Source of the DNA: Candidatus Eremiobacter antarcticus
GTDB lineage: Bacteria; Vulcanimicrobiota; Vulcanimicrobiia; Eremiobacterales; Eremiobacteraceae
NCBI GenBank assembly: GCA_003244105.1
Contig: QHBK01000004.1
Location: 62,001 to 126,000 of the forward strand
DNA length: 64,000 nucleotides
Reading direction: 5' to 3'
The position numbers and the translations under genes are program-made. Shown piece by piece: positions 1 to 64,000 of the stretch; within the stretch, counting starts at the first letter, position 1; every line of letters begins with the position of its first letter. The notes beneath the pieces were generated by a model that saw only the letters and a program-made list of their open reading frames with translations, did not search any database and was not told where the DNA came from.

Positions 1-1
1 G

Positions 2-121
2 ATGGGAACGATTCGAACGGCGTTTCTTCTTGTGATTGCCATGATCTATGCCGCTTCTCCGTTCGCTGAGCTCATCGGGTTCGTGTACTGCGGTCCAGCG
101 CCTGTCCCTTCCAAATGCTGA
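2..121 (+). CDS. Small hydrophobic ORF or C-terminal end of an upstream gene
   Basis: The frame opens at the window edge and encodes about 39 residues. It has one hydrophobic stretch (residues 7-19, rich in Leu, Val, Ile and Ala) and a Cys/Pro-rich tail ending in Lys-Cys. The stop overlaps the start of the next gene by a few bases, as expected for an operon partner. The ATG at position 2 may be an internal methionine of a longer membrane protein whose start lies outside the window. No family is recognised. Confidence 0.35.
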   Translation: MGTIRTAFLLVIAMIYAASPFAELIGFVYCGPAPVPSKC

Positions 122-921
122 CGAGTCGTTCGCTCGAGGACCGCATGGCCACGGCGTCGCGCGCCGCCCGAGCCGGCGGCACGTTGCTGCGCGAGAAGCT
201 GGGCACTGATATCGGCGTGCGCTCGAAAGACGTGCGCAGCAATCTTGTGACGGAAGCTGATACGCAAAGCGAAGCGCTTATCCGCCGCATGATCGCAAAC
301 GAATTTCCGGCTGACGCGCTGCTTGGCGAAGAGACTGGAGCGAGCGGAAACAGCGAGCTGGCGCGCTGGATCGTCGATCCCCTGGATGGAACGACGAACT
401 ACTCGCATGGTTACCGCTGTTTTTGTGTGTCCATCGCCTTCGAGATGGCCGGCGTCGTCGAGCTGGGCGTCATCTACGATCCCATGGCCGGAGAGGAGTA
501 CTGCGCCCGTCGCGGCCACGGGGCCAGCTGCAATGGCGAGCCGATCCGCGTCTCAGTGCAGGACGATCTGCGCGACACGCTGCTTGTGACGGGTTTTCCG
601 GCTCATAGAGTCGACGATCCCGTCGGCAACCTGCGCCCGTTCGCCGAGTTCATGGCAAAGGCGCAAGCGATCCGTCGCGACGGGTCGGCGGCGCTCGATC
701 TCTGTTACGTCGCTGGCGGAAGGCTCGACGGCTTTTGGGAGCCCGGCTTGCACGCGTGGGATATCGCGGCGGGTGCGCTCATCGTCGAGGAAGCGGGCGG
801 CAGGGTCAGCGACTACAGCGGCAGGCAGGCGCAGCTCGACGCGGGCGAGATCGTCGCATCAAACGGTAAAGTGCACGAAGCGATGCTGGCGGTGTTGCGT
901 CCGTATGCCGGCGGCGCATGA
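115..921 (+). CDS. Inositol monophosphatase family protein (SuhB-like)
   Basis: This is a cytosolic, magnesium-dependent phosphatase of the inositol monophosphatase superfamily, 268 residues and so close to the usual 260-270. The metal-binding motifs are visible: GEETG at 71-75, DPLDGTTNY at 88-96 and WDIAAG at 215-220. Members hydrolyse myo-inositol-1-phosphate, histidinol phosphate, PAP or sugar bisphosphates, and sequence alone does not separate these. The start at 115 overlaps the previous stop. An ATG at 145 is an alternative. The 3' end overlaps the next start by four bases (ATGA), so it is probably co-transcribed with the yqeC-like gene. Confidence 0.85.
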   Translation: MLTSRSLEDRMATASRAARAGGTLLREKLGTDIGVRSKDVRSNLVTEADTQSEALIRRMIANEFPADALLGEETGASGNSELARWIVDPLDGTTNYSHGYRCFCVSIAFEMAGVVELGVIYDPMAGEEYCARRGHGASCNGEPIRVSVQDDLRDTLLVTGFPAHRVDDPVGNLRPFAEFMAKAQAIRRDGSAALDLCYVAGGRLDGFWEPGLHAWDIAAGALIVEEAGGRVSDYSGRQAQLDAGEIVASNGKVHEAMLAVLRPYAGGA

Positions 922-1688
922 ACGAAGCGCAAAGCTGGCGGCAAACACTCGGCCTGAGCGCTCGCGAGCACATCGCGCTCGTCGGCGGAGGAGGCAAGAC
1001 GACGACGTTGTGGTCCGTGGCAAAGGAACTTGCCACATCGGCGGGAGACCGGGGGACCATCGCGACGTCGACGACCAAGGCCGGGGCGCCGCCGGCCGGC
1101 GTTCCACTCGTCATTTGGAACGCCGACGCCGGTTATGGACAGCTCGCTGAGGATGTGAGCGCGGCGGCCCGCAGCACCTCACTCGTGGCCGTCGGGAGCG
1201 GCGTGCGCAACGATCGACTGCAGGCCGTAAACCCGCCGGTGCTCGATCAGCTGTTTTCTCAAGACGCCGCCCACGTCGTCAATGAGGCGGACGGCGCTCG
1301 CATGAAGCCCTTCAAAGCGCCGGCCCATCACGAACCGGTGCTTGCGAGATCCACCACTTTCGCCATCATCGTGCTGGGCCGAGACGCTATGCGGTCGCCA
1401 ATCGACGACGACCACTTGCATCGAGCCGAGCTCATAGCGCAGCTCGCAGGTGCGTCGTTGGGCAGCGAGCTGAGCGCCTCACACGTGGCGGCCATCGTGG
1501 CAACGTATATCAGCAAGATCAAATGTCAGGCGGCCGCGGCCCGCATTGCGTTGTTGATCAACAAACTTGACGACGGGCCCGACGAAGAGTCCGAGCGCGT
1601 GGTTCGGGCGGTGTCGCATCTTCCGCTCGATCGCATTGCCGGTGCCTGCCAGCTCACAATGGAAGCGCGGCTATGGCGCTTGCGCTGA
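918..1688 (+). CDS. yqeC: YqeC-like selenium/molybdenum hydroxylase accessory protein
   Basis: The 256-residue protein has the YqeC hallmarks: an N-terminal P-loop (GGGGKTT, residues 23-29) and a TSTTKAG motif at 50-56. In other bacteria this family is encoded with molybdenum hydroxylases of the xanthine dehydrogenase type and is thought to help make or insert their selenium or sulfur-modified Mo cofactor. Its biochemical role is not settled. It overlaps the genes on both sides, and the next gene is a MocA-type nucleotidyltransferase, the expected partner. No hydroxylase subunit gene is in the window. Confidence 0.8.
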   Translation: MNEAQSWRQTLGLSAREHIALVGGGGKTTTLWSVAKELATSAGDRGTIATSTTKAGAPPAGVPLVIWNADAGYGQLAEDVSAAARSTSLVAVGSGVRNDRLQAVNPPVLDQLFSQDAAHVVNEADGARMKPFKAPAHHEPVLARSTTFAIIVLGRDAMRSPIDDDHLHRAELIAQLAGASLGSELSASHVAAIVATYISKIKCQAAAARIALLINKLDDGPDEESERVVRAVSHLPLDRIAGACQLTMEARLWRLR

Positions 1689-2308
1689 GTCCGAGAATCG
1701 CCTGCATTGTGCTGGCGGCGGGAGCCGGCCGCCGTTTTTCCCATGACCGAGACAAACTGCTGATGGATCTCTCCGGCAAGCCGTTGCTGCAGCACGCCAT
1801 CGATGCGGCGGCAGCTTCGAGCTGCGTCGCCTGCTCTGTCGTCGTGGGCGACAATGCCGAACGAATCGCGAATGCGGTCGATCTGCGACGCTGCGCCCTG
1901 GTGCAGAACACTCAGCCTGACGATGGCATCTCGTCTTCGCTGCGCACCGGTTTGGGGTATCACATGGGCGAGGATGCCTGCATCTTCATGCTCGCCGACC
2001 AACCCTATGTCACGCCTGAGTATATCGACGCTTTGTGCGAGCGGTTTGGACGGCGCCGCCAATCCATCGTTGCGCTGCGGCAAGGCGATGTGTGGGGGGC
2101 ACCGGTGCTGTTTCCCAATGCCGACTTTGAAGCGCTCGCGCTCTTGCGCGGCGACGCGGGAGCTAAGCGCTACGCCCTGACGCAGCGCAAGCGCTTGGAG
2201 TTCGTCGCGGCGCGCGATCGTCGGGCATTCGCGGACGTCGATTCGATTGCGGACTATAAACGGCTGGCAAAACCGCTCAAAGGCCGTCGAGCGCTTGAAA
2301 ATCGCTGA
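1673..2308 (+). CDS. mocA: MocA-type molybdenum cofactor nucleotidyltransferase
   Basis: This 211-residue NTP-transferase has the nucleotide-binding motif LAAGAGRRF near residues 14-22, a DKLL signature at 27-30, and an LADQPYV motif in the middle. MocA enzymes transfer CMP to molybdopterin to give the MCD cofactor of xanthine-dehydrogenase-family enzymes. The related YgfJ proteins are less well defined. It overlaps yqeC by 16 bases. Its 3' end overlaps the convergent acylphosphatase gene by 32 bases. The pairing with yqeC supports a role in Mo hydroxylase maturation. Confidence 0.8.
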   Translation: MALALSPRIACIVLAAGAGRRFSHDRDKLLMDLSGKPLLQHAIDAAAASSCVACSVVVGDNAERIANAVDLRRCALVQNTQPDDGISSSLRTGLGYHMGEDACIFMLADQPYVTPEYIDALCERFGRRRQSIVALRQGDVWGAPVLFPNADFEALALLRGDAGAKRYALTQRKRLEFVAARDRRAFADVDSIADYKRLAKPLKGRRALENR

Positions 2309-2555
2309 ACCTGCCGCTTTCCCGTTCGACGATCTCCTCAAGCGCGTCCACCTGAGCGCCGGCTGGACCGCGGCGGCACCAGGCCGTGAAGGCTGCGAGC
2401 GCTTCGTCGGAGCCTTCCGCGACCAATTCGACCGCGCCGTCGGCGCGGTTGCGCACCCAGCCGGTCAGATGCCGAAGCCTTGCTTCGTCCTGGGCGCTCG
2501 CGCGGAAGAACACGCCCTGCACCCGCCCGCGGACGATGAGGTGAACGCGGCCCAT
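2277..2555 (-). CDS. acyP: Acylphosphatase
   Basis: A 92-residue protein of standard acylphosphatase size that hydrolyses acyl phosphates in the cytosol. The phosphate-binding loop GRVQGVFFR is at 10-18. The catalytic Arg18 and Asn36 (in GWVRN) have the 18-residue spacing of the family. I chose the ATG at 2553-2555 because it begins the fold directly; a longer reading to 2621 only adds low-complexity residues. It converges on the mocA-like gene and is divergent from the exported protein that follows. Confidence 0.9.
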   Translation of the reverse strand: MGRVHLIVRGRVQGVFFRASAQDEARLRHLTGWVRNRADGAVELVAEGSDEALAAFTAWCRRGPAGAQVDALEEIVERESGRFSDFQALDGL

Positions 2556-2645
2556 AGCGCCTGTTTTCGTGGCGCCCTGCCCACGGCCCCACGCTCCTGC
2601 GCTGGCGCGCAAAGGTCGCATTCAAAGGCAGCAGAATTTCCTGTC

Positions 2646-3410
2646 ATGCGGCGGCTGCAATTCATGGTATTGTCCGCGGCGGCGTTGGCGCTGCCTCGCT
2701 TTACGTTGGCCAAACCAGCGCGCCCAGCCGTTGGACAGTCAACCAGTCTTTCCGATATGCTGGCCTACGATTTCGTCGCTCCCAAACCCGGTGACTGGGT
2801 GCGCTATACGCTCGGCTACGGTTCGTTGTTTTTGGAACAGATCGGCTTCGGCCAAGAACAGGTCGCAGGGCAGCGCACGCTCTTCATCGAGACGCAAACC
2901 GGCATGCCCGGCGGCAGCTGCAATCCCAACACACTGAAGAAGACCTACGTCTCGGCGGACCGGTTCGGTCCTCTCGGCATTCGTTATCCGGTCATGGTGT
3001 ATGTCGCTCGCAACGGCACGATGGTCTCGCATTGGGATGACCTTGCAGCGAAGGAATCTCAAGGTAAACCGCGTCCGAAATTCGGCGTGCTCGACGGCGT
3101 GTTGGACGACAACAGCCCGTGCGTCATCACGGACGTGCGCCGGGATGTCATAACCAAGACCAAGCGGCGATTCGAGACGACGCGCATCACGTGTGCGAGC
3201 CGGCAGAGGCCTCACCGCGACGGAGGAATCCAACGGCTCGAAGTATGGCACTCCAACAGCGTTCCACTCGGAATCGTCGCAGTGCGCGCGGCGGTCGCGG
3301 GGATCGAACCATTCAAGCTGGACATCGATGCTTTTGGACGAGGCCACTACGAATCGGGGATTTCCGAACCGCTGGATTCCATACGGGCGGCCGGACCGAT
3401 ATCTTTATAA
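2646..3410 (+). CDS. Exported protein of unknown function
   Basis: The product is 254 residues. It begins with a typical Sec signal peptide: MRR, a hydrophobic run, then a small-residue region near 18-22. The mature part has a GDWVRYTLGYGS segment, two cysteines that could form a disulfide, and beta-strand-rich sequence. I recognise no family. The start at 2646 is chosen because the signal peptide begins there; the frame is open further upstream but is not protein-like. It is a single-gene unit between the divergent acylphosphatase gene and the tRNA-Ser gene. Confidence 0.6.
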   Translation: MRRLQFMVLSAAALALPRFTLAKPARPAVGQSTSLSDMLAYDFVAPKPGDWVRYTLGYGSLFLEQIGFGQEQVAGQRTLFIETQTGMPGGSCNPNTLKKTYVSADRFGPLGIRYPVMVYVARNGTMVSHWDDLAAKESQGKPRPKFGVLDGVLDDNSPCVITDVRRDVITKTKRRFETTRITCASRQRPHRDGGIQRLEVWHSNSVPLGIVAVRAAVAGIEPFKLDIDAFGRGHYESGISEPLDSIRAAGPISL

Positions 3411-3430
3411 GCCTGATGGACCTTCGCTGC

Positions 3431-3518
3431 TGGCGGAGGGGGTGGGATTCGAACCCACGAGAGTTTTCGCTCTAACGGTTTTCAAGACCGCCGCATTCAA
3501 CCGCTCTGCCACCCCTCC
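3431..3518 (-). tRNA. tRNA-Ser (anticodon UGA)
   Basis: Read on the minus strand, the 88-base sequence starts GGAGGGG, has a long variable arm (AGAGCGAAAACTCTCG region), a GGTTCGAATCC T-loop, and closes with CCCCTCC plus discriminator G. The CCA end is encoded (3431-3433). The anticodon TGA is at 3484-3482 in a clean anticodon stem. The long variable arm and the anticodon both identify serine, reading UCA and related codons. The matching seryl-tRNA synthetase gene is also in this window, about 20 kb away. Confidence 0.95.
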
Positions 3519-3676
3519 GATGAGCTTCCGTTGACTCGCTAAATGCCGTGCGCCAAGCAAGAATTCTGCAGTGGGACACGTGTTTCCGGCGCCGTCAACC
3601 CGACCAAACATATGGTCCAAAGGAATGTCCTGCGGCAGATGCAAGGACGGTATTCCCCGGGTCTGAGGGCGCGCCC

Positions 3677-3916
3677 ATGCCGAAGTGTCAGATATGCCTT
3701 TGCGACGATTCGCCGCTGTATCGAATCGATCAATATGTGATTTGCGACGATTGCTTGATGCAGGGTCGTCTGGAAGAATTAGCGGCGTTTGCGCTCGCTG
3801 ACAAAAACGAGTCGCAAGCCGCTCAAAGCGTCACGATATCGAGCTGGTGGAATCGGCCCGTGCCGGCGATCTCTCTGAATCAGAACGACTCGGAGATCCT
3901 CGCGCCTAACGCCTGA
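3677..3916 (+). CDS. Small zinc-ribbon-like protein, unknown function
   Basis: The 79-residue protein starts with MPKCQIC and has a second CDDC pair about 20 residues later. This gives a CxxC-x(n)-CxxC pattern typical of a structural zinc ribbon (Cys4, Cys7, then the pair near 28-31). The rest is polar and has no recognisable domain. The ATG at 3677 puts the first Cys pair at the N-terminus. A longer reading from 3548 adds an Arg/Pro-rich segment and seems less likely. No operon partner is visible: a convergent gene follows and the tRNA precedes. Confidence 0.5.
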   Translation: MPKCQICLCDDSPLYRIDQYVICDDCLMQGRLEELAAFALADKNESQAAQSVTISSWWNRPVPAISLNQNDSEILAPNA

Positions 3917-3934
3917 CCGCGCTCCCCGCGCGGT
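3916..3934. terminator. Hairpin between convergent genes, possible bidirectional terminator
   Basis: A perfect 7-base-pair GC-rich stem (ACCGCGC / GCGCGGT) with a CCCC-containing loop begins at the stop of the small zinc-ribbon gene. It sits in the 30-base gap before the convergent gene. The T-tract is weak on both strands, so termination efficiency is uncertain. Confidence 0.4.
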
Positions 3935-3946
3935 TCTACAACAGCC

Positions 3947-4219
3947 TCACGACTGCAGCCACTGCATGCAGCGGATGAACGGCTGCAGGCTGCGGGCGGC
4001 GTCATTAATTGACGTGGTGGCCGGATTGAACTCAAACGGCTGAAAATCGACGGCCGCAGAATCCAGGTCGCCGACTTGCACTTCCACGAGCTCTCCGTTC
4101 ATCCTGACGCTGATGAATGTATGGTCCTCAATGCTAACCCGGTTGCGGCTTTGTTGGTGGCCGTGGAAGTCTTCCTTGATAAACTCCAACAAATCGTCGG
4201 CCCAGACCCGTGCGCCCAT
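3947..4219 (-). CDS. Hypothetical protein, 90 residues
   Basis: I recognise no family. The start is fixed by a strong Shine-Dalgarno sequence (GGAGG, five bases upstream of the ATG at 4219-4217 on the minus strand). Upstream in-frame ATGs at 4255 and 4375 lack one. The product is acidic (ADDLLEFIKEDF near the N-terminus) with a beta-rich middle (ISVRMNGELVEVQVGDLDS), and it is predicted cytosolic with no signal peptide or membrane segment. It is divergent from the beta-repeat protein gene and shares a 185-base intergenic region with it. Confidence 0.5.
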   Translation of the reverse strand: MGARVWADDLLEFIKEDFHGHQQSRNRVSIEDHTFISVRMNGELVEVQVGDLDSAAVDFQPFEFNPATTSINDAARSLQPFIRCMQWLQS

Positions 4220-4404
4220 ACTGCCTCCGGAAACTGCGATCGACGCAGAAGCCATTCCATATGACTGCCATGCGCTTAATCCTTTGCTGCGTTTTCTTGA
4301 TACGTAGCACTTCGCATGAGATGCAGGTTTGCAGCTCATGCAGGATACCGGCGCACCGTAGGACCTATGGACCATGGGTAATGAATGAGCGAAGGGTAGG
4401 AGTC

Positions 4405-4893
4405 ATGCGCCGGTCTACGTCGGTCAAACCCGCGCCCTCAAAAACCGTTGTTGCTGAACGTTTTGAAATCCAAGACCGGCACGGAAATATCCGCGCCCTT
4501 TTAAGTTGCGACGACGACGACAATCCCAGTCTGCGTCTTCTTGACGCCACGGGTCAGGTTCGCGTCTTGGCTTCTTTAGAAGAAGATCGTCCGAGGTTTC
4601 TGCTCATCGACAGTGTCGGACTGACACGCCTTTGTCTGATCCTTCGCCAAAACCGCCCCGGCATCGAGTTCGTCGACGAGAAAGGCACGCGTCGCCTGCT
4701 TCTTTACCTGCGTGCGACCGATCACAACAGCGGCGACATCGTGTTCATGGACAATCACGGAAAGCCGCGTTTGGCGATGACCATCAGCACCGACGGCGCC
4801 ATCCTCATCCAAGGCGAAGACGAGCTCGGGCGCTTGGTCGAACCGATGTGGTTCGCCAAAGACGTCGCAGAAAAGTCGGACCCCGAGTTGTAG
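4405..4893 (+). CDS. Short-repeat beta-strand protein, unknown function
   Basis: The 162-residue protein is built of four to five degenerate repeats of about 25-28 residues. Each carries a pattern like F-x-I-x-D-x-x-G-x-x-R-x-x-L (for example FEIQDRHGNIRALL, LRLLDATGQVRVLA, FLLIDSVGLTRLCL, IEFVDEKGTRRLLL, IVFMDNHGKPRLAM). Such repeats usually form a beta-solenoid or beta-propeller-like stack. There is no signal peptide. The start at 4405 is preferred because AGGAG lies four bases upstream; an ATG at 4381 is in frame. Function is unknown. Confidence 0.55.
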   Translation: MRRSTSVKPAPSKTVVAERFEIQDRHGNIRALLSCDDDDNPSLRLLDATGQVRVLASLEEDRPRFLLIDSVGLTRLCLILRQNRPGIEFVDEKGTRRLLLYLRATDHNSGDIVFMDNHGKPRLAMTISTDGAILIQGEDELGRLVEPMWFAKDVAEKSDPEL

Positions 4894-4998
4894 CAAACGC
4901 CCTTACGGGCGCGCCCGCCTGCGCACACCTCGCGACAATTCTCGCTCTCTGCGCCAAAAGCCGAAGGAAGGCTCGGTGCGCCACCAAACACGCTCACT

Positions 4999-5024
4999 CT
5001 GCGGGGAATTGCGCAGGGTTTTTT
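4999..5024 (+). terminator. Weak hairpin with T-tract upstream of the Rieske gene
   Basis: A 5-base-pair stem (CTGCG / CGCAG) is followed by GG and six T residues, 24 bases before the Rieske start codon. It could end transcription of the upstream gene or attenuate the bc operon. The stem is short, so confidence is low. Confidence 0.3.
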
Positions 5025-5047
5025 CTTCGTGATTGGAGGTGCCGCCG

Positions 5048-5719
5048 TTGACCACAGAGGCGAAAGCGTACGAAGATCCGGGTACGCCTGAAGAGATCAG
5101 CCGGCGCGCATTTTTCGCTCGCGCGACCATTTTCACCGGCACGGTCGTCGGGCTCGGACTTGCGATCCCCCTCGTCGCATCGCTGGTCCCCAAGCGCGAG
5201 CTCATCGAGGCCAACAAAGGCTTCTCCAACCTCGACAAAAACGAGTTCGCCCAGCTCGAGCGCTCGCTCGATAAACCGGTCAAGATCTTTTTCCGCAAGC
5301 TGGTCACGGACGGCTACGCGCAAGAAGACACTGAATACTACGTCTGGGGCTTGAAATTCAACGGCCAGGACGAGCAGAAGTTCCGAGCCGAACGCCCCGA
5401 GCTGTTCGACACCGCAAAGCGCGGCGCCATTGATTATCCGGTCGGCAACCTCGGCTTCGTGATGTTCAGCCCGCTGTGCCCGCATCTGAACTGCAAATAC
5501 GACTGGGATGACGGCCTCAAAGGCTTCCTGTGCCCCTGTCACGGCTCGCAGTTCAACCGGTACGGCAAGCACATCAAAGATCAAGCCGGCCATTTCATCG
5601 GCCCCTCACCGCGCGGTCTGGATCCGTTGCCCTTCCAGGAGCACAGTGGTAACGCTCAGGTCGAGTGGATCAAGTTCGCGGCCAACACGCCGAACATCGT
5701 CCGAGTCTCGTACTGGTAG
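5048..5719 (+). CDS. petC: Rieske iron-sulfur subunit of a cytochrome bc complex
   Basis: The protein carries a Rieske [2Fe-2S] site: CPHLNC (ligands Cys144 and His146, disulfide Cys149) and CPCHGS (ligands Cys162 and His165, disulfide Cys164). An RR motif and one hydrophobic helix at about 20-47 (ISRRAFFARAT then a glycine/valine/leucine run) match the Tat-exported membrane anchor of the family. It passes electrons from quinol to cytochrome c. A TTG start at 5048 is chosen because GGAGG lies eight bases upstream; the TTG at 5033 would overlap that site. The cytochrome b gene follows eight bases later. Confidence 0.92.
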   Translation: MTTEAKAYEDPGTPEEISRRAFFARATIFTGTVVGLGLAIPLVASLVPKRELIEANKGFSNLDKNEFAQLERSLDKPVKIFFRKLVTDGYAQEDTEYYVWGLKFNGQDEQKFRAERPELFDTAKRGAIDYPVGNLGFVMFSPLCPHLNCKYDWDDGLKGFLCPCHGSQFNRYGKHIKDQAGHFIGPSPRGLDPLPFQEHSGNAQVEWIKFAANTPNIVRVSYW

Positions 5720-5727
5720 GAGGCGTT

Positions 5728-7206
5728 ATGATTCGGTGGCTCGACAGTCGGACCGGGCTCATCACGGCGCTCAAAGATTTCTTGACCGAAGACGTTCCGG
5801 GCGGCGCTGCATACTGGTACGTGTTCGGCAGCGCAACATTGCTCGTCCTGACCGTGCAGATCGTCACGGGCGTCATCCTGACGTTCTATTATTCGCCGTC
5901 CGCCCAAAGCGCATGGGAATCGACCAAGTTCATTTACCAGCACGTCTACGCCGGATCGTTCTTGATCAGCCTGCACTACTGGGGCGCATCGGCCATGATC
6001 GTGCTGATGTCGCTGCACCTGCTGCAAGTGCTGCTGTTCGGCGCCTATAAGAAGCCGCGCGAGGTCCAGTGGGTCGTCGGCGTGCTTTTGTTCTTCATCG
6101 TGCTCTCGATGGGGCTCACCGGCTACCTTTTGCCTTGGGATCTCAACGCGTATTTCGCGACTCAGGTGGCCATCAACATCGCCGCTAGCGTGCCCGTCAT
6201 CGGACCGTTCATCTCCAATTTCCTGAGCGACGGCTCGACGCTGGGCACGTTGACCATCGGGCGATTTTTCGGTCTGCATGTTTGGGCGACGCCGCTCGCC
6301 ATTCTCGGCCTTGTCGGCATGCATCTGTTCATCTTGCGGCATAACCAGCCCGCCGGTCCGCCCGAAGACATAGCGCCCAAGAAGATCGGACGCTTTTATC
6401 CGGACCAGGTCTTCTACGACGCCATCGCTTCAGTGCTCGCTTTTGCCATCATCGTTTTGCTGTCGATCTTCATGCCCGCACCGCTGCTGGGCAAAGCCGA
6501 TCCCAACAACGCACAGTTCATCCCGGCGCCCGCCTGGTATTTCTATGCGCTCTACGGACTGCTCCGCATGTTCCCGCAGAACATGTCGCTGTTCCCGACG
6601 GTCATCTTGCCGGGCGTCTTCACCATGGTGCTCTTGCTGCTGCCATGGCTGGACCGAAATCCAAGCCGGATGCTGAGCCGGCGCAAAGCCATGCTGAGCA
6701 TATCGGTGTTGAGCGTGGCCACAATCGTCGGCGTCACGATCTATTCGGCCAAGATCATCGGGGCCGAGCAGGCCAAGAGCCCGGTCGGCCAGACCCCGGT
6801 CGTCGGCTACGGCGCGCCGGCGAACGCTGCGCAAGAAGGACCCGCACCCGTGAAGCTTTCCGCGGCGGGCCCACCCGGCGCCGCGCCGGCTTCCGGTCAG
6901 AGCGTGTTCAGCGCGAACTGTTCGAGCTGCCACGGCGCGAACGGTCAAGGTCTGCCGGGAGCGATCCCGCCGCTCGCGGCCAATGCTTACGTCGCCGGGA
7001 ATCCCAAGCCCGTAATCGCCACGGTGGTCAACGGCATGCACGGTCAAATCAAAGTCAACGGGGCAGCGTACAACGGCGCGATGCCGGCGTGGAAAGGCAA
7101 ACTCGGCCCAGCCGACATCGCAAGCGTCATCAGCTACATCCGTTCGTCGTGGGGCAACAAGGCCGGCCCCGTCACCGTCGACCAGGTGAAAGCGCAACTC
7201 AAATAG
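5728..7206 (+). CDS. Cytochrome b fused to a C-terminal cytochrome c domain
   Basis: The 492-residue protein has a membrane cytochrome b with haem ligands His83/His97 and His184/His199 (spacings of 14 and 15, as in b6-type proteins). The Qo-site PEWY motif reads PAWY at 268-271. A subunit-IV-like helical region follows, then a Pro/Ala linker (about 355-390) and a c-type haem domain with CSSCH at 398-402 and a GAMPAW segment that may supply the Met ligand. AGGAGG just before the ATG supports this start. With the Rieske gene it would form a compact quinol-oxidising complex with no separate cytochrome c1 gene here. Confidence 0.92.
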   Translation: MIRWLDSRTGLITALKDFLTEDVPGGAAYWYVFGSATLLVLTVQIVTGVILTFYYSPSAQSAWESTKFIYQHVYAGSFLISLHYWGASAMIVLMSLHLLQVLLFGAYKKPREVQWVVGVLLFFIVLSMGLTGYLLPWDLNAYFATQVAINIAASVPVIGPFISNFLSDGSTLGTLTIGRFFGLHVWATPLAILGLVGMHLFILRHNQPAGPPEDIAPKKIGRFYPDQVFYDAIASVLAFAIIVLLSIFMPAPLLGKADPNNAQFIPAPAWYFYALYGLLRMFPQNMSLFPTVILPGVFTMVLLLLPWLDRNPSRMLSRRKAMLSISVLSVATIVGVTIYSAKIIGAEQAKSPVGQTPVVGYGAPANAAQEGPAPVKLSAAGPPGAAPASGQSVFSANCSSCHGANGQGLPGAIPPLAANAYVAGNPKPVIATVVNGMHGQIKVNGAAYNGAMPAWKGKLGPADIASVISYIRSSWGNKAGPVTVDQVKAQLK

Positions 7207-7296
7207 GCGTGTGACGCGGGTCGACGTCGCGATCGTATTCACCGCCGGCGATACCAACAGTGGCGAGCGTGGCTGGAACGCGTTTGCCAGGCATGA

Positions 7297-10577
<3,281 letters not shown>

Positions 10578-10596
10578 GCTCCGGCGCTCGGCTCTT

Positions 10597-12480
10597 TCAT
10601 CGCTCGACGCGCTCGAATATCACGGCGGCCAGCGCAGGGAGCGCTATCTCCAAACGATACGCAAATGCCTTGTGCGGTTGCGCGACCGCCTCAACCGCCA
10701 CCTCGGCCGGCTGCGCATCGCCGGCGTCTCCCCGATAACGGGGCGCGTCGCTGTTGAAAAGCATGCGGTAGCTGCCTCCCGAGGGCACGCCGGTCACGTA
10801 GCGCTCGTACGGATTCGGCGAAAAATTCAACATGATGATGAGCGACTGCGTTTCGAAACTGCGGCGAAACGCGATGGTCGAACGCTCCGCATCGTCAGGT
10901 TCGAGCCATTGAAATGAATCGGAATCGAACTCGGCTGCGTGCAGCGCGGGCGATGCAGCGTACAGCGCGTTTAAGTCGCGCAGCGCCGCTGTCACCCCGC
11001 GATGCTGCGGCATGCTGCTCAACCCCCAGTCCAGCGGCCGGCTCACATCCCAGCCGTGCAGTTCGGCAAATTCATTGCCCATGAAGTTGAGCTTTTTCCC
11101 CGGGTACGTCAATTGGTAAGCGAACAAGAGCCGTATGCCCGCGAGCTTGTGCACCTCGTCGCCGTACATCTGCTCGAACAACGATCGGCGCAGGCTCGAG
11201 ACCTCGTCGTGCGACAGGCTCAGCACGAACTTCTCGGTGTGCGCATACATACGGCCGAAGGTGAGATCTCGATGGTTGGCGGGCCGCTCGTCCCAGGTGC
11301 GCCGCATGTAGGCGAGGGTGTCGTTGGCCCAACCCATGTTCCACTTCATCGAGAATCCCAGCCCCCCGCGCTTGGGCGACTCGGAGACCTTCGGCCAAGC
11401 CGTGGATTCCTCGGCTACCGTGAACGCGTGCGGTGCCACGTCGTGGAGATGTTGGTTGAGCTCGCGCAAGAATTTGACCGCAGGCAGATTTTCACGCCCG
11501 CCCAAGGGGTTTCGCTTCCACGCCGAGTCCGAGCGCGCATCGTCGAGATAGAGCATCGAAGAGACCGCATCGACTCGCAGGCCGTCCACGTGGAATTCGC
11601 GCAGCCAATAGAGCGCGTTTGACAGCAAGAAGTTCCTCACCTCAGCGCGCCCATAGTTGAAGATCAGCGTGCGCCAGTTCGGATGCTCCGCCATCGCCGG
11701 GTCGGTTCGTTCGTACAACGGACCGCCGTCGTACTCCACCAGGCCCCACTCATCTCTAGGGAAATGCAGCGGAACCCAGTCCAGGATGACGCCGATCCCG
11801 TCGCGGTGCAACACATCCACGAACGTTCGGAACTCGTCCGGCGTGCCGAACCTGCTGGTGGGGGCGTAATAGCCGGTGACGAGATAGCCGAGCGACTCCA
11901 TCAACGGATGCTCGAAGATCGGCAGCAGCTCGACGTGCGTGAAGTGAAGATCGCGCGCGTGGGCAGACAGCTCCCGGGCAAGCTCCGCGTAGCGCGGCGC
12001 CCCACGCGAAGCGGACCAAGACGCGAGGTGCACCTCGTAGATGTTCAAGGGCTCGCGCTGCCAGCTCCAGCGCGCGCGGCCCTCCAGCCAAGCCTCATCG
12101 CTCCATGCGAACGAGGGCGGTTCCACGACGACCGCGTTGGTGTTCGTGGGTTCGGGAAAGGCGCGCGCGTACGGGTCTGTTTTGATCACGATGCGCCCGC
12201 TGCGCTCGTGACGCATTTCGAACTTGTACTGCGTTCCGGCTCGAAGTCCCGGCACGAACAACTGCCACACCCCGGCCGCATCCGCGCGTTGCATGCGATG
12301 GCCGCGTCCATCCCAGTCGTTGAAATCGCCGACGACGCTCGCAGCGCCCGCGTGCGGCGCCCACGTCGCAAAACGCACGCCGGACGCGCCGTCCACATCG
12401 CAGCAGTGCGCGCCGAGCTTGTCATACGCATCGTAGAGCCTGCCCTTATGAAAAAGCCGCAGGTCGTGAGCCGTCAGCAT
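10597..12480 (-). CDS. glgB: 1,4-alpha-glucan branching enzyme (GH13)
   Basis: The 627-residue protein has an N-terminal CBM48 domain (VRFATWAPHAGAASVVGDFNDWDG at about 33-57) followed by a GH13 barrel. The nucleophile region is GLRVDAVSSML, the acid/base is in FTVAEESTAWP, and LSHDE carries the third catalytic carboxylate. It creates alpha-1,6 branches in glycogen. Length fits the short bacterial form. It is upstream of glgA in a minus-strand pair and divergent from glgC over about 160 bases that must hold both promoters. I see no clear -10/-35 there. Confidence 0.97.
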   Translation of the reverse strand: MLTAHDLRLFHKGRLYDAYDKLGAHCCDVDGASGVRFATWAPHAGAASVVGDFNDWDGRGHRMQRADAAGVWQLFVPGLRAGTQYKFEMRHERSGRIVIKTDPYARAFPEPTNTNAVVVEPPSFAWSDEAWLEGRARWSWQREPLNIYEVHLASWSASRGAPRYAELARELSAHARDLHFTHVELLPIFEHPLMESLGYLVTGYYAPTSRFGTPDEFRTFVDVLHRDGIGVILDWVPLHFPRDEWGLVEYDGGPLYERTDPAMAEHPNWRTLIFNYGRAEVRNFLLSNALYWLREFHVDGLRVDAVSSMLYLDDARSDSAWKRNPLGGRENLPAVKFLRELNQHLHDVAPHAFTVAEESTAWPKVSESPKRGGLGFSMKWNMGWANDTLAYMRRTWDERPANHRDLTFGRMYAHTEKFVLSLSHDEVSSLRRSLFEQMYGDEVHKLAGIRLLFAYQLTYPGKKLNFMGNEFAELHGWDVSRPLDWGLSSMPQHRGVTAALRDLNALYAASPALHAAEFDSDSFQWLEPDDAERSTIAFRRSFETQSLIIMLNFSPNPYERYVTGVPSGGSYRMLFNSDAPRYRGDAGDAQPAEVAVEAVAQPHKAFAYRLEIALPALAAVIFERVER

Positions 12481-12644
12481 GTGATGTCAGGGTGCAGCTT
12501 TAGCGGTGAGCCCGGTATTTCAGGCGAATGCCGGACGGTGTTCGAACGCTCTGGTCCGTACCCTTTGCGCGCTTCGTCAACGCCATTGGCGCTCGGCACA
12601 CGCAGGCCGCGAACGAGGTGTTGATGCAAGCAGGAGACGTTCAT

Positions 12645-13925
12645 GTGACCGCGGCCTCCGAAAAGCCGCGCTTCGTCAGCCTGCTGACGAAGGCGACGCT
12701 CGCGCTGATCCTCGCGGGCGGACGAGGCTCGCGACTCATGCACCTCACCCGCTGGCGCGCCAAGCCTGCCGTGCCCTTCGGCGGCAAATTCCGCATCATC
12801 GACTTCCCCTTGTCCAATTGCATGAACTCAGGCATCCGCCGCATGGGCGTCGTCACGCAGTACAAGGCGCATAGCCTCATGCGGCACATCCAGCGGGGCT
12901 GGGGGTTCTTGCGCGGCGAGTTCGACGAGTTCGTCGAGCTCATGCCGGCGTCGCAGCGCATGGAAGAGGAATCCTGGTACACGGGTACGGCCAACGCGAT
13001 CTTGCAGAACCTCGACATCATCAAAGCGCACGACCCGGAGTTCATCCTAGTGCTGGCCGGCGATCATGTGTACAAGATGGATTACGGCCAAATGCTGGTC
13101 CAGCACGTCGCGCAGCAGGCGGATGCCACCGTAGGCTGTTTTCCGCTTCCGCTGGCTGACGCAGTGGAGCTCGGCACGATGAGCATCGACGGCAACGACC
13201 GCATCACCGCCTTTGCCGAAAAGACGCCCTCGCCGATCCCGTTGCCCGATCAGCCGGACACGACGCTCGCGAGCATGGGCATCTACGTGTTCAACGCGCG
13301 CTTCCTCTACGAACAGCTCCAGCGCGACGCTCAGCTCGAGGAATCGACGCACGACTTCGGGCGCGACGTCATTCCGCATGTGGTGGCGCACCACAAGGCT
13401 GTGGCCCACAGGTTCGGCCCGGCCAGCCTGGGCGGACGAGGCGGCGGGATCTACTGGCGCGACGTCGGGACAGTCGACGCGTATTGGGAAGCGAACATGG
13501 ACCTCACGGCAGTCGTGCCGAAGCTCGATCTTTACGACGCAAGCTGGCCCATTTGGACCTATCAGGAACAGGCGCCGCCCGCAAAGTTCGTGTTCGACGA
13601 ACAGCAGCGCCGGGGCGAAGCGGTGAACTCACTTGTCGCCGGCGGCTGCATCGTGTCGGGCGCGCACGTTCAGAACTCGTTGCTCTTCCCCAATGTGCGG
13701 GTGAATTCGTTTGCCTCGATCGTTGATTCTGTCATTCTTCCGAACGTCAACGTCGCGCGGAACTGCCGCATCCGGCGCTCGGTCATCGACAAAGGCTGCC
13801 GGCTTCAGGACGGCCTCACGGTGGGATACGATGAGGCCCAGGATGCGGAGCGCTTCTACCGCACGGACAGCGGCATCACGCTCGTCACGGCCGAGATGCT
13901 GGGCCAAGGGCCGGAAGACGAATGA
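12645..13925 (+). CDS. glgC: Glucose-1-phosphate adenylyltransferase
   Basis: GlgC makes ADP-glucose from ATP and glucose-1-phosphate, the regulated step of glycogen synthesis. The N-terminal nucleotidyltransferase motif LALILAGGRGSRL and the downstream KPAVPFGGKFRIIDFPLSN and GTANAI blocks are intact, and a left-handed beta-helix occupies the C-terminal third. I prefer the GTG at 12645 because AGGAG lies eight bases upstream, giving 426 residues (E. coli GlgC has 431). ATGs at 12624 and 12528 are in frame alternatives. Its stop abuts the convergent GT9 gene. Confidence 0.95.
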   Translation: MTAASEKPRFVSLLTKATLALILAGGRGSRLMHLTRWRAKPAVPFGGKFRIIDFPLSNCMNSGIRRMGVVTQYKAHSLMRHIQRGWGFLRGEFDEFVELMPASQRMEEESWYTGTANAILQNLDIIKAHDPEFILVLAGDHVYKMDYGQMLVQHVAQQADATVGCFPLPLADAVELGTMSIDGNDRITAFAEKTPSPIPLPDQPDTTLASMGIYVFNARFLYEQLQRDAQLEESTHDFGRDVIPHVVAHHKAVAHRFGPASLGGRGGGIYWRDVGTVDAYWEANMDLTAVVPKLDLYDASWPIWTYQEQAPPAKFVFDEQQRRGEAVNSLVAGGCIVSGAHVQNSLLFPNVRVNSFASIVDSVILPNVNVARNCRIRRSVIDKGCRLQDGLTVGYDEAQDAERFYRTDSGITLVTAEMLGQGPEDE

Positions 13926-14966
13926 TCAGACGTGCGCGGGTTGAGCCTCGCTGAGGGCGGCCTCGTTTCTTTGCAGCGCCGCACGCGCTTCTTCCAGTGC
14001 TGACAGGACGTCGTCGGGACGTATCTGCAAGAGCCCGGCGTCGACTTCGTGTCCGTGCGGATCTCCGCTTCGGCCCTTCCAAAGCGCGCGGTTCCACGGT
14101 CGCTGCGGCGGTGGCCCCCAGAGCGACGGAGAGATGGGCCCGCACAATACGACCGACGGCTTGCGATAGGCGGTGGCCAAGTGAGCGACGCCGGTATCGC
14201 CGCAGATGACGCAGGCTGCGGCTGCCACGGTCGCCGCCAACTCCAGCAACGTCGTCCGACCGGCGACGACGCAATCCTTGTCCAGACCCGCCTCCGCGGC
14301 GATCTCAAAGGCAACCGTCGCCTCATCCGCGCCGCCAGAGATGACGATGCGCTCGCCCCGATCGCGCAAGGCTACGGCCACTTCTGCGAAGCGCTCGGGC
14401 GGCCAGCGCCGCGCCGGGTCCTTGGCTCCGCCGTGGATGACGACCGCGCCTCGCAAGGTTGCCGGCACAGCGACGGGCGGCACAGGCAGATCGAGGTCCT
14501 GCGGATCGCACGAGATGCCGTTGCCTGCTAGCAGCCTGCACCAGCGCCGCACTTCATGTTCGTCCTGCTCCCATGGCGGCTGGCCGGCGCTTTCAGGCAC
14601 GGCTTCGCTGCGAAACGCCATGAGTCTGTGGGGCCTCGCGTCCAGCAACACCCGATGACTGCGCGGCCCTCGGCCGTGCATGTCCACCGCGATGTCCGCG
14701 CCCTGCAGCCACGCGGCCAGAGGCTCATGCGGTTGCGTGTCGACCACATCGTCAAAGGCTCCGCTGAGGCTGGCGAGGTCGCTCAACGCAGCGGACGCCG
14801 CCAAGAGGATGCGATGTTGTGGAAAGGCTCTCTTGAGGCCGCGAGCGGCAGGCAGCGCAGTGAGCAAGTCGCCCAAGCCCAACGGCCGCAGGACGACGAT
14901 CAGGGGCCGACCGTCAGTTGGTGGCTTCGTACGCCCTCGCCGTGCGCTTCGCGAGCAAACTTTCAT
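13926..14966 (-). CDS. Glycosyltransferase family 9 (heptosyltransferase-like)
   Basis: A 346-residue GT-B protein of the ADP-heptose:LPS heptosyltransferase family. Visible motifs are VVLRPLGLGDLLTALPA in the N-terminal domain, an IHGGAKDPARRWPPERFAEVA block, and the C-terminal CGDTGVAHLATAYRKPSVVLCGP nucleotide-sugar region. It is the last gene of the six-gene glycan operon. The ATG at 14966 overlaps the previous gene by about 50 bases and no closer standard start exists. It probably adds a sugar, possibly heptose, to a cell-surface glycan. Confidence 0.85.
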   Translation of the reverse strand: MKVCSRSARRGRTKPPTDGRPLIVVLRPLGLGDLLTALPAARGLKRAFPQHRILLAASAALSDLASLSGAFDDVVDTQPHEPLAAWLQGADIAVDMHGRGPRSHRVLLDARPHRLMAFRSEAVPESAGQPPWEQDEHEVRRWCRLLAGNGISCDPQDLDLPVPPVAVPATLRGAVVIHGGAKDPARRWPPERFAEVAVALRDRGERIVISGGADEATVAFEIAAEAGLDKDCVVAGRTTLLELAATVAAAACVICGDTGVAHLATAYRKPSVVLCGPISPSLWGPPPQRPWNRALWKGRSGDPHGHEVDAGLLQIRPDDVLSALEEARAALQRNEAALSEAQPAHV

Positions 14967-16128
14967 AGATCTCAAGCGTGTCGCGCGCGATGCGAGGCCA
15001 GCCGTAGCGAGCGCGAGCGCGTGCGGCACCGTTCCGGCCCAAATGCGCGCGGCGTTCCTCGTCGGCAAGCAGCGACTGTAAAGCGTTCGCCAGAGGCTGC
15101 GGCGCTTTCGGCGGCACGTGTAAACCGGTCACGCCGTGCACGACCGTATCGATCAGACCGCCGACGGCCGATGCCACGACGGGTATGCCGCATGCCATCG
15201 CTTCGAGCGGCACAATGCCGAACGGTTCGTACCAAGGCACGCACGCTACGACGTCCGCCGAACGCAGCAGCGCGGGGACGTCTTGCCGATCGACCCGACC
15301 GCGGAAGTGCACGCGATCGGCGACGCCGCAATCGGATGCCCGCTTCCGCAGACGCTGCGCCTCGGGGTCGTCGCCGAGTCGCGCGAGCGGAGGGCCGCCC
15401 GCGATCACGAGCTCTGCCTCGGGCACATCGGCCAGCGCCTCGACCACATCGGCGATGCCCTTGCGCTCCACCAGCCTGCTCAGCACGACGATCCGCCGGC
15501 CTGCGGTTTTTTGCTCCGCCGGTCCCTCGGGAGTGAAGAGAGCAAGGTCAACGCCGCAAGGAACGACGCGGATGCGGCGAGGATCTGCGCCCTGGCGCAG
15601 CAGTTCGAAAACTTCTTGACTGGCGGTTGCGATCACGCGGTCCGCCTTGCACATAATCGCGCGTTCTTCGGCTAACCTCACAGGTGGGCTCGTGTCCTTG
15701 GCGCCTTGATGGCGCCGCTTTTCGATTCCCAAGGCGTGAAACGTCTGCACGACGGGAAGTTCACAAGCCGCCGCAGCCGCCAACGCCGCTCGTCCGGACA
15801 TCCAGAAATGCGCGTGCACGACGTCGGGGCGCATCCTCTCCCACTCGCAACGCAGCCGGTCGGCGAACTCGTCCATGTGGCAGAACAGATCATCTTTGGG
15901 GAGCTCGCGCGCCGGACCGGCGTCCACGTGCTCGATGACGACGCGGTGCAAGAAGTCGACCGTCTTCGGCAGTGCCGGATCGTCGCGCCGGGTGTAGACC
16001 GTGACATGGTTCCCTTGTTTGGCCATCTCCGTGGCGAGCGCCGCGACGTGGACGTTTTGACCGCCGGCATCGACGCCGCCGAGAACCGCGAGCGGACTCG
16101 CATGCTCGGAAACCATCGCGATGTTCAT
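14914..16128 (-). CDS. Glycosyltransferase family 4
   Basis: A 404-residue GT-B glycosyltransferase resembling sucrose-phosphate-synthase/MshA-type enzymes. The N-terminal LGGVDAGGQNVHVAALA loop is typical, and the C-terminal donor site has EPFGIVPLEAMACGIPVVAS with the E-x7-E pair. The ATG at 16128 is preceded by GGAGGTG and overlaps the stop of the upstream gene by four bases (ATGA). The acceptor cannot be told from sequence. It is the fifth gene of the operon that starts with the carbamoyltransferase. Confidence 0.88.
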   Translation of the reverse strand: MNIAMVSEHASPLAVLGGVDAGGQNVHVAALATEMAKQGNHVTVYTRRDDPALPKTVDFLHRVVIEHVDAGPARELPKDDLFCHMDEFADRLRCEWERMRPDVVHAHFWMSGRAALAAAAACELPVVQTFHALGIEKRRHQGAKDTSPPVRLAEERAIMCKADRVIATASQEVFELLRQGADPRRIRVVPCGVDLALFTPEGPAEQKTAGRRIVVLSRLVERKGIADVVEALADVPEAELVIAGGPPLARLGDDPEAQRLRKRASDCGVADRVHFRGRVDRQDVPALLRSADVVACVPWYEPFGIVPLEAMACGIPVVASAVGGLIDTVVHGVTGLHVPPKAPQPLANALQSLLADEERRAHLGRNGAARARARYGWPRIARDTLEIYESLLAKRTARAYEATN

Positions 16129-17063
16129 CGCGTCACCTCCGTCAAGAGCTCGTCCCAATCGCTCAAAAACCGGGGCAGCCCATACCTGGTCAGTGCGGCT
16201 TCCCGCGCCGACTCTCCGAGCGCTCGCGCTTGCGCCGGATCGTTGAGCAGCGCTTTGGCCGCATGGATCAGGACGTCGACTCGTGTCGAGACCACGCCCG
16301 CCTCGGGCGGCACCGCTTCCGGTATTTCCGTCGTGGCAAGCGCGACGACGGGCATGCCGAGCTGCATGGCCTCGATAAGCGAAAGTCCAAGCGACGTCCA
16401 ACGAACGGGGTGCAAGTACAGCCGCCGTTTGGCGATCTCTTCGTGCAGTTGTGCTTGCGGCAAGTTCTCGATGCCGCCCAAAGCGCGCGCTTCCATGCCG
16501 AACAGATCCACCGGCACATGCGCCGAGAAACGAGGCAGCAAGTCGGTGCCGGTGACGCGGCCACGCCGGCCCGCTTCGTTGATGACGACGGCCGAGCGGT
16601 CGATCTCGCCCGTGTATCGATAGCCGGGATCGACGATGCCATGCTCGATGACGCGCGTCCGCGTTGTGCCGGTATCCCAAAACAGGTCGTTGAAATGCGT
16701 GACGTGGACGACAGTCAGGTCCGGCCTGTCTGCAGCGGGGTGACGCATCCCCTCGATGTCGCCTTGCGGCGCGTCGTGCTCGAGGTACACCGCCCGCACG
16801 TCGCGGCCGGGTTTCCGCCCTCCCAACCACCATTCGGCGAGTCCGCTGAGCTCATGGGGGCGTTGCAAGATGACGACGTCCACTTCAGCGGCTGCCAGCT
16901 CGCTTGGCGTGAGCTCGACGGCGGATTCCGGCCACGACCACGTGCGCGCGCGGCCGCGTCCGTCAGGCCCCCTATCCGGCAGCACGGGCAGCAGATAACG
17001 GTGCCGTCCTTGGACGAACGCTGTCGTCCACGAGCCGTGCACGTGCCATAACAAAACGTTCAT
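16125..17063 (-). CDS. Putative glycosyltransferase (GT-B fold, GT4-like)
   Basis: The 312-residue protein has a C-terminal donor-site block (HPVRWTSLGLSLIEAMQLGMPVVALATTEIPEAV) like GT4 enzymes. The N-terminal half is divergent (MNVLLWHVHGSWTTAFVQG). It is shorter than most GT4 proteins by 60-90 residues, mostly from the N-terminal domain. It overlaps both neighbours by four bases, so translation is probably coupled. Donor and acceptor are unknown; context suggests a surface glycan. Confidence 0.75.
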   Translation of the reverse strand: MNVLLWHVHGSWTTAFVQGRHRYLLPVLPDRGPDGRGRARTWSWPESAVELTPSELAAAEVDVVILQRPHELSGLAEWWLGGRKPGRDVRAVYLEHDAPQGDIEGMRHPAADRPDLTVVHVTHFNDLFWDTGTTRTRVIEHGIVDPGYRYTGEIDRSAVVINEAGRRGRVTGTDLLPRFSAHVPVDLFGMEARALGGIENLPQAQLHEEIAKRRLYLHPVRWTSLGLSLIEAMQLGMPVVALATTEIPEAVPPEAGVVSTRVDVLIHAAKALLNDPAQARALGESAREAALTRYGLPRFLSDWDELLTEVTR

Positions 17064-18097
17064 AACGCGGCGGGAACGGAACGTCTCGCGCTCAGAGCAT
17101 CAAGCGCCGCGAGCACATCACGTACGCGCAGTGAATTGATGCAAGGCTGTCCGGGCAGCGGGCACTCTCGCGCGCGACAGCCGCTGCACGGGATATCCTG
17201 CACGCCTAAGACGACGTGCGGCACCTTCCATGGGTGAAAGCGCGTGCACGGAATAGTGGGTGGAAAGATCGAGACCACCGGAGTGCCCACCGCTGCGGCG
17301 AGATGCGCTGCGCCGGTATTGCCGACGACGAGAGCGCGCGCGCGTCGTAGGATAGTGGCGAGCGAAGCCAACGTGGTACGCCCGCCCAAGTCGATGGCAC
17401 GCGAGCCGTGCGTTCCGGCGACGAATGTCGTCAGCGCCTTTTCCGATGCGGACCCGGTGACGACGACGCGGTCCCCACGGCGCACGAGTGCCTCCACGAG
17501 CTCTGCGTTCAGCCGCGGTGACCAAGCACGGGCAGGTACGGTCGCGCCGGGATGGACGACGACATAGTGCTCTTCCATGAGGGGCGGCAGTGCATGGCGC
17601 TTGAGCGTGACGGCGAGGCGGCCATCATCGTTGGGCGGCAACGCATAGCCTCTAGTCGCGACGAGGGACAAGGAACGCTCCACTTCGTGCACGTCGTCGT
17701 CGATGGCATGACGCACGTCCAAGAGCGACCCGGGGTAATCGACGCTCGTTGCGGCGATGAATGGAACGCTGGCCATGCGCAGCAGCAGCGCCAGCGGCAG
17801 AGGGCTTTGATGGAATGACGTCAAGATGAACGCTTCGTCGATGTTCATGGCGGCGATGCGGTCGACGAACGCAAGCGTCGTCTGACGGTCCACAGCCTGC
17901 GGACGAGCGTCGATCCACGCTGCGGGCTCCACGATCAGTTCGTCGATCCCGGGGAGCAGCTCAGCCGCCGCTTGACCGCCGGGGCCGCACAGGTAGGTGA
18001 GCCTGCGGGCGCCTGCAGCAACGGCGCGCACGGCGGGCCCGGTCAGCAGCACGTCGCCGTTGTTGTCTTGGCGGGCGATGAGAACACTTGGCTTCAT
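17060..18097 (-). CDS. Glycosyltransferase family 9 (heptosyltransferase-like), second copy
   Basis: A 345-residue GT9 protein: VLIARQDNNGDVLLTGPAVRAV at the N-terminus, VVVHPGATVPARAWSP in the middle and VVGNTGAAHLAAAVGTPVVSIFPP near the donor site. The C-terminus has a cluster of four cysteines (IPCSGCRARECPLPGQPC) often seen in ADP-heptose transferases. It overlaps its neighbours by four bases. It is divergent from the other GT9 in this operon, so the two probably add different residues rather than being a recent duplication. Confidence 0.85.
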   Translation of the reverse strand: MKPSVLIARQDNNGDVLLTGPAVRAVAAGARRLTYLCGPGGQAAAELLPGIDELIVEPAAWIDARPQAVDRQTTLAFVDRIAAMNIDEAFILTSFHQSPLPLALLLRMASVPFIAATSVDYPGSLLDVRHAIDDDVHEVERSLSLVATRGYALPPNDDGRLAVTLKRHALPPLMEEHYVVVHPGATVPARAWSPRLNAELVEALVRRGDRVVVTGSASEKALTTFVAGTHGSRAIDLGGRTTLASLATILRRARALVVGNTGAAHLAAAVGTPVVSIFPPTIPCTRFHPWKVPHVVLGVQDIPCSGCRARECPLPGQPCINSLRVRDVLAALDALSARRSVPAAL

Positions 18098-19698
18098 GTG
18101 CGCCCTGACAGGATGATATCGACTGCTTCACGCAGGTCGCGAGCGACGAGGGGCGCCAACGCGATCTCATCCGCTTGGGTGGCCGGTGTTGGCACGAGGA
18201 CTGCCTGCGCTCCGGCTGCCAGCGCCGCTTGCACGTCAGCGCCGACATCTCCGACCACGACGCAATCGTGCGTCGGCACGCCGAGCGCGTCCGCCGCTTC
18301 GCGCACGAGGCCCGGCGCCGGCTTCCGGCAGTCGCAACCTTCGTCAGAACTGTGCAGGCAGAGGCACCACGGCCCGAGCGGCCCGGCCAATTCCTCGATG
18401 CGTGCATTGACGGCGTCGAGCTGAGCGAGCGAGACGCGGCCGGCAGACACCGAACTTTGATTGGAGACCACGGCGACGGGGATGCCGTTTTCGCGCAGAC
18501 GGCGCAGCGCCTCGCGCGCCCCCGGCATCAACTGCACGCGCTTGGGATCGGTGTTGTCCGGCACATCGACGATCAGCGTTCCGTCGCGATCGAACAAGAC
18601 AGCAGCGGGCGCTTCCCGGCCTGGTAATGCTTTGTGAGAGGGGCGAGTCAAAAGCCGCGGGAGCTGCGCCCACCCTCGCAGCCAGTGCCAGGAAGCGGCA
18701 AACGGGATCAAAGCGCTGGTGAGCAGCATGGCGCGCACCTCGCGTCGATCGCGCGGTCCGGGCGAGATGCGGGCCCAGGCGAATTGAGCGCTGGTGAGGA
18801 GCCACGCCGCCGCGGCGACCTTTGCCAGCCGCCGCTTGCCGGCCAAGAAGGCGACACATGCCGTCAACGCCGCCGTGGTCGCGACGAGGTGCTGTGGTAA
18901 CCGCCCGCGGGGCGCTCCGGCTCTTTCGTACCAGTCGCGGCCGTGCAGCGCGGACATCAGCACGTCGTCTTGGTTGCCCGCTTGCAATCGAACGCTGACA
19001 AAGGTCCCGCCCGGCCTGACGGGATGACTGACGTGCCGCTTCCCAGGCACGATGCGCAGTCCACGCGAGACGAAGCGCAAAGCGATATCGGCGTCCTCGC
19101 GATACGCGCGCGGAAATCGTTCGTCGAAACCGCCGACAGCCGTCAACGCATCACGCCGATACGCCATGTCCGCAGTGATCCAACGCGCGGTCTCCAGCCC
19201 TTTGACGTTGCGCTCCCAGTCCGTCGGCCGCCTTGCGGCCTGCAATGGCACGCTGACTCGACCGCTGACACCGCAGACCTCAGCCGGTCGGCTGCCTTTG
19301 GCATTCGAGCCGCTTTCAGCAGCAGCGAGATCTGAGATGAGATCGGGCAACCACCGTTCGTCAGGCACGACGTCGTCGTCCAAAAAAGCGATCCACTGCG
19401 CGGCGGCTGATCGCCATCCGGCATTGCGGGAGGCGGCTGGACCGGCGGCCGCGCCGCTTACGATGCGGATCTGCAACGCACCGGCCGGCAGGGGCCCTCC
19501 GGGGATCAGCTCAGTGCGCTTCTCTTTGCGGTCGTCCACAAGCACGATCGCGCCGACCACATCGCGGGATTTAGCGTCGTCGGCCGAGCGGTCGCCGTCG
19601 TAAAGCTCGGCCGACCCTTGCAGGCGTTGCAGCAGCGTGATCAGCGAGGGCCGCCCGACGGTCGGAATCACGATGTCGACGCGCGGCGCCGGGCTCAT
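18094..19698 (-). CDS. Fused GT2 glycosyltransferase and GmhB-like HAD phosphatase
   Basis: The 534-residue protein joins two enzymes. Residues about 5-270 are a GT2 domain (VDIVIPTVGRPS start, DDD at 107-109, a WITADMAYRRDAL acceptor-side block). Hydrophobic segments at about 272-305 and 324-338 suggest membrane association. Residues about 365-534 are a HAD-IIIA phosphatase with FDRDGT at 369-374, SNQSSVS and a zinc-loop cysteine cluster (CLH...CDC), as in D-glycero-D-manno-heptose-1,7-bisphosphate phosphatase. The ATG at 19698 overlaps the previous stop (ATGA). A fused GmhB domain supports heptose metabolism in this operon. Confidence 0.82.
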   Translation of the reverse strand: MSPAPRVDIVIPTVGRPSLITLLQRLQGSAELYDGDRSADDAKSRDVVGAIVLVDDRKEKRTELIPGGPLPAGALQIRIVSGAAAGPAASRNAGWRSAAAQWIAFLDDDVVPDERWLPDLISDLAAAESGSNAKGSRPAEVCGVSGRVSVPLQAARRPTDWERNVKGLETARWITADMAYRRDALTAVGGFDERFPRAYREDADIALRFVSRGLRIVPGKRHVSHPVRPGGTFVSVRLQAGNQDDVLMSALHGRDWYERAGAPRGRLPQHLVATTAALTACVAFLAGKRRLAKVAAAAWLLTSAQFAWARISPGPRDRREVRAMLLTSALIPFAASWHWLRGWAQLPRLLTRPSHKALPGREAPAAVLFDRDGTLIVDVPDNTDPKRVQLMPGAREALRRLRENGIPVAVVSNQSSVSAGRVSLAQLDAVNARIEELAGPLGPWCLCLHSSDEGCDCRKPAPGLVREAADALGVPTHDCVVVGDVGADVQAALAAGAQAVLVPTPATQADEIALAPLVARDLREAVDIILSGRT

Positions 19699-21344
19699 GA
19701 GAACGACTGCGCCACGGACGAACGGCGAAGCAGGAATGGTCCGATCGCAAGCGCGTCGATTGGAGCCGAACCGAAACACTCCAGCGCATCGCGCGGGTCG
19801 TCGACCATCGGCCGTCCCGCGGTGTTCAAGCTGGTGTTGATGACGACCGGCACGCCGCTGCGGCGTTCAACGGACTCGAGCATGCGCGCCACCAGCGGCT
19901 CGTCGCTCGAATCGACCGTTTGCACCCGCGCGGTGCCGTCGACATGGACGGCTGCGGGGATTCGCTGCAGCCACGCGGGCCGCACCCGATGCGTGAACAG
20001 CATATACGGGCTTGGCAGCGGTCCGTCGAAGATCTCTGCGGCCCGCTCGCGCAAGACCATTGGGGCAACGGGACGGAACTGCTCGCGGCCCTTGATGTCA
20101 TTGAGTCTCGACAGGTTTGACAGGTCCGTCGCATTGGCCAGTAGGCTGCGGTGGCCCAAGGCGCGCGGACCATATTCGCTGCGACCTTGAAACCACGCGA
20201 CGACGCCGTTGTCCTGAATGATCTGAGCGACGGATTCAGCGATATCGACCGGCTTCTCAAAGCCGACCCTGGCCGTGAGCAGCCACTGCTCGAGTTCCCG
20301 GTCCGTCCACTCGCGGCCAAGCGCAGCGCTGTCCATGGGCTTCACGTCATCGCCAAGCGAATGAGCCACTGCAAGCGCCGCTCCCAGCGCGGTGCCGGCG
20401 TCACCGGCAGCCGGCTGCACCCAGACGCTTTGGAACGGCCCTTCACGAGCGAGGCGTGAGTTCGCGACGCAATTCAGCGCAACGCCGCCTGCCATTGAGA
20501 GATGCTGATCGCCCGTCCGCGTGTACAGCCACTGGGCCAGCTCCAGGAGCACCTCTTCGAGGCGTGCCTGCATGCTCGCCGCCACATCGGCGTCTTGCGG
20601 TGAGAACGCTTCGTCGGGTGCGACTCGCGGCGGGGAAAATCTGGTCCAGTCGATCGGTTGGGCTTCAAAGCCCCCGTCGGCCGTGACGACAATGCAGCGC
20701 CGCAGCTCGGGCAAGAAGAGGGGTTTGCCGTAGGCGGCCAGCGCCATCACCTTATACTCGTCCGAGGAGCGCCGAAACCCCAAGTGCTCAGTGAGCTCTT
20801 CGTAGCGCAGGCCCAGAGAGTGAGGAAGCCGTTGAGATGCGAGGATCTCGAAATCGCCTCCGCTCGCTCGGCCCGCCAGGTACGAGGTACGCTCCCCGCG
20901 GCCGTCCATCACCATCACGCTGCAATCGCGCTGCGGGCCGGCCAGGTAAGCGGAGGCGGCGTGAGCGATGTGGTGGGGAACGAAGTGCGCCTTGGCCGGA
21001 TCGAGTCCGGGCAACGCGGTGCGCAAGAACAGCGGCGCGTGCTGAACGTACAGCGTCCGCAATCCCTCCCACTCTTGCGCGGTGAGATCGCCGTTCAGCT
21101 GGATCGCGAGCGCTGGATCGTAGGAATACGCAACCGCATCGAGTGCGTCTGGCCGTAAGCCGGCTTTCTCCAGACACCAGGCGGCCGACAACTGCGGAAC
21201 CTCCCACGTCGAGAATGGCACGCACTCCTTGCCATGTTTGCGGCGGGAGAAGCGCTCTTCTTCAGCCGCGGCGATGATGCGGCCGTCGACGACGATCGCT
21301 GCCGCCGGGTCATGAAAAACAGCATTGACTCCTAAAATTCGCAT
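19695..21344 (-). CDS. Carbamoyltransferase (NodU/CmcH family)
   Basis: The 549-residue protein has the N-terminal Kae1-like domain (MRILGVNAVFHDPAAAIV, EEERFSRRKHG) with the histidine motif HHIAHAASAY. The YrdC-like C-terminal domain has FQGRSEYGPRALGHRSLLA. These enzymes use carbamoyl phosphate and ATP to carbamoylate a hydroxyl, often on a sugar. It is the first gene of the six-gene minus-strand glycan operon and overlaps the GT2-HAD gene by four bases, so the likely substrate is a sugar built by the downstream glycosyltransferases. Confidence 0.92.
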   Translation of the reverse strand: MRILGVNAVFHDPAAAIVVDGRIIAAAEEERFSRRKHGKECVPFSTWEVPQLSAAWCLEKAGLRPDALDAVAYSYDPALAIQLNGDLTAQEWEGLRTLYVQHAPLFLRTALPGLDPAKAHFVPHHIAHAASAYLAGPQRDCSVMVMDGRGERTSYLAGRASGGDFEILASQRLPHSLGLRYEELTEHLGFRRSSDEYKVMALAAYGKPLFLPELRRCIVVTADGGFEAQPIDWTRFSPPRVAPDEAFSPQDADVAASMQARLEEVLLELAQWLYTRTGDQHLSMAGGVALNCVANSRLAREGPFQSVWVQPAAGDAGTALGAALAVAHSLGDDVKPMDSAALGREWTDRELEQWLLTARVGFEKPVDIAESVAQIIQDNGVVAWFQGRSEYGPRALGHRSLLANATDLSNLSRLNDIKGREQFRPVAPMVLRERAAEIFDGPLPSPYMLFTHRVRPAWLQRIPAAVHVDGTARVQTVDSSDEPLVARMLESVERRSGVPVVINTSLNTAGRPMVDDPRDALECFGSAPIDALAIGPFLLRRSSVAQSFS

Positions 21345-21490
21345 GCGAGCGCTCTACCCACAGCGCTTTGAAAACAAACAAGCGAACCCATAACCATGCG
21401 GGTTTGCGCACAAGCAGCAAGCAGCAGTCCGCTTTTCTTAGCCTCAGTTACGAACAGACGCCTTATTCGTCGCGGATTGAATGGATGAGA

Positions 21491-21496
21491 TACAAT
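21491..21496 (+). promoter_or_regulatory. Candidate -10 element for a leaderless CYTH-CHAD transcript
   Basis: TACAAT lies eight bases before the ATG of the CYTH-CHAD gene, and no ribosome binding site is present between them. Transcription would start at or within a couple of bases of the start codon. No convincing -35 is visible at the right spacing. Confidence 0.35.
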
Positions 21497-21504
21497 AGTG
21501 CTCT

Positions 21505-23001
21505 ATGGAGATGAGGATCGAAAACGAGATCAAGCTGCGCGTGCCTGCCAACTTCGACATCTCACGCGCGATCGCACATGCCGGCCCTTTCACCGCAATG
21601 CCACTCGAAAAGCGCACGCTTCAAACGGTATACTACGATACCGCCGATTTGCGTCTAACGCGTTGGGGCAGCGGCTTACGGTATCGCGCCGGCGACGGCT
21701 GGATGTTGAAGCTCGGACTGCCGAAGGGCGATGCCGGGTTGCGACGGCTCGAAGTGACCGCCGCTGCCGGCAGCTCGGGCGCCCCACCCGCCGAGCTCCT
21801 TGAGGTCGCGACCGCGTTTCTGCGCGGCGAGGCCGTGCGGCCGGTCAGCCGTCTTCGCACGCTGCGCAAAAGCATGCGACTGTGCGATAAGGATGGCCGC
21901 GACGTGGCGGAGGTCGTCGACGACAATGTCCGGGCTACATCCGATGATCGGCCGGCTATCCGCTGGCGCGAGATAGAGATCGAGCTGTGCGAGGGCGCAG
22001 CTGCATCCCGGCTGCGCGAGCTGCAAGTTGCCTTCGAATATCTGGGAGGCGATGCTACGGATCAAACGCCGAAGCATGTGCGGGCATTAGGCCTGAGGAC
22101 TCCCTTGAGATGCGAATTGGACGCCCCATCGGTCGGCCGGTCCAGCAGCTGCGCCGACGTCATCCGTGCCGCCTTGACTTCATCTGTCGAACGTCTGTTG
22201 CGCCAAGACGCCTTCCTTCGATTGGACATGGACGCCGACGCGGTGCATGCGGCGCGCGTTGCGACTCGCCGCCTGCGCTCGGATTTGCGAACGTTCCTTC
22301 CCTTGTTGGAGCGCTCGTTCGCATGCGATCTCCGCGATCAGCTGAAGTGGCTGGCCTCGGAGCTGGGAGCCGTGCGAGACGCAGACGTGCTCGTGCAACG
22401 GCTTCGCGCAGGCGAACCTAGCTTACCGGCCAGCTATCGCCCGTCCGTGCGCAGAACGGTGAGTCGCTTTGTCGCAGAGTGTGCGGCTGCCCGCGAGCGG
22501 CTGCGCGAGGTCCTCAAAGACCAACGCTACTGCGATCTCCTCGCGCGACTGATCACCGCTGCCTCGGAGCCGCGTTTGGCGGCCGCAGCTCACAGTCCGG
22601 CGAGCGACGTGCTGCCCACGCTCATGCGCGATCCTTGGGGCAAGCTTTGTGAGGCTGTGCAGGCAGTGGACGACGGCGACCATAGCGCCGCGCGATTGCA
22701 CCAGGTGAGAATCCGCGCAAAGCGATGCCGCTATGCGGCCGAGGCGGCCGTACCGGTCGTGGGAAAGGCGGCGCGCAGATTTGCCAAGCGCGTGGAGCGG
22801 CTGCAGCGGGTCCTCGGTGAGTTCCACGACGCCAACGTCGCGGAACAGCGTCTGCGAAAGCTGTCGGGGGACGGAGACACGATGTTCGCGGCTGGATTGC
22901 TCGCCGCACTGCAAGCGCTGGATGCGGCCGCCGCCCGAGAGGCGTGGCGCAAAGCGTGGCGCAAGGCGGACAAGAAGCGCCTTCGCACATGGATTCTCTG
23001 A
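21505..23001 (+). CDS. CYTH and CHAD domain protein
   Basis: The 498-residue protein has an N-terminal CYTH domain with the E-x-E-x-K motif at residues 6-10, YYDTADLRL at about 43-51 and a WREIEIEL strand. From about residue 220 it has a CHAD domain rich in His and Arg (DAVHAARVATRRLRSDLRTFLPLL and HQVRIRAKRCRYAAEA). CYTH domains hydrolyse or bind triphosphates and CHAD domains bind polyphosphate, so a role in polyphosphate metabolism is likely. It is divergent from the carbamoyltransferase and converges with serS. Confidence 0.9.
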   Translation: MEMRIENEIKLRVPANFDISRAIAHAGPFTAMPLEKRTLQTVYYDTADLRLTRWGSGLRYRAGDGWMLKLGLPKGDAGLRRLEVTAAAGSSGAPPAELLEVATAFLRGEAVRPVSRLRTLRKSMRLCDKDGRDVAEVVDDNVRATSDDRPAIRWREIEIELCEGAAASRLRELQVAFEYLGGDATDQTPKHVRALGLRTPLRCELDAPSVGRSSSCADVIRAALTSSVERLLRQDAFLRLDMDADAVHAARVATRRLRSDLRTFLPLLERSFACDLRDQLKWLASELGAVRDADVLVQRLRAGEPSLPASYRPSVRRTVSRFVAECAAARERLREVLKDQRYCDLLARLITAASEPRLAAAAHSPASDVLPTLMRDPWGKLCEAVQAVDDGDHSAARLHQVRIRAKRCRYAAEAAVPVVGKAARRFAKRVERLQRVLGEFHDANVAEQRLRKLSGDGDTMFAAGLLAALQALDAAAAREAWRKAWRKADKKRLRTWIL

Positions 23002-23007
23002 CGGCGC

Positions 23008-24279
23008 TTAGCGCACGACCGTCACCCCGCCCAGGTAAGGGACAAGCGCGTCTGGGACACGGACGGAGCCGTCCTCTTGCTGGAAGTTCTCGAGGATCGC
23101 TACGAGCGTGCGGCCGACCGCGAGCGCAGAGCCGTTCAACGTGTGCGCGAATTCGGGCCGGGCCTTGGGCGCAGGTCGAAATCTGATCGCCGCACGGCGC
23201 GCTTGAAAATCGCCGCAATCGCTGCAGGACGAGATCTCGCGGTACGCTTGCTGGCCGGGTAGCCATACCTCCAGATCGTAGGTCTTGCGGGCGGCAAAGC
23301 CAGTGTCTTGCGAACTCAGCATCATCACGCGATACGGCAGCTGCAGCGTCTGCAGCAGCGCTTCGGCTAATCCGGTGATCTGCTCGTGTTGCGCAGCAGC
23401 TTGCTCGGGCGTGCAGATGGACACCAACTCGACTTTTTCGAACTGGTGCTGGCGGATCAGCCCGCGCGTGTCCTTACCTGCGGCGCCCGCTTCTTCTCGA
23501 AAGCAGGGTGTGTAGGCCGTGTAGCGCTTCGGCAAGTCGGCTGCTTCGAGCATCTCGCCGCGATGCAGGTTCACGAGCTGCACTTCGGACGTCGGCGAGA
23601 GGAACAAGGCTCCATCCTCGACGGAGAACATGACGTCGCTGAACTTGCTGAGGTGGCCCGTGGCTTCCACGGCGTCGCGGTTCACCAAGATCGGTGGGGC
23701 GATCTCGCGGAACTGTGCGGCGACGTTGGTCGTCAAAAAAAGGTCGATCAGGGCCCGATTCAGCCGTGCTCCAAGCCCCGCAAGCACGGCGAAGCGGCTG
23801 CGCGCCATCCGCACGCCGCGCTCGAAATCGATGATGCCGAGGCGCTCGCCGATCTCCCAGTGCGGTTTTGGTTCGAACGAGAACTTCGTGGGCTCGCCCC
23901 AACGGCGCAGCTCGACGTTCGCGCTGGCGTCACCGTCGGGGATGTCGTCTGAGACGATGTTGGGAACCATCGAGAGCAGCTCGTGCAGGCGCAGATCCGC
24001 TTCACTTGCCGATCGCTCCGCCCCTTGGATCTGCACGCCGAGCGCAGTGGACTCGGCGCGCAGCTGCGCGAGCGCCGACTCGCCCTGTTCTTTCGCCCTC
24101 GCAAAGCCGGCGGATATTTGGTTGCGTTGGGCTTTCAGCGCGTCGACGGTCGTGGCAGCGCGCCGCCATTGCTCGTCCAGCGCCACGATCTCATCGACAG
24201 GGGACGCGTCGAGGCCGCGCCGGCGCAGCGAGCGGCGAACAGCGTCAGGATGATCTCGGATAAGCGCCTTGTCGAGCAC
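23008..24279 (-). CDS. serS: Seryl-tRNA synthetase
   Basis: The 423-residue class II synthetase charges tRNA-Ser. It has an N-terminal coiled-coil arm (about 30-105), motif 2 (TPCFREEAGAAGKDTRGL) and motif 3 (GRTLVAILENFQQEDGSVRVP). Length is normal. It ends six bases from the convergent CYTH-CHAD gene. pilT, which ends about 50 bases upstream on the same strand, may be co-transcribed. A cognate tRNA-Ser gene is at 3.4 kb in this window. Confidence 0.98.
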   Translation of the reverse strand: MLDKALIRDHPDAVRRSLRRRGLDASPVDEIVALDEQWRRAATTVDALKAQRNQISAGFARAKEQGESALAQLRAESTALGVQIQGAERSASEADLRLHELLSMVPNIVSDDIPDGDASANVELRRWGEPTKFSFEPKPHWEIGERLGIIDFERGVRMARSRFAVLAGLGARLNRALIDLFLTTNVAAQFREIAPPILVNRDAVEATGHLSKFSDVMFSVEDGALFLSPTSEVQLVNLHRGEMLEAADLPKRYTAYTPCFREEAGAAGKDTRGLIRQHQFEKVELVSICTPEQAAAQHEQITGLAEALLQTLQLPYRVMMLSSQDTGFAARKTYDLEVWLPGQQAYREISSCSDCGDFQARRAAIRFRPAPKARPEFAHTLNGSALAVGRTLVAILENFQQEDGSVRVPDALVPYLGGVTVVR

Positions 24280-24330
24280 AGGCGCGGGTTTGGCGCGCCC
24301 CGGCGGCGCCCCTTCGGTGCCTGGTTCTCG

Positions 24331-25434
24331 CTAGCGGCTTGCGGCCACGCGCGGGCGCAGCATCTCGTCATTGCCGCTTACGTAGCGGCGCAGGTCGTCG
24401 GGGTTGATCGACTTCTCAAGCGCTGCATCCAGCGTGATGGAGCCGTCGTTCACGAACTTCGCGAGCTGCCGGTCGAGCGTCTGCATACCGAAGGACTGCC
24501 CGGTCTGCATCGCGCTTGTGATCTGCGCCGGTTTGTTCTCGCGGATAAGGTTGCGCACCGCCGGCGAGCCGATGAGGATCTCCATGGCGCAGATGCGGCC
24601 GGCTCCATCGACTTTGGGCACGAGCGTCTGCGTGAACACGCCCTCGAGCACGCCGGCCAGCTGCAGCCGGATCTGTTCTTGCTGCTCGGGCGGAAAGACA
24701 TCGATGATGCGGTTGATGGATTCGGCCGCGGACGTGACGTGCAGGGTTCCGAACACCAAATGGCCCGTTTCCGCGGCGGTCAGCGCGAGCGCGATCGTCT
24801 CCAAGTCGCGCATCTCGCCGATGAGGATCACGTCGGGGTCTTGGCGCAGCGCGGAGCGCAATGCGTTGCCGAATGAGTGCGTGTCGCGGTGCAGCTCCCG
24901 CTGCGTGATGATCGAGTTGACGTTCGAGTGCAAGAACTCGATGGGGTCCTCGATCGTGACCACGCGCGAGTTGCGCGTGCGGTTGAGATAGTTGATCATC
25001 GCTGCCAGAGTCGTGGATTTGCCGGAACCCGTGGGGCCGGTGACGAGCACGAGCCCGCGCGCCTTCTGGGTCATCTGCGCGAGGATTGGTGAAAACCCCA
25101 TCTCTTCCAGCCACGGCGGGCTATCGGGGATGTTGCGGAACGTCGCACTGATGCTGCCGCGCTCGAAGCATGCGTTCACGCGGAAGCGAGCGACGCCGAC
25201 CATGGCGTATGCGAGGTCGATCTCGCGGTTTTCGTTGAGCAGGTCGATCTGCTCTTTGGTCAGGATCGACGTGACGAGCGACTGACAATCGGCCGAATCG
25301 AGTTTGTCCTCCACGATGGGGTCGAGCCGTCCGTGCAGCCGCATGGCAGGGGGGCTGCCCGCTACCACGTGAAGGTCGGACGCGCCTTTTTCGACGATGC
25401 TGATGAGCAGATCATCCAGGGAGTGGGGGTACAT
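24331..25434 (-). CDS. pilT: Twitching motility / pilus retraction ATPase PilT
   Basis: The 367-residue protein is a secretion ATPase: Walker A GPTGSGKST at 133-141, the Asp-box ITIEDPIE-like segment (VVTIEDPIEFLH), and the Walker B region with the PilT signature (DPDVILIGEMRDLETIALALTAAETGHLVFGTLH). PilT powers type IV pilus retraction from the cytoplasmic face of the inner membrane. The ATG at 25434 is chosen because GGAG lies about five bases upstream. No other pilus assembly gene adjoins it. A lone prepilin-like gene lies 26 kb away. Confidence 0.95.
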   Translation of the reverse strand: MYPHSLDDLLISIVEKGASDLHVVAGSPPAMRLHGRLDPIVEDKLDSADCQSLVTSILTKEQIDLLNENREIDLAYAMVGVARFRVNACFERGSISATFRNIPDSPPWLEEMGFSPILAQMTQKARGLVLVTGPTGSGKSTTLAAMINYLNRTRNSRVVTIEDPIEFLHSNVNSIITQRELHRDTHSFGNALRSALRQDPDVILIGEMRDLETIALALTAAETGHLVFGTLHVTSAAESINRIIDVFPPEQQEQIRLQLAGVLEGVFTQTLVPKVDGAGRICAMEILIGSPAVRNLIRENKPAQITSAMQTGQSFGMQTLDRQLAKFVNDGSITLDAALEKSINPDDLRRYVSGNDEMLRPRVAASR

Positions 25435-25558
25435 TCGATCTCCATCCTGTAACGGTGAGGGCTGTCCGACCGCTTTAGACTTGACGCGGCGAGAGGCGCG
25501 AGCGGCCGCCAAGCCAACGTTGTATCGAGTTGGCGTATGAAAGTGATATCGGTACATT

Positions 25559-26863
25559 GTGACGTCGACCCTTAGAAGCGGCTTGGAACCGAGATTTCCT
25601 TTGCGCGCGGTCACAATAGCCCAAGCGCTTGACGCTATGGCCTCGTTTGCCGTGCGCCGTGCCGTCTCAGAGCGGGTCGCGGTTGCCGACGCCGAGGGCC
25701 GCATCACCGCCGAGGCGCTGCAAGCGAGCGAAGACGTGCCGCCTTTTGCGCGCTCGCGCGTCGACGGCTATGCGGTCATCGCTTCCGAGGTCGAGTCGGC
25801 CACCGCCAAGCAGCCCGTTCGGTTGAAGTTGGGCGGCGAGGTGCGCATGGGCGAAGCGGTGGCGCCGGTTCTCCGAGCGGGAGAGACGGTTCGCGTGCCG
25901 ACGGGAGGCGCGCTGCCCTCCAACGCCGGCGGTGTCGTGATGCTCGAAGACACGTCGCTGCAAGAGACGATCGGTGAATCCGATGGCGTCGCCCGCACGA
26001 TCGTGGACGTGTACGACGGCGCGCAGTGCGATCGTCACATCACGCCGTCTGCAAGCGATCTGCATGCCGGCCAGCAGCTTTTCGATGCTGGCACGGTTTT
26101 GAGTCCTGCGGCTGTTGGCTTGCTCGCGGGCGCCAACGTCTCCCAGGTCGAGGTGTTCCGCAAGCCGCTCGTGGGCGTGCTCGTGACCGGCGATGAGCTG
26201 GTCGTCGCAGGCGAACCTCGCGCTCAAGGTCAGGTACGCGACATCAACAGCGTATCGCTCTCGGCGGCGCTTCGCGCGATGGGATTCGTTCCTCGCCGCT
26301 TCGCAATCATCGCCGACGATCGCGCCGCATTCGCCGCGTCCCTGGAGGAAGCGCTGGCGAGCTGCGATGCAGTGCTGATATCCGGTGGGTCGAGCGTCGG
26401 AGCGCGAGATTATACGCCCGACGTGGTCGCAGCCGCCGGCGGCCCTGGTGTCATCGTACATGGAATACGCGCCAAACCCGGGCGGCCAGCCCTGCTGGCG
26501 ATGATCGGCGAGCAGCCCGTCATCGGACTGCCGGGCAATCCCGTCTCCGCGCTCGTCGTTTTGGAAGCCGTCGCAAAGCCGGTCCTGCTGCGGATGTTCG
26601 GCAAGCACGATGCAGTCTTACCGTATCGCGCGCGGCTCGAACGGCGCATTGAGGTCGAACCGGAACTGGAGCATCGCATTGCGGTCCGGCTGGTCGAAAG
26701 CGACGGGGGACTGCTGGCTCGACCGCTCATCGGCACATCGGCGCAGATGCATACGCTGGCCTTTGCTGATGCGATGATCGTCATACCGCAGGGCTGCGGG
26801 GGCGCCGACGCTGGCGCATGGGTCGACGCCATTCCTTTTTCCAGGTCCGGAACCGGGCGTTGA
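25559..26863 (+). CDS. moeA: Molybdopterin molybdotransferase MoeA (first copy)
   Basis: The 434-residue protein has the MoeA domain order: an N-terminal DVPPFARSRVDGYAV block, a VLVTGDELV segment, the molybdopterin-binding ISGGSSVGARDYT motif, and GLPGNPVSALVVLE before the beta-barrel C-terminal domain. It inserts molybdate into adenylated molybdopterin. The annotated GTG at 25559 lies directly after a possible promoter (TTGGCG-17-TACATT, 25530-25558). If that is real, the true start may be the TTG at 25583. It overlaps the second moeA by one base (TGATG). Confidence 0.93.
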   Translation: MTSTLRSGLEPRFPLRAVTIAQALDAMASFAVRRAVSERVAVADAEGRITAEALQASEDVPPFARSRVDGYAVIASEVESATAKQPVRLKLGGEVRMGEAVAPVLRAGETVRVPTGGALPSNAGGVVMLEDTSLQETIGESDGVARTIVDVYDGAQCDRHITPSASDLHAGQQLFDAGTVLSPAAVGLLAGANVSQVEVFRKPLVGVLVTGDELVVAGEPRAQGQVRDINSVSLSAALRAMGFVPRRFAIIADDRAAFAASLEEALASCDAVLISGGSSVGARDYTPDVVAAAGGPGVIVHGIRAKPGRPALLAMIGEQPVIGLPGNPVSALVVLEAVAKPVLLRMFGKHDAVLPYRARLERRIEVEPELEHRIAVRLVESDGGLLARPLIGTSAQMHTLAFADAMIVIPQGCGGADAGAWVDAIPFSRSGTGR

Positions 26864-28611
26864 TGCGCGGCGTCCAACTGCCACAACTCGCATACGAGGA
26901 AGCGATCGGGCTGTGGCACGCCTCTCTCGAGGCGGCGGGTTGCCTGCAACCGGTCTCCGGAGAAACAGTCGCGCTGACGGATGCAGCCGGCCGCGTACCT
27001 TTGCAGTACCTGCGAACGCTGTGCGCGTCGCCCGGTTATCGCGCCGCTGCCATGGATGGCTTCGCGGTCGCAGCCGCTCGCCTCGGCAGCGCTCGCACAG
27101 ACCGGCCGGTCTCACTGAACGTGGGTCTCGGCGCCGTTCCCATCGACACCGGCGGCGCTCTCGACGATTCGTGCGATGCGGTCGTGCCGGTCGAAGACGT
27201 CAGCGTCGACGGCGACACGGTGCGCTTCTTCTCGGCCATCGTCGCCGGAAAGAACGTTCGGCTTCCTTGTGAAGACGTGCCGCCCGGAGTCGCCATCGGC
27301 AGACCGGGGTGGCCGCTGCGCGCGCAAGAGTGCGCGGCGCTGATCGCGGGTGGCTGCCTGACGATTGAGGTGGCACGACGGCCGCGCGTCGCCGTCATCC
27401 CCTCAGGCAACGAGGTGGTCCCGCCAGGAACTGATAAAGGCGCCGGCTTCGTCGTCGACAGCAATTCAACGATGATCGCCGCGCAGGCGCGCGCGCTCGG
27501 GGCCGAGGTCACCGTCTTCGGCATCGTGCCCGATGTCGTTGAAAGAATCGTGGAAACCTTGCGGCGCGCAGCGGCGGACGCAGATCTCGTGCTGTTGCTG
27601 GCAGGTTCTTCGCGGGGACGACGAGATCGATCGCACGACGCCATAGCATCGATCGGTGAAGTGGCGGTGCACGGCGTCGCAACGCGACCCGGTAAGCCGG
27701 TTGTGCTCGGTCGCATCCGGAAGGCGGCGGTCGTGAATCTGCCGGGTTATCCGGTGGCGGCCCAAGTCGCGTTCAGTCTCTACGCTGTCCCTTTGCTTCG
27801 CCGCTGGACGGGCGCTCAACAGCCCGAGGCAGATCCGCCCGAGGTCGAGGAAAACGTTCGGCTCGGCGTCGGCCTCGAAACCGACGGCAAGGCAGATGAA
27901 TGGCGCAACGTCGCTCTGCATCGCGACGCTTCCGACGAGCTCATCGCTGTGCCGCAACCGATCGGCGGCGCGCTCTACCGCCTTGCACAAGCGGACGGCG
28001 TCATCCACCTGCGACGCGGGGAATGTCGGTGGTCACGTTTCACCGAGGTACCCGCCGCGCTCGCGCGGCCCGGTCGCTACCTCGACATGCCGCTTCTTAT
28101 CGGCCCGTACGATCCGTTGATCGAAGAGATCGCCGCGTTGACGAATTTTCGGTGCTCGTGGTGCAGCGACGACGAGCATCCCGATGTGGCGGGCGGCGCT
28201 TGCGATGCCGCGGGCTTTCTGGGTCAGGCCGACGCACCGGCGGCCGGCCCAGACGCCAACCGGATGCTCGTCGGTTCGCGCATCGAAGGCATCGCAGACA
28301 AGCGCGGCGGACAACGGTCAACCCCTCCGGGGGGGACACCCGAGCGCTCCGAGGGTGACCCGTGGCGCCGCGCGGCGGCCGTCGCGTGCGGCTTCGCGAC
28401 CGACCCGCGCTGCAGCGCTTACTTGGCGCGACGCTTCGGTCTTCAACTGTTCGAGCCGCACGATGTGCCATACTTCGTCGCTTGGAGCGACGGGGCGCCT
28501 GCGGACTGGCGAGACATGCTGCAGCGGGGAATGCAAGCCCTCGCCGGGCAACTCGAATTCTTCGGATGGCGATGTCTTGCGACGCCGCAGCGCGACGGCG
28601 TACCAGCTTGA
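26863..28611 (+). CDS. MoeA-like protein with C-terminal PBP-like domain (second copy)
   Basis: The 582-residue protein has a MoeA domain over about the first 390 residues (PGYRAAAMDGFAV, VAVIPSGNEVVP, VVNLPGYPVAAQVAF). The rest is a periplasmic-binding-protein-like domain, as in MoeA-PBP fusions thought to sense or deliver molybdate or tungstate. The molybdopterin-binding loop reads LLAGSSRGRRDRSHDA, which differs from the first copy (SGGSSVGARDYT). A Pro/Gly/Glu-rich insert encoded by a palindromic stretch (28316-28360) interrupts the C-terminal domain. The pair may handle two metals or two cofactor forms. Confidence 0.85.
   Translation: MRGVQLPQLAYEEAIGLWHASLEAAGCLQPVSGETVALTDAAGRVPLQYLRTLCASPGYRAAAMDGFAVAAARLGSARTDRPVSLNVGLGAVPIDTGGALDDSCDAVVPVEDVSVDGDTVRFFSAIVAGKNVRLPCEDVPPGVAIGRPGWPLRAQECAALIAGGCLTIEVARRPRVAVIPSGNEVVPPGTDKGAGFVVDSNSTMIAAQARALGAEVTVFGIVPDVVERIVETLRRAAADADLVLLLAGSSRGRRDRSHDAIASIGEVAVHGVATRPGKPVVLGRIRKAAVVNLPGYPVAAQVAFSLYAVPLLRRWTGAQQPEADPPEVEENVRLGVGLETDGKADEWRNVALHRDASDELIAVPQPIGGALYRLAQADGVIHLRRGECRWSRFTEVPAALARPGRYLDMPLLIGPYDPLIEEIAALTNFRCSWCSDDEHPDVAGGACDAAGFLGQADAPAAGPDANRMLVGSRIEGIADKRGGQRSTPPGGTPERSEGDPWRRAAAVACGFATDPRCSAYLARRFGLQLFEPHDVPYFVAWSDGAPADWRDMLQRGMQALAGQLEFFGWRCLATPQRDGVPA
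28316..28360. repeat. Palindromic GC-rich element inside the second moeA
   Basis: An imperfect inverted repeat (left arm begins GGTCAACCCCTCCGG, right arm ends GCTCCGAGGGTGACC) lies within the coding sequence and is translated as a STPPGGTPERSEGD-like insert. Its base use differs from flanking codons and it keeps the frame. It looks like a small mobile palindrome that was tolerated in a surface loop. Confidence 0.45.
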
Positions 28612-28625
28612 GAGGACGTGCGTGT

Positions 28626-29159
28626 ATGAGAGCATGGATCGTCAGCGTCGCGATCGCGCTATTATCGGCGTTGACATCGTGCACGGCGTCCCAGCAGCAA
28701 GAAGCGAAGACCGGCGTCGACGACGCCTGGATCGCGACGCAAGTGCGGACCAAGATCGCCACTATCGACGCCGCCACGGTTTCTCTTGTGAGCGTGCAAG
28801 TGCGGGACCGCGTCGTGACGCTGGGCGGTCAAGTTCCGTCCGCGCAAGAGCACGCGCGCGTCGTCGAAGCGGCGCGCAGCGTTTCGGGCGTGAAGTCGGT
28901 CGACGACAATCTGCGCGTGAACCCCAAAGCGCCCACCGGCAAGGAGATCGCGGGCGATCTCGCGCTTCAGGCGAGAGTCAAAGCTGCGCTCGCTTCTCAG
29001 ACTGGAGTGAACGCTTTCGCGGTGAAGGTCTCTGCGCACGCGGGCATCGTCGCGCTCGACGGCTCCGTACCCAACAAGACAGTTCACGATCTCGTTCTTG
29101 AGACCGTGCGCGGCGTTCCCGGTGTCCGTTCCATCGTCGACCACATCCGCCAAAGGTAG
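28626..29159 (+). CDS. BON-domain lipoprotein
   Basis: The 177-residue protein has a lipoprotein signal peptide with the lipobox at LTSC (Cys19), then two BON domains (about 30-95 and 105-175). These contain typical glycine-turn patterns such as VTLGGQVPSAQEHARVVEAARSV and VALDGSVPNKTVHDLVLE. BON proteins are periplasmic or outer-membrane and help envelope integrity, often under osmotic stress. The ATG at 28626 is chosen because the signal peptide begins there. It follows the moeA pair closely but is probably unrelated in function. Confidence 0.85.
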   Translation: MRAWIVSVAIALLSALTSCTASQQQEAKTGVDDAWIATQVRTKIATIDAATVSLVSVQVRDRVVTLGGQVPSAQEHARVVEAARSVSGVKSVDDNLRVNPKAPTGKEIAGDLALQARVKAALASQTGVNAFAVKVSAHAGIVALDGSVPNKTVHDLVLETVRGVPGVRSIVDHIRQR

Positions 29160-29227
29160 GGCTGACAGGACGCCAGAACGAGCGCCGTTCTACATCCGCG
29201 AGAATCCCTGGAAGCACCGACCGCTGC

Positions 29228-29959
29228 ATGCGCTACGGCATCATCTCCGACGTCCACTCCAACCTCGACGCGCTCCAGCCTGTGCTCGAGGAACTGGACC
29301 GTAAAGGCATGGACCAGCTGCTGTGCCTCGGCGACATTGTCGGATACGGTCCCAATCCCAATGAATGCTGCGAGCTGCTGCGAGCGCGCCATTGCCTTGC
29401 CATCGGCGGCAATCACGATGAGGCCGCCCTGTCACCCGTACAGGCCGACGCGTTCAACTCGCTGGCACGCGAGGCGATCGCCTGGACCAACCGCGAGCTC
29501 TCGCCGGATAATCGCGAGTTCCTGGTCGGCTTGCCGCGCGAGCGGTCGTTTCCCGGTTTCGTCATCGTGCATGGAGCGCCGGTCTTTCACTTCGCGTACA
29601 TCCTCAGCGTCCTTGACGCCGAATCGTCGTTTGAGCGTGTCAGCGCTCCGCTGACGTTCATCGGGCACACGCACCTGGCGGAGGTCTACTACCAAAACGA
29701 CCAAGGGCGCACGTTCCACCGGAAACTGACAAGCGGGGGCGTCGTGAAACTGGAGCCATCGTACCGCTATATCCTCAATCCAGGAAGCGTGGGCCAGCCG
29801 CGTGACCATAACCCGCAGGCGTCCTTCGCCTACTTCGATGACGAAACTGAAAGCGTAGAAGTGCTGAGGATCAGCTACGATGTTATGAAGGTGCGGCGGC
29901 GAATGCGTACCGCCAACCTGCCGGCGGAGTTAGCAGAACGATTATCCATCGGTTACTGA
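29228..29959 (+). CDS. Metallophosphoesterase (YfcE/MJ0936-like)
   Basis: The 243-residue protein has calcineurin-like metal motifs: SDVHSN near residue 7, GDIVGYG near 35, GNHDE near 60, VHGAP and GHTHLAE. Such enzymes cleave phosphodiesters and are also found as symmetrical Ap4A-hydrolase relatives; the substrate is unknown. It is predicted cytosolic. It follows the BON lipoprotein gene by 68 bases and precedes the thioesterase gene by 25. Confidence 0.88.
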   Translation: MRYGIISDVHSNLDALQPVLEELDRKGMDQLLCLGDIVGYGPNPNECCELLRARHCLAIGGNHDEAALSPVQADAFNSLAREAIAWTNRELSPDNREFLVGLPRERSFPGFVIVHGAPVFHFAYILSVLDAESSFERVSAPLTFIGHTHLAEVYYQNDQGRTFHRKLTSGGVVKLEPSYRYILNPGSVGQPRDHNPQASFAYFDDETESVEVLRISYDVMKVRRRMRTANLPAELAERLSIGY

Positions 29960-29984
29960 CGCGCTGTCCGCGGGCAGCGGTGGC

Positions 29985-30410
29985 ATGCTCATGAGCGGTC
30001 CTACGCCGGTGCTGAGTGACGACCGGCGTTGCTTCGCGTGCGGGCCTGAAAACCCGCATGGTCTGCGGCTGAGCTTCGACTACGGCGACGGCGTCGCAAA
30101 CTCAACCTTTGTCGCGGGCTCGGGATTCGGCGGCTGGACGACGATCGTGCATGGCGGCATCATCGTGACGCTGCTCGATGAGGCTATGGCCCACGCGGCG
30201 ATTGCATCAGGCACTCGCGCCGTGACCGCCCGTCTTGAAGTGCGCTTCAGGAAAGCAGCGCCCGTCGGCGTACCGTTGCATATCGAGGGAAGGCTCGAAG
30301 GAAGGCGTGGACGGCTTCTGACGTTAACGGCGACCGTCAGCGCCGTGGACGGCACGCTCTATGCGCAAGGTCGCGGGAGGTTCGTCGCCGATGACGGCTC
30401 AAGCGGCTGA
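29985..30410 (+). CDS. Hotdog-fold thioesterase (PaaI/4HBT family)
   Basis: The 141-residue protein has the hotdog fold signature: the CFACGPENPHGL N-terminal block, WTTIVHGGIIVTLLDEAMAHAA with the conserved HGG/Asp-Glu turn, and VRFRKAAPVGVPL. It should hydrolyse an acyl-CoA or similar thioester; the substrate is unknown. An ATG at 29991 would drop two residues. Its 3' end overlaps smpB by 20 bases, so the two are likely coupled. Confidence 0.85.
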   Translation: MLMSGPTPVLSDDRRCFACGPENPHGLRLSFDYGDGVANSTFVAGSGFGGWTTIVHGGIIVTLLDEAMAHAAIASGTRAVTARLEVRFRKAAPVGVPLHIEGRLEGRRGRLLTLTATVSAVDGTLYAQGRGRFVADDGSSG

Positions 30411-30870
30411 TGGCCATGCGGGCACAAAGACGATCGCCTCAAATCGCAGGGCCTTTCATGAATACTCGATTCTGGACAGGCTGGAGGCCGGTGTGGTGCT
30501 GACGGGCACCGAGGTGAAGAGCTTGCGCGGCAACGGCTGTTCGCTCGTTGACGGCTACGTGAGAGTGAAAGACGGTGAAGCATGGTTGATGAGCGTCCAC
30601 ATACCGCCGTACGAGCGGGGCACGTCCTTCTCCCAGCACGAGCCGCGCAGAGACAGAAAGCTCTTGTTGCATGCGCGTGAGCTGAGCCGGCTCGTCGGCA
30701 AATTACAAGAGAAAGGCCTGACCCTGCTCCCCCTGCGCATGTATTTTCGCAAGAACCACGTGAAGGTGGAACTTGGGCTTGCGCGAGGAAAGAAACTCTA
30801 TGACAAGCGTGAGGCGATCAAAGCGCGCGACGTCAGGCGGGAGCTCGAACGCGCCGCCCGCCGCCGCTAA
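30391..30870 (+). CDS. smpB: SsrA-binding protein SmpB
   Basis: The 159-residue protein binds tmRNA and delivers it to stalled ribosomes (trans-translation). Conserved blocks are NRRAFHEYSILD, GVVLTGTEVKSLR, AWLMSVHIPPYE, KLLLHARELSRL and the Lys-rich KKLYDKREAIKARDV. Length is normal. The tmRNA gene (ssrA) is not in this window. The start at 30391 gives the right length; the frame is open upstream to 30361. The tail overlaps tilS. Confidence 0.95.
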   Translation: MTAQAADGHAGTKTIASNRRAFHEYSILDRLEAGVVLTGTEVKSLRGNGCSLVDGYVRVKDGEAWLMSVHIPPYERGTSFSQHEPRRDRKLLLHARELSRLVGKLQEKGLTLLPLRMYFRKNHVKVELGLARGKKLYDKREAIKARDVRRELERAARRR

Positions 30871-32362
30871 CACGTTTGAGGCGCGCTTGCGCGCATCGTG
30901 GCACCAGCTTTTCGCCGCCGGCGAAAGCGACGCGCGTGAAGCAGGCACCGTGCTCGTCGCCTGCTCCGGAGGCAGCGACAGCGCAGCTGCGTTGCTGCTG
31001 TCGCGTCGCATGCTGCCGGATCGCATGCTCGTCGCCTGCTATGTGAACCATGGCTTGCGGCCCGCCGCTGCCGTCCGCCGCGATATCGCCGCGGTCAAAG
31101 CGCAGGCAGCCGCCGCGGGGGCCCGCGTGCATATCGAACCCATCACGTGCGACCGGCGTTCGGGCGCATCGCCGGAAGAAGAAGCCCGAACGCGCCGCTA
31201 CGAGGCGCTGGAACGCGTGGCTCATTCGTTCCGAGCATCGTACGTCATCACCGGACATCATTGCGACGACGCCGCTGAAACCGTGTTGCTCGCTCTCATG
31301 CGCGGCAGCGGTCTTGACGGCCTTACCGCCATGCGACCGAAACGGCCGCTCAGCTCGTCAGTCATCCATGTGCGGCCTTTCTTGGATTGCAGCAAAGAAG
31401 AGCTGGGCCGCGTGACGCGGGCATCGCGAGTGCCGGCTTCCCGCGATGAGACAAACGACGACATGCGCTTTCGGCGCAACGCGGTACGGCGCGCACTCGC
31501 GCAGCTCAAACGGACGTCGCCGCTGAGCGTGCGCGCGATCGCGCGATCGGCCGCCCTGCTGACGGGCGAGAGGACGTTGCTCGACAGCCTCACCGCGCGA
31601 GCATGGAAACGGTGCCGCTTGGACAATGCGGGCCCAGACTCACAGCCTCTTTCCGCGCGGCGTCTGAGCGAACTGGCCAGACCTCTTTTGCGCCGAGTGA
31701 TCCGGCATACCGTGAAGCAGATCACCGGGAGTCTGCGCGACTTCTCCATGCAGCACTGCGATGCGATCGCCGATGCCGTCGCACGCGGCAGAGGCGGCGT
31801 CTACCATGCAGGCAACGCGACTGTCCACCTCTCCGCCGGAGCGCTTTGGGTTCGAAGCGCCGAGTCGCCGAACGAGACGACGCCCTTGGATATCGACGTC
31901 GAGCGCTTGGAACGTTCGGACGCTGATGCACAAGAGTTCGCCACGCCGTTGGGTACGCTCGAGCTTTTTCAGCATTCCATCGGCGATGGCACGCCTCGTC
32001 GAACGGAGGCCGACGGCGTCCAGTTCCTCGATGGGGCTGCCCTCGGCAACAGCCGGCTGCAGTTGCGCACACCGAGGCGCGGCGACACGTGCGTCCCTTC
32101 AGGCCGGCACCGGCCCGTTTCACTGGCAAGATTCTTGAGCAAGGCAGGCGTGCCTCGGCTGCTTCGCTCTCAAGCCCTGCTGTTGTGCGCAGACGGGCGA
32201 ATCGCAGCAGTGCTGGGCGTTCGTGTCATGGAGCCGTTCGCTGCGAGGGACGGAGAGCCGAAGATGGAGCTGCGCTGGCATCCGGCGCCTCGCGGGCCGA
32301 TACTAAACCAAGCAATGGCGCGACCGAAGACGCGGCTCAATCGTTCAGAATATGTCCGATGA
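30800..32362 (+). CDS. tilS: tRNA(Ile)-lysidine synthetase TilS
   Basis: The enzyme modifies C34 of tRNA-Ile(CAU) to lysidine so it reads AUA. The 520-residue product has the PP-loop SGGSDS at 56-61, an ITGHHCDDAAETVLLALMRGSGLDGL block, and TilS-specific substrate-binding and C-terminal domains (RSQALLLCADGRIAAVLGVRV). The start at 30800 overlaps smpB by 71 bases; a TTG at 30773 is possible. It overlaps hpt by 11 bases, and the tilS-hpt-ftsH order is conserved in many bacteria. Confidence 0.92.
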   Translation: MTSVRRSKRATSGGSSNAPPAAANTFEARLRASWHQLFAAGESDAREAGTVLVACSGGSDSAAALLLSRRMLPDRMLVACYVNHGLRPAAAVRRDIAAVKAQAAAAGARVHIEPITCDRRSGASPEEEARTRRYEALERVAHSFRASYVITGHHCDDAAETVLLALMRGSGLDGLTAMRPKRPLSSSVIHVRPFLDCSKEELGRVTRASRVPASRDETNDDMRFRRNAVRRALAQLKRTSPLSVRAIARSAALLTGERTLLDSLTARAWKRCRLDNAGPDSQPLSARRLSELARPLLRRVIRHTVKQITGSLRDFSMQHCDAIADAVARGRGGVYHAGNATVHLSAGALWVRSAESPNETTPLDIDVERLERSDADAQEFATPLGTLELFQHSIGDGTPRRTEADGVQFLDGAALGNSRLQLRTPRRGDTCVPSGRHRPVSLARFLSKAGVPRLLRSQALLLCADGRIAAVLGVRVMEPFAARDGEPKMELRWHPAPRGPILNQAMARPKTRLNRSEYVR

Positions 32363-32948
32363 TGCACGCGGGATGAGACAGCCGACAAAAAGCTCGAGCA
32401 CGGCCGGGACGACGGAACTGGGACCGGTGGTGTTCGAAGCCGCGGAGATCGCGGCGGCGGTCTCGCGTGTCGCCGAGGAGATCCGCAGCGACTTCCGCGG
32501 CGAGCGCATTCTCATGGTGGGAGTATTGAAAGGTGCACTGCTGTTCTTGTCCGATCTGATGCGGGAGCTTGCCGACCATCCGCTGACCATCGACTTCGTC
32601 GTCGTCAGCTCCTATGGCTCGAACGCGCACGGCCGCAACGGCGTCCGGCTCCTCAAGGACCTGGATCAAAGTCCCGATGTTGAGCATGTGCTGTTAGTCG
32701 AAGACATCGTCGATGAGGGCTTCACGCTTTCATACCTGCTCAACAACATGCGCAGCCGCAAAGCCGCAAGTGTGAGGTCGTGTGCGTTGATCGACAAACC
32801 GTTTCGCCGCGCCGTCGACGTGAAAGCCGATTACGTCGGTTTGCACGCCGCCAGCGACGACTTTTTGGTAGGGTACGGTTTGGATTTCCAAGAACGCTTT
32901 CGCAACCTTCCACACATCCGACAACTGCAAAGCCGCGTTCCGACGTAA
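32352..32948 (+). CDS. hpt: Hypoxanthine phosphoribosyltransferase
   Basis: Hpt salvages hypoxanthine or guanine with PRPP. The 198-residue protein has the PRPP-binding VLLVEDIVDEGFTL motif at about 115-128, an early MVGVLKGALLFLSDL loop, and IDFVVVSSYG. The first 20 residues are a poorly conserved extension. It lies between tilS and ftsH, a widely conserved arrangement. Confidence 0.93.
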   Translation: MSDDARGMRQPTKSSSTAGTTELGPVVFEAAEIAAAVSRVAEEIRSDFRGERILMVGVLKGALLFLSDLMRELADHPLTIDFVVVSSYGSNAHGRNGVRLLKDLDQSPDVEHVLLVEDIVDEGFTLSYLLNNMRSRKAASVRSCALIDKPFRRAVDVKADYVGLHAASDDFLVGYGLDFQERFRNLPHIRQLQSRVPT

Positions 32949-33013
32949 GAGGATGACGGAGCAGCCGGTCCCGCCGGAGAAGGGCGCGGATACGGCCTCC
33001 CTGAGGAGCTCAC

Positions 33014-34960
33014 TTGTTCGCAAAACTGTTCAAATACATTCTGGGTGTTGTCGGCATCGCCATCGTGTTGTCGATCGCCTACAACTACTACCAGCACAGC
33101 ACGCAGCCCCAGAAGCAGTGGTCGTACAGCGAGCTGCTCTCGCAGATCGACAACAATCACGAGTCGATCCACGAAGTGACCGTCGGCTTGACGACGGCCA
33201 CCGTCAGCATGGTCGGCGACGGGCCGAAAGAGGTCGTCCAGATCCCGCCCGGCAGCAACCCCGAACTGACGAAGCGCCTCATTGCGCACCACATCAAGGT
33301 CACAGGCGACAACACGGCAAGCTCGCCGGGCTTGTCGCTGAACTTGCTGGCCTGGCTCATCCCATTCGTCGTGGTGGTCGTCTTCGTCCTGATCATCGCC
33401 CGACAGCTGCAGTCGGGCGGTAGCCAAGCGCTTTCGTTCGGCCGCTCGCGCGCCAAGCTGCTGACGGAGAACAGGCCAAAAGTTACCTTCGCCGACGTCG
33501 CCGGTGTGGACGAGGCGAAACAAGAGCTGGGTGAAGTCGTCGAATTTTTGAAGTTCCCCAAGAAGTTTCAGCAGCTGGGCGCGCGCATCCCCAAGGGACT
33601 GCTGTTGCTCGGCCCGCCCGGCAGCGGCAAAACGCTGCTGGCCCGCGCTATTGCCGGCGAGGCCGGCGTGCCGTTCTTCTCTATTTCCGGATCGGATTTC
33701 GTCGAGATGTTCGTCGGCGTGGGCGCATCGCGCGTCCGCGATCTGTTCGAGCAAGCCAAGAAAAGCTCTCCCTGCATCGTCTTCATCGACGAGATCGACG
33801 CGGTCGGACGCCAACGCGGCGCAGGCTTGGGCGGCGGACACGACGAGCGCGAGCAGACCCTCAATCAATTGCTGGTCGAGATGGACGGCTTCGACGTCAA
33901 CACCGGCGTCATTCTGATCGCTGCCACCAACCGGCCGGACGTGCTCGATCCTGCTTTGCTGCGGCCTGGGCGCTTCGACCGTCAGGTGGTCGTCGATCGC
34001 GCTGATGTCGTCGGCCGCGCGCAAATCTTGACCGTGCACTCTCGCAACAAGCCGCTTGCCCCCGATGTCCGTCTCGAGGTGCTGGCGCGCCGCACGCCTG
34101 GTTTCTCAGGCGCGGACCTGGAGAATCTGCTCAACGAAGCGGCTCTTCTGGCTGCGCGCAATAACAAGACGCAGATCGACATGCACGATTGCGAAGAGGC
34201 GATCGACCGCGTCGTGGCCGGACCCGAGCGCAAAAGCCGCATCATGAGCCAGCGGGAGAAAGAGCTCGTCGCCTATCATGAGAGCGGGCACGCGCTGACC
34301 GCCAAACTCCTGCCGAACGCCGATCCGCTGCACAAGGTGACGATCATCCCGCGCGGCATGGCGCTCGGGATCACCATGCAGCTGCCCACCGAAGACCGCT
34401 ACCTCATGACCAAAGCGGAGATCGTCGACCGCATCATGGTGTTGTTGGGCGCCCGTGCGGCCGAGGAACTGATCTTCCAAGAAAACACGACCGGCGCGCA
34501 CGACGACCTGCAGAAAGCCACGACGCTCGCCCGCAAGATGGTGATGGAGTTCGGCATGAGCCCGAAGCTTGGTCCGATCGCGCTGGGCAAGAAGCACGAG
34601 CAGGTTTTCTTGGGCCGCGACATCGTCGAGGAGCGAAACTACTCCGAAGAAGTCGCAAGCCAGATCGACACCGAGGTTCGCGGCATCATCGACACGTGCT
34701 ATGCGAACGCGTACCGGTTGCTCGAGACGAATATCGACAAGCTTCATCGTCTGGCCGAGGCGCTGCTCGAGAGAGAGACCGTCGAAGCGGACGATGTCGA
34801 CCGCCTGCTCTCCGATAGTCCGACGCCGGCGCCTGCCGCCGCGCCCGCCGCAGAGCCGGCCGCTTCTGAGCGCTCTGCCGCCGCGACCACGTCTCCCAAA
34901 GAAGACAAGCCCAGAGTGAAGCCGTCAGTTCTCCCGTTTCCACCGCCCGAACCGGCGTGA
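33014..34960 (+). CDS. ftsH: ATP-dependent zinc metalloprotease FtsH
   Basis: FtsH is a membrane-anchored hexameric AAA+ protease that degrades misfolded membrane and regulatory proteins. Two transmembrane helices (about 5-22 and 110-130) flank a periplasmic domain. Walker A GPPGSGKT is at 200-207, the Walker B IDEIDAVG and SRH follow, and the zinc site HESGH is at 422-426. The C-terminus is Ala/Pro-rich. A TTG start at 33014 has GAGGAG just upstream. The gene ends 47 bases before a strong terminator structure that lies inside the next gene. Confidence 0.97.
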
Positions 34961-34974
34961 GGTTGCGCTAAAGC

Positions 34975-36393
34975 GTGCGCCCGCAAAGCGCGGCTTTGCG
35001 GTTCACGCGCGGCATCTCTGCCGCGCCTTTTTTCTCGTCTGTGGCGCTTGTTTGCACGCTTGTTCTCAGCGGATCGGCAGCGTTCGCGGACGCTCCGGCA
35101 TCACCACAAGCGAGCGGTGTCGCCTACCCGCCGGGCATGACAAGGCTCAGCGACGGTCTGACTGTGGTCGCCAGACGCGCAACCGCTTCGCCCGCCGCTG
35201 CGCTCGAAGTTTGGATCCGGTGTCCAGTGAGCGGTTACCGAGCACCGCAGCCTGGCATCGGTCGCCTAGCCGCGCTCGCGCTCTTAGAGCAAAAAGTTCA
35301 AGGCGTTTCCCTTCGCGATGAGGCCAGGCGCGTAGGCGCCCAAGTCGGCGTCTCGGCATATCACGAGGGGACGGAGATCGCGCTCCTGGTTCCCGGCTAT
35401 GTCTCGGCGCCGTTGCTCGACAGGCTGATCGCGCAAGCCTTGCGCCCCCGTGTCGATCAAGCAGCGTTCGTGGCCGCTCGTCAACGTCTGGCTGCGCAAC
35501 AAGTCGCTTCAGGCGAGGAGCCGGATCAGCAGCTGCGCGAGGCCCTCTTCGCCCACGTCTTCGCGAGCGGTCCGTTGCATGAATCGACGTACGGGAACGC
35601 TCGAGCCCTGGCGGGGTTGACGCTGAAGGATGTTTCCGACTTCCTCGCCCACGCTTACGTGCCGCAACACGAGGTGGTCATCGCCGTCGGCAACATCGAT
35701 GCTACGGACGTGCGCGAGAGCGTGAGCCGGGCCGCGCCTCAGTCTGCCGCATCGCAAACCATACCGGCCTCGGCGCTCGCGCCGCCTGCCACGGCGCCCG
35801 TGTACCTCAGCCACGATACGGGTTCCGTTGCCGGAGTTGCACTCGGGTGGATCGGTCCGCCGATACAAGACGAACGCGCGGCCACTGCGATGGATTTTCT
35901 CTCCGATTATCTGGCGCATCCGGCTGCCGGCGTCATCAGCAAGCAAATCGCGGGGCTTGACCCGACCTCTGCGTTCAGCGGTCAATTCATCACGCTGCGC
36001 GATCCCGGCGTGTTCATGCTCGCCGTGAACGGCGAGCGGTTGGATCCCGACGCGATGAACCTGACGCTGCGTCAAGCGATCAAAAGCACGCTCGCAGGCC
36101 CTATGCCGTCCTCGGATTTCGGGCGCGCGGTCGACGCGTTCAGAACGCATTTGCTGAGGGACATGCAATCGCCCCAAGGCATCGCGGACAATTACGGCTG
36201 GTATTTCGTGCAAGGGGATTCGGCATACAGTCCGAGCTCCACCGACGCATCGTTGAGCGGTGATTACTTCAACAATGTCGCGGCTCTGACGCCCGGCTAC
36301 GTCTACGACATCGCAAGACGGTACCTCAGTGCGAACCCCGCAGTCGTGCTCCTGCCCAAGGGTCCCGTGCACACCGCTGGAGCCAAACGCTGA
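34975..36393 (+). CDS. M16-fold peptidase-like protein lacking the zinc motif (first)
   Basis: The 472-residue exported protein has a signal peptide (MRPQSAALRF start, hydrophobic segment at about 19-38) and two M16 half-domains. Where active enzymes have HxxEH, the sequence reads GIGRLAALALLEQ, so both histidines and the glutamate are missing and it cannot be a normal zinc peptidase. It overlaps a second M16-like gene (TGATG), suggesting a heterodimer. The GTG start at 34975 has only a poor GAGG site. A terminator hairpin lies within codons 12-20 (see the separate feature). Confidence 0.75.
   Translation: MRPQSAALRFTRGISAAPFFSSVALVCTLVLSGSAAFADAPASPQASGVAYPPGMTRLSDGLTVVARRATASPAAALEVWIRCPVSGYRAPQPGIGRLAALALLEQKVQGVSLRDEARRVGAQVGVSAYHEGTEIALLVPGYVSAPLLDRLIAQALRPRVDQAAFVAARQRLAAQQVASGEEPDQQLREALFAHVFASGPLHESTYGNARALAGLTLKDVSDFLAHAYVPQHEVVIAVGNIDATDVRESVSRAAPQSAASQTIPASALAPPATAPVYLSHDTGSVAGVALGWIGPPIQDERAATAMDFLSDYLAHPAAGVISKQIAGLDPTSAFSGQFITLRDPGVFMLAVNGERLDPDAMNLTLRQAIKSTLAGPMPSSDFGRAVDAFRTHLLRDMQSPQGIADNYGWYFVQGDSAYSPSSTDASLSGDYFNNVAALTPGYVYDIARRYLSANPAVVLLPKGPVHTAGAKR
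34981..35001. repeat. Perfect inverted repeat at the start of the first M16 gene
   Basis: CCGCAAAGC and GCTTTGCGG form a 9-base-pair stem with a GCG loop. It lies between the GTG start and the terminator-like hairpin that follows five bases later, so the two stems may fold in series in the nascent RNA. Confidence 0.6.
35007..35033 (+). terminator. Intrinsic terminator after ftsH, inside the M16 signal-peptide codons
   Basis: GCGCGGCA and TGCCGCGC form a perfect 8-base-pair GC-rich stem with a TCTC loop, followed by C and six T residues. It is a textbook Rho-independent terminator 47 bases past the ftsH stop. Because it falls in codons of the next gene, ribosomes on that gene could prevent its folding, giving an attenuation-like control. 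Confidence 0.75.
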
Positions 36394-37763
36394 TGCGCGC
36401 GGCGGCGCGTCGCGGGTGCGCAGCGATTGCGATCGCCGCGAGCGCTCTGACCCTCGCTGCCGCGCCGCGCCCGCCTGGGCCGCGGCCGTTACCGGCGCCG
36501 CATGCCTCAAGCGCGCCGTTGCGGGCGCCTTCGGTGTCGTTTCCGGCGACGCAGGTCGCGCGATTAGCCAACGGCGTCACGATTGTCAGTCAAACCACGG
36601 CGGACTCCCCGCTGATCGGCACTCAGATCTTCGTCCCGGCGGGACTTCTCCAGCAGACGCCGGATGCGGCCGGAATCGCCGGCGTCACCGCCGCCATGGT
36701 GCTGCAGACGCCCGTCGAAGGCAACGCGACGCTGTCGGAGACCGTCGCAGCCGTCGGCGGCTCGATATCCTACACGCTGGCCCCGGTCGATACGCACTAC
36801 TATCTCGAGTGCCGAAATGCGGACTTCCCGCGGCTGCTCCACAATCTGAGATCGGCGCTGCGGCATCCCGCCATCGCGGGGCTTCCTGCCGCGCGCGCAA
36901 AGGCGCTATCCGCCATCGAACAGCTGACGAAGAACCCGCTGGAATCGGCGTACGCGATGATACGGCAGATCCGCTATCAAGGCACGGGCTTTGCATTTCC
37001 TGACAGTGGCAACGCTCTTTCCATCCGTCGCCTGTCGGCGGCCGACGTGAGGGCATACGCCAGCTCGTACCAGCGGGGCGGCGGCACGATCGTCGCTTTG
37101 GAGGGGGCTGTCTCTCCGGCGGCTCTCGCGGCCGCCCGCAGCGAGTTCAGCGACTTCTCCTCCGTCGCTGCGCCGGCGCTGACCAACCCTCGGCTTGTCG
37201 AGCGAACAAATCAAGTGGTGGAACACCGCAACGTCACCGTGCCGTGGGTGGCGGTCGCGTACGAGGCTCCCAACCAGTACTCTCCAGACTTCGCAATCAT
37301 GCTCGTCATCGAGGCGCTGTTGGGCCAGGGTGGCGACGTGAACGCGCTGGCCTTCAACTCCGACGCCGCCGCGCCGGCACAGTACGTCGGAGCGTATTAC
37401 CAATACGAAGCCAGACCCGGCAGCTTGATCGTTTTTCTCGATGGTGACACCGGCAACGTGGATCAAGCCATTCACGATCTGCAAGGGGGCATCGCGCGGC
37501 TGCGCACAACCGGACTGTCGGGCGACCTGATCGCGCAAGCCAAGCGGCTCGCATTGGGAAACTTCTACGTCTCGATCGCCAACCTGAGCGAAGAGTCATG
37601 GCTTTTGGGCCGCGCTGCTGCCTCGCCCGACGGCGCGCAATTCGAGAACTTGCTGCCGCAAAGAATCGCCGCTGTGTCCGCCGCCGATGTCCACCGCGTT
37701 GCCCAGCGCTACTTGAGCAAGGAAACGGTCGCGTTGGTGCTCCCCCAAGCGGCATCGCGCTAA
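36393..37763 (+). CDS. M16-fold peptidase-like protein lacking the zinc motif (second)
   Basis: The 456-residue protein has an Arg-rich start and a hydrophobic signal segment (about 9-25), a Pro-rich linker, then M16 domains. The HxxEH position reads GIAGVTAAMVLQT, so this partner too lacks zinc ligands. The C-terminal domain retains the LAFNSDAAAPAQYVGAYYQY and AKRLALGNFYVS patterns of the family. It overlaps the first M16 gene by one base. In known M16 pairs one subunit is catalytic; here neither looks so. Confidence 0.75.
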   Translation: MRAAARRGCAAIAIAASALTLAAAPRPPGPRPLPAPHASSAPLRAPSVSFPATQVARLANGVTIVSQTTADSPLIGTQIFVPAGLLQQTPDAAGIAGVTAAMVLQTPVEGNATLSETVAAVGGSISYTLAPVDTHYYLECRNADFPRLLHNLRSALRHPAIAGLPAARAKALSAIEQLTKNPLESAYAMIRQIRYQGTGFAFPDSGNALSIRRLSAADVRAYASSYQRGGGTIVALEGAVSPAALAAARSEFSDFSSVAAPALTNPRLVERTNQVVEHRNVTVPWVAVAYEAPNQYSPDFAIMLVIEALLGQGGDVNALAFNSDAAAPAQYVGAYYQYEARPGSLIVFLDGDTGNVDQAIHDLQGGIARLRTTGLSGDLIAQAKRLALGNFYVSIANLSEESWLLGRAAASPDGAQFENLLPQRIAAVSAADVHRVAQRYLSKETVALVLPQAASR

Positions 37764-37771
37764 GGCCCGAC

Positions 37772-38953
37772 GTGCGCGTGGCCTTCGTCCACGATTACCT
37801 GACCCAGTACGGCGGAGCCGAACGAGTGCTGCTCGAGATGCATAAGCTGTATCCGCAGGCTCCCGTCTACACGTCGCTCTATCGGCCGGATGCATTTGCC
37901 GGCCGCTTTCGTCACATCACGGTGCGCACGAGCTTCTTGCAGCGCATCCCCGCTGCGGCCCAGCATTTTCGCGAGATGCTGCCGCTGTATCCGCTGGCAT
38001 TCCGATCGCTCGATCTGCGCGGTTACGACCTGGTCATCTCATCGACCACCTCGTTCGCTAAGGCCGTGCGGGTCCCGGCTCGCGCGCTGCACATCTCCTA
38101 TGTCAATACGCCGACGAGGTTTTTGTGGTATCCAGAAGAGTATGCGAGCCGGCTCACGCCCGCGCTGGCGCGGCCGTTGCTGTCGGCAGTCACGCCGCTC
38201 ATGAGGCGTTGGGATTTTGCAGCCGCTCAGCGGCCGCATTTTTTGATCGCAAATTCGTTCAATGTCGCCCGCCGCATCATGGAGTGCTACCGCAGACACA
38301 GCGACGTGCTGCATTGCCCCGTGGACGTTGATGAGTTTGCATCGACGAATACGGCGGACGATCGGCTCGATGAAGCGCCCCTGCCCTTTCACGCGGGCGA
38401 GCCGTTCTATCTCGTGATGACGCGGCTGTTGCCGTACAAGCGTGTCGAGCTCGCGGTTGCGGCCTGCAATCAGTTGCGCGCGAATCTTCTCGTGGTGGGA
38501 AGCGGTCCGCAGGAAAACCGGCTGCGGCAATTGGCAGGGCCGACCGTACGCTTCGCCGGGACGGTTAGTGAAGCGAAGCGCCGGGAAGCGCTCCAGCGGG
38601 CTCGGGCAGTCATCGTCTCGGGGATCGAGGACCTCGGGCTGGTAGCGCTCGAGGCGGCTGCCGCCGGAACGCCGACGGTCGCGTTCGCACGCGGAGGGTC
38701 GCTGGAAACCGTCGTTGAACGCGAAACCGGCGTGTTTTTTTATGAACCGTCGCCGGATTCGCTCATGCGCGCGCTCCAACAGACAACACACCTGAACTTC
38801 GGCTCGGACGTCATGCGGGCACACGCTCGCAGGTTCTCGAGCGACGCGTTCCGCGCCAAACTGACAGCGTTCATCGAACGCTACGTCGGCGAGTTTCAGT
38901 CGCGCACACTGGCGGCGGCGGCGGCGCCGGTTGTTCCGAGCCGCCTTCGTTGA
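37772..38953 (+). CDS. Glycosyltransferase family 4
   Basis: The 393-residue GT-B enzyme starts at a GTG (RVAFVHDYLTQYGGAERVLLEMH), with the GGAER loop typical of lipopolysaccharide or exopolysaccharide mannosyl and glucosyl transferases. The C-terminal block IVSGIEDLGLVALEAAAAGTPTVAF holds the E-x7-E pair. AAGG lies about seven bases upstream. Its stop overlaps the next gene by four bases (TTGA), which suggests a functional link to the following unknown protein. Confidence 0.88.
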   Translation: MRVAFVHDYLTQYGGAERVLLEMHKLYPQAPVYTSLYRPDAFAGRFRHITVRTSFLQRIPAAAQHFREMLPLYPLAFRSLDLRGYDLVISSTTSFAKAVRVPARALHISYVNTPTRFLWYPEEYASRLTPALARPLLSAVTPLMRRWDFAAAQRPHFLIANSFNVARRIMECYRRHSDVLHCPVDVDEFASTNTADDRLDEAPLPFHAGEPFYLVMTRLLPYKRVELAVAACNQLRANLLVVGSGPQENRLRQLAGPTVRFAGTVSEAKRREALQRARAVIVSGIEDLGLVALEAAAAGTPTVAFARGGSLETVVERETGVFFYEPSPDSLMRALQQTTHLNFGSDVMRAHARRFSSDAFRAKLTAFIERYVGEFQSRTLAAAAAPVVPSRLR

Positions 38954-39909
38954 CCGGCAAGCCACGCATTCCGCATCTCGATCCCGCCAAGCTGTCTTTC
39001 ACGACGCTTCGCACTCGTCCGTCAAAGGTGAGCGCGCAGGCGCTGGCCACACCGCCGCGCGCGGGTGCGTCCTTCGACGATTTCTTGCGCGGATTGCCGG
39101 ACATCCTCGCTGCCCGCGATTTGCGCTCCCTCCTGGGCGACGTGGCCACCGCGCATCGCGCGGGCAAGATGATCGCCGTCGGGATCGGCGGACATGTGAT
39201 CAAGACGGGCTTGAGTCCCGTGCTGTGCGATTTGATGCGATCCGGCATCGTGAACGCCGTCGCGGGCAATGGGTCCATCTGCATCCACGACGTCGAACTT
39301 GCGTTGGCCGGCAAGACGTCGGAAGACGTCGACGACTCGCTGCGCGACGGTTCGTTCGGCATGGCGGGGGAAACCGCCGACTTCATCCTGGATGCGATTG
39401 CCGCCGAGGGCCCACGGGTGGGTGTCGGTCGAGCGCTCGGCAACGCGCTCTTGCGCCGCAGCGACGCCGCAACCGATGTGTCAATCCTGGCGCAAGGCGC
39501 GCTGCTCGACATACCGGTCACAGTGCATGTCGCCATCGGGTCGGACATCGTGCACATGCATCCAAAGGCGGATGGCGCGAGCCTCGGCGCAGCCAGCCTG
39601 TTGGATTTTCGTCTTTTCAGCGACGTCGTGGCAGCGGTGACGGACGGCGGCGTCTACCTCAACGTCGGGTCGTCCGTCATTATGCCGGAAACGTTTCTGA
39701 AGGCGCTGTCGATGGCGAGGAATCTGGGCTACCGCGGCACGTTCACCACCGCTGACTTCGACTTCATCCGGCATTACCGGCCTCGCACGAACGTCGTCGT
39801 GCGGCCGCATCTCGACGGTGGACGCGGCTATTCGTTCACCGGACATCACGAGCTGATGATCCCGCTGTTCGTGGCGGCCCTGCGTTCGGAGCTGGCTTCA
39901 GGCGCATGA
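38950..39909 (+). CDS. Conserved protein of unknown function, possibly deoxyhypusine-synthase-like
   Basis: The 319-residue protein is cytosolic. It has a conserved-looking core: KMIAVGIGGHVIKTGLSPVLCDLM (about 73-96), GNGSICIHDVELALAGKTSEDV (about 107-128), SFGMAGETADF and a GASLGAASLLDFRLF segment. The pattern recalls the Rossmann-like deoxyhypusine synthase fold, but I see no clear catalytic lysine motif, so this is tentative. A TTG start overlaps the GT4 stop and the rhomboid gene overlaps its stop, so it is in one operon with them. Confidence 0.5.
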   Translation: MTGKPRIPHLDPAKLSFTTLRTRPSKVSAQALATPPRAGASFDDFLRGLPDILAARDLRSLLGDVATAHRAGKMIAVGIGGHVIKTGLSPVLCDLMRSGIVNAVAGNGSICIHDVELALAGKTSEDVDDSLRDGSFGMAGETADFILDAIAAEGPRVGVGRALGNALLRRSDAATDVSILAQGALLDIPVTVHVAIGSDIVHMHPKADGASLGAASLLDFRLFSDVVAAVTDGGVYLNVGSSVIMPETFLKALSMARNLGYRGTFTTADFDFIRHYRPRTNVVVRPHLDGGRGYSFTGHHELMIPLFVAALRSELASGA

Positions 39910-40511
39910 CGCTGCGCACCGCTCCCTTCACGGCGCTCATGCTGCTGGTTTGCTGGGTCGTGTTCGCGCTCGACCGGCTGGGAAGTCACGGAGAACAAAT
40001 CGGGCCGCTGATGGCGGCCGGCGCGATCCAGTCATCCCTCATCCAGAACGGCCAGTGGTGGCGTCTGGTGACCAGCGGCTTCTTGCACTTCACGTTCGTG
40101 CACATACTCTTCAACTCGTATGCGCTCTATCAGGCGGGCATCTTCGTCGAATACATGTACGGCAGCGCTCGCTACGCGGCGATCTATCTGCTCGCGTTGC
40201 TCGGAGGGGGCTTTGCGGCGTTTGTATCCACCATCGGCACTCCGGTGCCGACGGCGGGCGCCTCGGGCGCGATCATGGGAGTCTTCGGAGCCATCGCCGT
40301 GTTGGCATTCAAGCTGCCGCCGCTGCGCGGTCAGTTGCTGCAGGCCGCACTGATGCCCATCGTGTTGACGTTGGGCTACGGGTTCATGAACCAAAACGTA
40401 TCGAATGCCGGACACATCGGCGGCTTGATCGCGGGCGCTCTGGTGGCGTTGCTGCTGACGCCCGTGCGCGGGCGAGCGCTGATCGCGAGGGCCTCCTCAC
40501 AGGCGCTCTGA
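39906..40511 (+). CDS. Rhomboid family intramembrane serine protease
   Basis: The 201-residue protein has six hydrophobic helices, the serine motif GASGAIMG and the histidine in NAGHIGG near the last helix, which together form the catalytic dyad. An early WWRLVTSGFLHFTFVHILFNSYAL segment matches the family. It cleaves substrates inside the inner membrane; the substrates are unknown. It overlaps the preceding gene by four bases and the convergent GT4 gene by 15. Confidence 0.92.
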   Translation: MTLRTAPFTALMLLVCWVVFALDRLGSHGEQIGPLMAAGAIQSSLIQNGQWWRLVTSGFLHFTFVHILFNSYALYQAGIFVEYMYGSARYAAIYLLALLGGGFAAFVSTIGTPVPTAGASGAIMGVFGAIAVLAFKLPPLRGQLLQAALMPIVLTLGYGFMNQNVSNAGHIGGLIAGALVALLLTPVRGRALIARASSQAL

Positions 40512-41654
40512 AGGAACGTGGGCTCTGCCGCCGATCGCCTGCACCGTCCTTGCGATGACGTCCAGAGTTTTCTTGGCGCACTCATCCCACGACATCTGTG
40601 CGGCGCGCTCCCTGCCCGCCATCCGTAGGCGCAGGGCGAGTTGCTGGTCGGCCAAGACCGCCGCAAGCTGCTCGGACAAGACCTTCTCGTCACCCGCCGG
40701 AAAATAGATCGCCGCGTCGCCCCCGGCTTCGGGGACGCTGCTCGCGTTGGACGCCACCACCGGAACTCCGTGAGCCATCGCCTCAAGCACAGGCAGGCCG
40801 AAGCCTTCATACAACGAGGGAAACGCGAAGACGGCGGCGTTCGCGTAGAGCTGAGACAGGCGCACGTCGCTCACCTCACCCGTCATCAAGACCGGCACGG
40901 ACTGCTCCGGCTCAAAGCGCAGAACGCACTCGTCCGCTCCGTCTCTGACGGAGTCGATGCGCCCCTGCGCCCGTCCGCTGATCAGCTGCTTGCCCACCAT
41001 CACAAGCCCCGTGGTGAGGCGCAACGCGTCGGGCAAGGCGCGCATTGCGTCAAGCAAGGTTGCCGCGCCTTTGCGTGGTTCGTTCTCGCCGACGAAAAGG
41101 ACGTAACGCTCGGCTCCATCCAGCAGCACACCGCCGAAGGACTGCGCGGGTGGGTCCACGCCCAAGGGCACGACATGGATGCGCTCTCGCTCGACTCCCA
41201 GATGCTTCACGATTTCGTCCTTGGAAAACTCCGAGTCGGTGACGATCGCTTTTGCGCGGGCGGCGGTCGTGCGGAACGGTGTTTGCTCGCTAAGCCGCGT
41301 TCTCTCGTTCGACGAAGGAGACGCGAACGGCCAAACGTCGTGCACCGTTGCGATGCTCGTCACCGGTGCGGTCCAGGTCATGCCGTTCCACGGATACCAG
41401 ACAGCGTCGAGCGCCAACGAGGACGCATGTGCGCGATGCTTCACGATCAAATCGTCGCGCTGGAAGATGCGGCTCAGCCCGCGCTTCGGCGGTCCTAAGA
41501 ACAACTGCGGCATGAGCAGGACGATCTCCACGCCACCGGCCGCCCCCGCACCAGCATCGAACCAGCGTTGCAAAAGAGCGCGCGCATAGCGGCCGATGCC
41601 GCGGCGATCGTTCAGAAGATTTTTGGCGTCCACGCCGATGCGCAAGCGCTGCAA
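40497..41654 (-). CDS. Glycosyltransferase family 4
   Basis: The 385-residue protein is a GT-B enzyme with RIGVDAKNLLNDRRGIGRYARAL at the N-terminus and the donor-site block PSLYEGFGLPVLEAMAHGVPVVAS. This is the mannosyltransferase-like branch often linked to surface polysaccharides. It is a single minus-strand gene, convergent with the rhomboid gene and divergent from the cation exchanger over 100 bases. Confidence 0.9.
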   Translation of the reverse strand: MQRLRIGVDAKNLLNDRRGIGRYARALLQRWFDAGAGAAGGVEIVLLMPQLFLGPPKRGLSRIFQRDDLIVKHRAHASSLALDAVWYPWNGMTWTAPVTSIATVHDVWPFASPSSNERTRLSEQTPFRTTAARAKAIVTDSEFSKDEIVKHLGVERERIHVVPLGVDPPAQSFGGVLLDGAERYVLFVGENEPRKGAATLLDAMRALPDALRLTTGLVMVGKQLISGRAQGRIDSVRDGADECVLRFEPEQSVPVLMTGEVSDVRLSQLYANAAVFAFPSLYEGFGLPVLEAMAHGVPVVASNASSVPEAGGDAAIYFPAGDEKVLSEQLAAVLADQQLALRLRMAGRERAAQMSWDECAKKTLDVIARTVQAIGGRAHVPSERL

Positions 41655-41755
41655 CTCAGCTGAAAGCTTGTCGAGCGTGACGGCGTGCCGTCATCGTGGG
41701 ATGGCGCAAGGGCGTGGACAAGGGAAGCAATTTACGCGGGCTAAACCGTGGCCCG

Positions 41756-42748
41756 ATGTCGATCGTCCTTCAAGTGCTCGGAGCGCTTGTGCTCGTCGTG
41801 GTGGCAAGCGACGCGTTCACGAACGCCGTCGAATGGATGGGCGCGATTTTCGGTTTGACGCGCAGCGCGGTCGGTTCAGTGGTTGCCGCCATCGGATCAT
41901 CGCTGCCCGAGACGATGGTCGCCCTCATAGCGCTGCTCGTGCTGCACGACGCGCAAAGCCACGCCATCGGGATCGGGGCGGTGCTGGGCGCGCCACTCAT
42001 GCTGAGCACCGTTGTTTTCTGTTTGATCGGCGTCACGGCGCTTTCACGAGGCGTCAAAGGCGTGCCGGGAGCACTGCAAGTTCCAGTGCCTGACACGCTG
42101 TTCGGCACCGGCTTGTTCTGCGCGACCTTTGCGCTGGCGCTGGCAGCGTCCTTTGTCTCTGGTCTCGTGTCGCATGTCGCTGCCGCGGTGCTGGTCCTGG
42201 GAGCATACGCGCTCTATCTTGCCTATCATCTGCGAAGCGACAAACCAGAAGCCGACGAGTCGCCGCCTCGTCTGCGCATCGCACCCAAGCTTGCGCAGCC
42301 GCCGCTCGCGCTTGTGATCACGCAGCTTGTCGTGGCGCTGGTGCTGACCATTGTCGCCTCGCGCTGGTTTGTCGCATCCGTGGGCTTGGCATCGCAGACC
42401 TTGAGCATATCGCCGTTTCTCGTCTCGGTGTTCCTGACGCCGATCGCGACCGAGCTGCCGGAGGTCAGCAATGTGCTGCTCTGGATGCGGCGTGGGCAGG
42501 ACGAGCTTGGCCTCGGCAACGTGCTCGGCGCGATGATGTTCCAGACGTCGATCACGTGTGCCATCGCGATGATCGCCACGTCGTGGCAGCTGGACGAGAG
42601 CGCCCGCGTGGCCGCAGCCGTCGCGCTGCTCTCGACGCTCTTCGTGCTGGGCTGGACAGCGCTGCGGCGTCGCGTCGAGCCGCTTGCCCTTGCGGCGGGA
42701 GGCGTCTTCTATATCGGCTACGTCGCCTATGTGATCGCGCGCACGTAG
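41756..42748 (+). CDS. Sodium/calcium exchanger family membrane protein
   Basis: The 330-residue protein has about ten hydrophobic helices. It carries two inverted alpha-repeat motifs (VGSVVAAIGSSLPETMVALIA and LTPIATELPEVSNVLLWMR) with the conserved GSSLPE and TELPE acidic residues of the CaCA family (YrbG-like). It should exchange Na+ or H+ for Ca2+ at the inner membrane. The ATG at 41756 begins the first helix. It converges with, and abuts, the CPBP protease gene. Confidence 0.9.
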   Translation: MSIVLQVLGALVLVVVASDAFTNAVEWMGAIFGLTRSAVGSVVAAIGSSLPETMVALIALLVLHDAQSHAIGIGAVLGAPLMLSTVVFCLIGVTALSRGVKGVPGALQVPVPDTLFGTGLFCATFALALAASFVSGLVSHVAAAVLVLGAYALYLAYHLRSDKPEADESPPRLRIAPKLAQPPLALVITQLVVALVLTIVASRWFVASVGLASQTLSISPFLVSVFLTPIATELPEVSNVLLWMRRGQDELGLGNVLGAMMFQTSITCAIAMIATSWQLDESARVAAAVALLSTLFVLGWTALRRRVEPLALAAGGVFYIGYVAYVIART

Positions 42749-43576
42749 CTACGATTTGACGAACTGGGGCGCGACATATGCGATGACCAAGGAGATGGTG
42801 TTGACCGTCGCATGCGCCAAGATATTCGGCCACAGCGTCTGCATGCGGTAGTACAACCACGCGAGCCCGACCCCGATGAGGAAGATAGGAAGGAAACTCC
42901 AGCGCTCCCAATGCGCGAGCCCGAAAATGACGGCGCTGATGCCGATCGCGTACATGGGCGCCATGCGCTGAGCCAACCCCGCAAAGACGAAACCGCGGAA
43001 AAAAATCTCCTCCGCGAGCGGCGCGACGATGCAGACTGACATCAGGTCCAAGAGAAAGTCGAACGCGCCGTGATGTTTGGTGAGAGCGAGCGCTTGGGGC
43101 TGCGGATGGGGGCCGAAGAAATGCGTCTGGATACTCACCAAGAGCGCGCTCCCGACGAAAAGGATCGCGCCCATGAGCGCGCCGGTTCGCAACTGCGCCG
43201 GTTTCGCAGCCACACCGACCCCAAGGCTGCGGGTGCTTGCGCCGAAAGCCATGCGGGCGAGGAAGAGCGTGGCGACCGCAAGCGCGACCTCAGACGTCAC
43301 CGACAGCAGCCAAAGGTTCTTTGCGGTCAAGAGATTGGTGATGAAGTTCGGATCGCGCAACTCGCTTTGCAGGTGCGCCGGGATGATCCGCTGTCTGAGT
43401 ATCTCCGGATGCTGATGCAAGAAGATGATGATAAAGCCGGCGGTCTGCACCAAGACAAAGCAGCCGATGCACAGCACGGCGAGCGCGAACACGGCCCAGC
43501 CGTTCCAGCGCGACCCCAGAAAGGCCGGAGCGTCCGTGCGCGTGGACGCCGTCACCGTCTGGATCGTATCAGCCAC
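42749..43576 (-). CDS. CPBP family intramembrane metalloprotease
   Basis: The 275-residue protein has about seven hydrophobic segments and the CPBP (Abi/CAAX) motifs: EEIFFRG, a histidine in VIFGLAHWE and another in NILAHATVN. Relatives are membrane proteases involved in prenyl-protein processing or bacteriocin self-immunity; the role here is unknown. It starts immediately after the ksgA stop and is the third gene of the G5-3D/ksgA operon. Confidence 0.9.
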   Translation of the reverse strand: MADTIQTVTASTRTDAPAFLGSRWNGWAVFALAVLCIGCFVLVQTAGFIIIFLHQHPEILRQRIIPAHLQSELRDPNFITNLLTAKNLWLLSVTSEVALAVATLFLARMAFGASTRSLGVGVAAKPAQLRTGALMGAILFVGSALLVSIQTHFFGPHPQPQALALTKHHGAFDFLLDLMSVCIVAPLAEEIFFRGFVFAGLAQRMAPMYAIGISAVIFGLAHWERWSFLPIFLIGVGLAWLYYRMQTLWPNILAHATVNTISLVIAYVAPQFVKS

Positions 43577-44458
43577 TCAAATGCCTCCCTGAGCGACGCG
43601 CCGTCGCACGAGTTCTTCCGCCAACCGGCAAAAGTCGGTCAGGGAGAGCCGCTCTGCGCGGACGGTCTGTGAAAGACCGGTCGCGCTCAGCGCGTCTTGC
43701 ACGGTTTTTCGCAGTTCGGCCATTTCCCCTCGACTGCCGGCAAGCACGCTGTTGATCAGCGTTTTGCGGCGGTGACCGAACGCTGCGCGCACGAGCTTCA
43801 GGAACAGCGCTTCAGTCTCAGGCATCAACAGCCGTTGTTTGCGGGGCGTCAATCGTATGACTGATGAGGCCACAAGTGGCGGCGGATAAAAGCCGGCAGC
43901 GCCGACGTCGAACGCTTTTTCCAGCTCGCTGAAATAATTGGCAAAGACGGTTAGACTGCCGTAGTCGGCCGTCATCGGCTTTGCCGTCAGCCGTTGCGCG
44001 TATTCGCGCTGCACCATGATCACCGCGCAGTCGAGGAGGTCGCCGAGCTCGAGAATTCGCTCCAGCAGCGGAGTAGTGATGTAGTATGGCAGATTGCCGC
44101 AGACTGCCGACGGAAGCCGGTGGGAGCGCAGATCGGTCGCGTAATCGTACGTCAGGGCGTCTTGGTTGTCGACGGTCACCGCCGGCATCGCATCGAAGCG
44201 CTCGCGCAAGACGGCGCAGAGATCGCGATCGATCTCCAAACAGGTCACGCTGGCGGCTCTGGCGGCGAGCGGTGCCGTCAACGTGCCGGTACCGCCGCCG
44301 ATCTCGATAACGTGAGCGCCGGCGGGCACGAGCTGCGCGATGCGCATGGCCACGCGAGGGTCGGTGAGGAAGTTTTGCCCGAACCGCTTGCGTGGATGCA
44401 AACGCCGCGCGGCCAAAACGTTTTTCGGCGAAGGATAGTGGGATTGGTCGAAGGCCAC
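43577..44458 (-). CDS. rsmA: 16S rRNA dimethyladenosine transferase RsmA (KsgA)
   Basis: The enzyme dimethylates two adenosines near the 3' end of 16S rRNA during 30S assembly. The 293-residue protein has KRFGQNFLTD, the SAM-binding VIEIGGGTGTLT (G in place of the usual P), and the catalytic NLPYYIT motif. The C-terminal helical domain is complete. It lies 58 bases after the G5-3D gene, the same neighbour order as yabE-ksgA in Firmicutes. Confidence 0.96.
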   Translation of the reverse strand: MAFDQSHYPSPKNVLAARRLHPRKRFGQNFLTDPRVAMRIAQLVPAGAHVIEIGGGTGTLTAPLAARAASVTCLEIDRDLCAVLRERFDAMPAVTVDNQDALTYDYATDLRSHRLPSAVCGNLPYYITTPLLERILELGDLLDCAVIMVQREYAQRLTAKPMTADYGSLTVFANYFSELEKAFDVGAAGFYPPPLVASSVIRLTPRKQRLLMPETEALFLKLVRAAFGHRRKTLINSVLAGSRGEMAELRKTVQDALSATGLSQTVRAERLSLTDFCRLAEELVRRRVAQGGI

Positions 44459-44516
44459 CGCTGCGCCGTTCGACCGAGCCGTCTGTTTTCTTTGAGGCCG
44501 CTACGCGCGGCTGTCG

Positions 44517-45353
44517 CTAACGGGGTTGGTGTAAGACGAAGACCCGGACGGTCTGACGGCCGAAGTTCAATGCGGCGCTGAGGGAGTTCATGCACAAGTC
44601 GATGCGGTGTCCGACGATCGCCCCACCCGTATCGGCCGCAATCGCGTTGCCATAACCGGGAATGAACAGATGGCTGCCGAGCGGTATGATGCGCGGGTCC
44701 ACGGCGACGACGCCATAGCGAGCGAGCAGCCCCGTCGCTGTTCGGCCGGTCGGAAACGCCTGCGCCGACCCTGCGGTGTATGCGGTGGCGACCATCGCCA
44801 CCATGCCGATGAGTTTGGTCACCTTCATCAGCGACATGGCCTCGTCCACCGTGCGCGGAGGACCTTGCACGACGATGCCCGGACGCGCGCGTTGTACGAG
44901 CACTCGTCCAATGGTTTGACGATCGACCGCTATCCGGTTCCATGTCGTGACGCGCTCGGTGACGACGTATACCGCGGGCACGCCTTTGCGCATGGTCTTT
45001 CGATGACCGGGCCGGACATCAGCGCTGATGCGGATCTGTGGGCGCACGTATTCGGAGACGTGGTGCGTGCGCAGCTCGGCTTTGATCGCGAGCGGTTCGA
45101 TCTTTGCGCCGGAGAGTGCGTCTCCGTTCTTCGGCGTCGTGAGCAATGACTCAGCCGCAGTGCTCGGAGCTGCCGCATTGGATGATGGCGGCGGGGCGGA
45201 CTCAGTGCTCCTTTGAAGCGCCGGCGCTTGCGCTGGAAGCGCTGCGGACGCTTCGCACTGTATCGTCGCCGACAACGCGGCGACCATGAGCAGCGCAGAT
45301 AGTCGGTGGAACGCGTGTTTGACACGCCGCGGCGAAGCTGTTGTGTCGGTCAA
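44517..45353 (-). CDS. G5 and 3D domain cell-wall protein (YabE/Rpf-like)
   Basis: The 278-residue exported protein has a signal peptide (residues about 15-38) and a Pro/Ala/Ser-rich linker. A G5-like domain follows (about 105-165, with KTMRKGVPAVYVVTERVT), then a C-terminal 3D domain (MVATAYTAGSAQAFPTGRTATG with the conserved Asp residues in VDPRIIPLGS and ADTGGAIVGHRIDLCM). 3D proteins are muralytic transglycosylases acting on peptidoglycan. It is the first gene of the operon with rsmA, read from the promoter at 45511-45540. Confidence 0.85.
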   Translation of the reverse strand: MTDTTASPRRVKHAFHRLSALLMVAALSATIQCEASAALPAQAPALQRSTESAPPPSSNAAAPSTAAESLLTTPKNGDALSGAKIEPLAIKAELRTHHVSEYVRPQIRISADVRPGHRKTMRKGVPAVYVVTERVTTWNRIAVDRQTIGRVLVQRARPGIVVQGPPRTVDEAMSLMKVTKLIGMVAMVATAYTAGSAQAFPTGRTATGLLARYGVVAVDPRIIPLGSHLFIPGYGNAIAADTGGAIVGHRIDLCMNSLSAALNFGRQTVRVFVLHQPR

Positions 45354-45510
45354 TTGTCAGTCCTCAAATCAAATGGGCAACAAATCGTTGCGCTAGGATG
45401 CTGGTCGCATGAGCGGGACTCGATTTGTGCCCGGTGTGATCGCGCGATAAGGGCGCGTATAAAGACTATGAAAGAAGTGGGAAAAGAACGAAGACTATTA
45501 AAACCTTGCG

Positions 45511-45540
45511 ATTATAACACGCTCTTCAAAACATCGTCAA
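45511..45540 (-). promoter_or_regulatory. Sigma-70-like promoter for the G5-3D/rsmA operon
   Basis: On the minus strand, TTGACG (45540-45535) is followed by an 18-base spacer and a perfect TATAAT (45516-45511). Transcription should start near 45504, leaving a leader of about 150 bases before the ATG at 45353. Confidence 0.7.
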
Positions 45541-45597
45541 TTTAGCGGGCGGGAAAAGCACACACGAGCCTCAATAAACGTTGTGTTCAGCAGTTAT

Positions 45598-45624
45598 TGT
45601 ACCGATATGAGCAAATATGTACCG
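45598..45624 (+). repeat. TGTACCG direct repeat upstream of a GT4 gene
   Basis: TGTACCG occurs at 45598 and again at 45618, 20 bases apart (about two helix turns), which is operator-like. The longer form TGTACCGATAT (45598-45608) also occurs upstream of pilT/moeA, on the minus strand at 25546-25556. The regulator, if any, is unknown. Confidence 0.35.
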
Positions 45625-45696
45625 TCATTCGAAATGTGGGTTCCGCAACCAGAACGATGAGGCAGCGCTGGGCTGGCGAATGAGAGCCTGGTCGCC

Positions 45697-46911
45697 ATGA
45701 AAATCGCATTGTTCACCGAGGTCTATCGTCCCATCATCAACGGCGTTGTGACGTCGGTCGATTCGCTCGCCGAGCAGTTGCGCGTTCTCGGTCATGAAGT
45801 GTTCATGTTCGCGCCGCACATCCCCAACGGCGTGGAAAGCGCCGGACGCGTTTTCCGCATGCCGTCGCTGCCGCTGCCCACGCGCACGGAGTACCGTCTC
45901 ACGCTCCCGTTGGTCGCGCGGCGCAATAAGATCCGTTTCTTGAGCCAGTGTGACATCATCCATAGCCACTCGCTGTTCATCACGGGGTGGATGGCTTCGT
46001 ACTACGCACGACGACGCTTTCGCATCCCCTTTGTCTATACGTATCACACCTTGCTCGACAGCTACGCGCACTATTCGCCCTTAGGTCAGCATCTGACGTC
46101 ACAGCTGACTCGCGAGCTCACCAGGACCTATGCGAACGCGGCCGATGCTGTGATCGTCCCGACGAAGATGGTGGCTGCAGAGCTGCGGAAGCAAGGAGTG
46201 ACTGCGCCGCTGTCGGTGGTCCCCACCGGGATCGACATCGATGCATTCAGGCCCGACCCTGAGGCTCGCCGATCGGTGCGGCGACTATTGGAGATCGCGC
46301 CCGACGCGCCCGTGCTGCTGCTGGTCTCGCGGCTCGCCCAGGAGAAAAATGTGCCGCTGGCCCTTGAAGCGCTGAGCCGGCTGCACGAGCGGCTTCCCAA
46401 AGCGGTCCTCGTGCTGGTGGGCAGCGGTCCGCTCATGGGAGTGCTGAAAGAGCAAGTGAAGGCAAGCGGACTGGAAGACGCGGTGCGCTTCGCGGGCGTG
46501 GTCCCGCACCAAATGATCGCCTCGTTCTATGCCGCGGCGGACGTCTTCGTGTTTCCGTCGCTGACCGAAACGCAGGGCCTCGTGCTGGCGGAGGCCTTCG
46601 CGGCCGGCTTGCCCGCGGTCGCGCTCGACAGCCCGCAGACACGGGAAGTGTTCGGCACGCATCTTGCCGGGGAAATCGTGGCTGATGCCGGCGCGATGGC
46701 GGATGCCGCTTTTGAGTTGATCACCGTGCCGGTTCGCCGAGCGCTGGCAAAGGCGCACGCCAAGACGGCGGCGGCGGCCTTTGATTCTCGTGTGACGGCC
46801 GCCAAGATGCTTGCGATCTATGAAGCTGTTGTGTCCAATGCCGCTCGCAGCAGCGGGCAGTCAGAGTCCGCCGAGCCGCTTCACGAATCCAGGATGGAAA
46901 CGGTAATCTGA
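45697..46911 (+). CDS. Glycosyltransferase family 4 (diacylglycerol glucosyltransferase-like)
   Basis: The 404-residue GT-B enzyme has the N-terminal MKIALFTEVYRPIINGVVTSV pattern and an IPFVYTYHTLLDSY block seen in bacterial glycolipid synthases and phosphatidylinositol mannosyltransferases. The donor-site block FPSLTETQGLVLAEAFAAGLPAVALD holds the E-x7-E pair. Such enzymes add glucose or mannose to diacylglycerol at the inner membrane. It appears to be a single-gene unit. Confidence 0.88.
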   Translation: MKIALFTEVYRPIINGVVTSVDSLAEQLRVLGHEVFMFAPHIPNGVESAGRVFRMPSLPLPTRTEYRLTLPLVARRNKIRFLSQCDIIHSHSLFITGWMASYYARRRFRIPFVYTYHTLLDSYAHYSPLGQHLTSQLTRELTRTYANAADAVIVPTKMVAAELRKQGVTAPLSVVPTGIDIDAFRPDPEARRSVRRLLEIAPDAPVLLLVSRLAQEKNVPLALEALSRLHERLPKAVLVLVGSGPLMGVLKEQVKASGLEDAVRFAGVVPHQMIASFYAAADVFVFPSLTETQGLVLAEAFAAGLPAVALDSPQTREVFGTHLAGEIVADAGAMADAAFELITVPVRRALAKAHAKTAAAAFDSRVTAAKMLAIYEAVVSNAARSSGQSESAEPLHESRMETVI

Positions 46912-46981
46912 CCTAGCGCTGACCCCTCTATGTCCCTCCTTCCAGGACCATCGGCCAACCGAACTGAGGCCTTGGCTCGCC

Positions 46982-47010
46982 TTGACAATCGAACACATGT
47001 TCGATAAAAT
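46982..47010 (+). promoter_or_regulatory. Consensus sigma-70-like promoter for a leaderless gene
   Basis: A perfect TTGACA (46982-46987), a 17-base spacer and TAAAAT (47005-47010) lie just before the ATG at 47017. The start codon is only seven bases from the end of the -10, where transcription itself begins, and no ribosome binding site exists. Confidence 0.85.
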
Positions 47011-47016
47011 AGCAAC

Positions 47017-47523
47017 ATGATCAGCGTCACAAAGTCCGTCACCCCGCTCCACCGGCGAGAGGCTCAAGCCTATGTCGCCGCGGTGGAATGCGGGCAGAAT
47101 CGCGGGTTGGCCGGGGTGAAGCTGGTTGGCGAGGATGGCTCAACCGAGGAGCACTTCGTGCCCTTCGCAGTTACCGAATCGAGTGTCGGGCATGCGCGCA
47201 GACATTCATACGCCGGTCTGATCGCCGCACTCGACCGTCTGCGCGGGATGCGTCGTTCCCGGCTCCTCGTCATGACGGATGATCAACTCTTAGTCGAAGA
47301 GATCGAGCGGCGCTGTGAGCCGCCGCGGGAGCTGTACTTGCAGTACGTCATTCTGGGGTGCAAGCTCAACGAATTGTCGCGGGCTCGCGTCATCGCGGTG
47401 CCATCAGACATCCTCGAGAAGCTGCGCGCGAAAACCGCAAGTCTGGCTCAGGCTGTGTATCGGGGAGACAGCGGATCTTCAAGGAGAGAGTTGATGCCGC
47501 TGCCGTTGGCGCCAGCGATTTAA
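47017..47523 (+). CDS. RNase-H-like fold protein, probably inactive, unknown role
   Basis: The 168-residue protein resembles the RNase HI/RVT_3 fold: a helix SYAGLIAALDRLRGMRRSR (about 64-82) followed by a strand and the TDDQLLVEEIERR helix (87-99), then VIAVPSDILEKLRAKTASLAQAV. In active RNase HI the helix carries a catalytic Glu, and a first Asp precedes it. Here the helix has Ser/Tyr instead, and only Asp88/Asp89 resembles a ligand, so activity is doubtful. It has its own promoter, no leader and its own terminator. Confidence 0.6.
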   Translation: MISVTKSVTPLHRREAQAYVAAVECGQNRGLAGVKLVGEDGSTEEHFVPFAVTESSVGHARRHSYAGLIAALDRLRGMRRSRLLVMTDDQLLVEEIERRCEPPRELYLQYVILGCKLNELSRARVIAVPSDILEKLRAKTASLAQAVYRGDSGSSRRELMPLPLAPAI

Positions 47524-47536
47524 GAGCAAGAAGATG

Positions 47537-47568
47537 AAGGGGGCGGCATAAGTGCCGCCCCCTTTTTT
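47537..47568 (+). terminator. Perfect intrinsic terminator
   Basis: AAGGGGGCGGCA and TGCCGCCCCCTT form a perfect 12-base-pair stem with a TAAG loop, continued by four more T residues. It begins 14 bases after the stop of the RNase-H-like gene. On the minus strand it could also end the lipoprotein transcript, though with a poorer U-tract. Confidence 0.92.
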
Positions 47569-47601
47569 GTTGGGAACCCAGTCGCCCTTATGTCTGAGTG
47601 A

Positions 47602-48468
47602 CTACCGTTTCCGCTGACGGAAGGTGCCGGTCTGCGTGAAGTTCCCGTTGCCTCCGACTGTCAGGTCCGCCGATCCGTTGGCCCCGTTGAGCGTCGGGGT
47701 CTGCGTTGTGCTGATGGGAGCACCGGCTTCCAGCAGTGGATAGTCGGCTCCGATGACAAACGCAAAGTACGGACCGGCCGGCAACGTGCCCGATGGTATC
47801 GTCGCGGTATTGCTGTTCGTCTCTGCGGTTGCGACCTCAAACGGAGCGGTGGGGTCGGAGTTATCGAAGACCACGATCAGCGATTCCGTGACTCCCGCGG
47901 GCTGTGTGATCGTGAACGTTCCGCCGTTTGCGCCGTCGGAGACGTAGGATGGAGCCCCTTCAGGTCCCAGCACCGTCGGCGTTGCCGGCAGCGTTGCCGA
48001 TGCACCGTAGGTAGCCGTTGTGCCGTTCACCGGCACCCTCGCAGTAGCTGCGTAGGCGCCCGGCGTAGCCGGAGCTCCGGTCGGTATGAAGCCCGTTCCG
48101 AACCCCACGCCGTTGCCGTTCGGAGGGTACGCGGGCGGCAGTCCGACGATCAATCCGTTGGGGCCTTGCCCGTAACTGAACAATGTTCCCAAATCGGCCG
48201 TACCGCCGCCGGCGGGCAGCGCCAGTGTCGTGTCCCCCGGACTGATAAATGCGGAGTTGCCGAATTGGTTCCGGAAGCTCGCGACGACATTGAGTGAGAC
48301 GCCGGCCGTGCCGAACTGAGCGGTCGGATCGTTGAACGTTCCGACTGCAATGCGAAGCAAAGCGTTCGTCGTGAATTTCACGTCGCCCGGGTTATGGTTC
48401 GTCGTACAACCGGCGGCCGCAACCACACACAACAGCGCGAGCATTCCAGCGCGTAATCTGTGCATCAA
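47602..48468 (-). CDS. Lipoprotein of unknown function, partner of the TonB-dependent receptor
   Basis: The 288-residue protein has a lipoprotein signal peptide ending in AAAGC (Cys21). The mature part is rich in Gly, Thr, Asn and Pro with short repeated strand-and-turn segments and an immunoglobulin-like tail. AAAGGA lies upstream of the ATG. It follows the receptor gene on the same strand after a 76-base gap containing a hairpin. By analogy with Bacteroidetes-type receptor/lipoprotein pairs it may bind the transported ligand, but it has no SusD similarity that I can see. Confidence 0.65.
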   Translation of the reverse strand: MMHRLRAGMLALLCVVAAAGCTTNHNPGDVKFTTNALLRIAVGTFNDPTAQFGTAGVSLNVVASFRNQFGNSAFISPGDTTLALPAGGGTADLGTLFSYGQGPNGLIVGLPPAYPPNGNGVGFGTGFIPTGAPATPGAYAATARVPVNGTTATYGASATLPATPTVLGPEGAPSYVSDGANGGTFTITQPAGVTESLIVVFDNSDPTAPFEVATAETNSNTATIPSGTLPAGPYFAFVIGADYPLLEAGAPISTTQTPTLNGANGSADLTVGGNGNFTQTGTFRQRKR

Positions 48469-48498
48469 AGTCCTTTCTAAGTTTCAGCAGTGAGAGGA

Positions 48499-48538
48499 GT
48501 GTGTGAAGGGCGCCGGTTGATGCCGGCGCCCGCACACA
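48499..48538. repeat. Strong hairpin between the receptor and lipoprotein genes
   Basis: GGGCGCCGG (48508-48516) and CCGGCGCCC (48523-48531) form a perfect 9-base-pair stem, extended by GTGTGTG and CACAC flanks. There is no T-tract, so it is more likely an mRNA-stabilising or processing structure than a full terminator. It could set the ratio of receptor to lipoprotein. Confidence 0.6.
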
Positions 48539-48544
48539 AACGCG

Positions 48545-51500
48545 CTAGTATTTCGCGGTCAGGTAGAGCGTGTATTCCCGTGCCGGCCCTGTCGGCTCGT
48601 TTTCAAACGGGAACGGGCCGCGGTTGAACTGGTACGGTTCGTTGGCTGCCAAGAAGGCGTTCTTCTTACCGGACGTTGGTCCGAACCCGCCGAAGCCGTT
48701 GGGGCGGAAGCGCGAGTTGTTGCCCACAACCGCATTGGTGTAGTTGCCGAAGAGATTGGCGACCCGCAAGCCGACCTGCATGTTCTTCTGTCCGACGCCG
48801 ATGTCGTGCGCGAGAGTGATGTTGGCGAATAATCGCTGGGGACCGCGTATCGTACCAGGGTCGTTGCCGTCATTGGTGCCGCGCGAACCTGTGATATTCG
48901 GGTTGGTGAGGGTGCCGGGGTTGTTAGGATCGGTGAAGTAGTAGGCGCTGGTGAAGTGGTTGTTTCCGAGAGCGTCTTGCGCGAGATCCGTGTTGAGCAC
49001 TTCTTGCGGCTGCAGGCTGCCGTTCGTGCCGGTCGGCAGATACACGAACGTGTGCTTGCCGACGCCGTAGTGGTACCCCGATTCATATGGAAACTCGGAG
49101 AACACGTGCCAGCCGTTGCGCGCGTTGTAGTTGATGTTGAGCGTCGCCGTCACCGGCGCCAAGTAGCTCACGTGAAACAGGTGCCCGAGAGCCACCGCCG
49201 CCTCGTTGACCGATGGAAAAAAATCGCTGTCGTAATTGGCCAGCGTGTTGTCGTACGTGGCGTGGATGAACCCTGAAAATCCATACGTGGAGTTTTTGTC
49301 GAGCGCGAACTCCACGCCGGTGTTCTTGTTGATGCCTGCATTCGACTCGCGCGGCGAACCAAACACCGACGTGCCGTCGGGCAGATTGAACAGCAGCGGC
49401 GTACTGGCCACGACGTAGTCGACGCCCTTGCGATAGTACGGGCTGATCTTGAGCTGCAAGCCGTTGCCGAAGTCGTGCTCCCACGAGAAGTCGACGCTCG
49501 TCGCTCGCTGCGGCCGAACCGGCGTGAACTGAGCGAAGTTGTTGGTGTTCAGGTCCTCGATGATCTGCTGGTGCAGGTTGCTGATGGAGTTGCAGCCCGC
49601 ATTGCCGTTGGCGCGATCGACGCCGTTCACGCAGGTCGGGCTGTAGCCCGGCAGCGGAACGAAGCAACCGTTCGCAATCGTGCAGTTGGCAGCCGACGGT
49701 TCCACTGCGTACGTGTTTTCGATGTTCGACAGCGGCGTGAACTCGATGAACTTGCCGTAGGATGCCTTGAAGACATCCCTAGAGTTGGCTTGATACGACA
49801 AGGCGATCCGTGGGCTGATCTGTGAGGGCCGGGTCACATCGGTGCCGAGAGATTGACCCGCAACGTCGATGAAATTGCCGGCGGCGTCATTCGCGTAGAA
49901 TGTGTTCAGCTGGCTCGCGTTCTTGGGAAGCTCGAGAATCTCTTGGTCCCAGCGCACGCCCGCGGTCACCGTCCAGTGGCTATTAGGCTGCCAGCGGTCC
50001 CTGATCCACAGGTTGTTGCGATGGATGGTGTCGGTGATGTGGCTAGCGTTGTCCGGCAACTGTCTAAGAGGTACAGTCGCGGCGGGCAGCCCATAAAATG
50101 CAGCCACTTCATTGTAGAGCGGCTGCACGTACGTGAAGCCGGGAGGAGCATTAGTATTGAAATTGCTTGTGTCGCCTAGGTCGAAGCAAGCCTGGCCGCA
50201 TTCCAGCGGATCTGTGAACAAGGTCGTGCTGGGGAGGGCGATCGCGAAGTTCGGCTTCGTGAAGATCGTCTCGCCGCCCACGGTCAGCTCGTGCTGGCTG
50301 TTCAGCTGATTGCTGTAATCGAACGCCACCCCATGACTGTCGGACCGGTCGTATTCGTACTCATCCGCGAACGCGCCCAAGTCCCAGGGGTAGAGAAAGT
50401 TGACGTCTGTCTGCAGCCGGAAAGCCCGCAGCTCTCCAAAACTCGACGGACTGAACTGGTGTTTGAAGTTGATCTTTTGGACCTGGTGGTTCTCGTCTTC
50501 GTGGTCGGGGTATCCGGTGTTCTGGTTCAGCGCCGCTTGGCCGGGGAAAAGCGGCGCGAAATCGATCAAAGAGACCGCGGGGCTCGTGAAAAGGGTTCCA
50601 AGGCCGCCAACGATCTGCACGACCCCGTTGGCCGTCGCATATGGCGTGAGCGCCGGGTTTATAAAAAGCTCGGTGTTGAAGAGATTTGAGCCCGCGTCGG
50701 CATAGTATTGAAGCTCGTTTATGTTGCCCGGGCCCCAGTGGTAGAAGAGGTTGGCGACGGTATCGTCACCGGGCTCGTAGCTAGTCTGCCCCAGCAAGCG
50801 CGGATAGAACGTCTTATTGTCTCCGTAAATAGGCTCGGCGCGAATACCTTGATAGGAGACGTAGTAGCTGAAGCGATTGTCCGGCGTAGCGTTGCCATAA
50901 TCAAAGGCTAGGCGGTGGTCGAAATTGGGCGAGTTGACTCGGGCGGTGGCTTGTCCAGATCCGGGGAACGTGCCGCGCTTGGAGATGACGTTGACGACGC
51001 CGGAGTTGGTGTTGCCCTGGCTGACGTCGTAGCCTCCGGTGGAAAGCTGAAGACGGCCGACGCCGTTGAGCACCAAGCTGTTGATGAACTGGCCCGTGAC
51101 AGGCTCGGTTGCGTCGATGCCTTCGAGTTCGAAGCCCTCGTCATTTTCTGCGCCGCCGCGGATGATCGGGTAACCGCCGCTGTCCGTCGTGATGCCCGGC
51201 AGCGCGTTCAGCACCTGCGTTTCAGAAAGGTTCTGCGGCGTGCCGGTTATATTTTGTACGGACTGGGCATTGACGGTGTACTGGTTGACGGTCAGCGTGG
51301 GCTGGACCAAAGCGGTGGCGCCGCGGACTGGGATGCGGCCTAGCGTCTTGACGTCACTCTGCAACGTCAAGCTTTGGACGTAGGTTTGGTCCTGGTTGAT
51401 CGTGAGACCGGCGATGGATTGAGTCACATAGCCGGATCTGGAAAATGTCACGCTATACGTATCCGGCGGCAAGCCGGACACGGCGTAAAATCCGTTTGCT

Positions 51501-51694
51501 CCCGTTGACGTACTCGTCTGATATGAAGGCGCAACCACGGAGACTCTGACTCCGGCGATTGCGTGTCCGGCGCTGTCGGTGATCGTGCCGTTTATGCCGC
51601 CCGTCGTACCAGCCAGTGTCCCTGTTGCCTGGCTGAGCGTGACGAGCGCCAAAAAGGCCAACACCGAAAACAGCCGCAAAAGCGACTTAGGCAT
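48545..51694 (-). CDS. TonB-dependent receptor with CarboxypepD_reg domain
   Basis: The 1049-residue outer-membrane protein has a signal peptide (about 1-29) and a carboxypeptidase-regulatory-like beta-sandwich (GGINGTITDSAGHAIAG on, about 30-115). A plug domain follows (about 120-260, with PIIRGGAENDEGFELEGID), then a large beta-barrel ending in aromatic YTLYLTAKY. Such proteins import large ligands using TonB energy. The ATG at 51694 is preceded by GGAGGG; an upstream ATG at 51733 is in frame. The ligand is unknown. The Ton system at 59-64 kb could power it. Confidence 0.9.
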   Translation of the reverse strand: MPKSLLRLFSVLAFLALVTLSQATGTLAGTTGGINGTITDSAGHAIAGVRVSVVAPSYQTSTSTGANGFYAVSGLPPDTYSVTFSRSGYVTQSIAGLTINQDQTYVQSLTLQSDVKTLGRIPVRGATALVQPTLTVNQYTVNAQSVQNITGTPQNLSETQVLNALPGITTDSGGYPIIRGGAENDEGFELEGIDATEPVTGQFINSLVLNGVGRLQLSTGGYDVSQGNTNSGVVNVISKRGTFPGSGQATARVNSPNFDHRLAFDYGNATPDNRFSYYVSYQGIRAEPIYGDNKTFYPRLLGQTSYEPGDDTVANLFYHWGPGNINELQYYADAGSNLFNTELFINPALTPYATANGVVQIVGGLGTLFTSPAVSLIDFAPLFPGQAALNQNTGYPDHEDENHQVQKINFKHQFSPSSFGELRAFRLQTDVNFLYPWDLGAFADEYEYDRSDSHGVAFDYSNQLNSQHELTVGGETIFTKPNFAIALPSTTLFTDPLECGQACFDLGDTSNFNTNAPPGFTYVQPLYNEVAAFYGLPAATVPLRQLPDNASHITDTIHRNNLWIRDRWQPNSHWTVTAGVRWDQEILELPKNASQLNTFYANDAAGNFIDVAGQSLGTDVTRPSQISPRIALSYQANSRDVFKASYGKFIEFTPLSNIENTYAVEPSAANCTIANGCFVPLPGYSPTCVNGVDRANGNAGCNSISNLHQQIIEDLNTNNFAQFTPVRPQRATSVDFSWEHDFGNGLQLKISPYYRKGVDYVVASTPLLFNLPDGTSVFGSPRESNAGINKNTGVEFALDKNSTYGFSGFIHATYDNTLANYDSDFFPSVNEAAVALGHLFHVSYLAPVTATLNINYNARNGWHVFSEFPYESGYHYGVGKHTFVYLPTGTNGSLQPQEVLNTDLAQDALGNNHFTSAYYFTDPNNPGTLTNPNITGSRGTNDGNDPGTIRGPQRLFANITLAHDIGVGQKNMQVGLRVANLFGNYTNAVVGNNSRFRPNGFGGFGPTSGKKNAFLAANEPYQFNRGPFPFENEPTGPAREYTLYLTAKY

Positions 51695-51811
51695 ATGGTC
51701 CCTCCTAGGCCCTGTTGATGAAAGATGCGTCAAGCCAGTAGCGGCGTGAACGCGCGGTAAAGGGTTCCGTCAAGGCCGGGGCGTTCCTGTTTGGGCGCGT
51801 CGGATTTGAGT

Positions 51812-52840
51812 TTAGAGAGCCTCGAACGCCACGCCGTTTTTCGGCACCATTGTGGCACTAATAGGCGAAGGCTTGAAGGCCGGGCAGGGGCCGCCCGTGC
51901 ACGTGATCAGAGCTGTTACCGACGATCCGTCGGGCAACCTAAAGGAATATTGCCCCGATTCAATCGTCGCGAACGTGGCTGTTAGTTCGAACCAATTGCC
52001 GGCACCATCGGGCCCACCCCCCAAAAACTGCGCGCTTCCAGCCGCAGCAACCCAGTGTGAGCTGTCCCCCAGGTCCGACCCGGGGTTACCGCCGTGCCGA
52101 GGCCCGTGGGGAATATGAATTTTCGTAAAGCCGTGCCTGAATATGAAAAACGGTATGACCTGACGTGGCGGTGGGGTTGCTTGACCGGCCCGTGCAGGCG
52201 CGAGCACCGCAAGCGACGTCGGCGCCGCCCGAGACGCGAGATGGATGGTGAAATCCTCTCCCCGGACCCCACCGCTCTCTTGCGATCGCATATTTACGAC
52301 CACGACGCCGTTGCCCCCGATGAGATCACTGCGGCCGTAAAAGATTGACACGTCTTTCAGCTCGCTGCTGCCCACAACTGTGCCGCCTGATGCGCTCTGA
52401 CGTTGGGCCGAGAAGCTCGCGACGCCCGAAGCTGCTACATCCCGATTCAGGATCTGTAGTCCGGCCGCGTTCCACGCATACTCATAGCGCGTGACGCTTT
52501 CCGACGCCGACTCGAATCGATATGCTACGTATGCGTCGCCGCCGGCTGACAGCCGTCTGAAGAAGTCAACTTCAAGAGCGCCGGTGCTTCCGGAGTTCCC
52601 ATTGCCGAAGAGATCCGTGGCAGGGATGAAGACTGCCGTAGAACTGCGAGCTTCCTCTTGCAGACGTTCGCGCAAGTTGGCAGCGGTCCGGTTCATTCCC
52701 GCTCTGCCCGCATGAGCGGCTTCCAAACGCAACGTCTGCATGCAAGCGCCGCATGCTCCGAACAGGAGGATGAGGATGATGCTCACGCTGATCAGCAGCT
52801 CGGGCAGCGTGTAGCCGCGGCGCGGTCGATACATATTCAA
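51812..52840 (-). CDS. Prepilin-like protein with type IV pilin N-terminus
   Basis: The 342-residue protein has a class III prepilin signal: RRGYTLPELL with Glu at mature position 5, followed by a long hydrophobic helix (ISVSIILILLFGACGACM). The large C-terminal part is Gly/Ser-rich and of unknown fold. It is far bigger than a major pilin, so it may be a minor pilin or pseudopilin. pilT is in the window but 26 kb away. It is divergent from the DNA glycosylase gene. Confidence 0.75.
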   Translation of the reverse strand: MNMYRPRRGYTLPELLISVSIILILLFGACGACMQTLRLEAAHAGRAGMNRTAANLRERLQEEARSSTAVFIPATDLFGNGNSGSTGALEVDFFRRLSAGGDAYVAYRFESASESVTRYEYAWNAAGLQILNRDVAASGVASFSAQRQSASGGTVVGSSELKDVSIFYGRSDLIGGNGVVVVNMRSQESGGVRGEDFTIHLASRAAPTSLAVLAPARAGQATPPPRQVIPFFIFRHGFTKIHIPHGPRHGGNPGSDLGDSSHWVAAAGSAQFLGGGPDGAGNWFELTATFATIESGQYSFRLPDGSSVTALITCTGGPCPAFKPSPISATMVPKNGVAFEAL

Positions 52841-52948
52841 CGAAGCGTAACCTCAAGCTCGGATGCTGCCGCGACCAAACAGCATCAAGGTAAAGCGGGG
52901 ACGGACCTGCGATTACTGCATCATCACTCAATTCCATCCGGCGGTCAA

Positions 52949-53662
52949 GTGAAAACCGAGCCACGACCAACGCACGCGGTCCTTCAAAAGCGACGTAGCA
53001 CCTCTCGCGAGTCTGAATCGCTCGACAAGTTTTTCAACGGACCCACGATAGACGTCGCGAAACGCCTGATCGGCGCCACGCTATACCGGCGCGTGAGAGA
53101 GCCGGGCGCAAAAAAGGCGAAGCTGCTGACCGCGCGGATCGTGGAGACCGAGGCCTATCTTCCTTTGATAGACCCCTCTTGCCATGCATATCGAGGGCCG
53201 ACTGCACGCACCTCGACGCTGTTCGGGCGGCCGGGTTTCGCGTACGTCTACCTGATCTATGGGATGCACTATTGTTTGAACGTCACGACCGAGCCGCCAG
53301 GCATCGGAGCAGCAGTCCTCATCCGGTCGGCCGAACCGTTGGCCGCAATAGAAGCGATGCAAGGGCGCCGAGGGGAGCACGTTCCAATTGCCGCGCTGGC
53401 ATCGGGGCCGGGCAATCTTTGCCGAGCGATGTCGATCGGTCTTGAGTGTGACGGGGCTAACTTTCGTCAGGGGGATCTGATCATAACACCGGCCTCACAG
53501 GCCGAGGAAGAACAATGCAAACAACATTTGGGCGTGAGCGCGCGTATTGGGCTCAACGTGGCCGAACGCTGGCCGTTGCGCTTCTATGATGCGCGGAGCG
53601 CGAGCATCTCGCCGTTCCGCAAAAGCAGCCTCAGGGCGGTCAAACGAACCCGCAATCGTTGA
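52949..53662 (+). CDS. 3-methyladenine DNA glycosylase (AAG/MPG type)
   Basis: The enzyme flips out and removes alkylated bases such as 3-methyladenine. The 237-residue product has the AAG core: AKRLIGATLYRR, VETEAYLPLIDPSCHAYRG, TLFGRPGFAYVYLIYGMHYCLNVTTEPPG and ASGPGNLCRAM. No ATG lies near the domain start; the GTG at 52949 is the best candidate, with no good ribosome binding site. The frame is open far upstream but that part is not protein-like. It precedes rho in the same direction. Confidence 0.9.
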   Translation: MKTEPRPTHAVLQKRRSTSRESESLDKFFNGPTIDVAKRLIGATLYRRVREPGAKKAKLLTARIVETEAYLPLIDPSCHAYRGPTARTSTLFGRPGFAYVYLIYGMHYCLNVTTEPPGIGAAVLIRSAEPLAAIEAMQGRRGEHVPIAALASGPGNLCRAMSIGLECDGANFRQGDLIITPASQAEEEQCKQHLGVSARIGLNVAERWPLRFYDARSASISPFRKSSLRAVKRTRNR

Positions 53663-53688
53663 CGGCGCTCAAGTCCTTGTGATATAGT
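53659..53688 (+). promoter_or_regulatory. Sigma-70-like promoter upstream of rho
   Basis: TTGACG (53659-53664), an 18-base spacer and TATAGT (53683-53688) overlap the stop codon of the DNA glycosylase gene. Transcription would start near 53695, leaving a leader of about 170 bases before rho. Confidence 0.6.
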
Positions 53689-53863
53689 AGCACGAGCGAG
53701 CACTCTCAAGTGCCATTCGGGAGTCCGCTTCTTTCATAAGCCCCAAGCATACGGTAGCAACAACGACAATCTGTCGTGTCAGCGATCATTCGCCCCCTCC
53801 TTCATCACTCTTCGCAGCCCACGGCCTTCGCCGTATAATGCGCTGCTGCTTCATAGGCTAAAC
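53689..53863 (+). other. C-rich rho leader
   Basis: Over 53701-53833 I count 50 C and 25 G in 133 bases, with little structure beyond a small hairpin at about 53701-53714 (GCACTCTCAAGTGC). C-rich, G-poor RNA is what Rho binds, so this may be a Rho-utilisation region for autoregulation of rho. Confidence 0.45.
53811..53839 (+). promoter_or_regulatory. Second promoter close to rho
   Basis: A perfect TATAAT (53834-53839) is preceded by TTCGCA (53811-53816) at 17 bases. A transcript from here would start near 53846 and skip most of the C-rich leader. Confidence 0.5.
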
Positions 53864-56005
53864 GTGCAAGAAGAAAACGAATCTCAATCCTCCACCTCTT
53901 CAGAAGAAGAACCACGGCCCGCTCCTCTTCAATCGCCGCCCCCGCCCCGGACGAGAACTCGCTCCGTCAACGGCGCTCCCGCATCGTCCCTGGCTGCCCG
54001 CTCAGCGGCAGAACATGGGTACCGCGTGGAACGCGCCGGCCGGACGGAAGTGCCGGAGCGAGCCGAACGCGTCGAACGTCCGCGTTCCGATAGGCCGGAA
54101 CGAGCGGAAAAAGCCGAGCGGCCCGACCGCGGCGAGCGGCTGGAGCGACCCAGCACCGCTGAACGCGCCGAACATGCGGCCGCTGCCGAAATAGATGAAC
54201 GCTCGGTCAGATCCGATGTCTCCCATCGCGACGATCGCGCCGACAGACCCGAGCGCGCGGAACGAGTCGAGCGCTTGCAGCGGCTGGATCAGGAACGATC
54301 CGAACGCCCGGAACGTCCGAGCCGAAACGAGCCGCACGAGCGAGCCGACCAGATAGAACACGCGGAGCGAAGCGAACGCAACGAACGGATGGAGCGCCCG
54401 CAACGCCCCGAACGAACGGAACAGATGTCTCACGGCGAACGGGCGGAACGACCTGAGCGAGCCGACCGCGCGGAGCAGTTCGAGCGGCAGCCCCGTTTCG
54501 ACCGCGGCGACCGGCCGCAACGCCAGGAGCGGCCCGAACGATTCGAGCGCTTCGACCGGCAAGAACGATTTGACAGAAACGATCGCGGCGGCGGCCGCTT
54601 TGACCGCGATCGCGGCATGCGCCCCGACCGCCCGGTGCAACGAGTATTTCAGCCCCGCGCCTTCCCTGAGCGCGTTGAAGTTCAACCCAAGACATTCGTG
54701 GCCAAAGACGGCACGGTGATGCCGATACTTTCGGTCAAAGAACTCGAAGAGAAAACCCGCACGGAACTGATCGAGCTCGCGAAGGTGCTCGAGATCCCCA
54801 ACCTCCAGCGCATCAAAAAGCAAGATCTTGTGTTCCCGATCCTCGAGGCGCAGGCCAAAGCTGCCGGCATGAATTTTGCCACCGGCGTTTTGGAGTTGTT
54901 GCCCGAGGGTTACGGATTTTTACGCCGCGACAACATGCGCCCAGGCGCGCACGACGTGTACATCTCGCAATCGCAGATCCGGCGGTTCGAACTGCGCACG
55001 GGCGATCTGATAGCGGGCCAAATCCGGGATCCCAAGGATAACGAAAAATATCACGGCGTCCTCAAAGTGGAGGCCGTCAACGGTCAGGATCCGGAAGCGA
55101 TCCGAGGACGCCTGCACTTCGACAAGCTGATCCCCGTCTATCCCGACTCTCGGCTGAAGATGGAGACCTCACCGCTCGAGATGAGCGGGCGCGTCTTCGA
55201 CATGTTCTGCCCCATCGGCAAGGGCCAGCGCGCGCTTATCGTCTCTCCGCCCAAAGCCGGCAAGACGACCTTGCTCAAGAAGATCGCGAATTCCATCGCG
55301 GCCAACCATCCCGAATGCGATCTTTTCGCGCTGCTCGTCGACGAGCGCCCCGAAGAGGTCACCGACATGCGCCGCTCCATCGAGGGCGAAGTCGTCTCGT
55401 CGACGTTCGACGAGCATCCGGAAAGCCACACGTCCGTCGCCGAACTGACGCTCGAGCGCTGCAAGCGCCTCGTTGAGCTCGGCCACGACGTCGTGATCCT
55501 GCTCGATTCCATCACGAGGCTGGCCCGCGCGTGGAACCAAGTGATGCCATCGACCGGCCGGACGCTTTCCGGCGGTCTCGACACGAGCGCTTTGCACAAG
55601 CCCAAACGCTTCTTCGGAGCCGCGCGGAATATTGAGAACGGCGGCAGCCTCACCATCATCGCGACCGCCCTCATCGAGACGGGCTCGAAGATGGACGACG
55701 TCATCTTCGAAGAGTTCAAAGGCACCGGCAACATGGAGATCAACTTGGTTCGTAAGCTCGCCGACAGCCGCATCTTCCCCGCCGTCGACATCAAGCGCTC
55801 CGGCACGCGTCACGAGGAGCTGCTGCTCAGCGAGATCGAGTTGCGCAAGGTCGTCATGCTGCGCCGGGCAACGGCCGTGCTCGGCACGCAAGAGATGACG
55901 GAACTGATACTCGAACGCTTCCGGCGCACCGACAGCAACGATGAGTTCCTGAAATCGGTCACCAAGGAAGCGATGTCATTGGCCAGCGCGGAGCAAGACC
56001 GCTGA
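53864..56005 (+). CDS. rho: Transcription termination factor Rho with long charged N-terminal extension
   Basis: Rho is a hexameric RNA helicase that ends transcription. The core (about 286-713) has the Rho N-terminal helix bundle, an RNA-binding cold-shock fold (LLPEGYGFLRR), Walker A PPKAGKTT (462-469), a LLDSITRLARAWNQ block and the R-loop. The first 285 residues are low-complexity, dominated by Arg, Glu and Pro in RPERxERxER-type repeats, ending in an Arg/Phe/Asp-rich stretch. Start is a GTG at 53864 without a clear ribosome binding site. Such extensions in other phyla bind RNA and can phase-separate. Confidence 0.96.
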   Translation: MQEENESQSSTSSEEEPRPAPLQSPPPPRTRTRSVNGAPASSLAARSAAEHGYRVERAGRTEVPERAERVERPRSDRPERAEKAERPDRGERLERPSTAERAEHAAAAEIDERSVRSDVSHRDDRADRPERAERVERLQRLDQERSERPERPSRNEPHERADQIEHAERSERNERMERPQRPERTEQMSHGERAERPERADRAEQFERQPRFDRGDRPQRQERPERFERFDRQERFDRNDRGGGRFDRDRGMRPDRPVQRVFQPRAFPERVEVQPKTFVAKDGTVMPILSVKELEEKTRTELIELAKVLEIPNLQRIKKQDLVFPILEAQAKAAGMNFATGVLELLPEGYGFLRRDNMRPGAHDVYISQSQIRRFELRTGDLIAGQIRDPKDNEKYHGVLKVEAVNGQDPEAIRGRLHFDKLIPVYPDSRLKMETSPLEMSGRVFDMFCPIGKGQRALIVSPPKAGKTTLLKKIANSIAANHPECDLFALLVDERPEEVTDMRRSIEGEVVSSTFDEHPESHTSVAELTLERCKRLVELGHDVVILLDSITRLARAWNQVMPSTGRTLSGGLDTSALHKPKRFFGAARNIENGGSLTIIATALIETGSKMDDVIFEEFKGTGNMEINLVRKLADSRIFPAVDIKRSGTRHEELLLSEIELRKVVMLRRATAVLGTQEMTELILERFRRTDSNDEFLKSVTKEAMSLASAEQDR

Positions 56006-56041
56006 CCTCGTAGCGGCGGACTCAACTTCGCCGTTCGCCGG

Positions 56042-56728
56042 ATGAAAGTACGGCTCAATAAACTGCTCGCTGATGCGGGCGTCGCTTCGCGCCGGGCGTC
56101 GGATAAGCTCATCGAGTCAGGCAAGGTCTTCATCGATGGCCGGCGCGCGTCGGTCGGCGCCTTGGCCGATCCCCAAACCCAGCGCGTCACCGTCAACGGC
56201 CGTCGCATCGGGCAACGCGACTCCCGCAACCACATCACGATCGTCCTGAACAAGCCCGCCGGCGTCATCACGACGCTGAGCGACGAGCACGGGCGCCCAA
56301 GCGTCGAACAGTATCTTCCGAAGCAGCAGCGCCTGTTTCCGATCGGCCGGCTGGACGCTGACACGACCGGAGTGTTGCTGTGCACGACCGACGGCGGACT
56401 GGCGCGGTTTTTGACCAACGCCGCCAACGGCGTCGCGAAACACTACGAGGTGACAGCGCGCGGCAAACTCGAGCCCCCGTCGATCTCAGCGCTGGGCGCA
56501 CGAAACATCAGAGCGCTTGCCGACGGTTCGATCCAGTTCACGATCGTGCTGACGGAAGGCAAGAACCGTCAGGTGCGCCGCATGTGCGCGTCGCAAGGGC
56601 TGCGCATCGTTTCCCTTGCGCGCACGCGTTTCGGCCCCGTAGAGCTGGGCGATCTGAAAACCGGCAGCACGCGAGCGCTCAAGCCTCACGAAGAGCGGGA
56701 ACTGAACGAGCTGCGCGCAAAGGCCTGA
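56042..56728 (+). CDS. rluB: Pseudouridine synthase RluB/RsuA family
   Basis: The 228-residue protein has an S4 RNA-binding domain (RLNKLLADAGVASRRASDKLI, about 4-60) and a pseudouridine synthase domain with the catalytic Asp in GRLDADTTGVLLCT. It also has the TEGKNRQVRRMC motif near the end. It should isomerise a uridine in ribosomal RNA. It begins 36 bases after rho and overlaps aroH by one base (TGATG). Confidence 0.93.
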   Translation: MKVRLNKLLADAGVASRRASDKLIESGKVFIDGRRASVGALADPQTQRVTVNGRRIGQRDSRNHITIVLNKPAGVITTLSDEHGRPSVEQYLPKQQRLFPIGRLDADTTGVLLCTTDGGLARFLTNAANGVAKHYEVTARGKLEPPSISALGARNIRALADGSIQFTIVLTEGKNRQVRRMCASQGLRIVSLARTRFGPVELGDLKTGSTRALKPHEERELNELRAKA

Positions 56729-57129
56729 TGGGAATGAGGGTACGTGGGGTACGCGGCGCCATCACCGCGAGCGGGAACACGCGCAGCCACATCCTGGCAG
56801 CAACGGACAAGCTGCTGCGCGAAATGGTGGCACAAAACGCCGTGCGCTCAGAAGAGATCAGCGCCGTCTTTTTCACGACCACTTCCGATTTAACGGCCGA
56901 ATTTCCGGCGGCCGCAGCTCGCGCGCTGGGCTGGTCGAAGGTTCCTCTGCTGTGCGCCCAGGAGATGACCGTGCGCGAGCGTTTGGCGGCCTGCGTGCGG
57001 GTGCTGATGCTCGTCAACACCGAAGCGGCGCAGTCCGACATCAAGCATGTGTATCTCGACGGCGCAGCGCGGTTGCGGCCCGATCTCTCCAGCGAAGAAG
57101 ACCCCGAGACCGCGGGCACGACGTTTTGA
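56728..57129 (+). CDS. aroH: Chorismate mutase, AroH type
   Basis: The 133-residue protein matches the trimeric AroH chorismate mutase: RGVRGAI at the N-terminus (with the active-site Arg), FTTTSDLTAEFPAAAARALGW, VPLLCAQEM and LMLVNT. It converts chorismate to prephenate for Phe and Tyr. The ATG at 56728 overlaps the rluB stop; an ATG six bases later is also possible. It is followed by aroF and tyrA, the next logical genes. Confidence 0.92.
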   Translation: MGMRVRGVRGAITASGNTRSHILAATDKLLREMVAQNAVRSEEISAVFFTTTSDLTAEFPAAAARALGWSKVPLLCAQEMTVRERLAACVRVLMLVNTEAAQSDIKHVYLDGAARLRPDLSSEEDPETAGTTF

Positions 57130-57154
57130 CGACCGCACGAAGCCTTCTGTCACC

Positions 57155-58216
57155 ATGATCGTCGTCATCAAGCCGAACACGACGGCGGAACAAACGAAAG
57201 ACGTCGTCGACAAGATCACCTCCATGGGCTACGGCGTGAACGTCTCGCAAGGCGCCGAGCGGCTCATCATCGGCGTGCTGGGAGTGCGCGAAGACAAGGA
57301 CATGTTGGCTGCCCAGCTGCGCAGCTTTGAGTGCGTCGACCGCGTCGTATCGATCAGCCGATCGTTCAAGTTCGTCAGCCGCGAGGGTACGCAGGCCAAA
57401 ACGGTCGTGCGCGTCAACGGTGACGTGCATATCGGAGACTCAGCCGTTCACGTCATCGCAGGGCCTTGCACGGTGGAAGGCCGCGACATGCTGCTGGACA
57501 CCGCCCGCTTCGTGAAATCCCGCGGTGCGACGATGCTGCGAGGCGGCGCCTACAAGCCGAGCACATCACCGTATTCCTTTCAGGGCATGGGAAAAGAAGG
57601 GCTGCAAATCCTGGCTGAGGCGCGCGCCGATTGCGGCTTGCCGATTGTCACGGAGGTGATGGATCCGCGCGACGTCGGGCTAGTGTCGGAGTTCGCCGAC
57701 GTGCTCCAGATCGGCGCGCGCAACATGCAGAACTTCAACTTGCTCAAAGAGGTCGCCAAAGCTCACAAGCCCGTGATGCTCAAGCGCGGCCTCTCCGCCA
57801 CGGTCGAGGAGTGGCTGCTGGCGGCCGAATACATCTACGCCGGCGGCAACCACGAGGTCATCTTGTGCGAGCGCGGAATCCGCACGTTCGAGACGGCGAC
57901 GCGCAACACGCTCGATCTCAGCGCCGTTCCGCTGCTCGCGCTGCTCACGCATCTACCGGTCATCGTCGATCCGAGCCACGGCACAGGCAAATGGGAGCTG
58001 GTGACGCCGATGGCGTGCGCCGCGATCGCCGCGGGCGCAGATGGCATTATGATCGAGGTGCACCCACGACCGGCCGACGCTCTCAAGGACGGCTTCGAAT
58101 CGCTCAACTTCGAGAAGTACGCCAAGATGATGGAAGCCGTGCGGCCGATAGCCGCCGCCATGAGCCGGCCGATCGCCTCAGACAGCCGGCCCGCCGTTCA
58201 GGTCACCAGCGGTTAA
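57155..58216 (+). CDS. aroF: DAHP synthase, AroA-beta type with ferredoxin-like regulatory domain
   Basis: The enzyme condenses PEP and erythrose-4-phosphate as the first step of the shikimate pathway. The 353-residue protein has an N-terminal ferredoxin-like domain (about 1-75), then a TIM barrel with IAGPC at 101-105 and [16 protein letters not shown]. The normally invariant KPRT motif reads KPST (134-137), with Ser136 in place of an Arg that contacts substrate phosphate. It may be a real change or a base error (CGC to AGC). It sits between aroH and tyrA. Confidence 0.93.
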
Positions 58217-58256
58217 GGCGCCGTCGCCGAGAAAGACAAGAAAGCCCCGGCAGCGA

Positions 58257-59126
58257 GTTGCCGTCATCGGTACGGGGCTTATCGGCGCATCCATCGGCCT
58301 TGCGCTCAGGCACAGCGAGCCTGCAGCAGAGGTAATAGGATGGGACCGTAGCCTTAAGCATTCGGCGGAAGCTCGCCGGATCGGCGCTTTGACCTCCGTC
58401 GCGCGCTCCTTGGAAGCTGCGGCGCGGTCCGCTCAGGTCATCATCCTTGCCACGCCGTTGCAGGCAGTCATCGATTTGATCCCACGAGTCGTCGCATCCG
58501 CCTCTTCCGGAACGCTCATATTAGATGTCGCATCGGTCAAGGCGCCTGTGATGGCCGCCGCTCGCCGGGCGCTTTTGACGCGGCCTCAAGTAGGCTTCGT
58601 GGGCGGTCACCCTATGGCCGGCCGGGAGTTGGGCGGTCCGCAAGCAGCGTTGCCCCACCTATTCCGGTCGCGGACGTTCGTGCTTTGCGAAATGCGTCTG
58701 CGGTCGCGCGGCGCCCGCACCCAATCATCCGCTGCGATGCGCGAAGCGCGAGCGTTCGTCCGTTCGCTCGGAGCGCTGCCCTTGCCGATGGACCCACGCG
58801 AGCACGATCGCATCGTGGCTTTGACCAGCGCTTTGCCGCAATTGTGCGCCGTCGGGCTGGCGCTTGCCGTCGAGCAAGACGTGCCCGAGGGCGCGCGGCG
58901 AGTGGCGGGCTCCGGCTTTGGCAGCACCGCTCGATTGGCCGTTTCCCCGCTAAGCGTTTGGCTCGGTCCTCTCATGTTGAACGCCCGAAACGTCGGTCGA
59001 GCGTTGGACGTTTTCCAAAGGCAGATGCGCTTGTTATCGCACGCCGTGACGAGGCAAGATAACCGGGCCCTCGGCAGGCACTTCGCGAGGGCGGCGCGGG
59101 CCAAGCGCCGTTTCACGCCCGGATGA
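58257..59126 (+). CDS. tyrA: Prephenate dehydrogenase TyrA, start codon not found
   Basis: TyrA oxidises prephenate to hydroxyphenylpyruvate for tyrosine. The NAD-binding motif VAVIGTGLIGASIGLAL begins at 58257, and the catalytic domain with VGGHPMAGRELGG, DPREHDRIVALTSALPQL and a helical tail is intact to 59126. No ATG, GTG or TTG occurs in this frame between the stop at 58161 and the motif; the first standard start is the TTG at 58389, which would delete the NAD site. The true start may be non-standard or the sequence may carry an indel. Confidence 0.8.
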   Translation, partial: VAVIGTGLIGASIGLALRHSEPAAEVIGWDRSLKHSAEARRIGALTSVARSLEAAARSAQVIILATPLQAVIDLIPRVVASASSGTLILDVASVKAPVMAAARRALLTRPQVGFVGGHPMAGRELGGPQAALPHLFRSRTFVLCEMRLRSRGARTQSSAAMREARAFVRSLGALPLPMDPREHDRIVALTSALPQLCAVGLALAVEQDVPEGARRVAGSGFGSTARLAVSPLSVWLGPLMLNARNVGRALDVFQRQMRLLSHAVTRQDNRALGRHFARAARAKRRFTPG

Positions 59127-59202
59127 CAGGTATTCTCGTACTTAGCGGAATAGCGCTCATCGTCTAAAGCCTCGAATAATCGAAGGCGTCAAAAGGAGAT
59201 CC

Positions 59203-60834
59203 ATGCATAATTTTCAGCGCGGCATCGCCGCCGTAGGCGCCCTCGCCGTGGCGGCCTTCGTAAGCTTGCCGGCACTGGCCGACCAGCCGACGTACTATTA
59301 CCCGCCCAAGTTCAAATCGCAGGTCAAGCCCGCGTACCCCCAGTCCGCCCGGGCAGCGCGCGAAGCCGGGGTGGTCTTCGTCAAAGTGCTTGTTGGCGCA
59401 GACGGGGTCCCCAAGAGCTTCACGATCAAGTCCTCGGGCCACAAAGATCTCGACGGTGAGGTGCTCAAAGCCGCAAAGGCGTCGAAGTATGCGCCGGCCA
59501 CTCGCAACGGTAAGGCGGTGATGGCGTTTTACGATTTCAGCTATAAGTTCACGCTTGCGGGCCTCGCCGAGAATGAGGGAAGCAACAGCGAGCTTGCCAA
59601 GCGTCTCTCGCAAGACCCCAAGAACGTCTCGACGCGGCTGGCGCTGACCGAGTTCTACATCAACAAGGGCGACTTCTCAAACGCCGAATCGACCGCGCAA
59701 GCAGGCGTGCAGTCGAGTCCCAACGATGCGCGCTTGTGGGCACAGTTAGGCCGTGCATACTATCAGGAGGGCTCCCAGAAGAAGGACGTCGGCAAGCTCA
59801 AACAGGCGGCCGACGCCTATGACAAGGCTCTTTCGATGGGCTCAGGCAGCCAGTATTCCAGTCAGGCTGCGGCCGTCTATGGCGAATACGCCTTCAACCT
59901 GATGCAGGCTCAGCAGTACAACGACTGTCTGCCATACGCCGACAAAGCGGCGCAGCTCAATTCCAAGCAGATGCAGTACCGCATGCTGAAGGGCGACTGC
60001 GAAGAGGGAGCCCAACAGCACGCCGCCGCGCTGGCGGACTATAAGACCGCACAGACCTTGGATGACAAGAAGAGCAACGATATGACTGCGAGGCTCTTGG
60101 CGGACATTGGCAACGTTCAGCTGGCCCTGAACGATGAGGCCAATGGCCTGGCAAGCCTCAACGCCGCCCAGAAGGCGGCTCCGCACAGCGGCTTCGCCTA
60201 CCAATACCTGGCCAGCTACTACATTCGCAAAGGCAACCTGAATGCGGCGCTCAACCCGTTGCTGCAGCTGGCGCAGATCCAACCGGACAATGTCCAAGTG
60301 CAGATCAACATCGGCGACATCTACGTCCGCCAGAAGAACTTCACGGCCGCTCAGACCGCCTACAACAAAGCCTTGTCCATCGACCCAAAGAGCGCTGACG
60401 CGCAATTCGGGCTAGCCGAGCTGGCCGCGGCTCAGGGGAACATCGCTGGGACGGACGCAGCGCTGCGCAAAGCGATCGCCACGGCGCCCGCCAACAGCGC
60501 CACCTACAACGCGGCCATCGCGACGCTGTTCTTGGCCTCCACGACTGACAAGGCCGATCACAGCGGCGAAGCGGCCAAGTACGCACAAGCAGCGACGGTT
60601 GCCGACCCGAATTATGCGAATGCCTGGTACACGCTCGCCATCGCATATGCGGATCAGAAGAAGAAGGACCAAGCGAACTCCGCTTTTCGCAAAGCCTTCG
60701 ACCTTTTCAAAGCCAAAAACGACCAAGCCGGTATGAAGGCGGTCAACGACCAATATATGGCGCTCAACGGCAAAGACAATTCGCTGATGACCGACAAGGC
60801 GCGCAGCGAAAGGACGAACCAACCAGGCTATTGA
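59203..60834 (+). CDS. Periplasmic TonB_C-like and TPR repeat protein
   Basis: The 543-residue protein has a signal peptide (about 1-27) and then a TonB C-terminal-like domain (about 35-120, with VKPAYPQSARAAREAGVVFVKVLVGADG). At least eight TPR-like helical repeats follow (about 125-520). AAGGAG precedes the ATG. It has no membrane anchor beyond the signal peptide, so it is a soluble periplasmic protein. Its position at the head of the exbB-exbD-exbD-tonB cluster suggests it links the Ton machinery to partners. Confidence 0.82.
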   Translation: MHNFQRGIAAVGALAVAAFVSLPALADQPTYYYPPKFKSQVKPAYPQSARAAREAGVVFVKVLVGADGVPKSFTIKSSGHKDLDGEVLKAAKASKYAPATRNGKAVMAFYDFSYKFTLAGLAENEGSNSELAKRLSQDPKNVSTRLALTEFYINKGDFSNAESTAQAGVQSSPNDARLWAQLGRAYYQEGSQKKDVGKLKQAADAYDKALSMGSGSQYSSQAAAVYGEYAFNLMQAQQYNDCLPYADKAAQLNSKQMQYRMLKGDCEEGAQQHAAALADYKTAQTLDDKKSNDMTARLLADIGNVQLALNDEANGLASLNAAQKAAPHSGFAYQYLASYYIRKGNLNAALNPLLQLAQIQPDNVQVQINIGDIYVRQKNFTAAQTAYNKALSIDPKSADAQFGLAELAAAQGNIAGTDAALRKAIATAPANSATYNAAIATLFLASTTDKADHSGEAAKYAQAATVADPNYANAWYTLAIAYADQKKKDQANSAFRKAFDLFKAKNDQAGMKAVNDQYMALNGKDNSLMTDKARSERTNQPGY

Positions 60835-60859
60835 GAACAAATACTGGACGTAAACGCGA

Positions 60860-60935
60860 GCGGACACGAGAAGGTAGGAATCACGAGGAAGCCCGTGTAA
60901 CCCGTTCGGCCATTCCGACGGGCGATCGTGTCCGC
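60860..60935. repeat. Nested inverted repeats upstream of exbB
   Basis: GCGGACACGA (60860-60869) pairs perfectly with TCGTGTCCGC (60926-60935). Inside lies a second stem (CCCGTTCGG / CCGACGGG, 60901-60922). The pair can fold as a 76-base structured element in the leader of exbB. There is no T-tract. Confidence 0.55.
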
Positions 60936-61008
60936 CATCGCCATTTGTGCAAGAGGCGCTGACCGGGAGCGCGTTCGCAACTCACTGTTCTGACGAGGAC
61001 TGCACTTT

Positions 61009-61737
61009 ATGGGTGTTTTCGCTTCTTTTGTAGACTTCCTCAACCGCGGCGGCCCCGCGATGTATGCCTTGCTGATACTCTCCATCGTATCGATAGGCAT
61101 CGTGCTCGAGCGCATGTACTTCTTCTCGAAGCAGCACTCCGACCCCAACCGGCTGTTGAGAGAGATCGGAGATCGCGTCAGCAAGGACGATCTCAACGGC
61201 GCCATCGCCGTCTGCGACCGCAACCGCGGCATGCTGCCGAAGATCCTTCAGTTTGGCCTGTACCGGCACGAGAAGAGCCGAGCCGACATTTCGGACGCCC
61301 TGTCGATTTCACTGCTGGAGCAGCTCAACGCGTTAGAAGCGAATCTTTCCATCATCGGTACGGTCGCGGTGATCGCGCCCTTCGTCGGTCTCTTCGGAAC
61401 CGTATTGGGCATCATCCGCGCCTTCAATGACATCGCCCTGAAAGGCAACTCCACCCCGGCGGTCGTCGCCGCAGGTGTGTCCGAGGCCTTGGTGACCACC
61501 GCTGCGGGTCTCGCGGTGGCCGTCATCGCCGTGATCTTCTTCAACTACTTCAAGTCGCGGATCAAGTCGTTCAACCAAGAGATGATCGTGGCAGCGAACA
61601 AGCTCGCGGAGATGCTTGCGTTCCACAACGCCGGTGCGCCCATACCGACCGAGTTGTACACCCCGCAAACCGCCCGGCGGGGCGGCCTGCCGCCTCCGGC
61701 TCCGGCGCCTCGGCCGACCGGACCGGCCGGCAAATAA
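61009..61737 (+). CDS. exbB: ExbB/TolQ/MotA proton-channel protein
   Basis: The 242-residue inner-membrane protein has three hydrophobic helices (about 10-32, 115-140 and 165-185). It has the ExbB core SIIGTVAVIAPFVGLFGTVLGIIRAF and the VVAAGVSEALVTTAAGLAVAVIAV segment with the channel Thr residues. It forms the proton-conducting pore with ExbD and drives TonB. The C-terminus is Pro-rich. It follows the TPR gene by about 170 bases, which hold nested hairpins. Confidence 0.93.
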   Translation: MGVFASFVDFLNRGGPAMYALLILSIVSIGIVLERMYFFSKQHSDPNRLLREIGDRVSKDDLNGAIAVCDRNRGMLPKILQFGLYRHEKSRADISDALSISLLEQLNALEANLSIIGTVAVIAPFVGLFGTVLGIIRAFNDIALKGNSTPAVVAAGVSEALVTTAAGLAVAVIAVIFFNYFKSRIKSFNQEMIVAANKLAEMLAFHNAGAPIPTELYTPQTARRGGLPPPAPAPRPTGPAGK

Positions 61738-61746
61738 ACTAGGGCA

Positions 61747-61842
61747 CGAGGGCAGCGGGCCGCCCTCGGCCGGAAGAGTGCGGTTTGCGGGCGCTCCTCC
61801 AAGTTGGACGCCGGTTTTCATCCGATTTGACCCACCCGGCGT
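61747..61842. repeat. Two hairpins between exbB and exbD
   Basis: CGAGGGC (61747-61753) pairs with GCCCTCG (61762-61768), and ACGCCGG (61808-61814) pairs with CCGGCGT (61836-61842). They occupy the 131-base gap after exbB. Neither has a T-tract; they could tune the ratio of ExbB to ExbD by mRNA stability or partial termination. Confidence 0.5.
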
Positions 61843-61868
61843 AACCAGAAACAGCGAGAGGCAACACC

Positions 61869-62306
61869 ATGGGAATGAGTTCGGCTCGGCAAGACACAGA
61901 AGTGATGGCGGAGATCAACATCACGCCGTTCACCGACGTCCTGCTCGTGTTGTTGATCATCTTCATGATCCTGGCGGCGTTGGCGGCGCCCCCCGGCTTC
62001 CAAAAGCAGCTGCCCAAGAAGAACAACCAACCGCAGAACATCACACAAAAAGAGCTGAAGCACCAGATCGATGTGCGGGTCACGGCCAAGAACAAGATTT
62101 ATGTTGATGGCAAACTCGTGCCCACGGAAGGCCTCTATCCAGCCTTCGTCAACACCGTGAACTTCCACAAGACGCACGAGGCGCAAGGGTACACGCAGCA
62201 CGTCTCATTGATCGCGGACCAAGACGCCAATTACAACACCATCATCAAGATCTTGGACGCGGCGCGCGCGGCCGGCGATGACGACGTCGGTTTCGTAACC
62301 GAGTAG
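61869..62306 (+). CDS. exbD: ExbD/TolR family protein (first)
   Basis: The 145-residue protein has one transmembrane helix (about 20-42, VLLVLLIIFMILAAL) preceded by ITPFTDV with the essential membrane Asp, and a periplasmic domain. GAGAGG lies upstream of the ATG. It pairs with ExbB in the proton channel. A second ExbD follows 16 bases later. Confidence 0.93.
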   Translation: MGMSSARQDTEVMAEINITPFTDVLLVLLIIFMILAALAAPPGFQKQLPKKNNQPQNITQKELKHQIDVRVTAKNKIYVDGKLVPTEGLYPAFVNTVNFHKTHEAQGYTQHVSLIADQDANYNTIIKILDAARAAGDDDVGFVTE

Positions 62307-62322
62307 GGAAGGCGAAACACCT

Positions 62323-62763
62323 ATGTCAGTCGTTGGAGCAACGCCAGAAGAAGATGTGATGTCCACCATCAACATCACGCCGTTCACCGACGTGCTGCTG
62401 GTCTTGCTCATCATCTTCATGATATTGACGTCGTTGTTGAAGCCGCCGGCCGTTCCGGAAGCCAAGAATAAAGTCAAGGTCACCAACTCGCCGCTCGTGA
62501 TGATCATCGTGCACAATGCGAAGACCAATAAAGACGAGATCCAGGTGGGTGCAGAGCAAAATATTCCAAAGACGCAGATCTACGATCATATGAAGATCTA
62601 CTTCCAGCAGTTCGGCAAGGCGGATGACATCATCATCAAGGCGGCGCCGACCGTCAAATATGGCACGGTGCTCACCGTCATGGATGCCGCCAAGGCCGCG
62701 GGATTCACCCAGTTCGGCCTTGCGAACAAGATCGCGGGCGCACCTAACGTCAACAATCCATAG
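62323..62763 (+). CDS. ExbD/TolR family protein (second)
   Basis: The 146-residue protein has the same plan as its neighbour (MSTINITPFTDVLLVLLIIFMI with the membrane Asp) but a divergent periplasmic domain (VMIIVHNAKTNKDEI). Two ExbD paralogues per ExbB are known in some Ton and Tol systems, where they may serve different TonB proteins. Sixteen bases separate them. Confidence 0.92.
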   Translation: MSVVGATPEEDVMSTINITPFTDVLLVLLIIFMILTSLLKPPAVPEAKNKVKVTNSPLVMIIVHNAKTNKDEIQVGAEQNIPKTQIYDHMKIYFQQFGKADDIIIKAAPTVKYGTVLTVMDAAKAAGFTQFGLANKIAGAPNVNNP

Positions 62764-62815
62764 CACCATGAAGAGCATGCAGCGCTGCTTGCGCCTCAGG
62801 AAAGGACGACCGTAA

Positions 62816-63574
62816 GTGGCGACGACTCCTCCGAACGCGCCGAAGACGACGCCGTCGCTCTTCACCCGGCGCGAGAAGTACGCGATCATCGGTCTGTCGA
62901 TAGGCTTCATCGTCTTGTCAGGCATCGTGCATTTCTTGCTCGGAGCGGCCGGCGAGAACATGTTCCCGAAGTTCAAACAGGAGGCGACACCGCCGCCTCA
63001 CGTCGTGACCGTGATGAAGTTCAAGCCGCCGCCCAAGCCAACGCCCACGCCGAAGCCGACGCCCACTCCGCCGGCGACGCCCACTCCGCCGCCTGAGAAG
63101 AACACGCCGCCGCCGATCAAACTCAACGTCGTGAAGAGCCATAGCGAAGGTGGCGTAGGCACGCCGGAAGCTGCTTACTCACCGCCCCCCAAGGGCAACC
63201 CTGAGGTCGGCGCCCCCACGGCCGCTCCTGCGACGGCGGCGCCGGTGACGGCAAAGCCTGCCACGCCGGCTCCGACAGCGCCGCCCGTCACCGGTCCTGT
63301 GACGGCGGTCGACGCCGACTTCATCCACAAGGTCACGCCCGAGTATCCTTCCATTGCCAAGGACCAGCAGATCCAAGGCACGGTTGTGGTGCTCGTGACC
63401 ATCGGTCCGTCGGGCAGCGTCCAGGGCGCGAGCATAAGCCAGTCCTCGGGCAACCCGATGCTTGACCGAGCCGCGTTGGCGGCAGCCCAGGCCAGCACGT
63501 TCAGACCGCCGACCGTCAACGGAGTGGCCACCACCCGTCAATATAAGATCGAGTACGTCTTCCAATTGGATTAG
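62816..63574 (+). CDS. tonB: TonB energy transducer
   Basis: The 252-residue protein has one N-terminal helix (about 22-42, IIGLSIGFIVLSGIVHFLLGAA), a long Pro/Thr/Lys-rich linker (about 60-160) that spans the periplasm, and a TonB C-terminal domain (VTPEYPSIAKDQQIQGTVVVLVTIG on). It transmits proton-motive force to outer-membrane receptors such as the one at 48.5-51.7 kb. The start is a GTG with AAGGA upstream. Confidence 0.92.
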   Translation: MATTPPNAPKTTPSLFTRREKYAIIGLSIGFIVLSGIVHFLLGAAGENMFPKFKQEATPPPHVVTVMKFKPPPKPTPTPKPTPTPPATPTPPPEKNTPPPIKLNVVKSHSEGGVGTPEAAYSPPPKGNPEVGAPTAAPATAAPVTAKPATPAPTAPPVTGPVTAVDADFIHKVTPEYPSIAKDQQIQGTVVVLVTIGPSGSVQGASISQSSGNPMLDRAALAAAQASTFRPPTVNGVATTRQYKIEYVFQLD

Positions 63575-63589
63575 CCGCGCTGCATTCGC

Positions 63590-64000
63590 GTGAGCAGCAA
63601 GCGGAGCTGGATTCGCAGCTCGGCCGTGCCGCTCACCTTCATCGCGCTGTCGGCCGTCATCCACTTCCTGCTGGGCGCCTTTCATCCCAACATCCACACG
63701 CGTGCGGAGCGTGTCAGGGCGTCGCCGCTGCCGGTGACGGTGTACAGTCTGGCTCGGCCATCGCCGCTCCCAACGCTGAAGCACACGCCGCGGCCGTCCC
63801 CCAGCATCACTTTTCGCGAACCCCACAGGACTCAGACGCGCTCCACCAAGATCCGGCGTTTGACCGTCTCTGCGTCGCCTCGTTTTCGCAAGCCAAGGCT
63901 GCCGGCCGCCTCTAACATCGGAGTCAACGCAAGCACCGCAAGTGCGCCGCAGGCGCGGGCCGCGAGCACAGCGCTGCCTGAGGCGGCGCCAACCGAGACG
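63590..64000 (+). CDS. Second TonB-like protein, truncated by the window end
   Basis: A GTG-start frame stays open to the window end (137 codons). It begins with a basic segment (SSKRSWIRSS) and a hydrophobic helix (VPLTFIALSAVIHFLLGAFHP) very like that of the preceding TonB. An Arg/Pro/Ser-rich linker follows. The C-terminal domain is beyond the window, so TonB identity is inferred from the N-terminus and position. Confidence 0.65.
   Translation, partial: MSSKRSWIRSSAVPLTFIALSAVIHFLLGAFHPNIHTRAERVRASPLPVTVYSLARPSPLPTLKHTPRPSPSITFREPHRTQTRSTKIRRLTVSASPRFRKPRLPAASNIGVNASTASAPQARAASTALPEAAPTET

Follow-up and report, generated by a model that had tools for sequence, protein, structure and literature searches.

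The closest described relative of the locus analyzed here is the cwg operon of Streptomyces coelicolor, a set of 12 genes (SCO6179-SCO6190) reported in 2002 by Hong et al. (cited by PMC6767563 and PMC5839063). In the account given by PMC6767563, the operon has been known since 2002 as a sigma-E target that is induced by vancomycin, and its product is a cell wall glycan by prediction only, S. coelicolor included. The literature that we searched yielded no structure for this product. Published gene products include a heptosyltransferase (cwgE), a phosphoheptose isomerase (cwgH) and a bifunctional synthase/transferase (cwgI). A second system for comparison is the lipopolysaccharide (LPS) core of Pseudomonas, which contains carbamoylated heptose and for which WapO (PA5005) is the putative enzyme (PMC8005017). 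WapO is likewise a carbamoyltransferase inside a heptose-glycan gene set. The likeness to our locus is drawn at the level of described function, and the gene neighbourhoods of the two differ.

Our locus lies in a stretch of 64,000 nucleotides (the window), which is part of a 2.64-Mb genome in 19 contigs. From 21344 down to 13926, the minus strand of the window encodes a carbamoyltransferase (CbT), a GT2-HAD fusion, a GT9, a GT4-like (GT4L), a GT4 and a second GT9 glycosyltransferase (Table 1), and all six open reading frames have a Pfam match above the cut-off. ATGA overlaps can be read from the sequence at four junctions (19695-19698, 18094-18097, 17060-17063 and 16125-16128), and, with ATG 14966 as its start (the likeliest one, although not proven), the last GT9 gene shares about 53 nt with the preceding GT4 gene. 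For the fusion gene, ATG 19698 (534 aa) is the likely start, rather than the upstream GTG 19779. Six genes in this order, on this strand and overlapping head-to-tail is what a previous interpretation of the same DNA (the sequence-only reading) had described, and from the overlaps it is a fair inference that they would form one transcript. The operon is flanked by a convergent glgC-like gene that ends at 13925 and by a divergent gene at 21505. The gap before the latter is the expected site of the putative promoter, and a sigma-70 promoter scan of these 160 nt found no sigma-70 type site. The glgC-like gene belongs to a group of glgA-, glgB- and glgC-like genes (9093-13925) that directly adjoins the operon, with no gap between glgC and the last GT9 gene. 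Elsewhere in the window, two MoeA-like open reading frames overlap head-to-tail on the plus strand (25559-28611; sequence reading only).

Table 1. Features of the operon and its upstream gap, in window coordinates
Feature	Position	Strand	Support
NodU/TobZ-type O-carbamoyltransferase, 549 aa, cwgB counterpart	19695..21344	-	PF02543 + PF16861 above cut-off
GT2-HAD fusion, 534 aa, cwgC+cwgD counterpart	18094..19698	-	
GT2 (GT-A) domain, fusion residues 1-266	18901..19698	-	PF00535, predicted fold, Foldseek
Interdomain segment with three predicted helices, residues 267-351	18646..18900	-	AlphaFold; weak hydropathy
HAD-IIIA (GmhB-like) phosphatase domain, residues 363-534	18097..18612	-	TIGR01656, Foldseek
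Zinc loop C447-x-H449 ... C455-x-C457	18328..18360	-	Sequence and alignment
GT9 glycosyltransferase, cwgE counterpart	17060..18097	-	PF01075, 90.8 bits
GT4-like glycosyltransferase, cwgF counterpart	16125..17063	-	PF00534
GT4 glycosyltransferase, cwgG counterpart	14914..16128	-	PF00534, PF13439
Second GT9 glycosyltransferase, cwgJ counterpart	13926..14966	-	PF01075, 83.7 bits
Intergenic gap, 160 nt, to the divergent gene at 21505	21345..21504	.	Sequence reading

A presumed list of the Streptomyces cwg genes served only as a lead and was afterwards tested through the published promoter. We probed 394 genomes of the G348 genus with the published cwg sigma-E promoter, which matched exactly in one genome and with one or two mismatches in five. 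In the genome with the exact match (L161), a twelve-gene run starts 147 nt downstream of the promoter, which is the published distance. It encodes an NDP-sugar epimerase, CbT, GT2, HAD, GT9, GT4L, GT4, a SIS isomerase, an HldE-like protein, GT9, GT2 and GT2, in agreement with cwgA-L in gene number and, where published, in products. Judged by promoter and gene content, this genome would belong to S. coelicolor itself or to something very closely related. The window genes are thus homologous, one by one and in the same order, to cwgB-(C+D)-E-F-G-J, with the ordered core CbT-GT2-HAD-GT9-GT4L-GT4 and then the second GT9 present in both operons. Unlike cwg, the window operon has cwgC and cwgD fused and is without cwgA, cwgH, cwgI, cwgK and cwgL. 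The heptose genes cwgH (gmhA-like) and cwgI (hldE-like), absent from the operon, have equivalents on contig C3 of the same genome; the cwgA epimerase and the cwgK/cwgL GT2 pair have no match in the window, and their matches lie beside some other Eremiobacterota operons (L131, L133, L136-L138). Because its own heptose genes, cwgA and cwgK/L are absent, we class the operon as a reduced variant rather than as a full cwg member. On gene content, it is a reduced relative of a known, chemically unsolved system.

When 84,980 species were scanned, each through one genome, at least 80 loci with the fusion were among the matches listed, 79 in Actinomycetota and one in Eremiobacterota. Among these matches, 19 actinobacterial loci have the order CbT-GT2-HAD-GT9-GT4L-GT4-gmhA-hldE-SDR-GT9, and another 19 have the same genes with the two GT4s in front. 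The search for gmhA- and hldE-like genes near related operons, which had been suggested as a check, found them usually inside the actinobacterial cluster (69 of the 79 loci among the matches listed). Scattering of the parts in related genomes had been named as the result that would speak against an operon; the gene order is conserved in many Actinomycetota. Since the block is conserved across two phyla, chance can be ruled out as its origin. In the phylum of G151 (Saccharopolyspora), 297 genomes were sampled and 31 of them gave a match (E up to 1e-40), and in the window's phylum the GT2 part is detectable in about 13 of 149 genomes, which makes the operon patchy there. In a tree of concatenated proteins, a branch with SH-aLRT 100 sets off ten Eremiobacterota loci, that of the window included, which are placed next to a few actinobacterial genomes. 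As the tree is unrooted, it fits transfer between the phyla, in either direction, as well as shared descent. To root the carbamoyltransferase tree we tried distant Amycolatopsis paralogues; their branch was saturated (length 5), and this rooting was dropped.

Two further variations of the gene set were seen. Three other Eremiobacterota loci (L139, L142 and L143) have HAD-GT9-(GT4L)-GT4-GT9 operons where CbT and GT2 matches are absent; here the gene set is smaller, and HAD remains together with the GT9 and GT4 genes. In addition, an SDR-family gene follows hldE in 60 of the 79 actinobacterial clusters among the matches listed (L011-L090) and lies near four Eremiobacterota operons (L129, L133, L136 and L137); no copy was found in the Streptomyces cwg locus L161.

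The AlphaFold model of the fusion (mean pLDDT 92.3) begins with a GT-A-like domain, continues with three helices (267-351) and ends, after a short and flexible linker, in the HAD domain. According to Foldseek, the N-terminal part resembles chondroitin polymerase, TarP and other GT2 enzymes, and the HAD part resembles D,D-heptose 1,7-bisphosphate phosphatases (3l8h, TMt 0.81). The membrane tether assigned to the GT2 is unsupported so far: a hydropathy scan of the fusion gave no clear membrane anchor, with only 1.45 for the best 19-residue window, and a transmembrane segment was set aside as weak. The HAD part scores 101.1 bits against TIGR01656 (cut-off 84.15) and has all of motifs I-IV (D370, D372, S412, K459, D484 and D488). 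We aligned over their full length 42 homologues with 47-59% identity to the window protein. Across the 43 sequences aligned there is no substitution at the nucleophile, the acid/base residue, the lysine or the motif IV aspartates, and each of the zinc ligands C447, H449, C455 and C457 is conserved in at least 42 of 43 homologues. The zinc loop typical of heptose-bisphosphate phosphatases had thus been recognized correctly, and the active site, a defect in which had been listed as an objection, is intact. With GmhB (PDB 4pnh, 3l8h and 2gmw) the domain shares the HAD-IIIA motifs, the C-x-H ... C-x-C loop and the fold, and differs from it in being fused to a GT2. It falls below the GmhB equivalog cut-off (98.9 versus 178 bits), and so does the standalone GmhB encoded beside gmhA in the same genome (133.4 bits).

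Streptomyces L161, L151 and the five Eremiobacterota loci L134-L138 have separate GT2 and HAD genes, and in these loci the HAD gene can begin inside the preceding gene, 4 nt from its end. With such an overlap, a single frameshift joins or separates the two, and on sequence grounds the fusion is one state of an overlapping gene pair. We rejected the idea that it is unique to the window's genome, as all 79 actinobacterial loci among the matches listed have it; these were retrieved with the fusion as query, and split forms are under-sampled. It is plausible that the fusion physically couples the GT2 and HAD activities.

The carbamoyltransferase contains both the N and C Carbam_trans domains (180.4 and 210.9 bits), has TobZ as its best PDB match (3ver, 8.9e-94) and shares 65-66% identity with the Streptomyces cwgB counterparts. 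It aligns with the O-carbamoyltransferases TobZ and NodU over both domains and through the conserved HHxAHAASAY and GDAG segments, while the NodU equivalog cut-off lies far above its score (1000 versus 203.5 bits). Both GT9 enzymes exceed the PF01075 cut-off of 22 bits and are below the equivalog cut-offs of the LPS heptosyltransferases I/II (WaaC/WaaF), with best scores of 65.0 versus 134.6 for the first and 75.6 versus 185.3 for the second.

The absence of a heptose kinase and isomerase noted in the sequence-only reading holds for the window but not for the genome. Contig C3 (L091, 7939-10723) carries gmhA and a gmhB that stands alone, together with genes for a heptose kinase (333 bits, cut-off 345) and a separate adenylyltransferase (152.8 bits, cut-off 181.5). 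Next come an LpxB-like protein (by sequence reading) and several GT2 and GT9 genes. In the apparent LPS-core island formed by this region (L091 7939-17861; G000 contig C3, about 212,900-222,900), GT2 and GT9 genes alternate and end before aspS. The genome also encodes LpxC above its cut-off, which makes lipid A synthesis likely and would set the window's host apart from S. coelicolor. No HldD was found above its cut-off in this genome, so ADP-D-glycero-D-manno-heptose is the likelier donor.

Six actinobacterial genomes that bear the cluster have no full-length TIGR01656 domain above the cut-off other than the fused HAD. As the sole full GmhB-class domain, with gmhA and hldE beside it, it most likely supplies the phosphatase step there, unless an unrelated enzyme acts, and cwgD is accordingly assigned as the likely heptose-bisphosphate phosphatase of the pathway. 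The window's genome and the four other Eremiobacterota tested have two full GmhB-class domains each. Given its standalone GmhB, the fused HAD of the window is not strictly needed for heptose supply, and may be redundant or dedicated to the glycan of the operon.

We propose, with a probability of about 0.72, that these genes are a reduced cwg-type glycan-assembly operon, whose product would be fed by ADP-heptose, capped with carbamoyl and exported to the envelope. This reading rests on the gene order shared with Actinomycetota, including gmhA and hldE in most loci listed, and from the published promoter at its published distance from the expected 12-gene run. It also draws on the intact HAD active site and zinc ligands in a fold like that of heptose-bisphosphate phosphatases, on the four heptose genes of C3, on the fused HAD as sole full GmhB-class domain of six actinobacterial genomes and on the TobZ-type carbamoyltransferase. 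Weighing against it are the five absent cwg genes, the scores of the GT9 enzymes and of the HAD below their equivalog cut-offs, the standalone GmhB and the outcome of the literature search, which gave no cwg product structure. GmhA, the kinase, a GmhB-type phosphatase and the adenylyltransferase would produce ADP-heptose, with the HAD half of the fusion removing the 7-phosphate from heptose 1,7-bisphosphate. Both GT9 enzymes would add heptose from this donor, and the GT2 and two GT4 enzymes would add other sugars. As a finishing step, the carbamoyltransferase would cap a sugar hydroxyl by using carbamoyl phosphate and ATP, and the finished glycan would be exported to the envelope. Of the carbamoylated-heptose glycan suggested earlier, the heptose is strongly supported as a predicted constituent by the clustered genes and by C3; the placement of the carbamoyl group on heptose is unsupported so far. 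Overall, the sequence-only reading was partly supported, and it had missed the kinship with cwg, the commonness of the fusion and the sugar supply elsewhere in the genome.

The same gene homology would also fit an operon that puts a carbamoylated heptose oligosaccharide on the LPS core or O-chain, with a carrier other than the wall supposed for Streptomyces, and we give this somewhat less than an even chance. Homologous operons are mostly found in Actinomycetota, which are not known to make lipid A, and the patchiness within the window's phylum also argues against a role in LPS decoration. In its favor are the lpxC gene, the C3 island of heptose and GT9 genes next to the LpxB-like gene and the Pseudomonas core heptose that is carbamoylated, putatively by WapO (PMC8005017).

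It is improbable that the HAD half is a paralogue acting on another sugar-phosphate, with heptose supplied through the standalone GmhB alone. The two GmhB-class domains in each Eremiobacterota genome tested and the short loop (SSDEG) between zinc ligands H449 and C455 would suit such a paralogue; against it, the heptose-bisphosphate phosphatase chain 4pnh has a loop just as short, no catalytic or zinc residue has been lost, and the actinobacterial copies have no rival candidate for the phosphatase in their genomes. We regard it as very improbable that the operon makes a small secondary metabolite, secreted or lipid-linked, that contains carbamoylated heptose, as in septacidin-type heptose pathways, in place of a surface glycan. 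ADP-heptose does feed the antibiotic septacidin (PMC11461863), and natural products are the substrates of the TobZ, novobiocin and GdmN carbamoyltransferases, but the operon encodes five glycosyltransferase activities and no scaffold-making gene, and Streptomyces cwg is under envelope-stress control (PMC6767563).

Within the cwg-type reading, a more specific scenario is possible, though we put it forward tentatively and consider it rather unlikely in full. In this uncultured phylum that makes lipid A, a cwg-type carbamoylated heptose glycan would hang from LPS or from some other carrier in the outer envelope, the GT2-HAD fusion would couple heptose-bisphosphate dephosphorylation to assembly, and the separate GmhB would serve the core. 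The comparison defines a six-gene core common to two phyla. It predicts that the cwg product contains heptose and a carbamoyl group, which is directly testable in S. coelicolor, and it suggests that ADP-heptose glycans of the cwg type are not tied to LPS.
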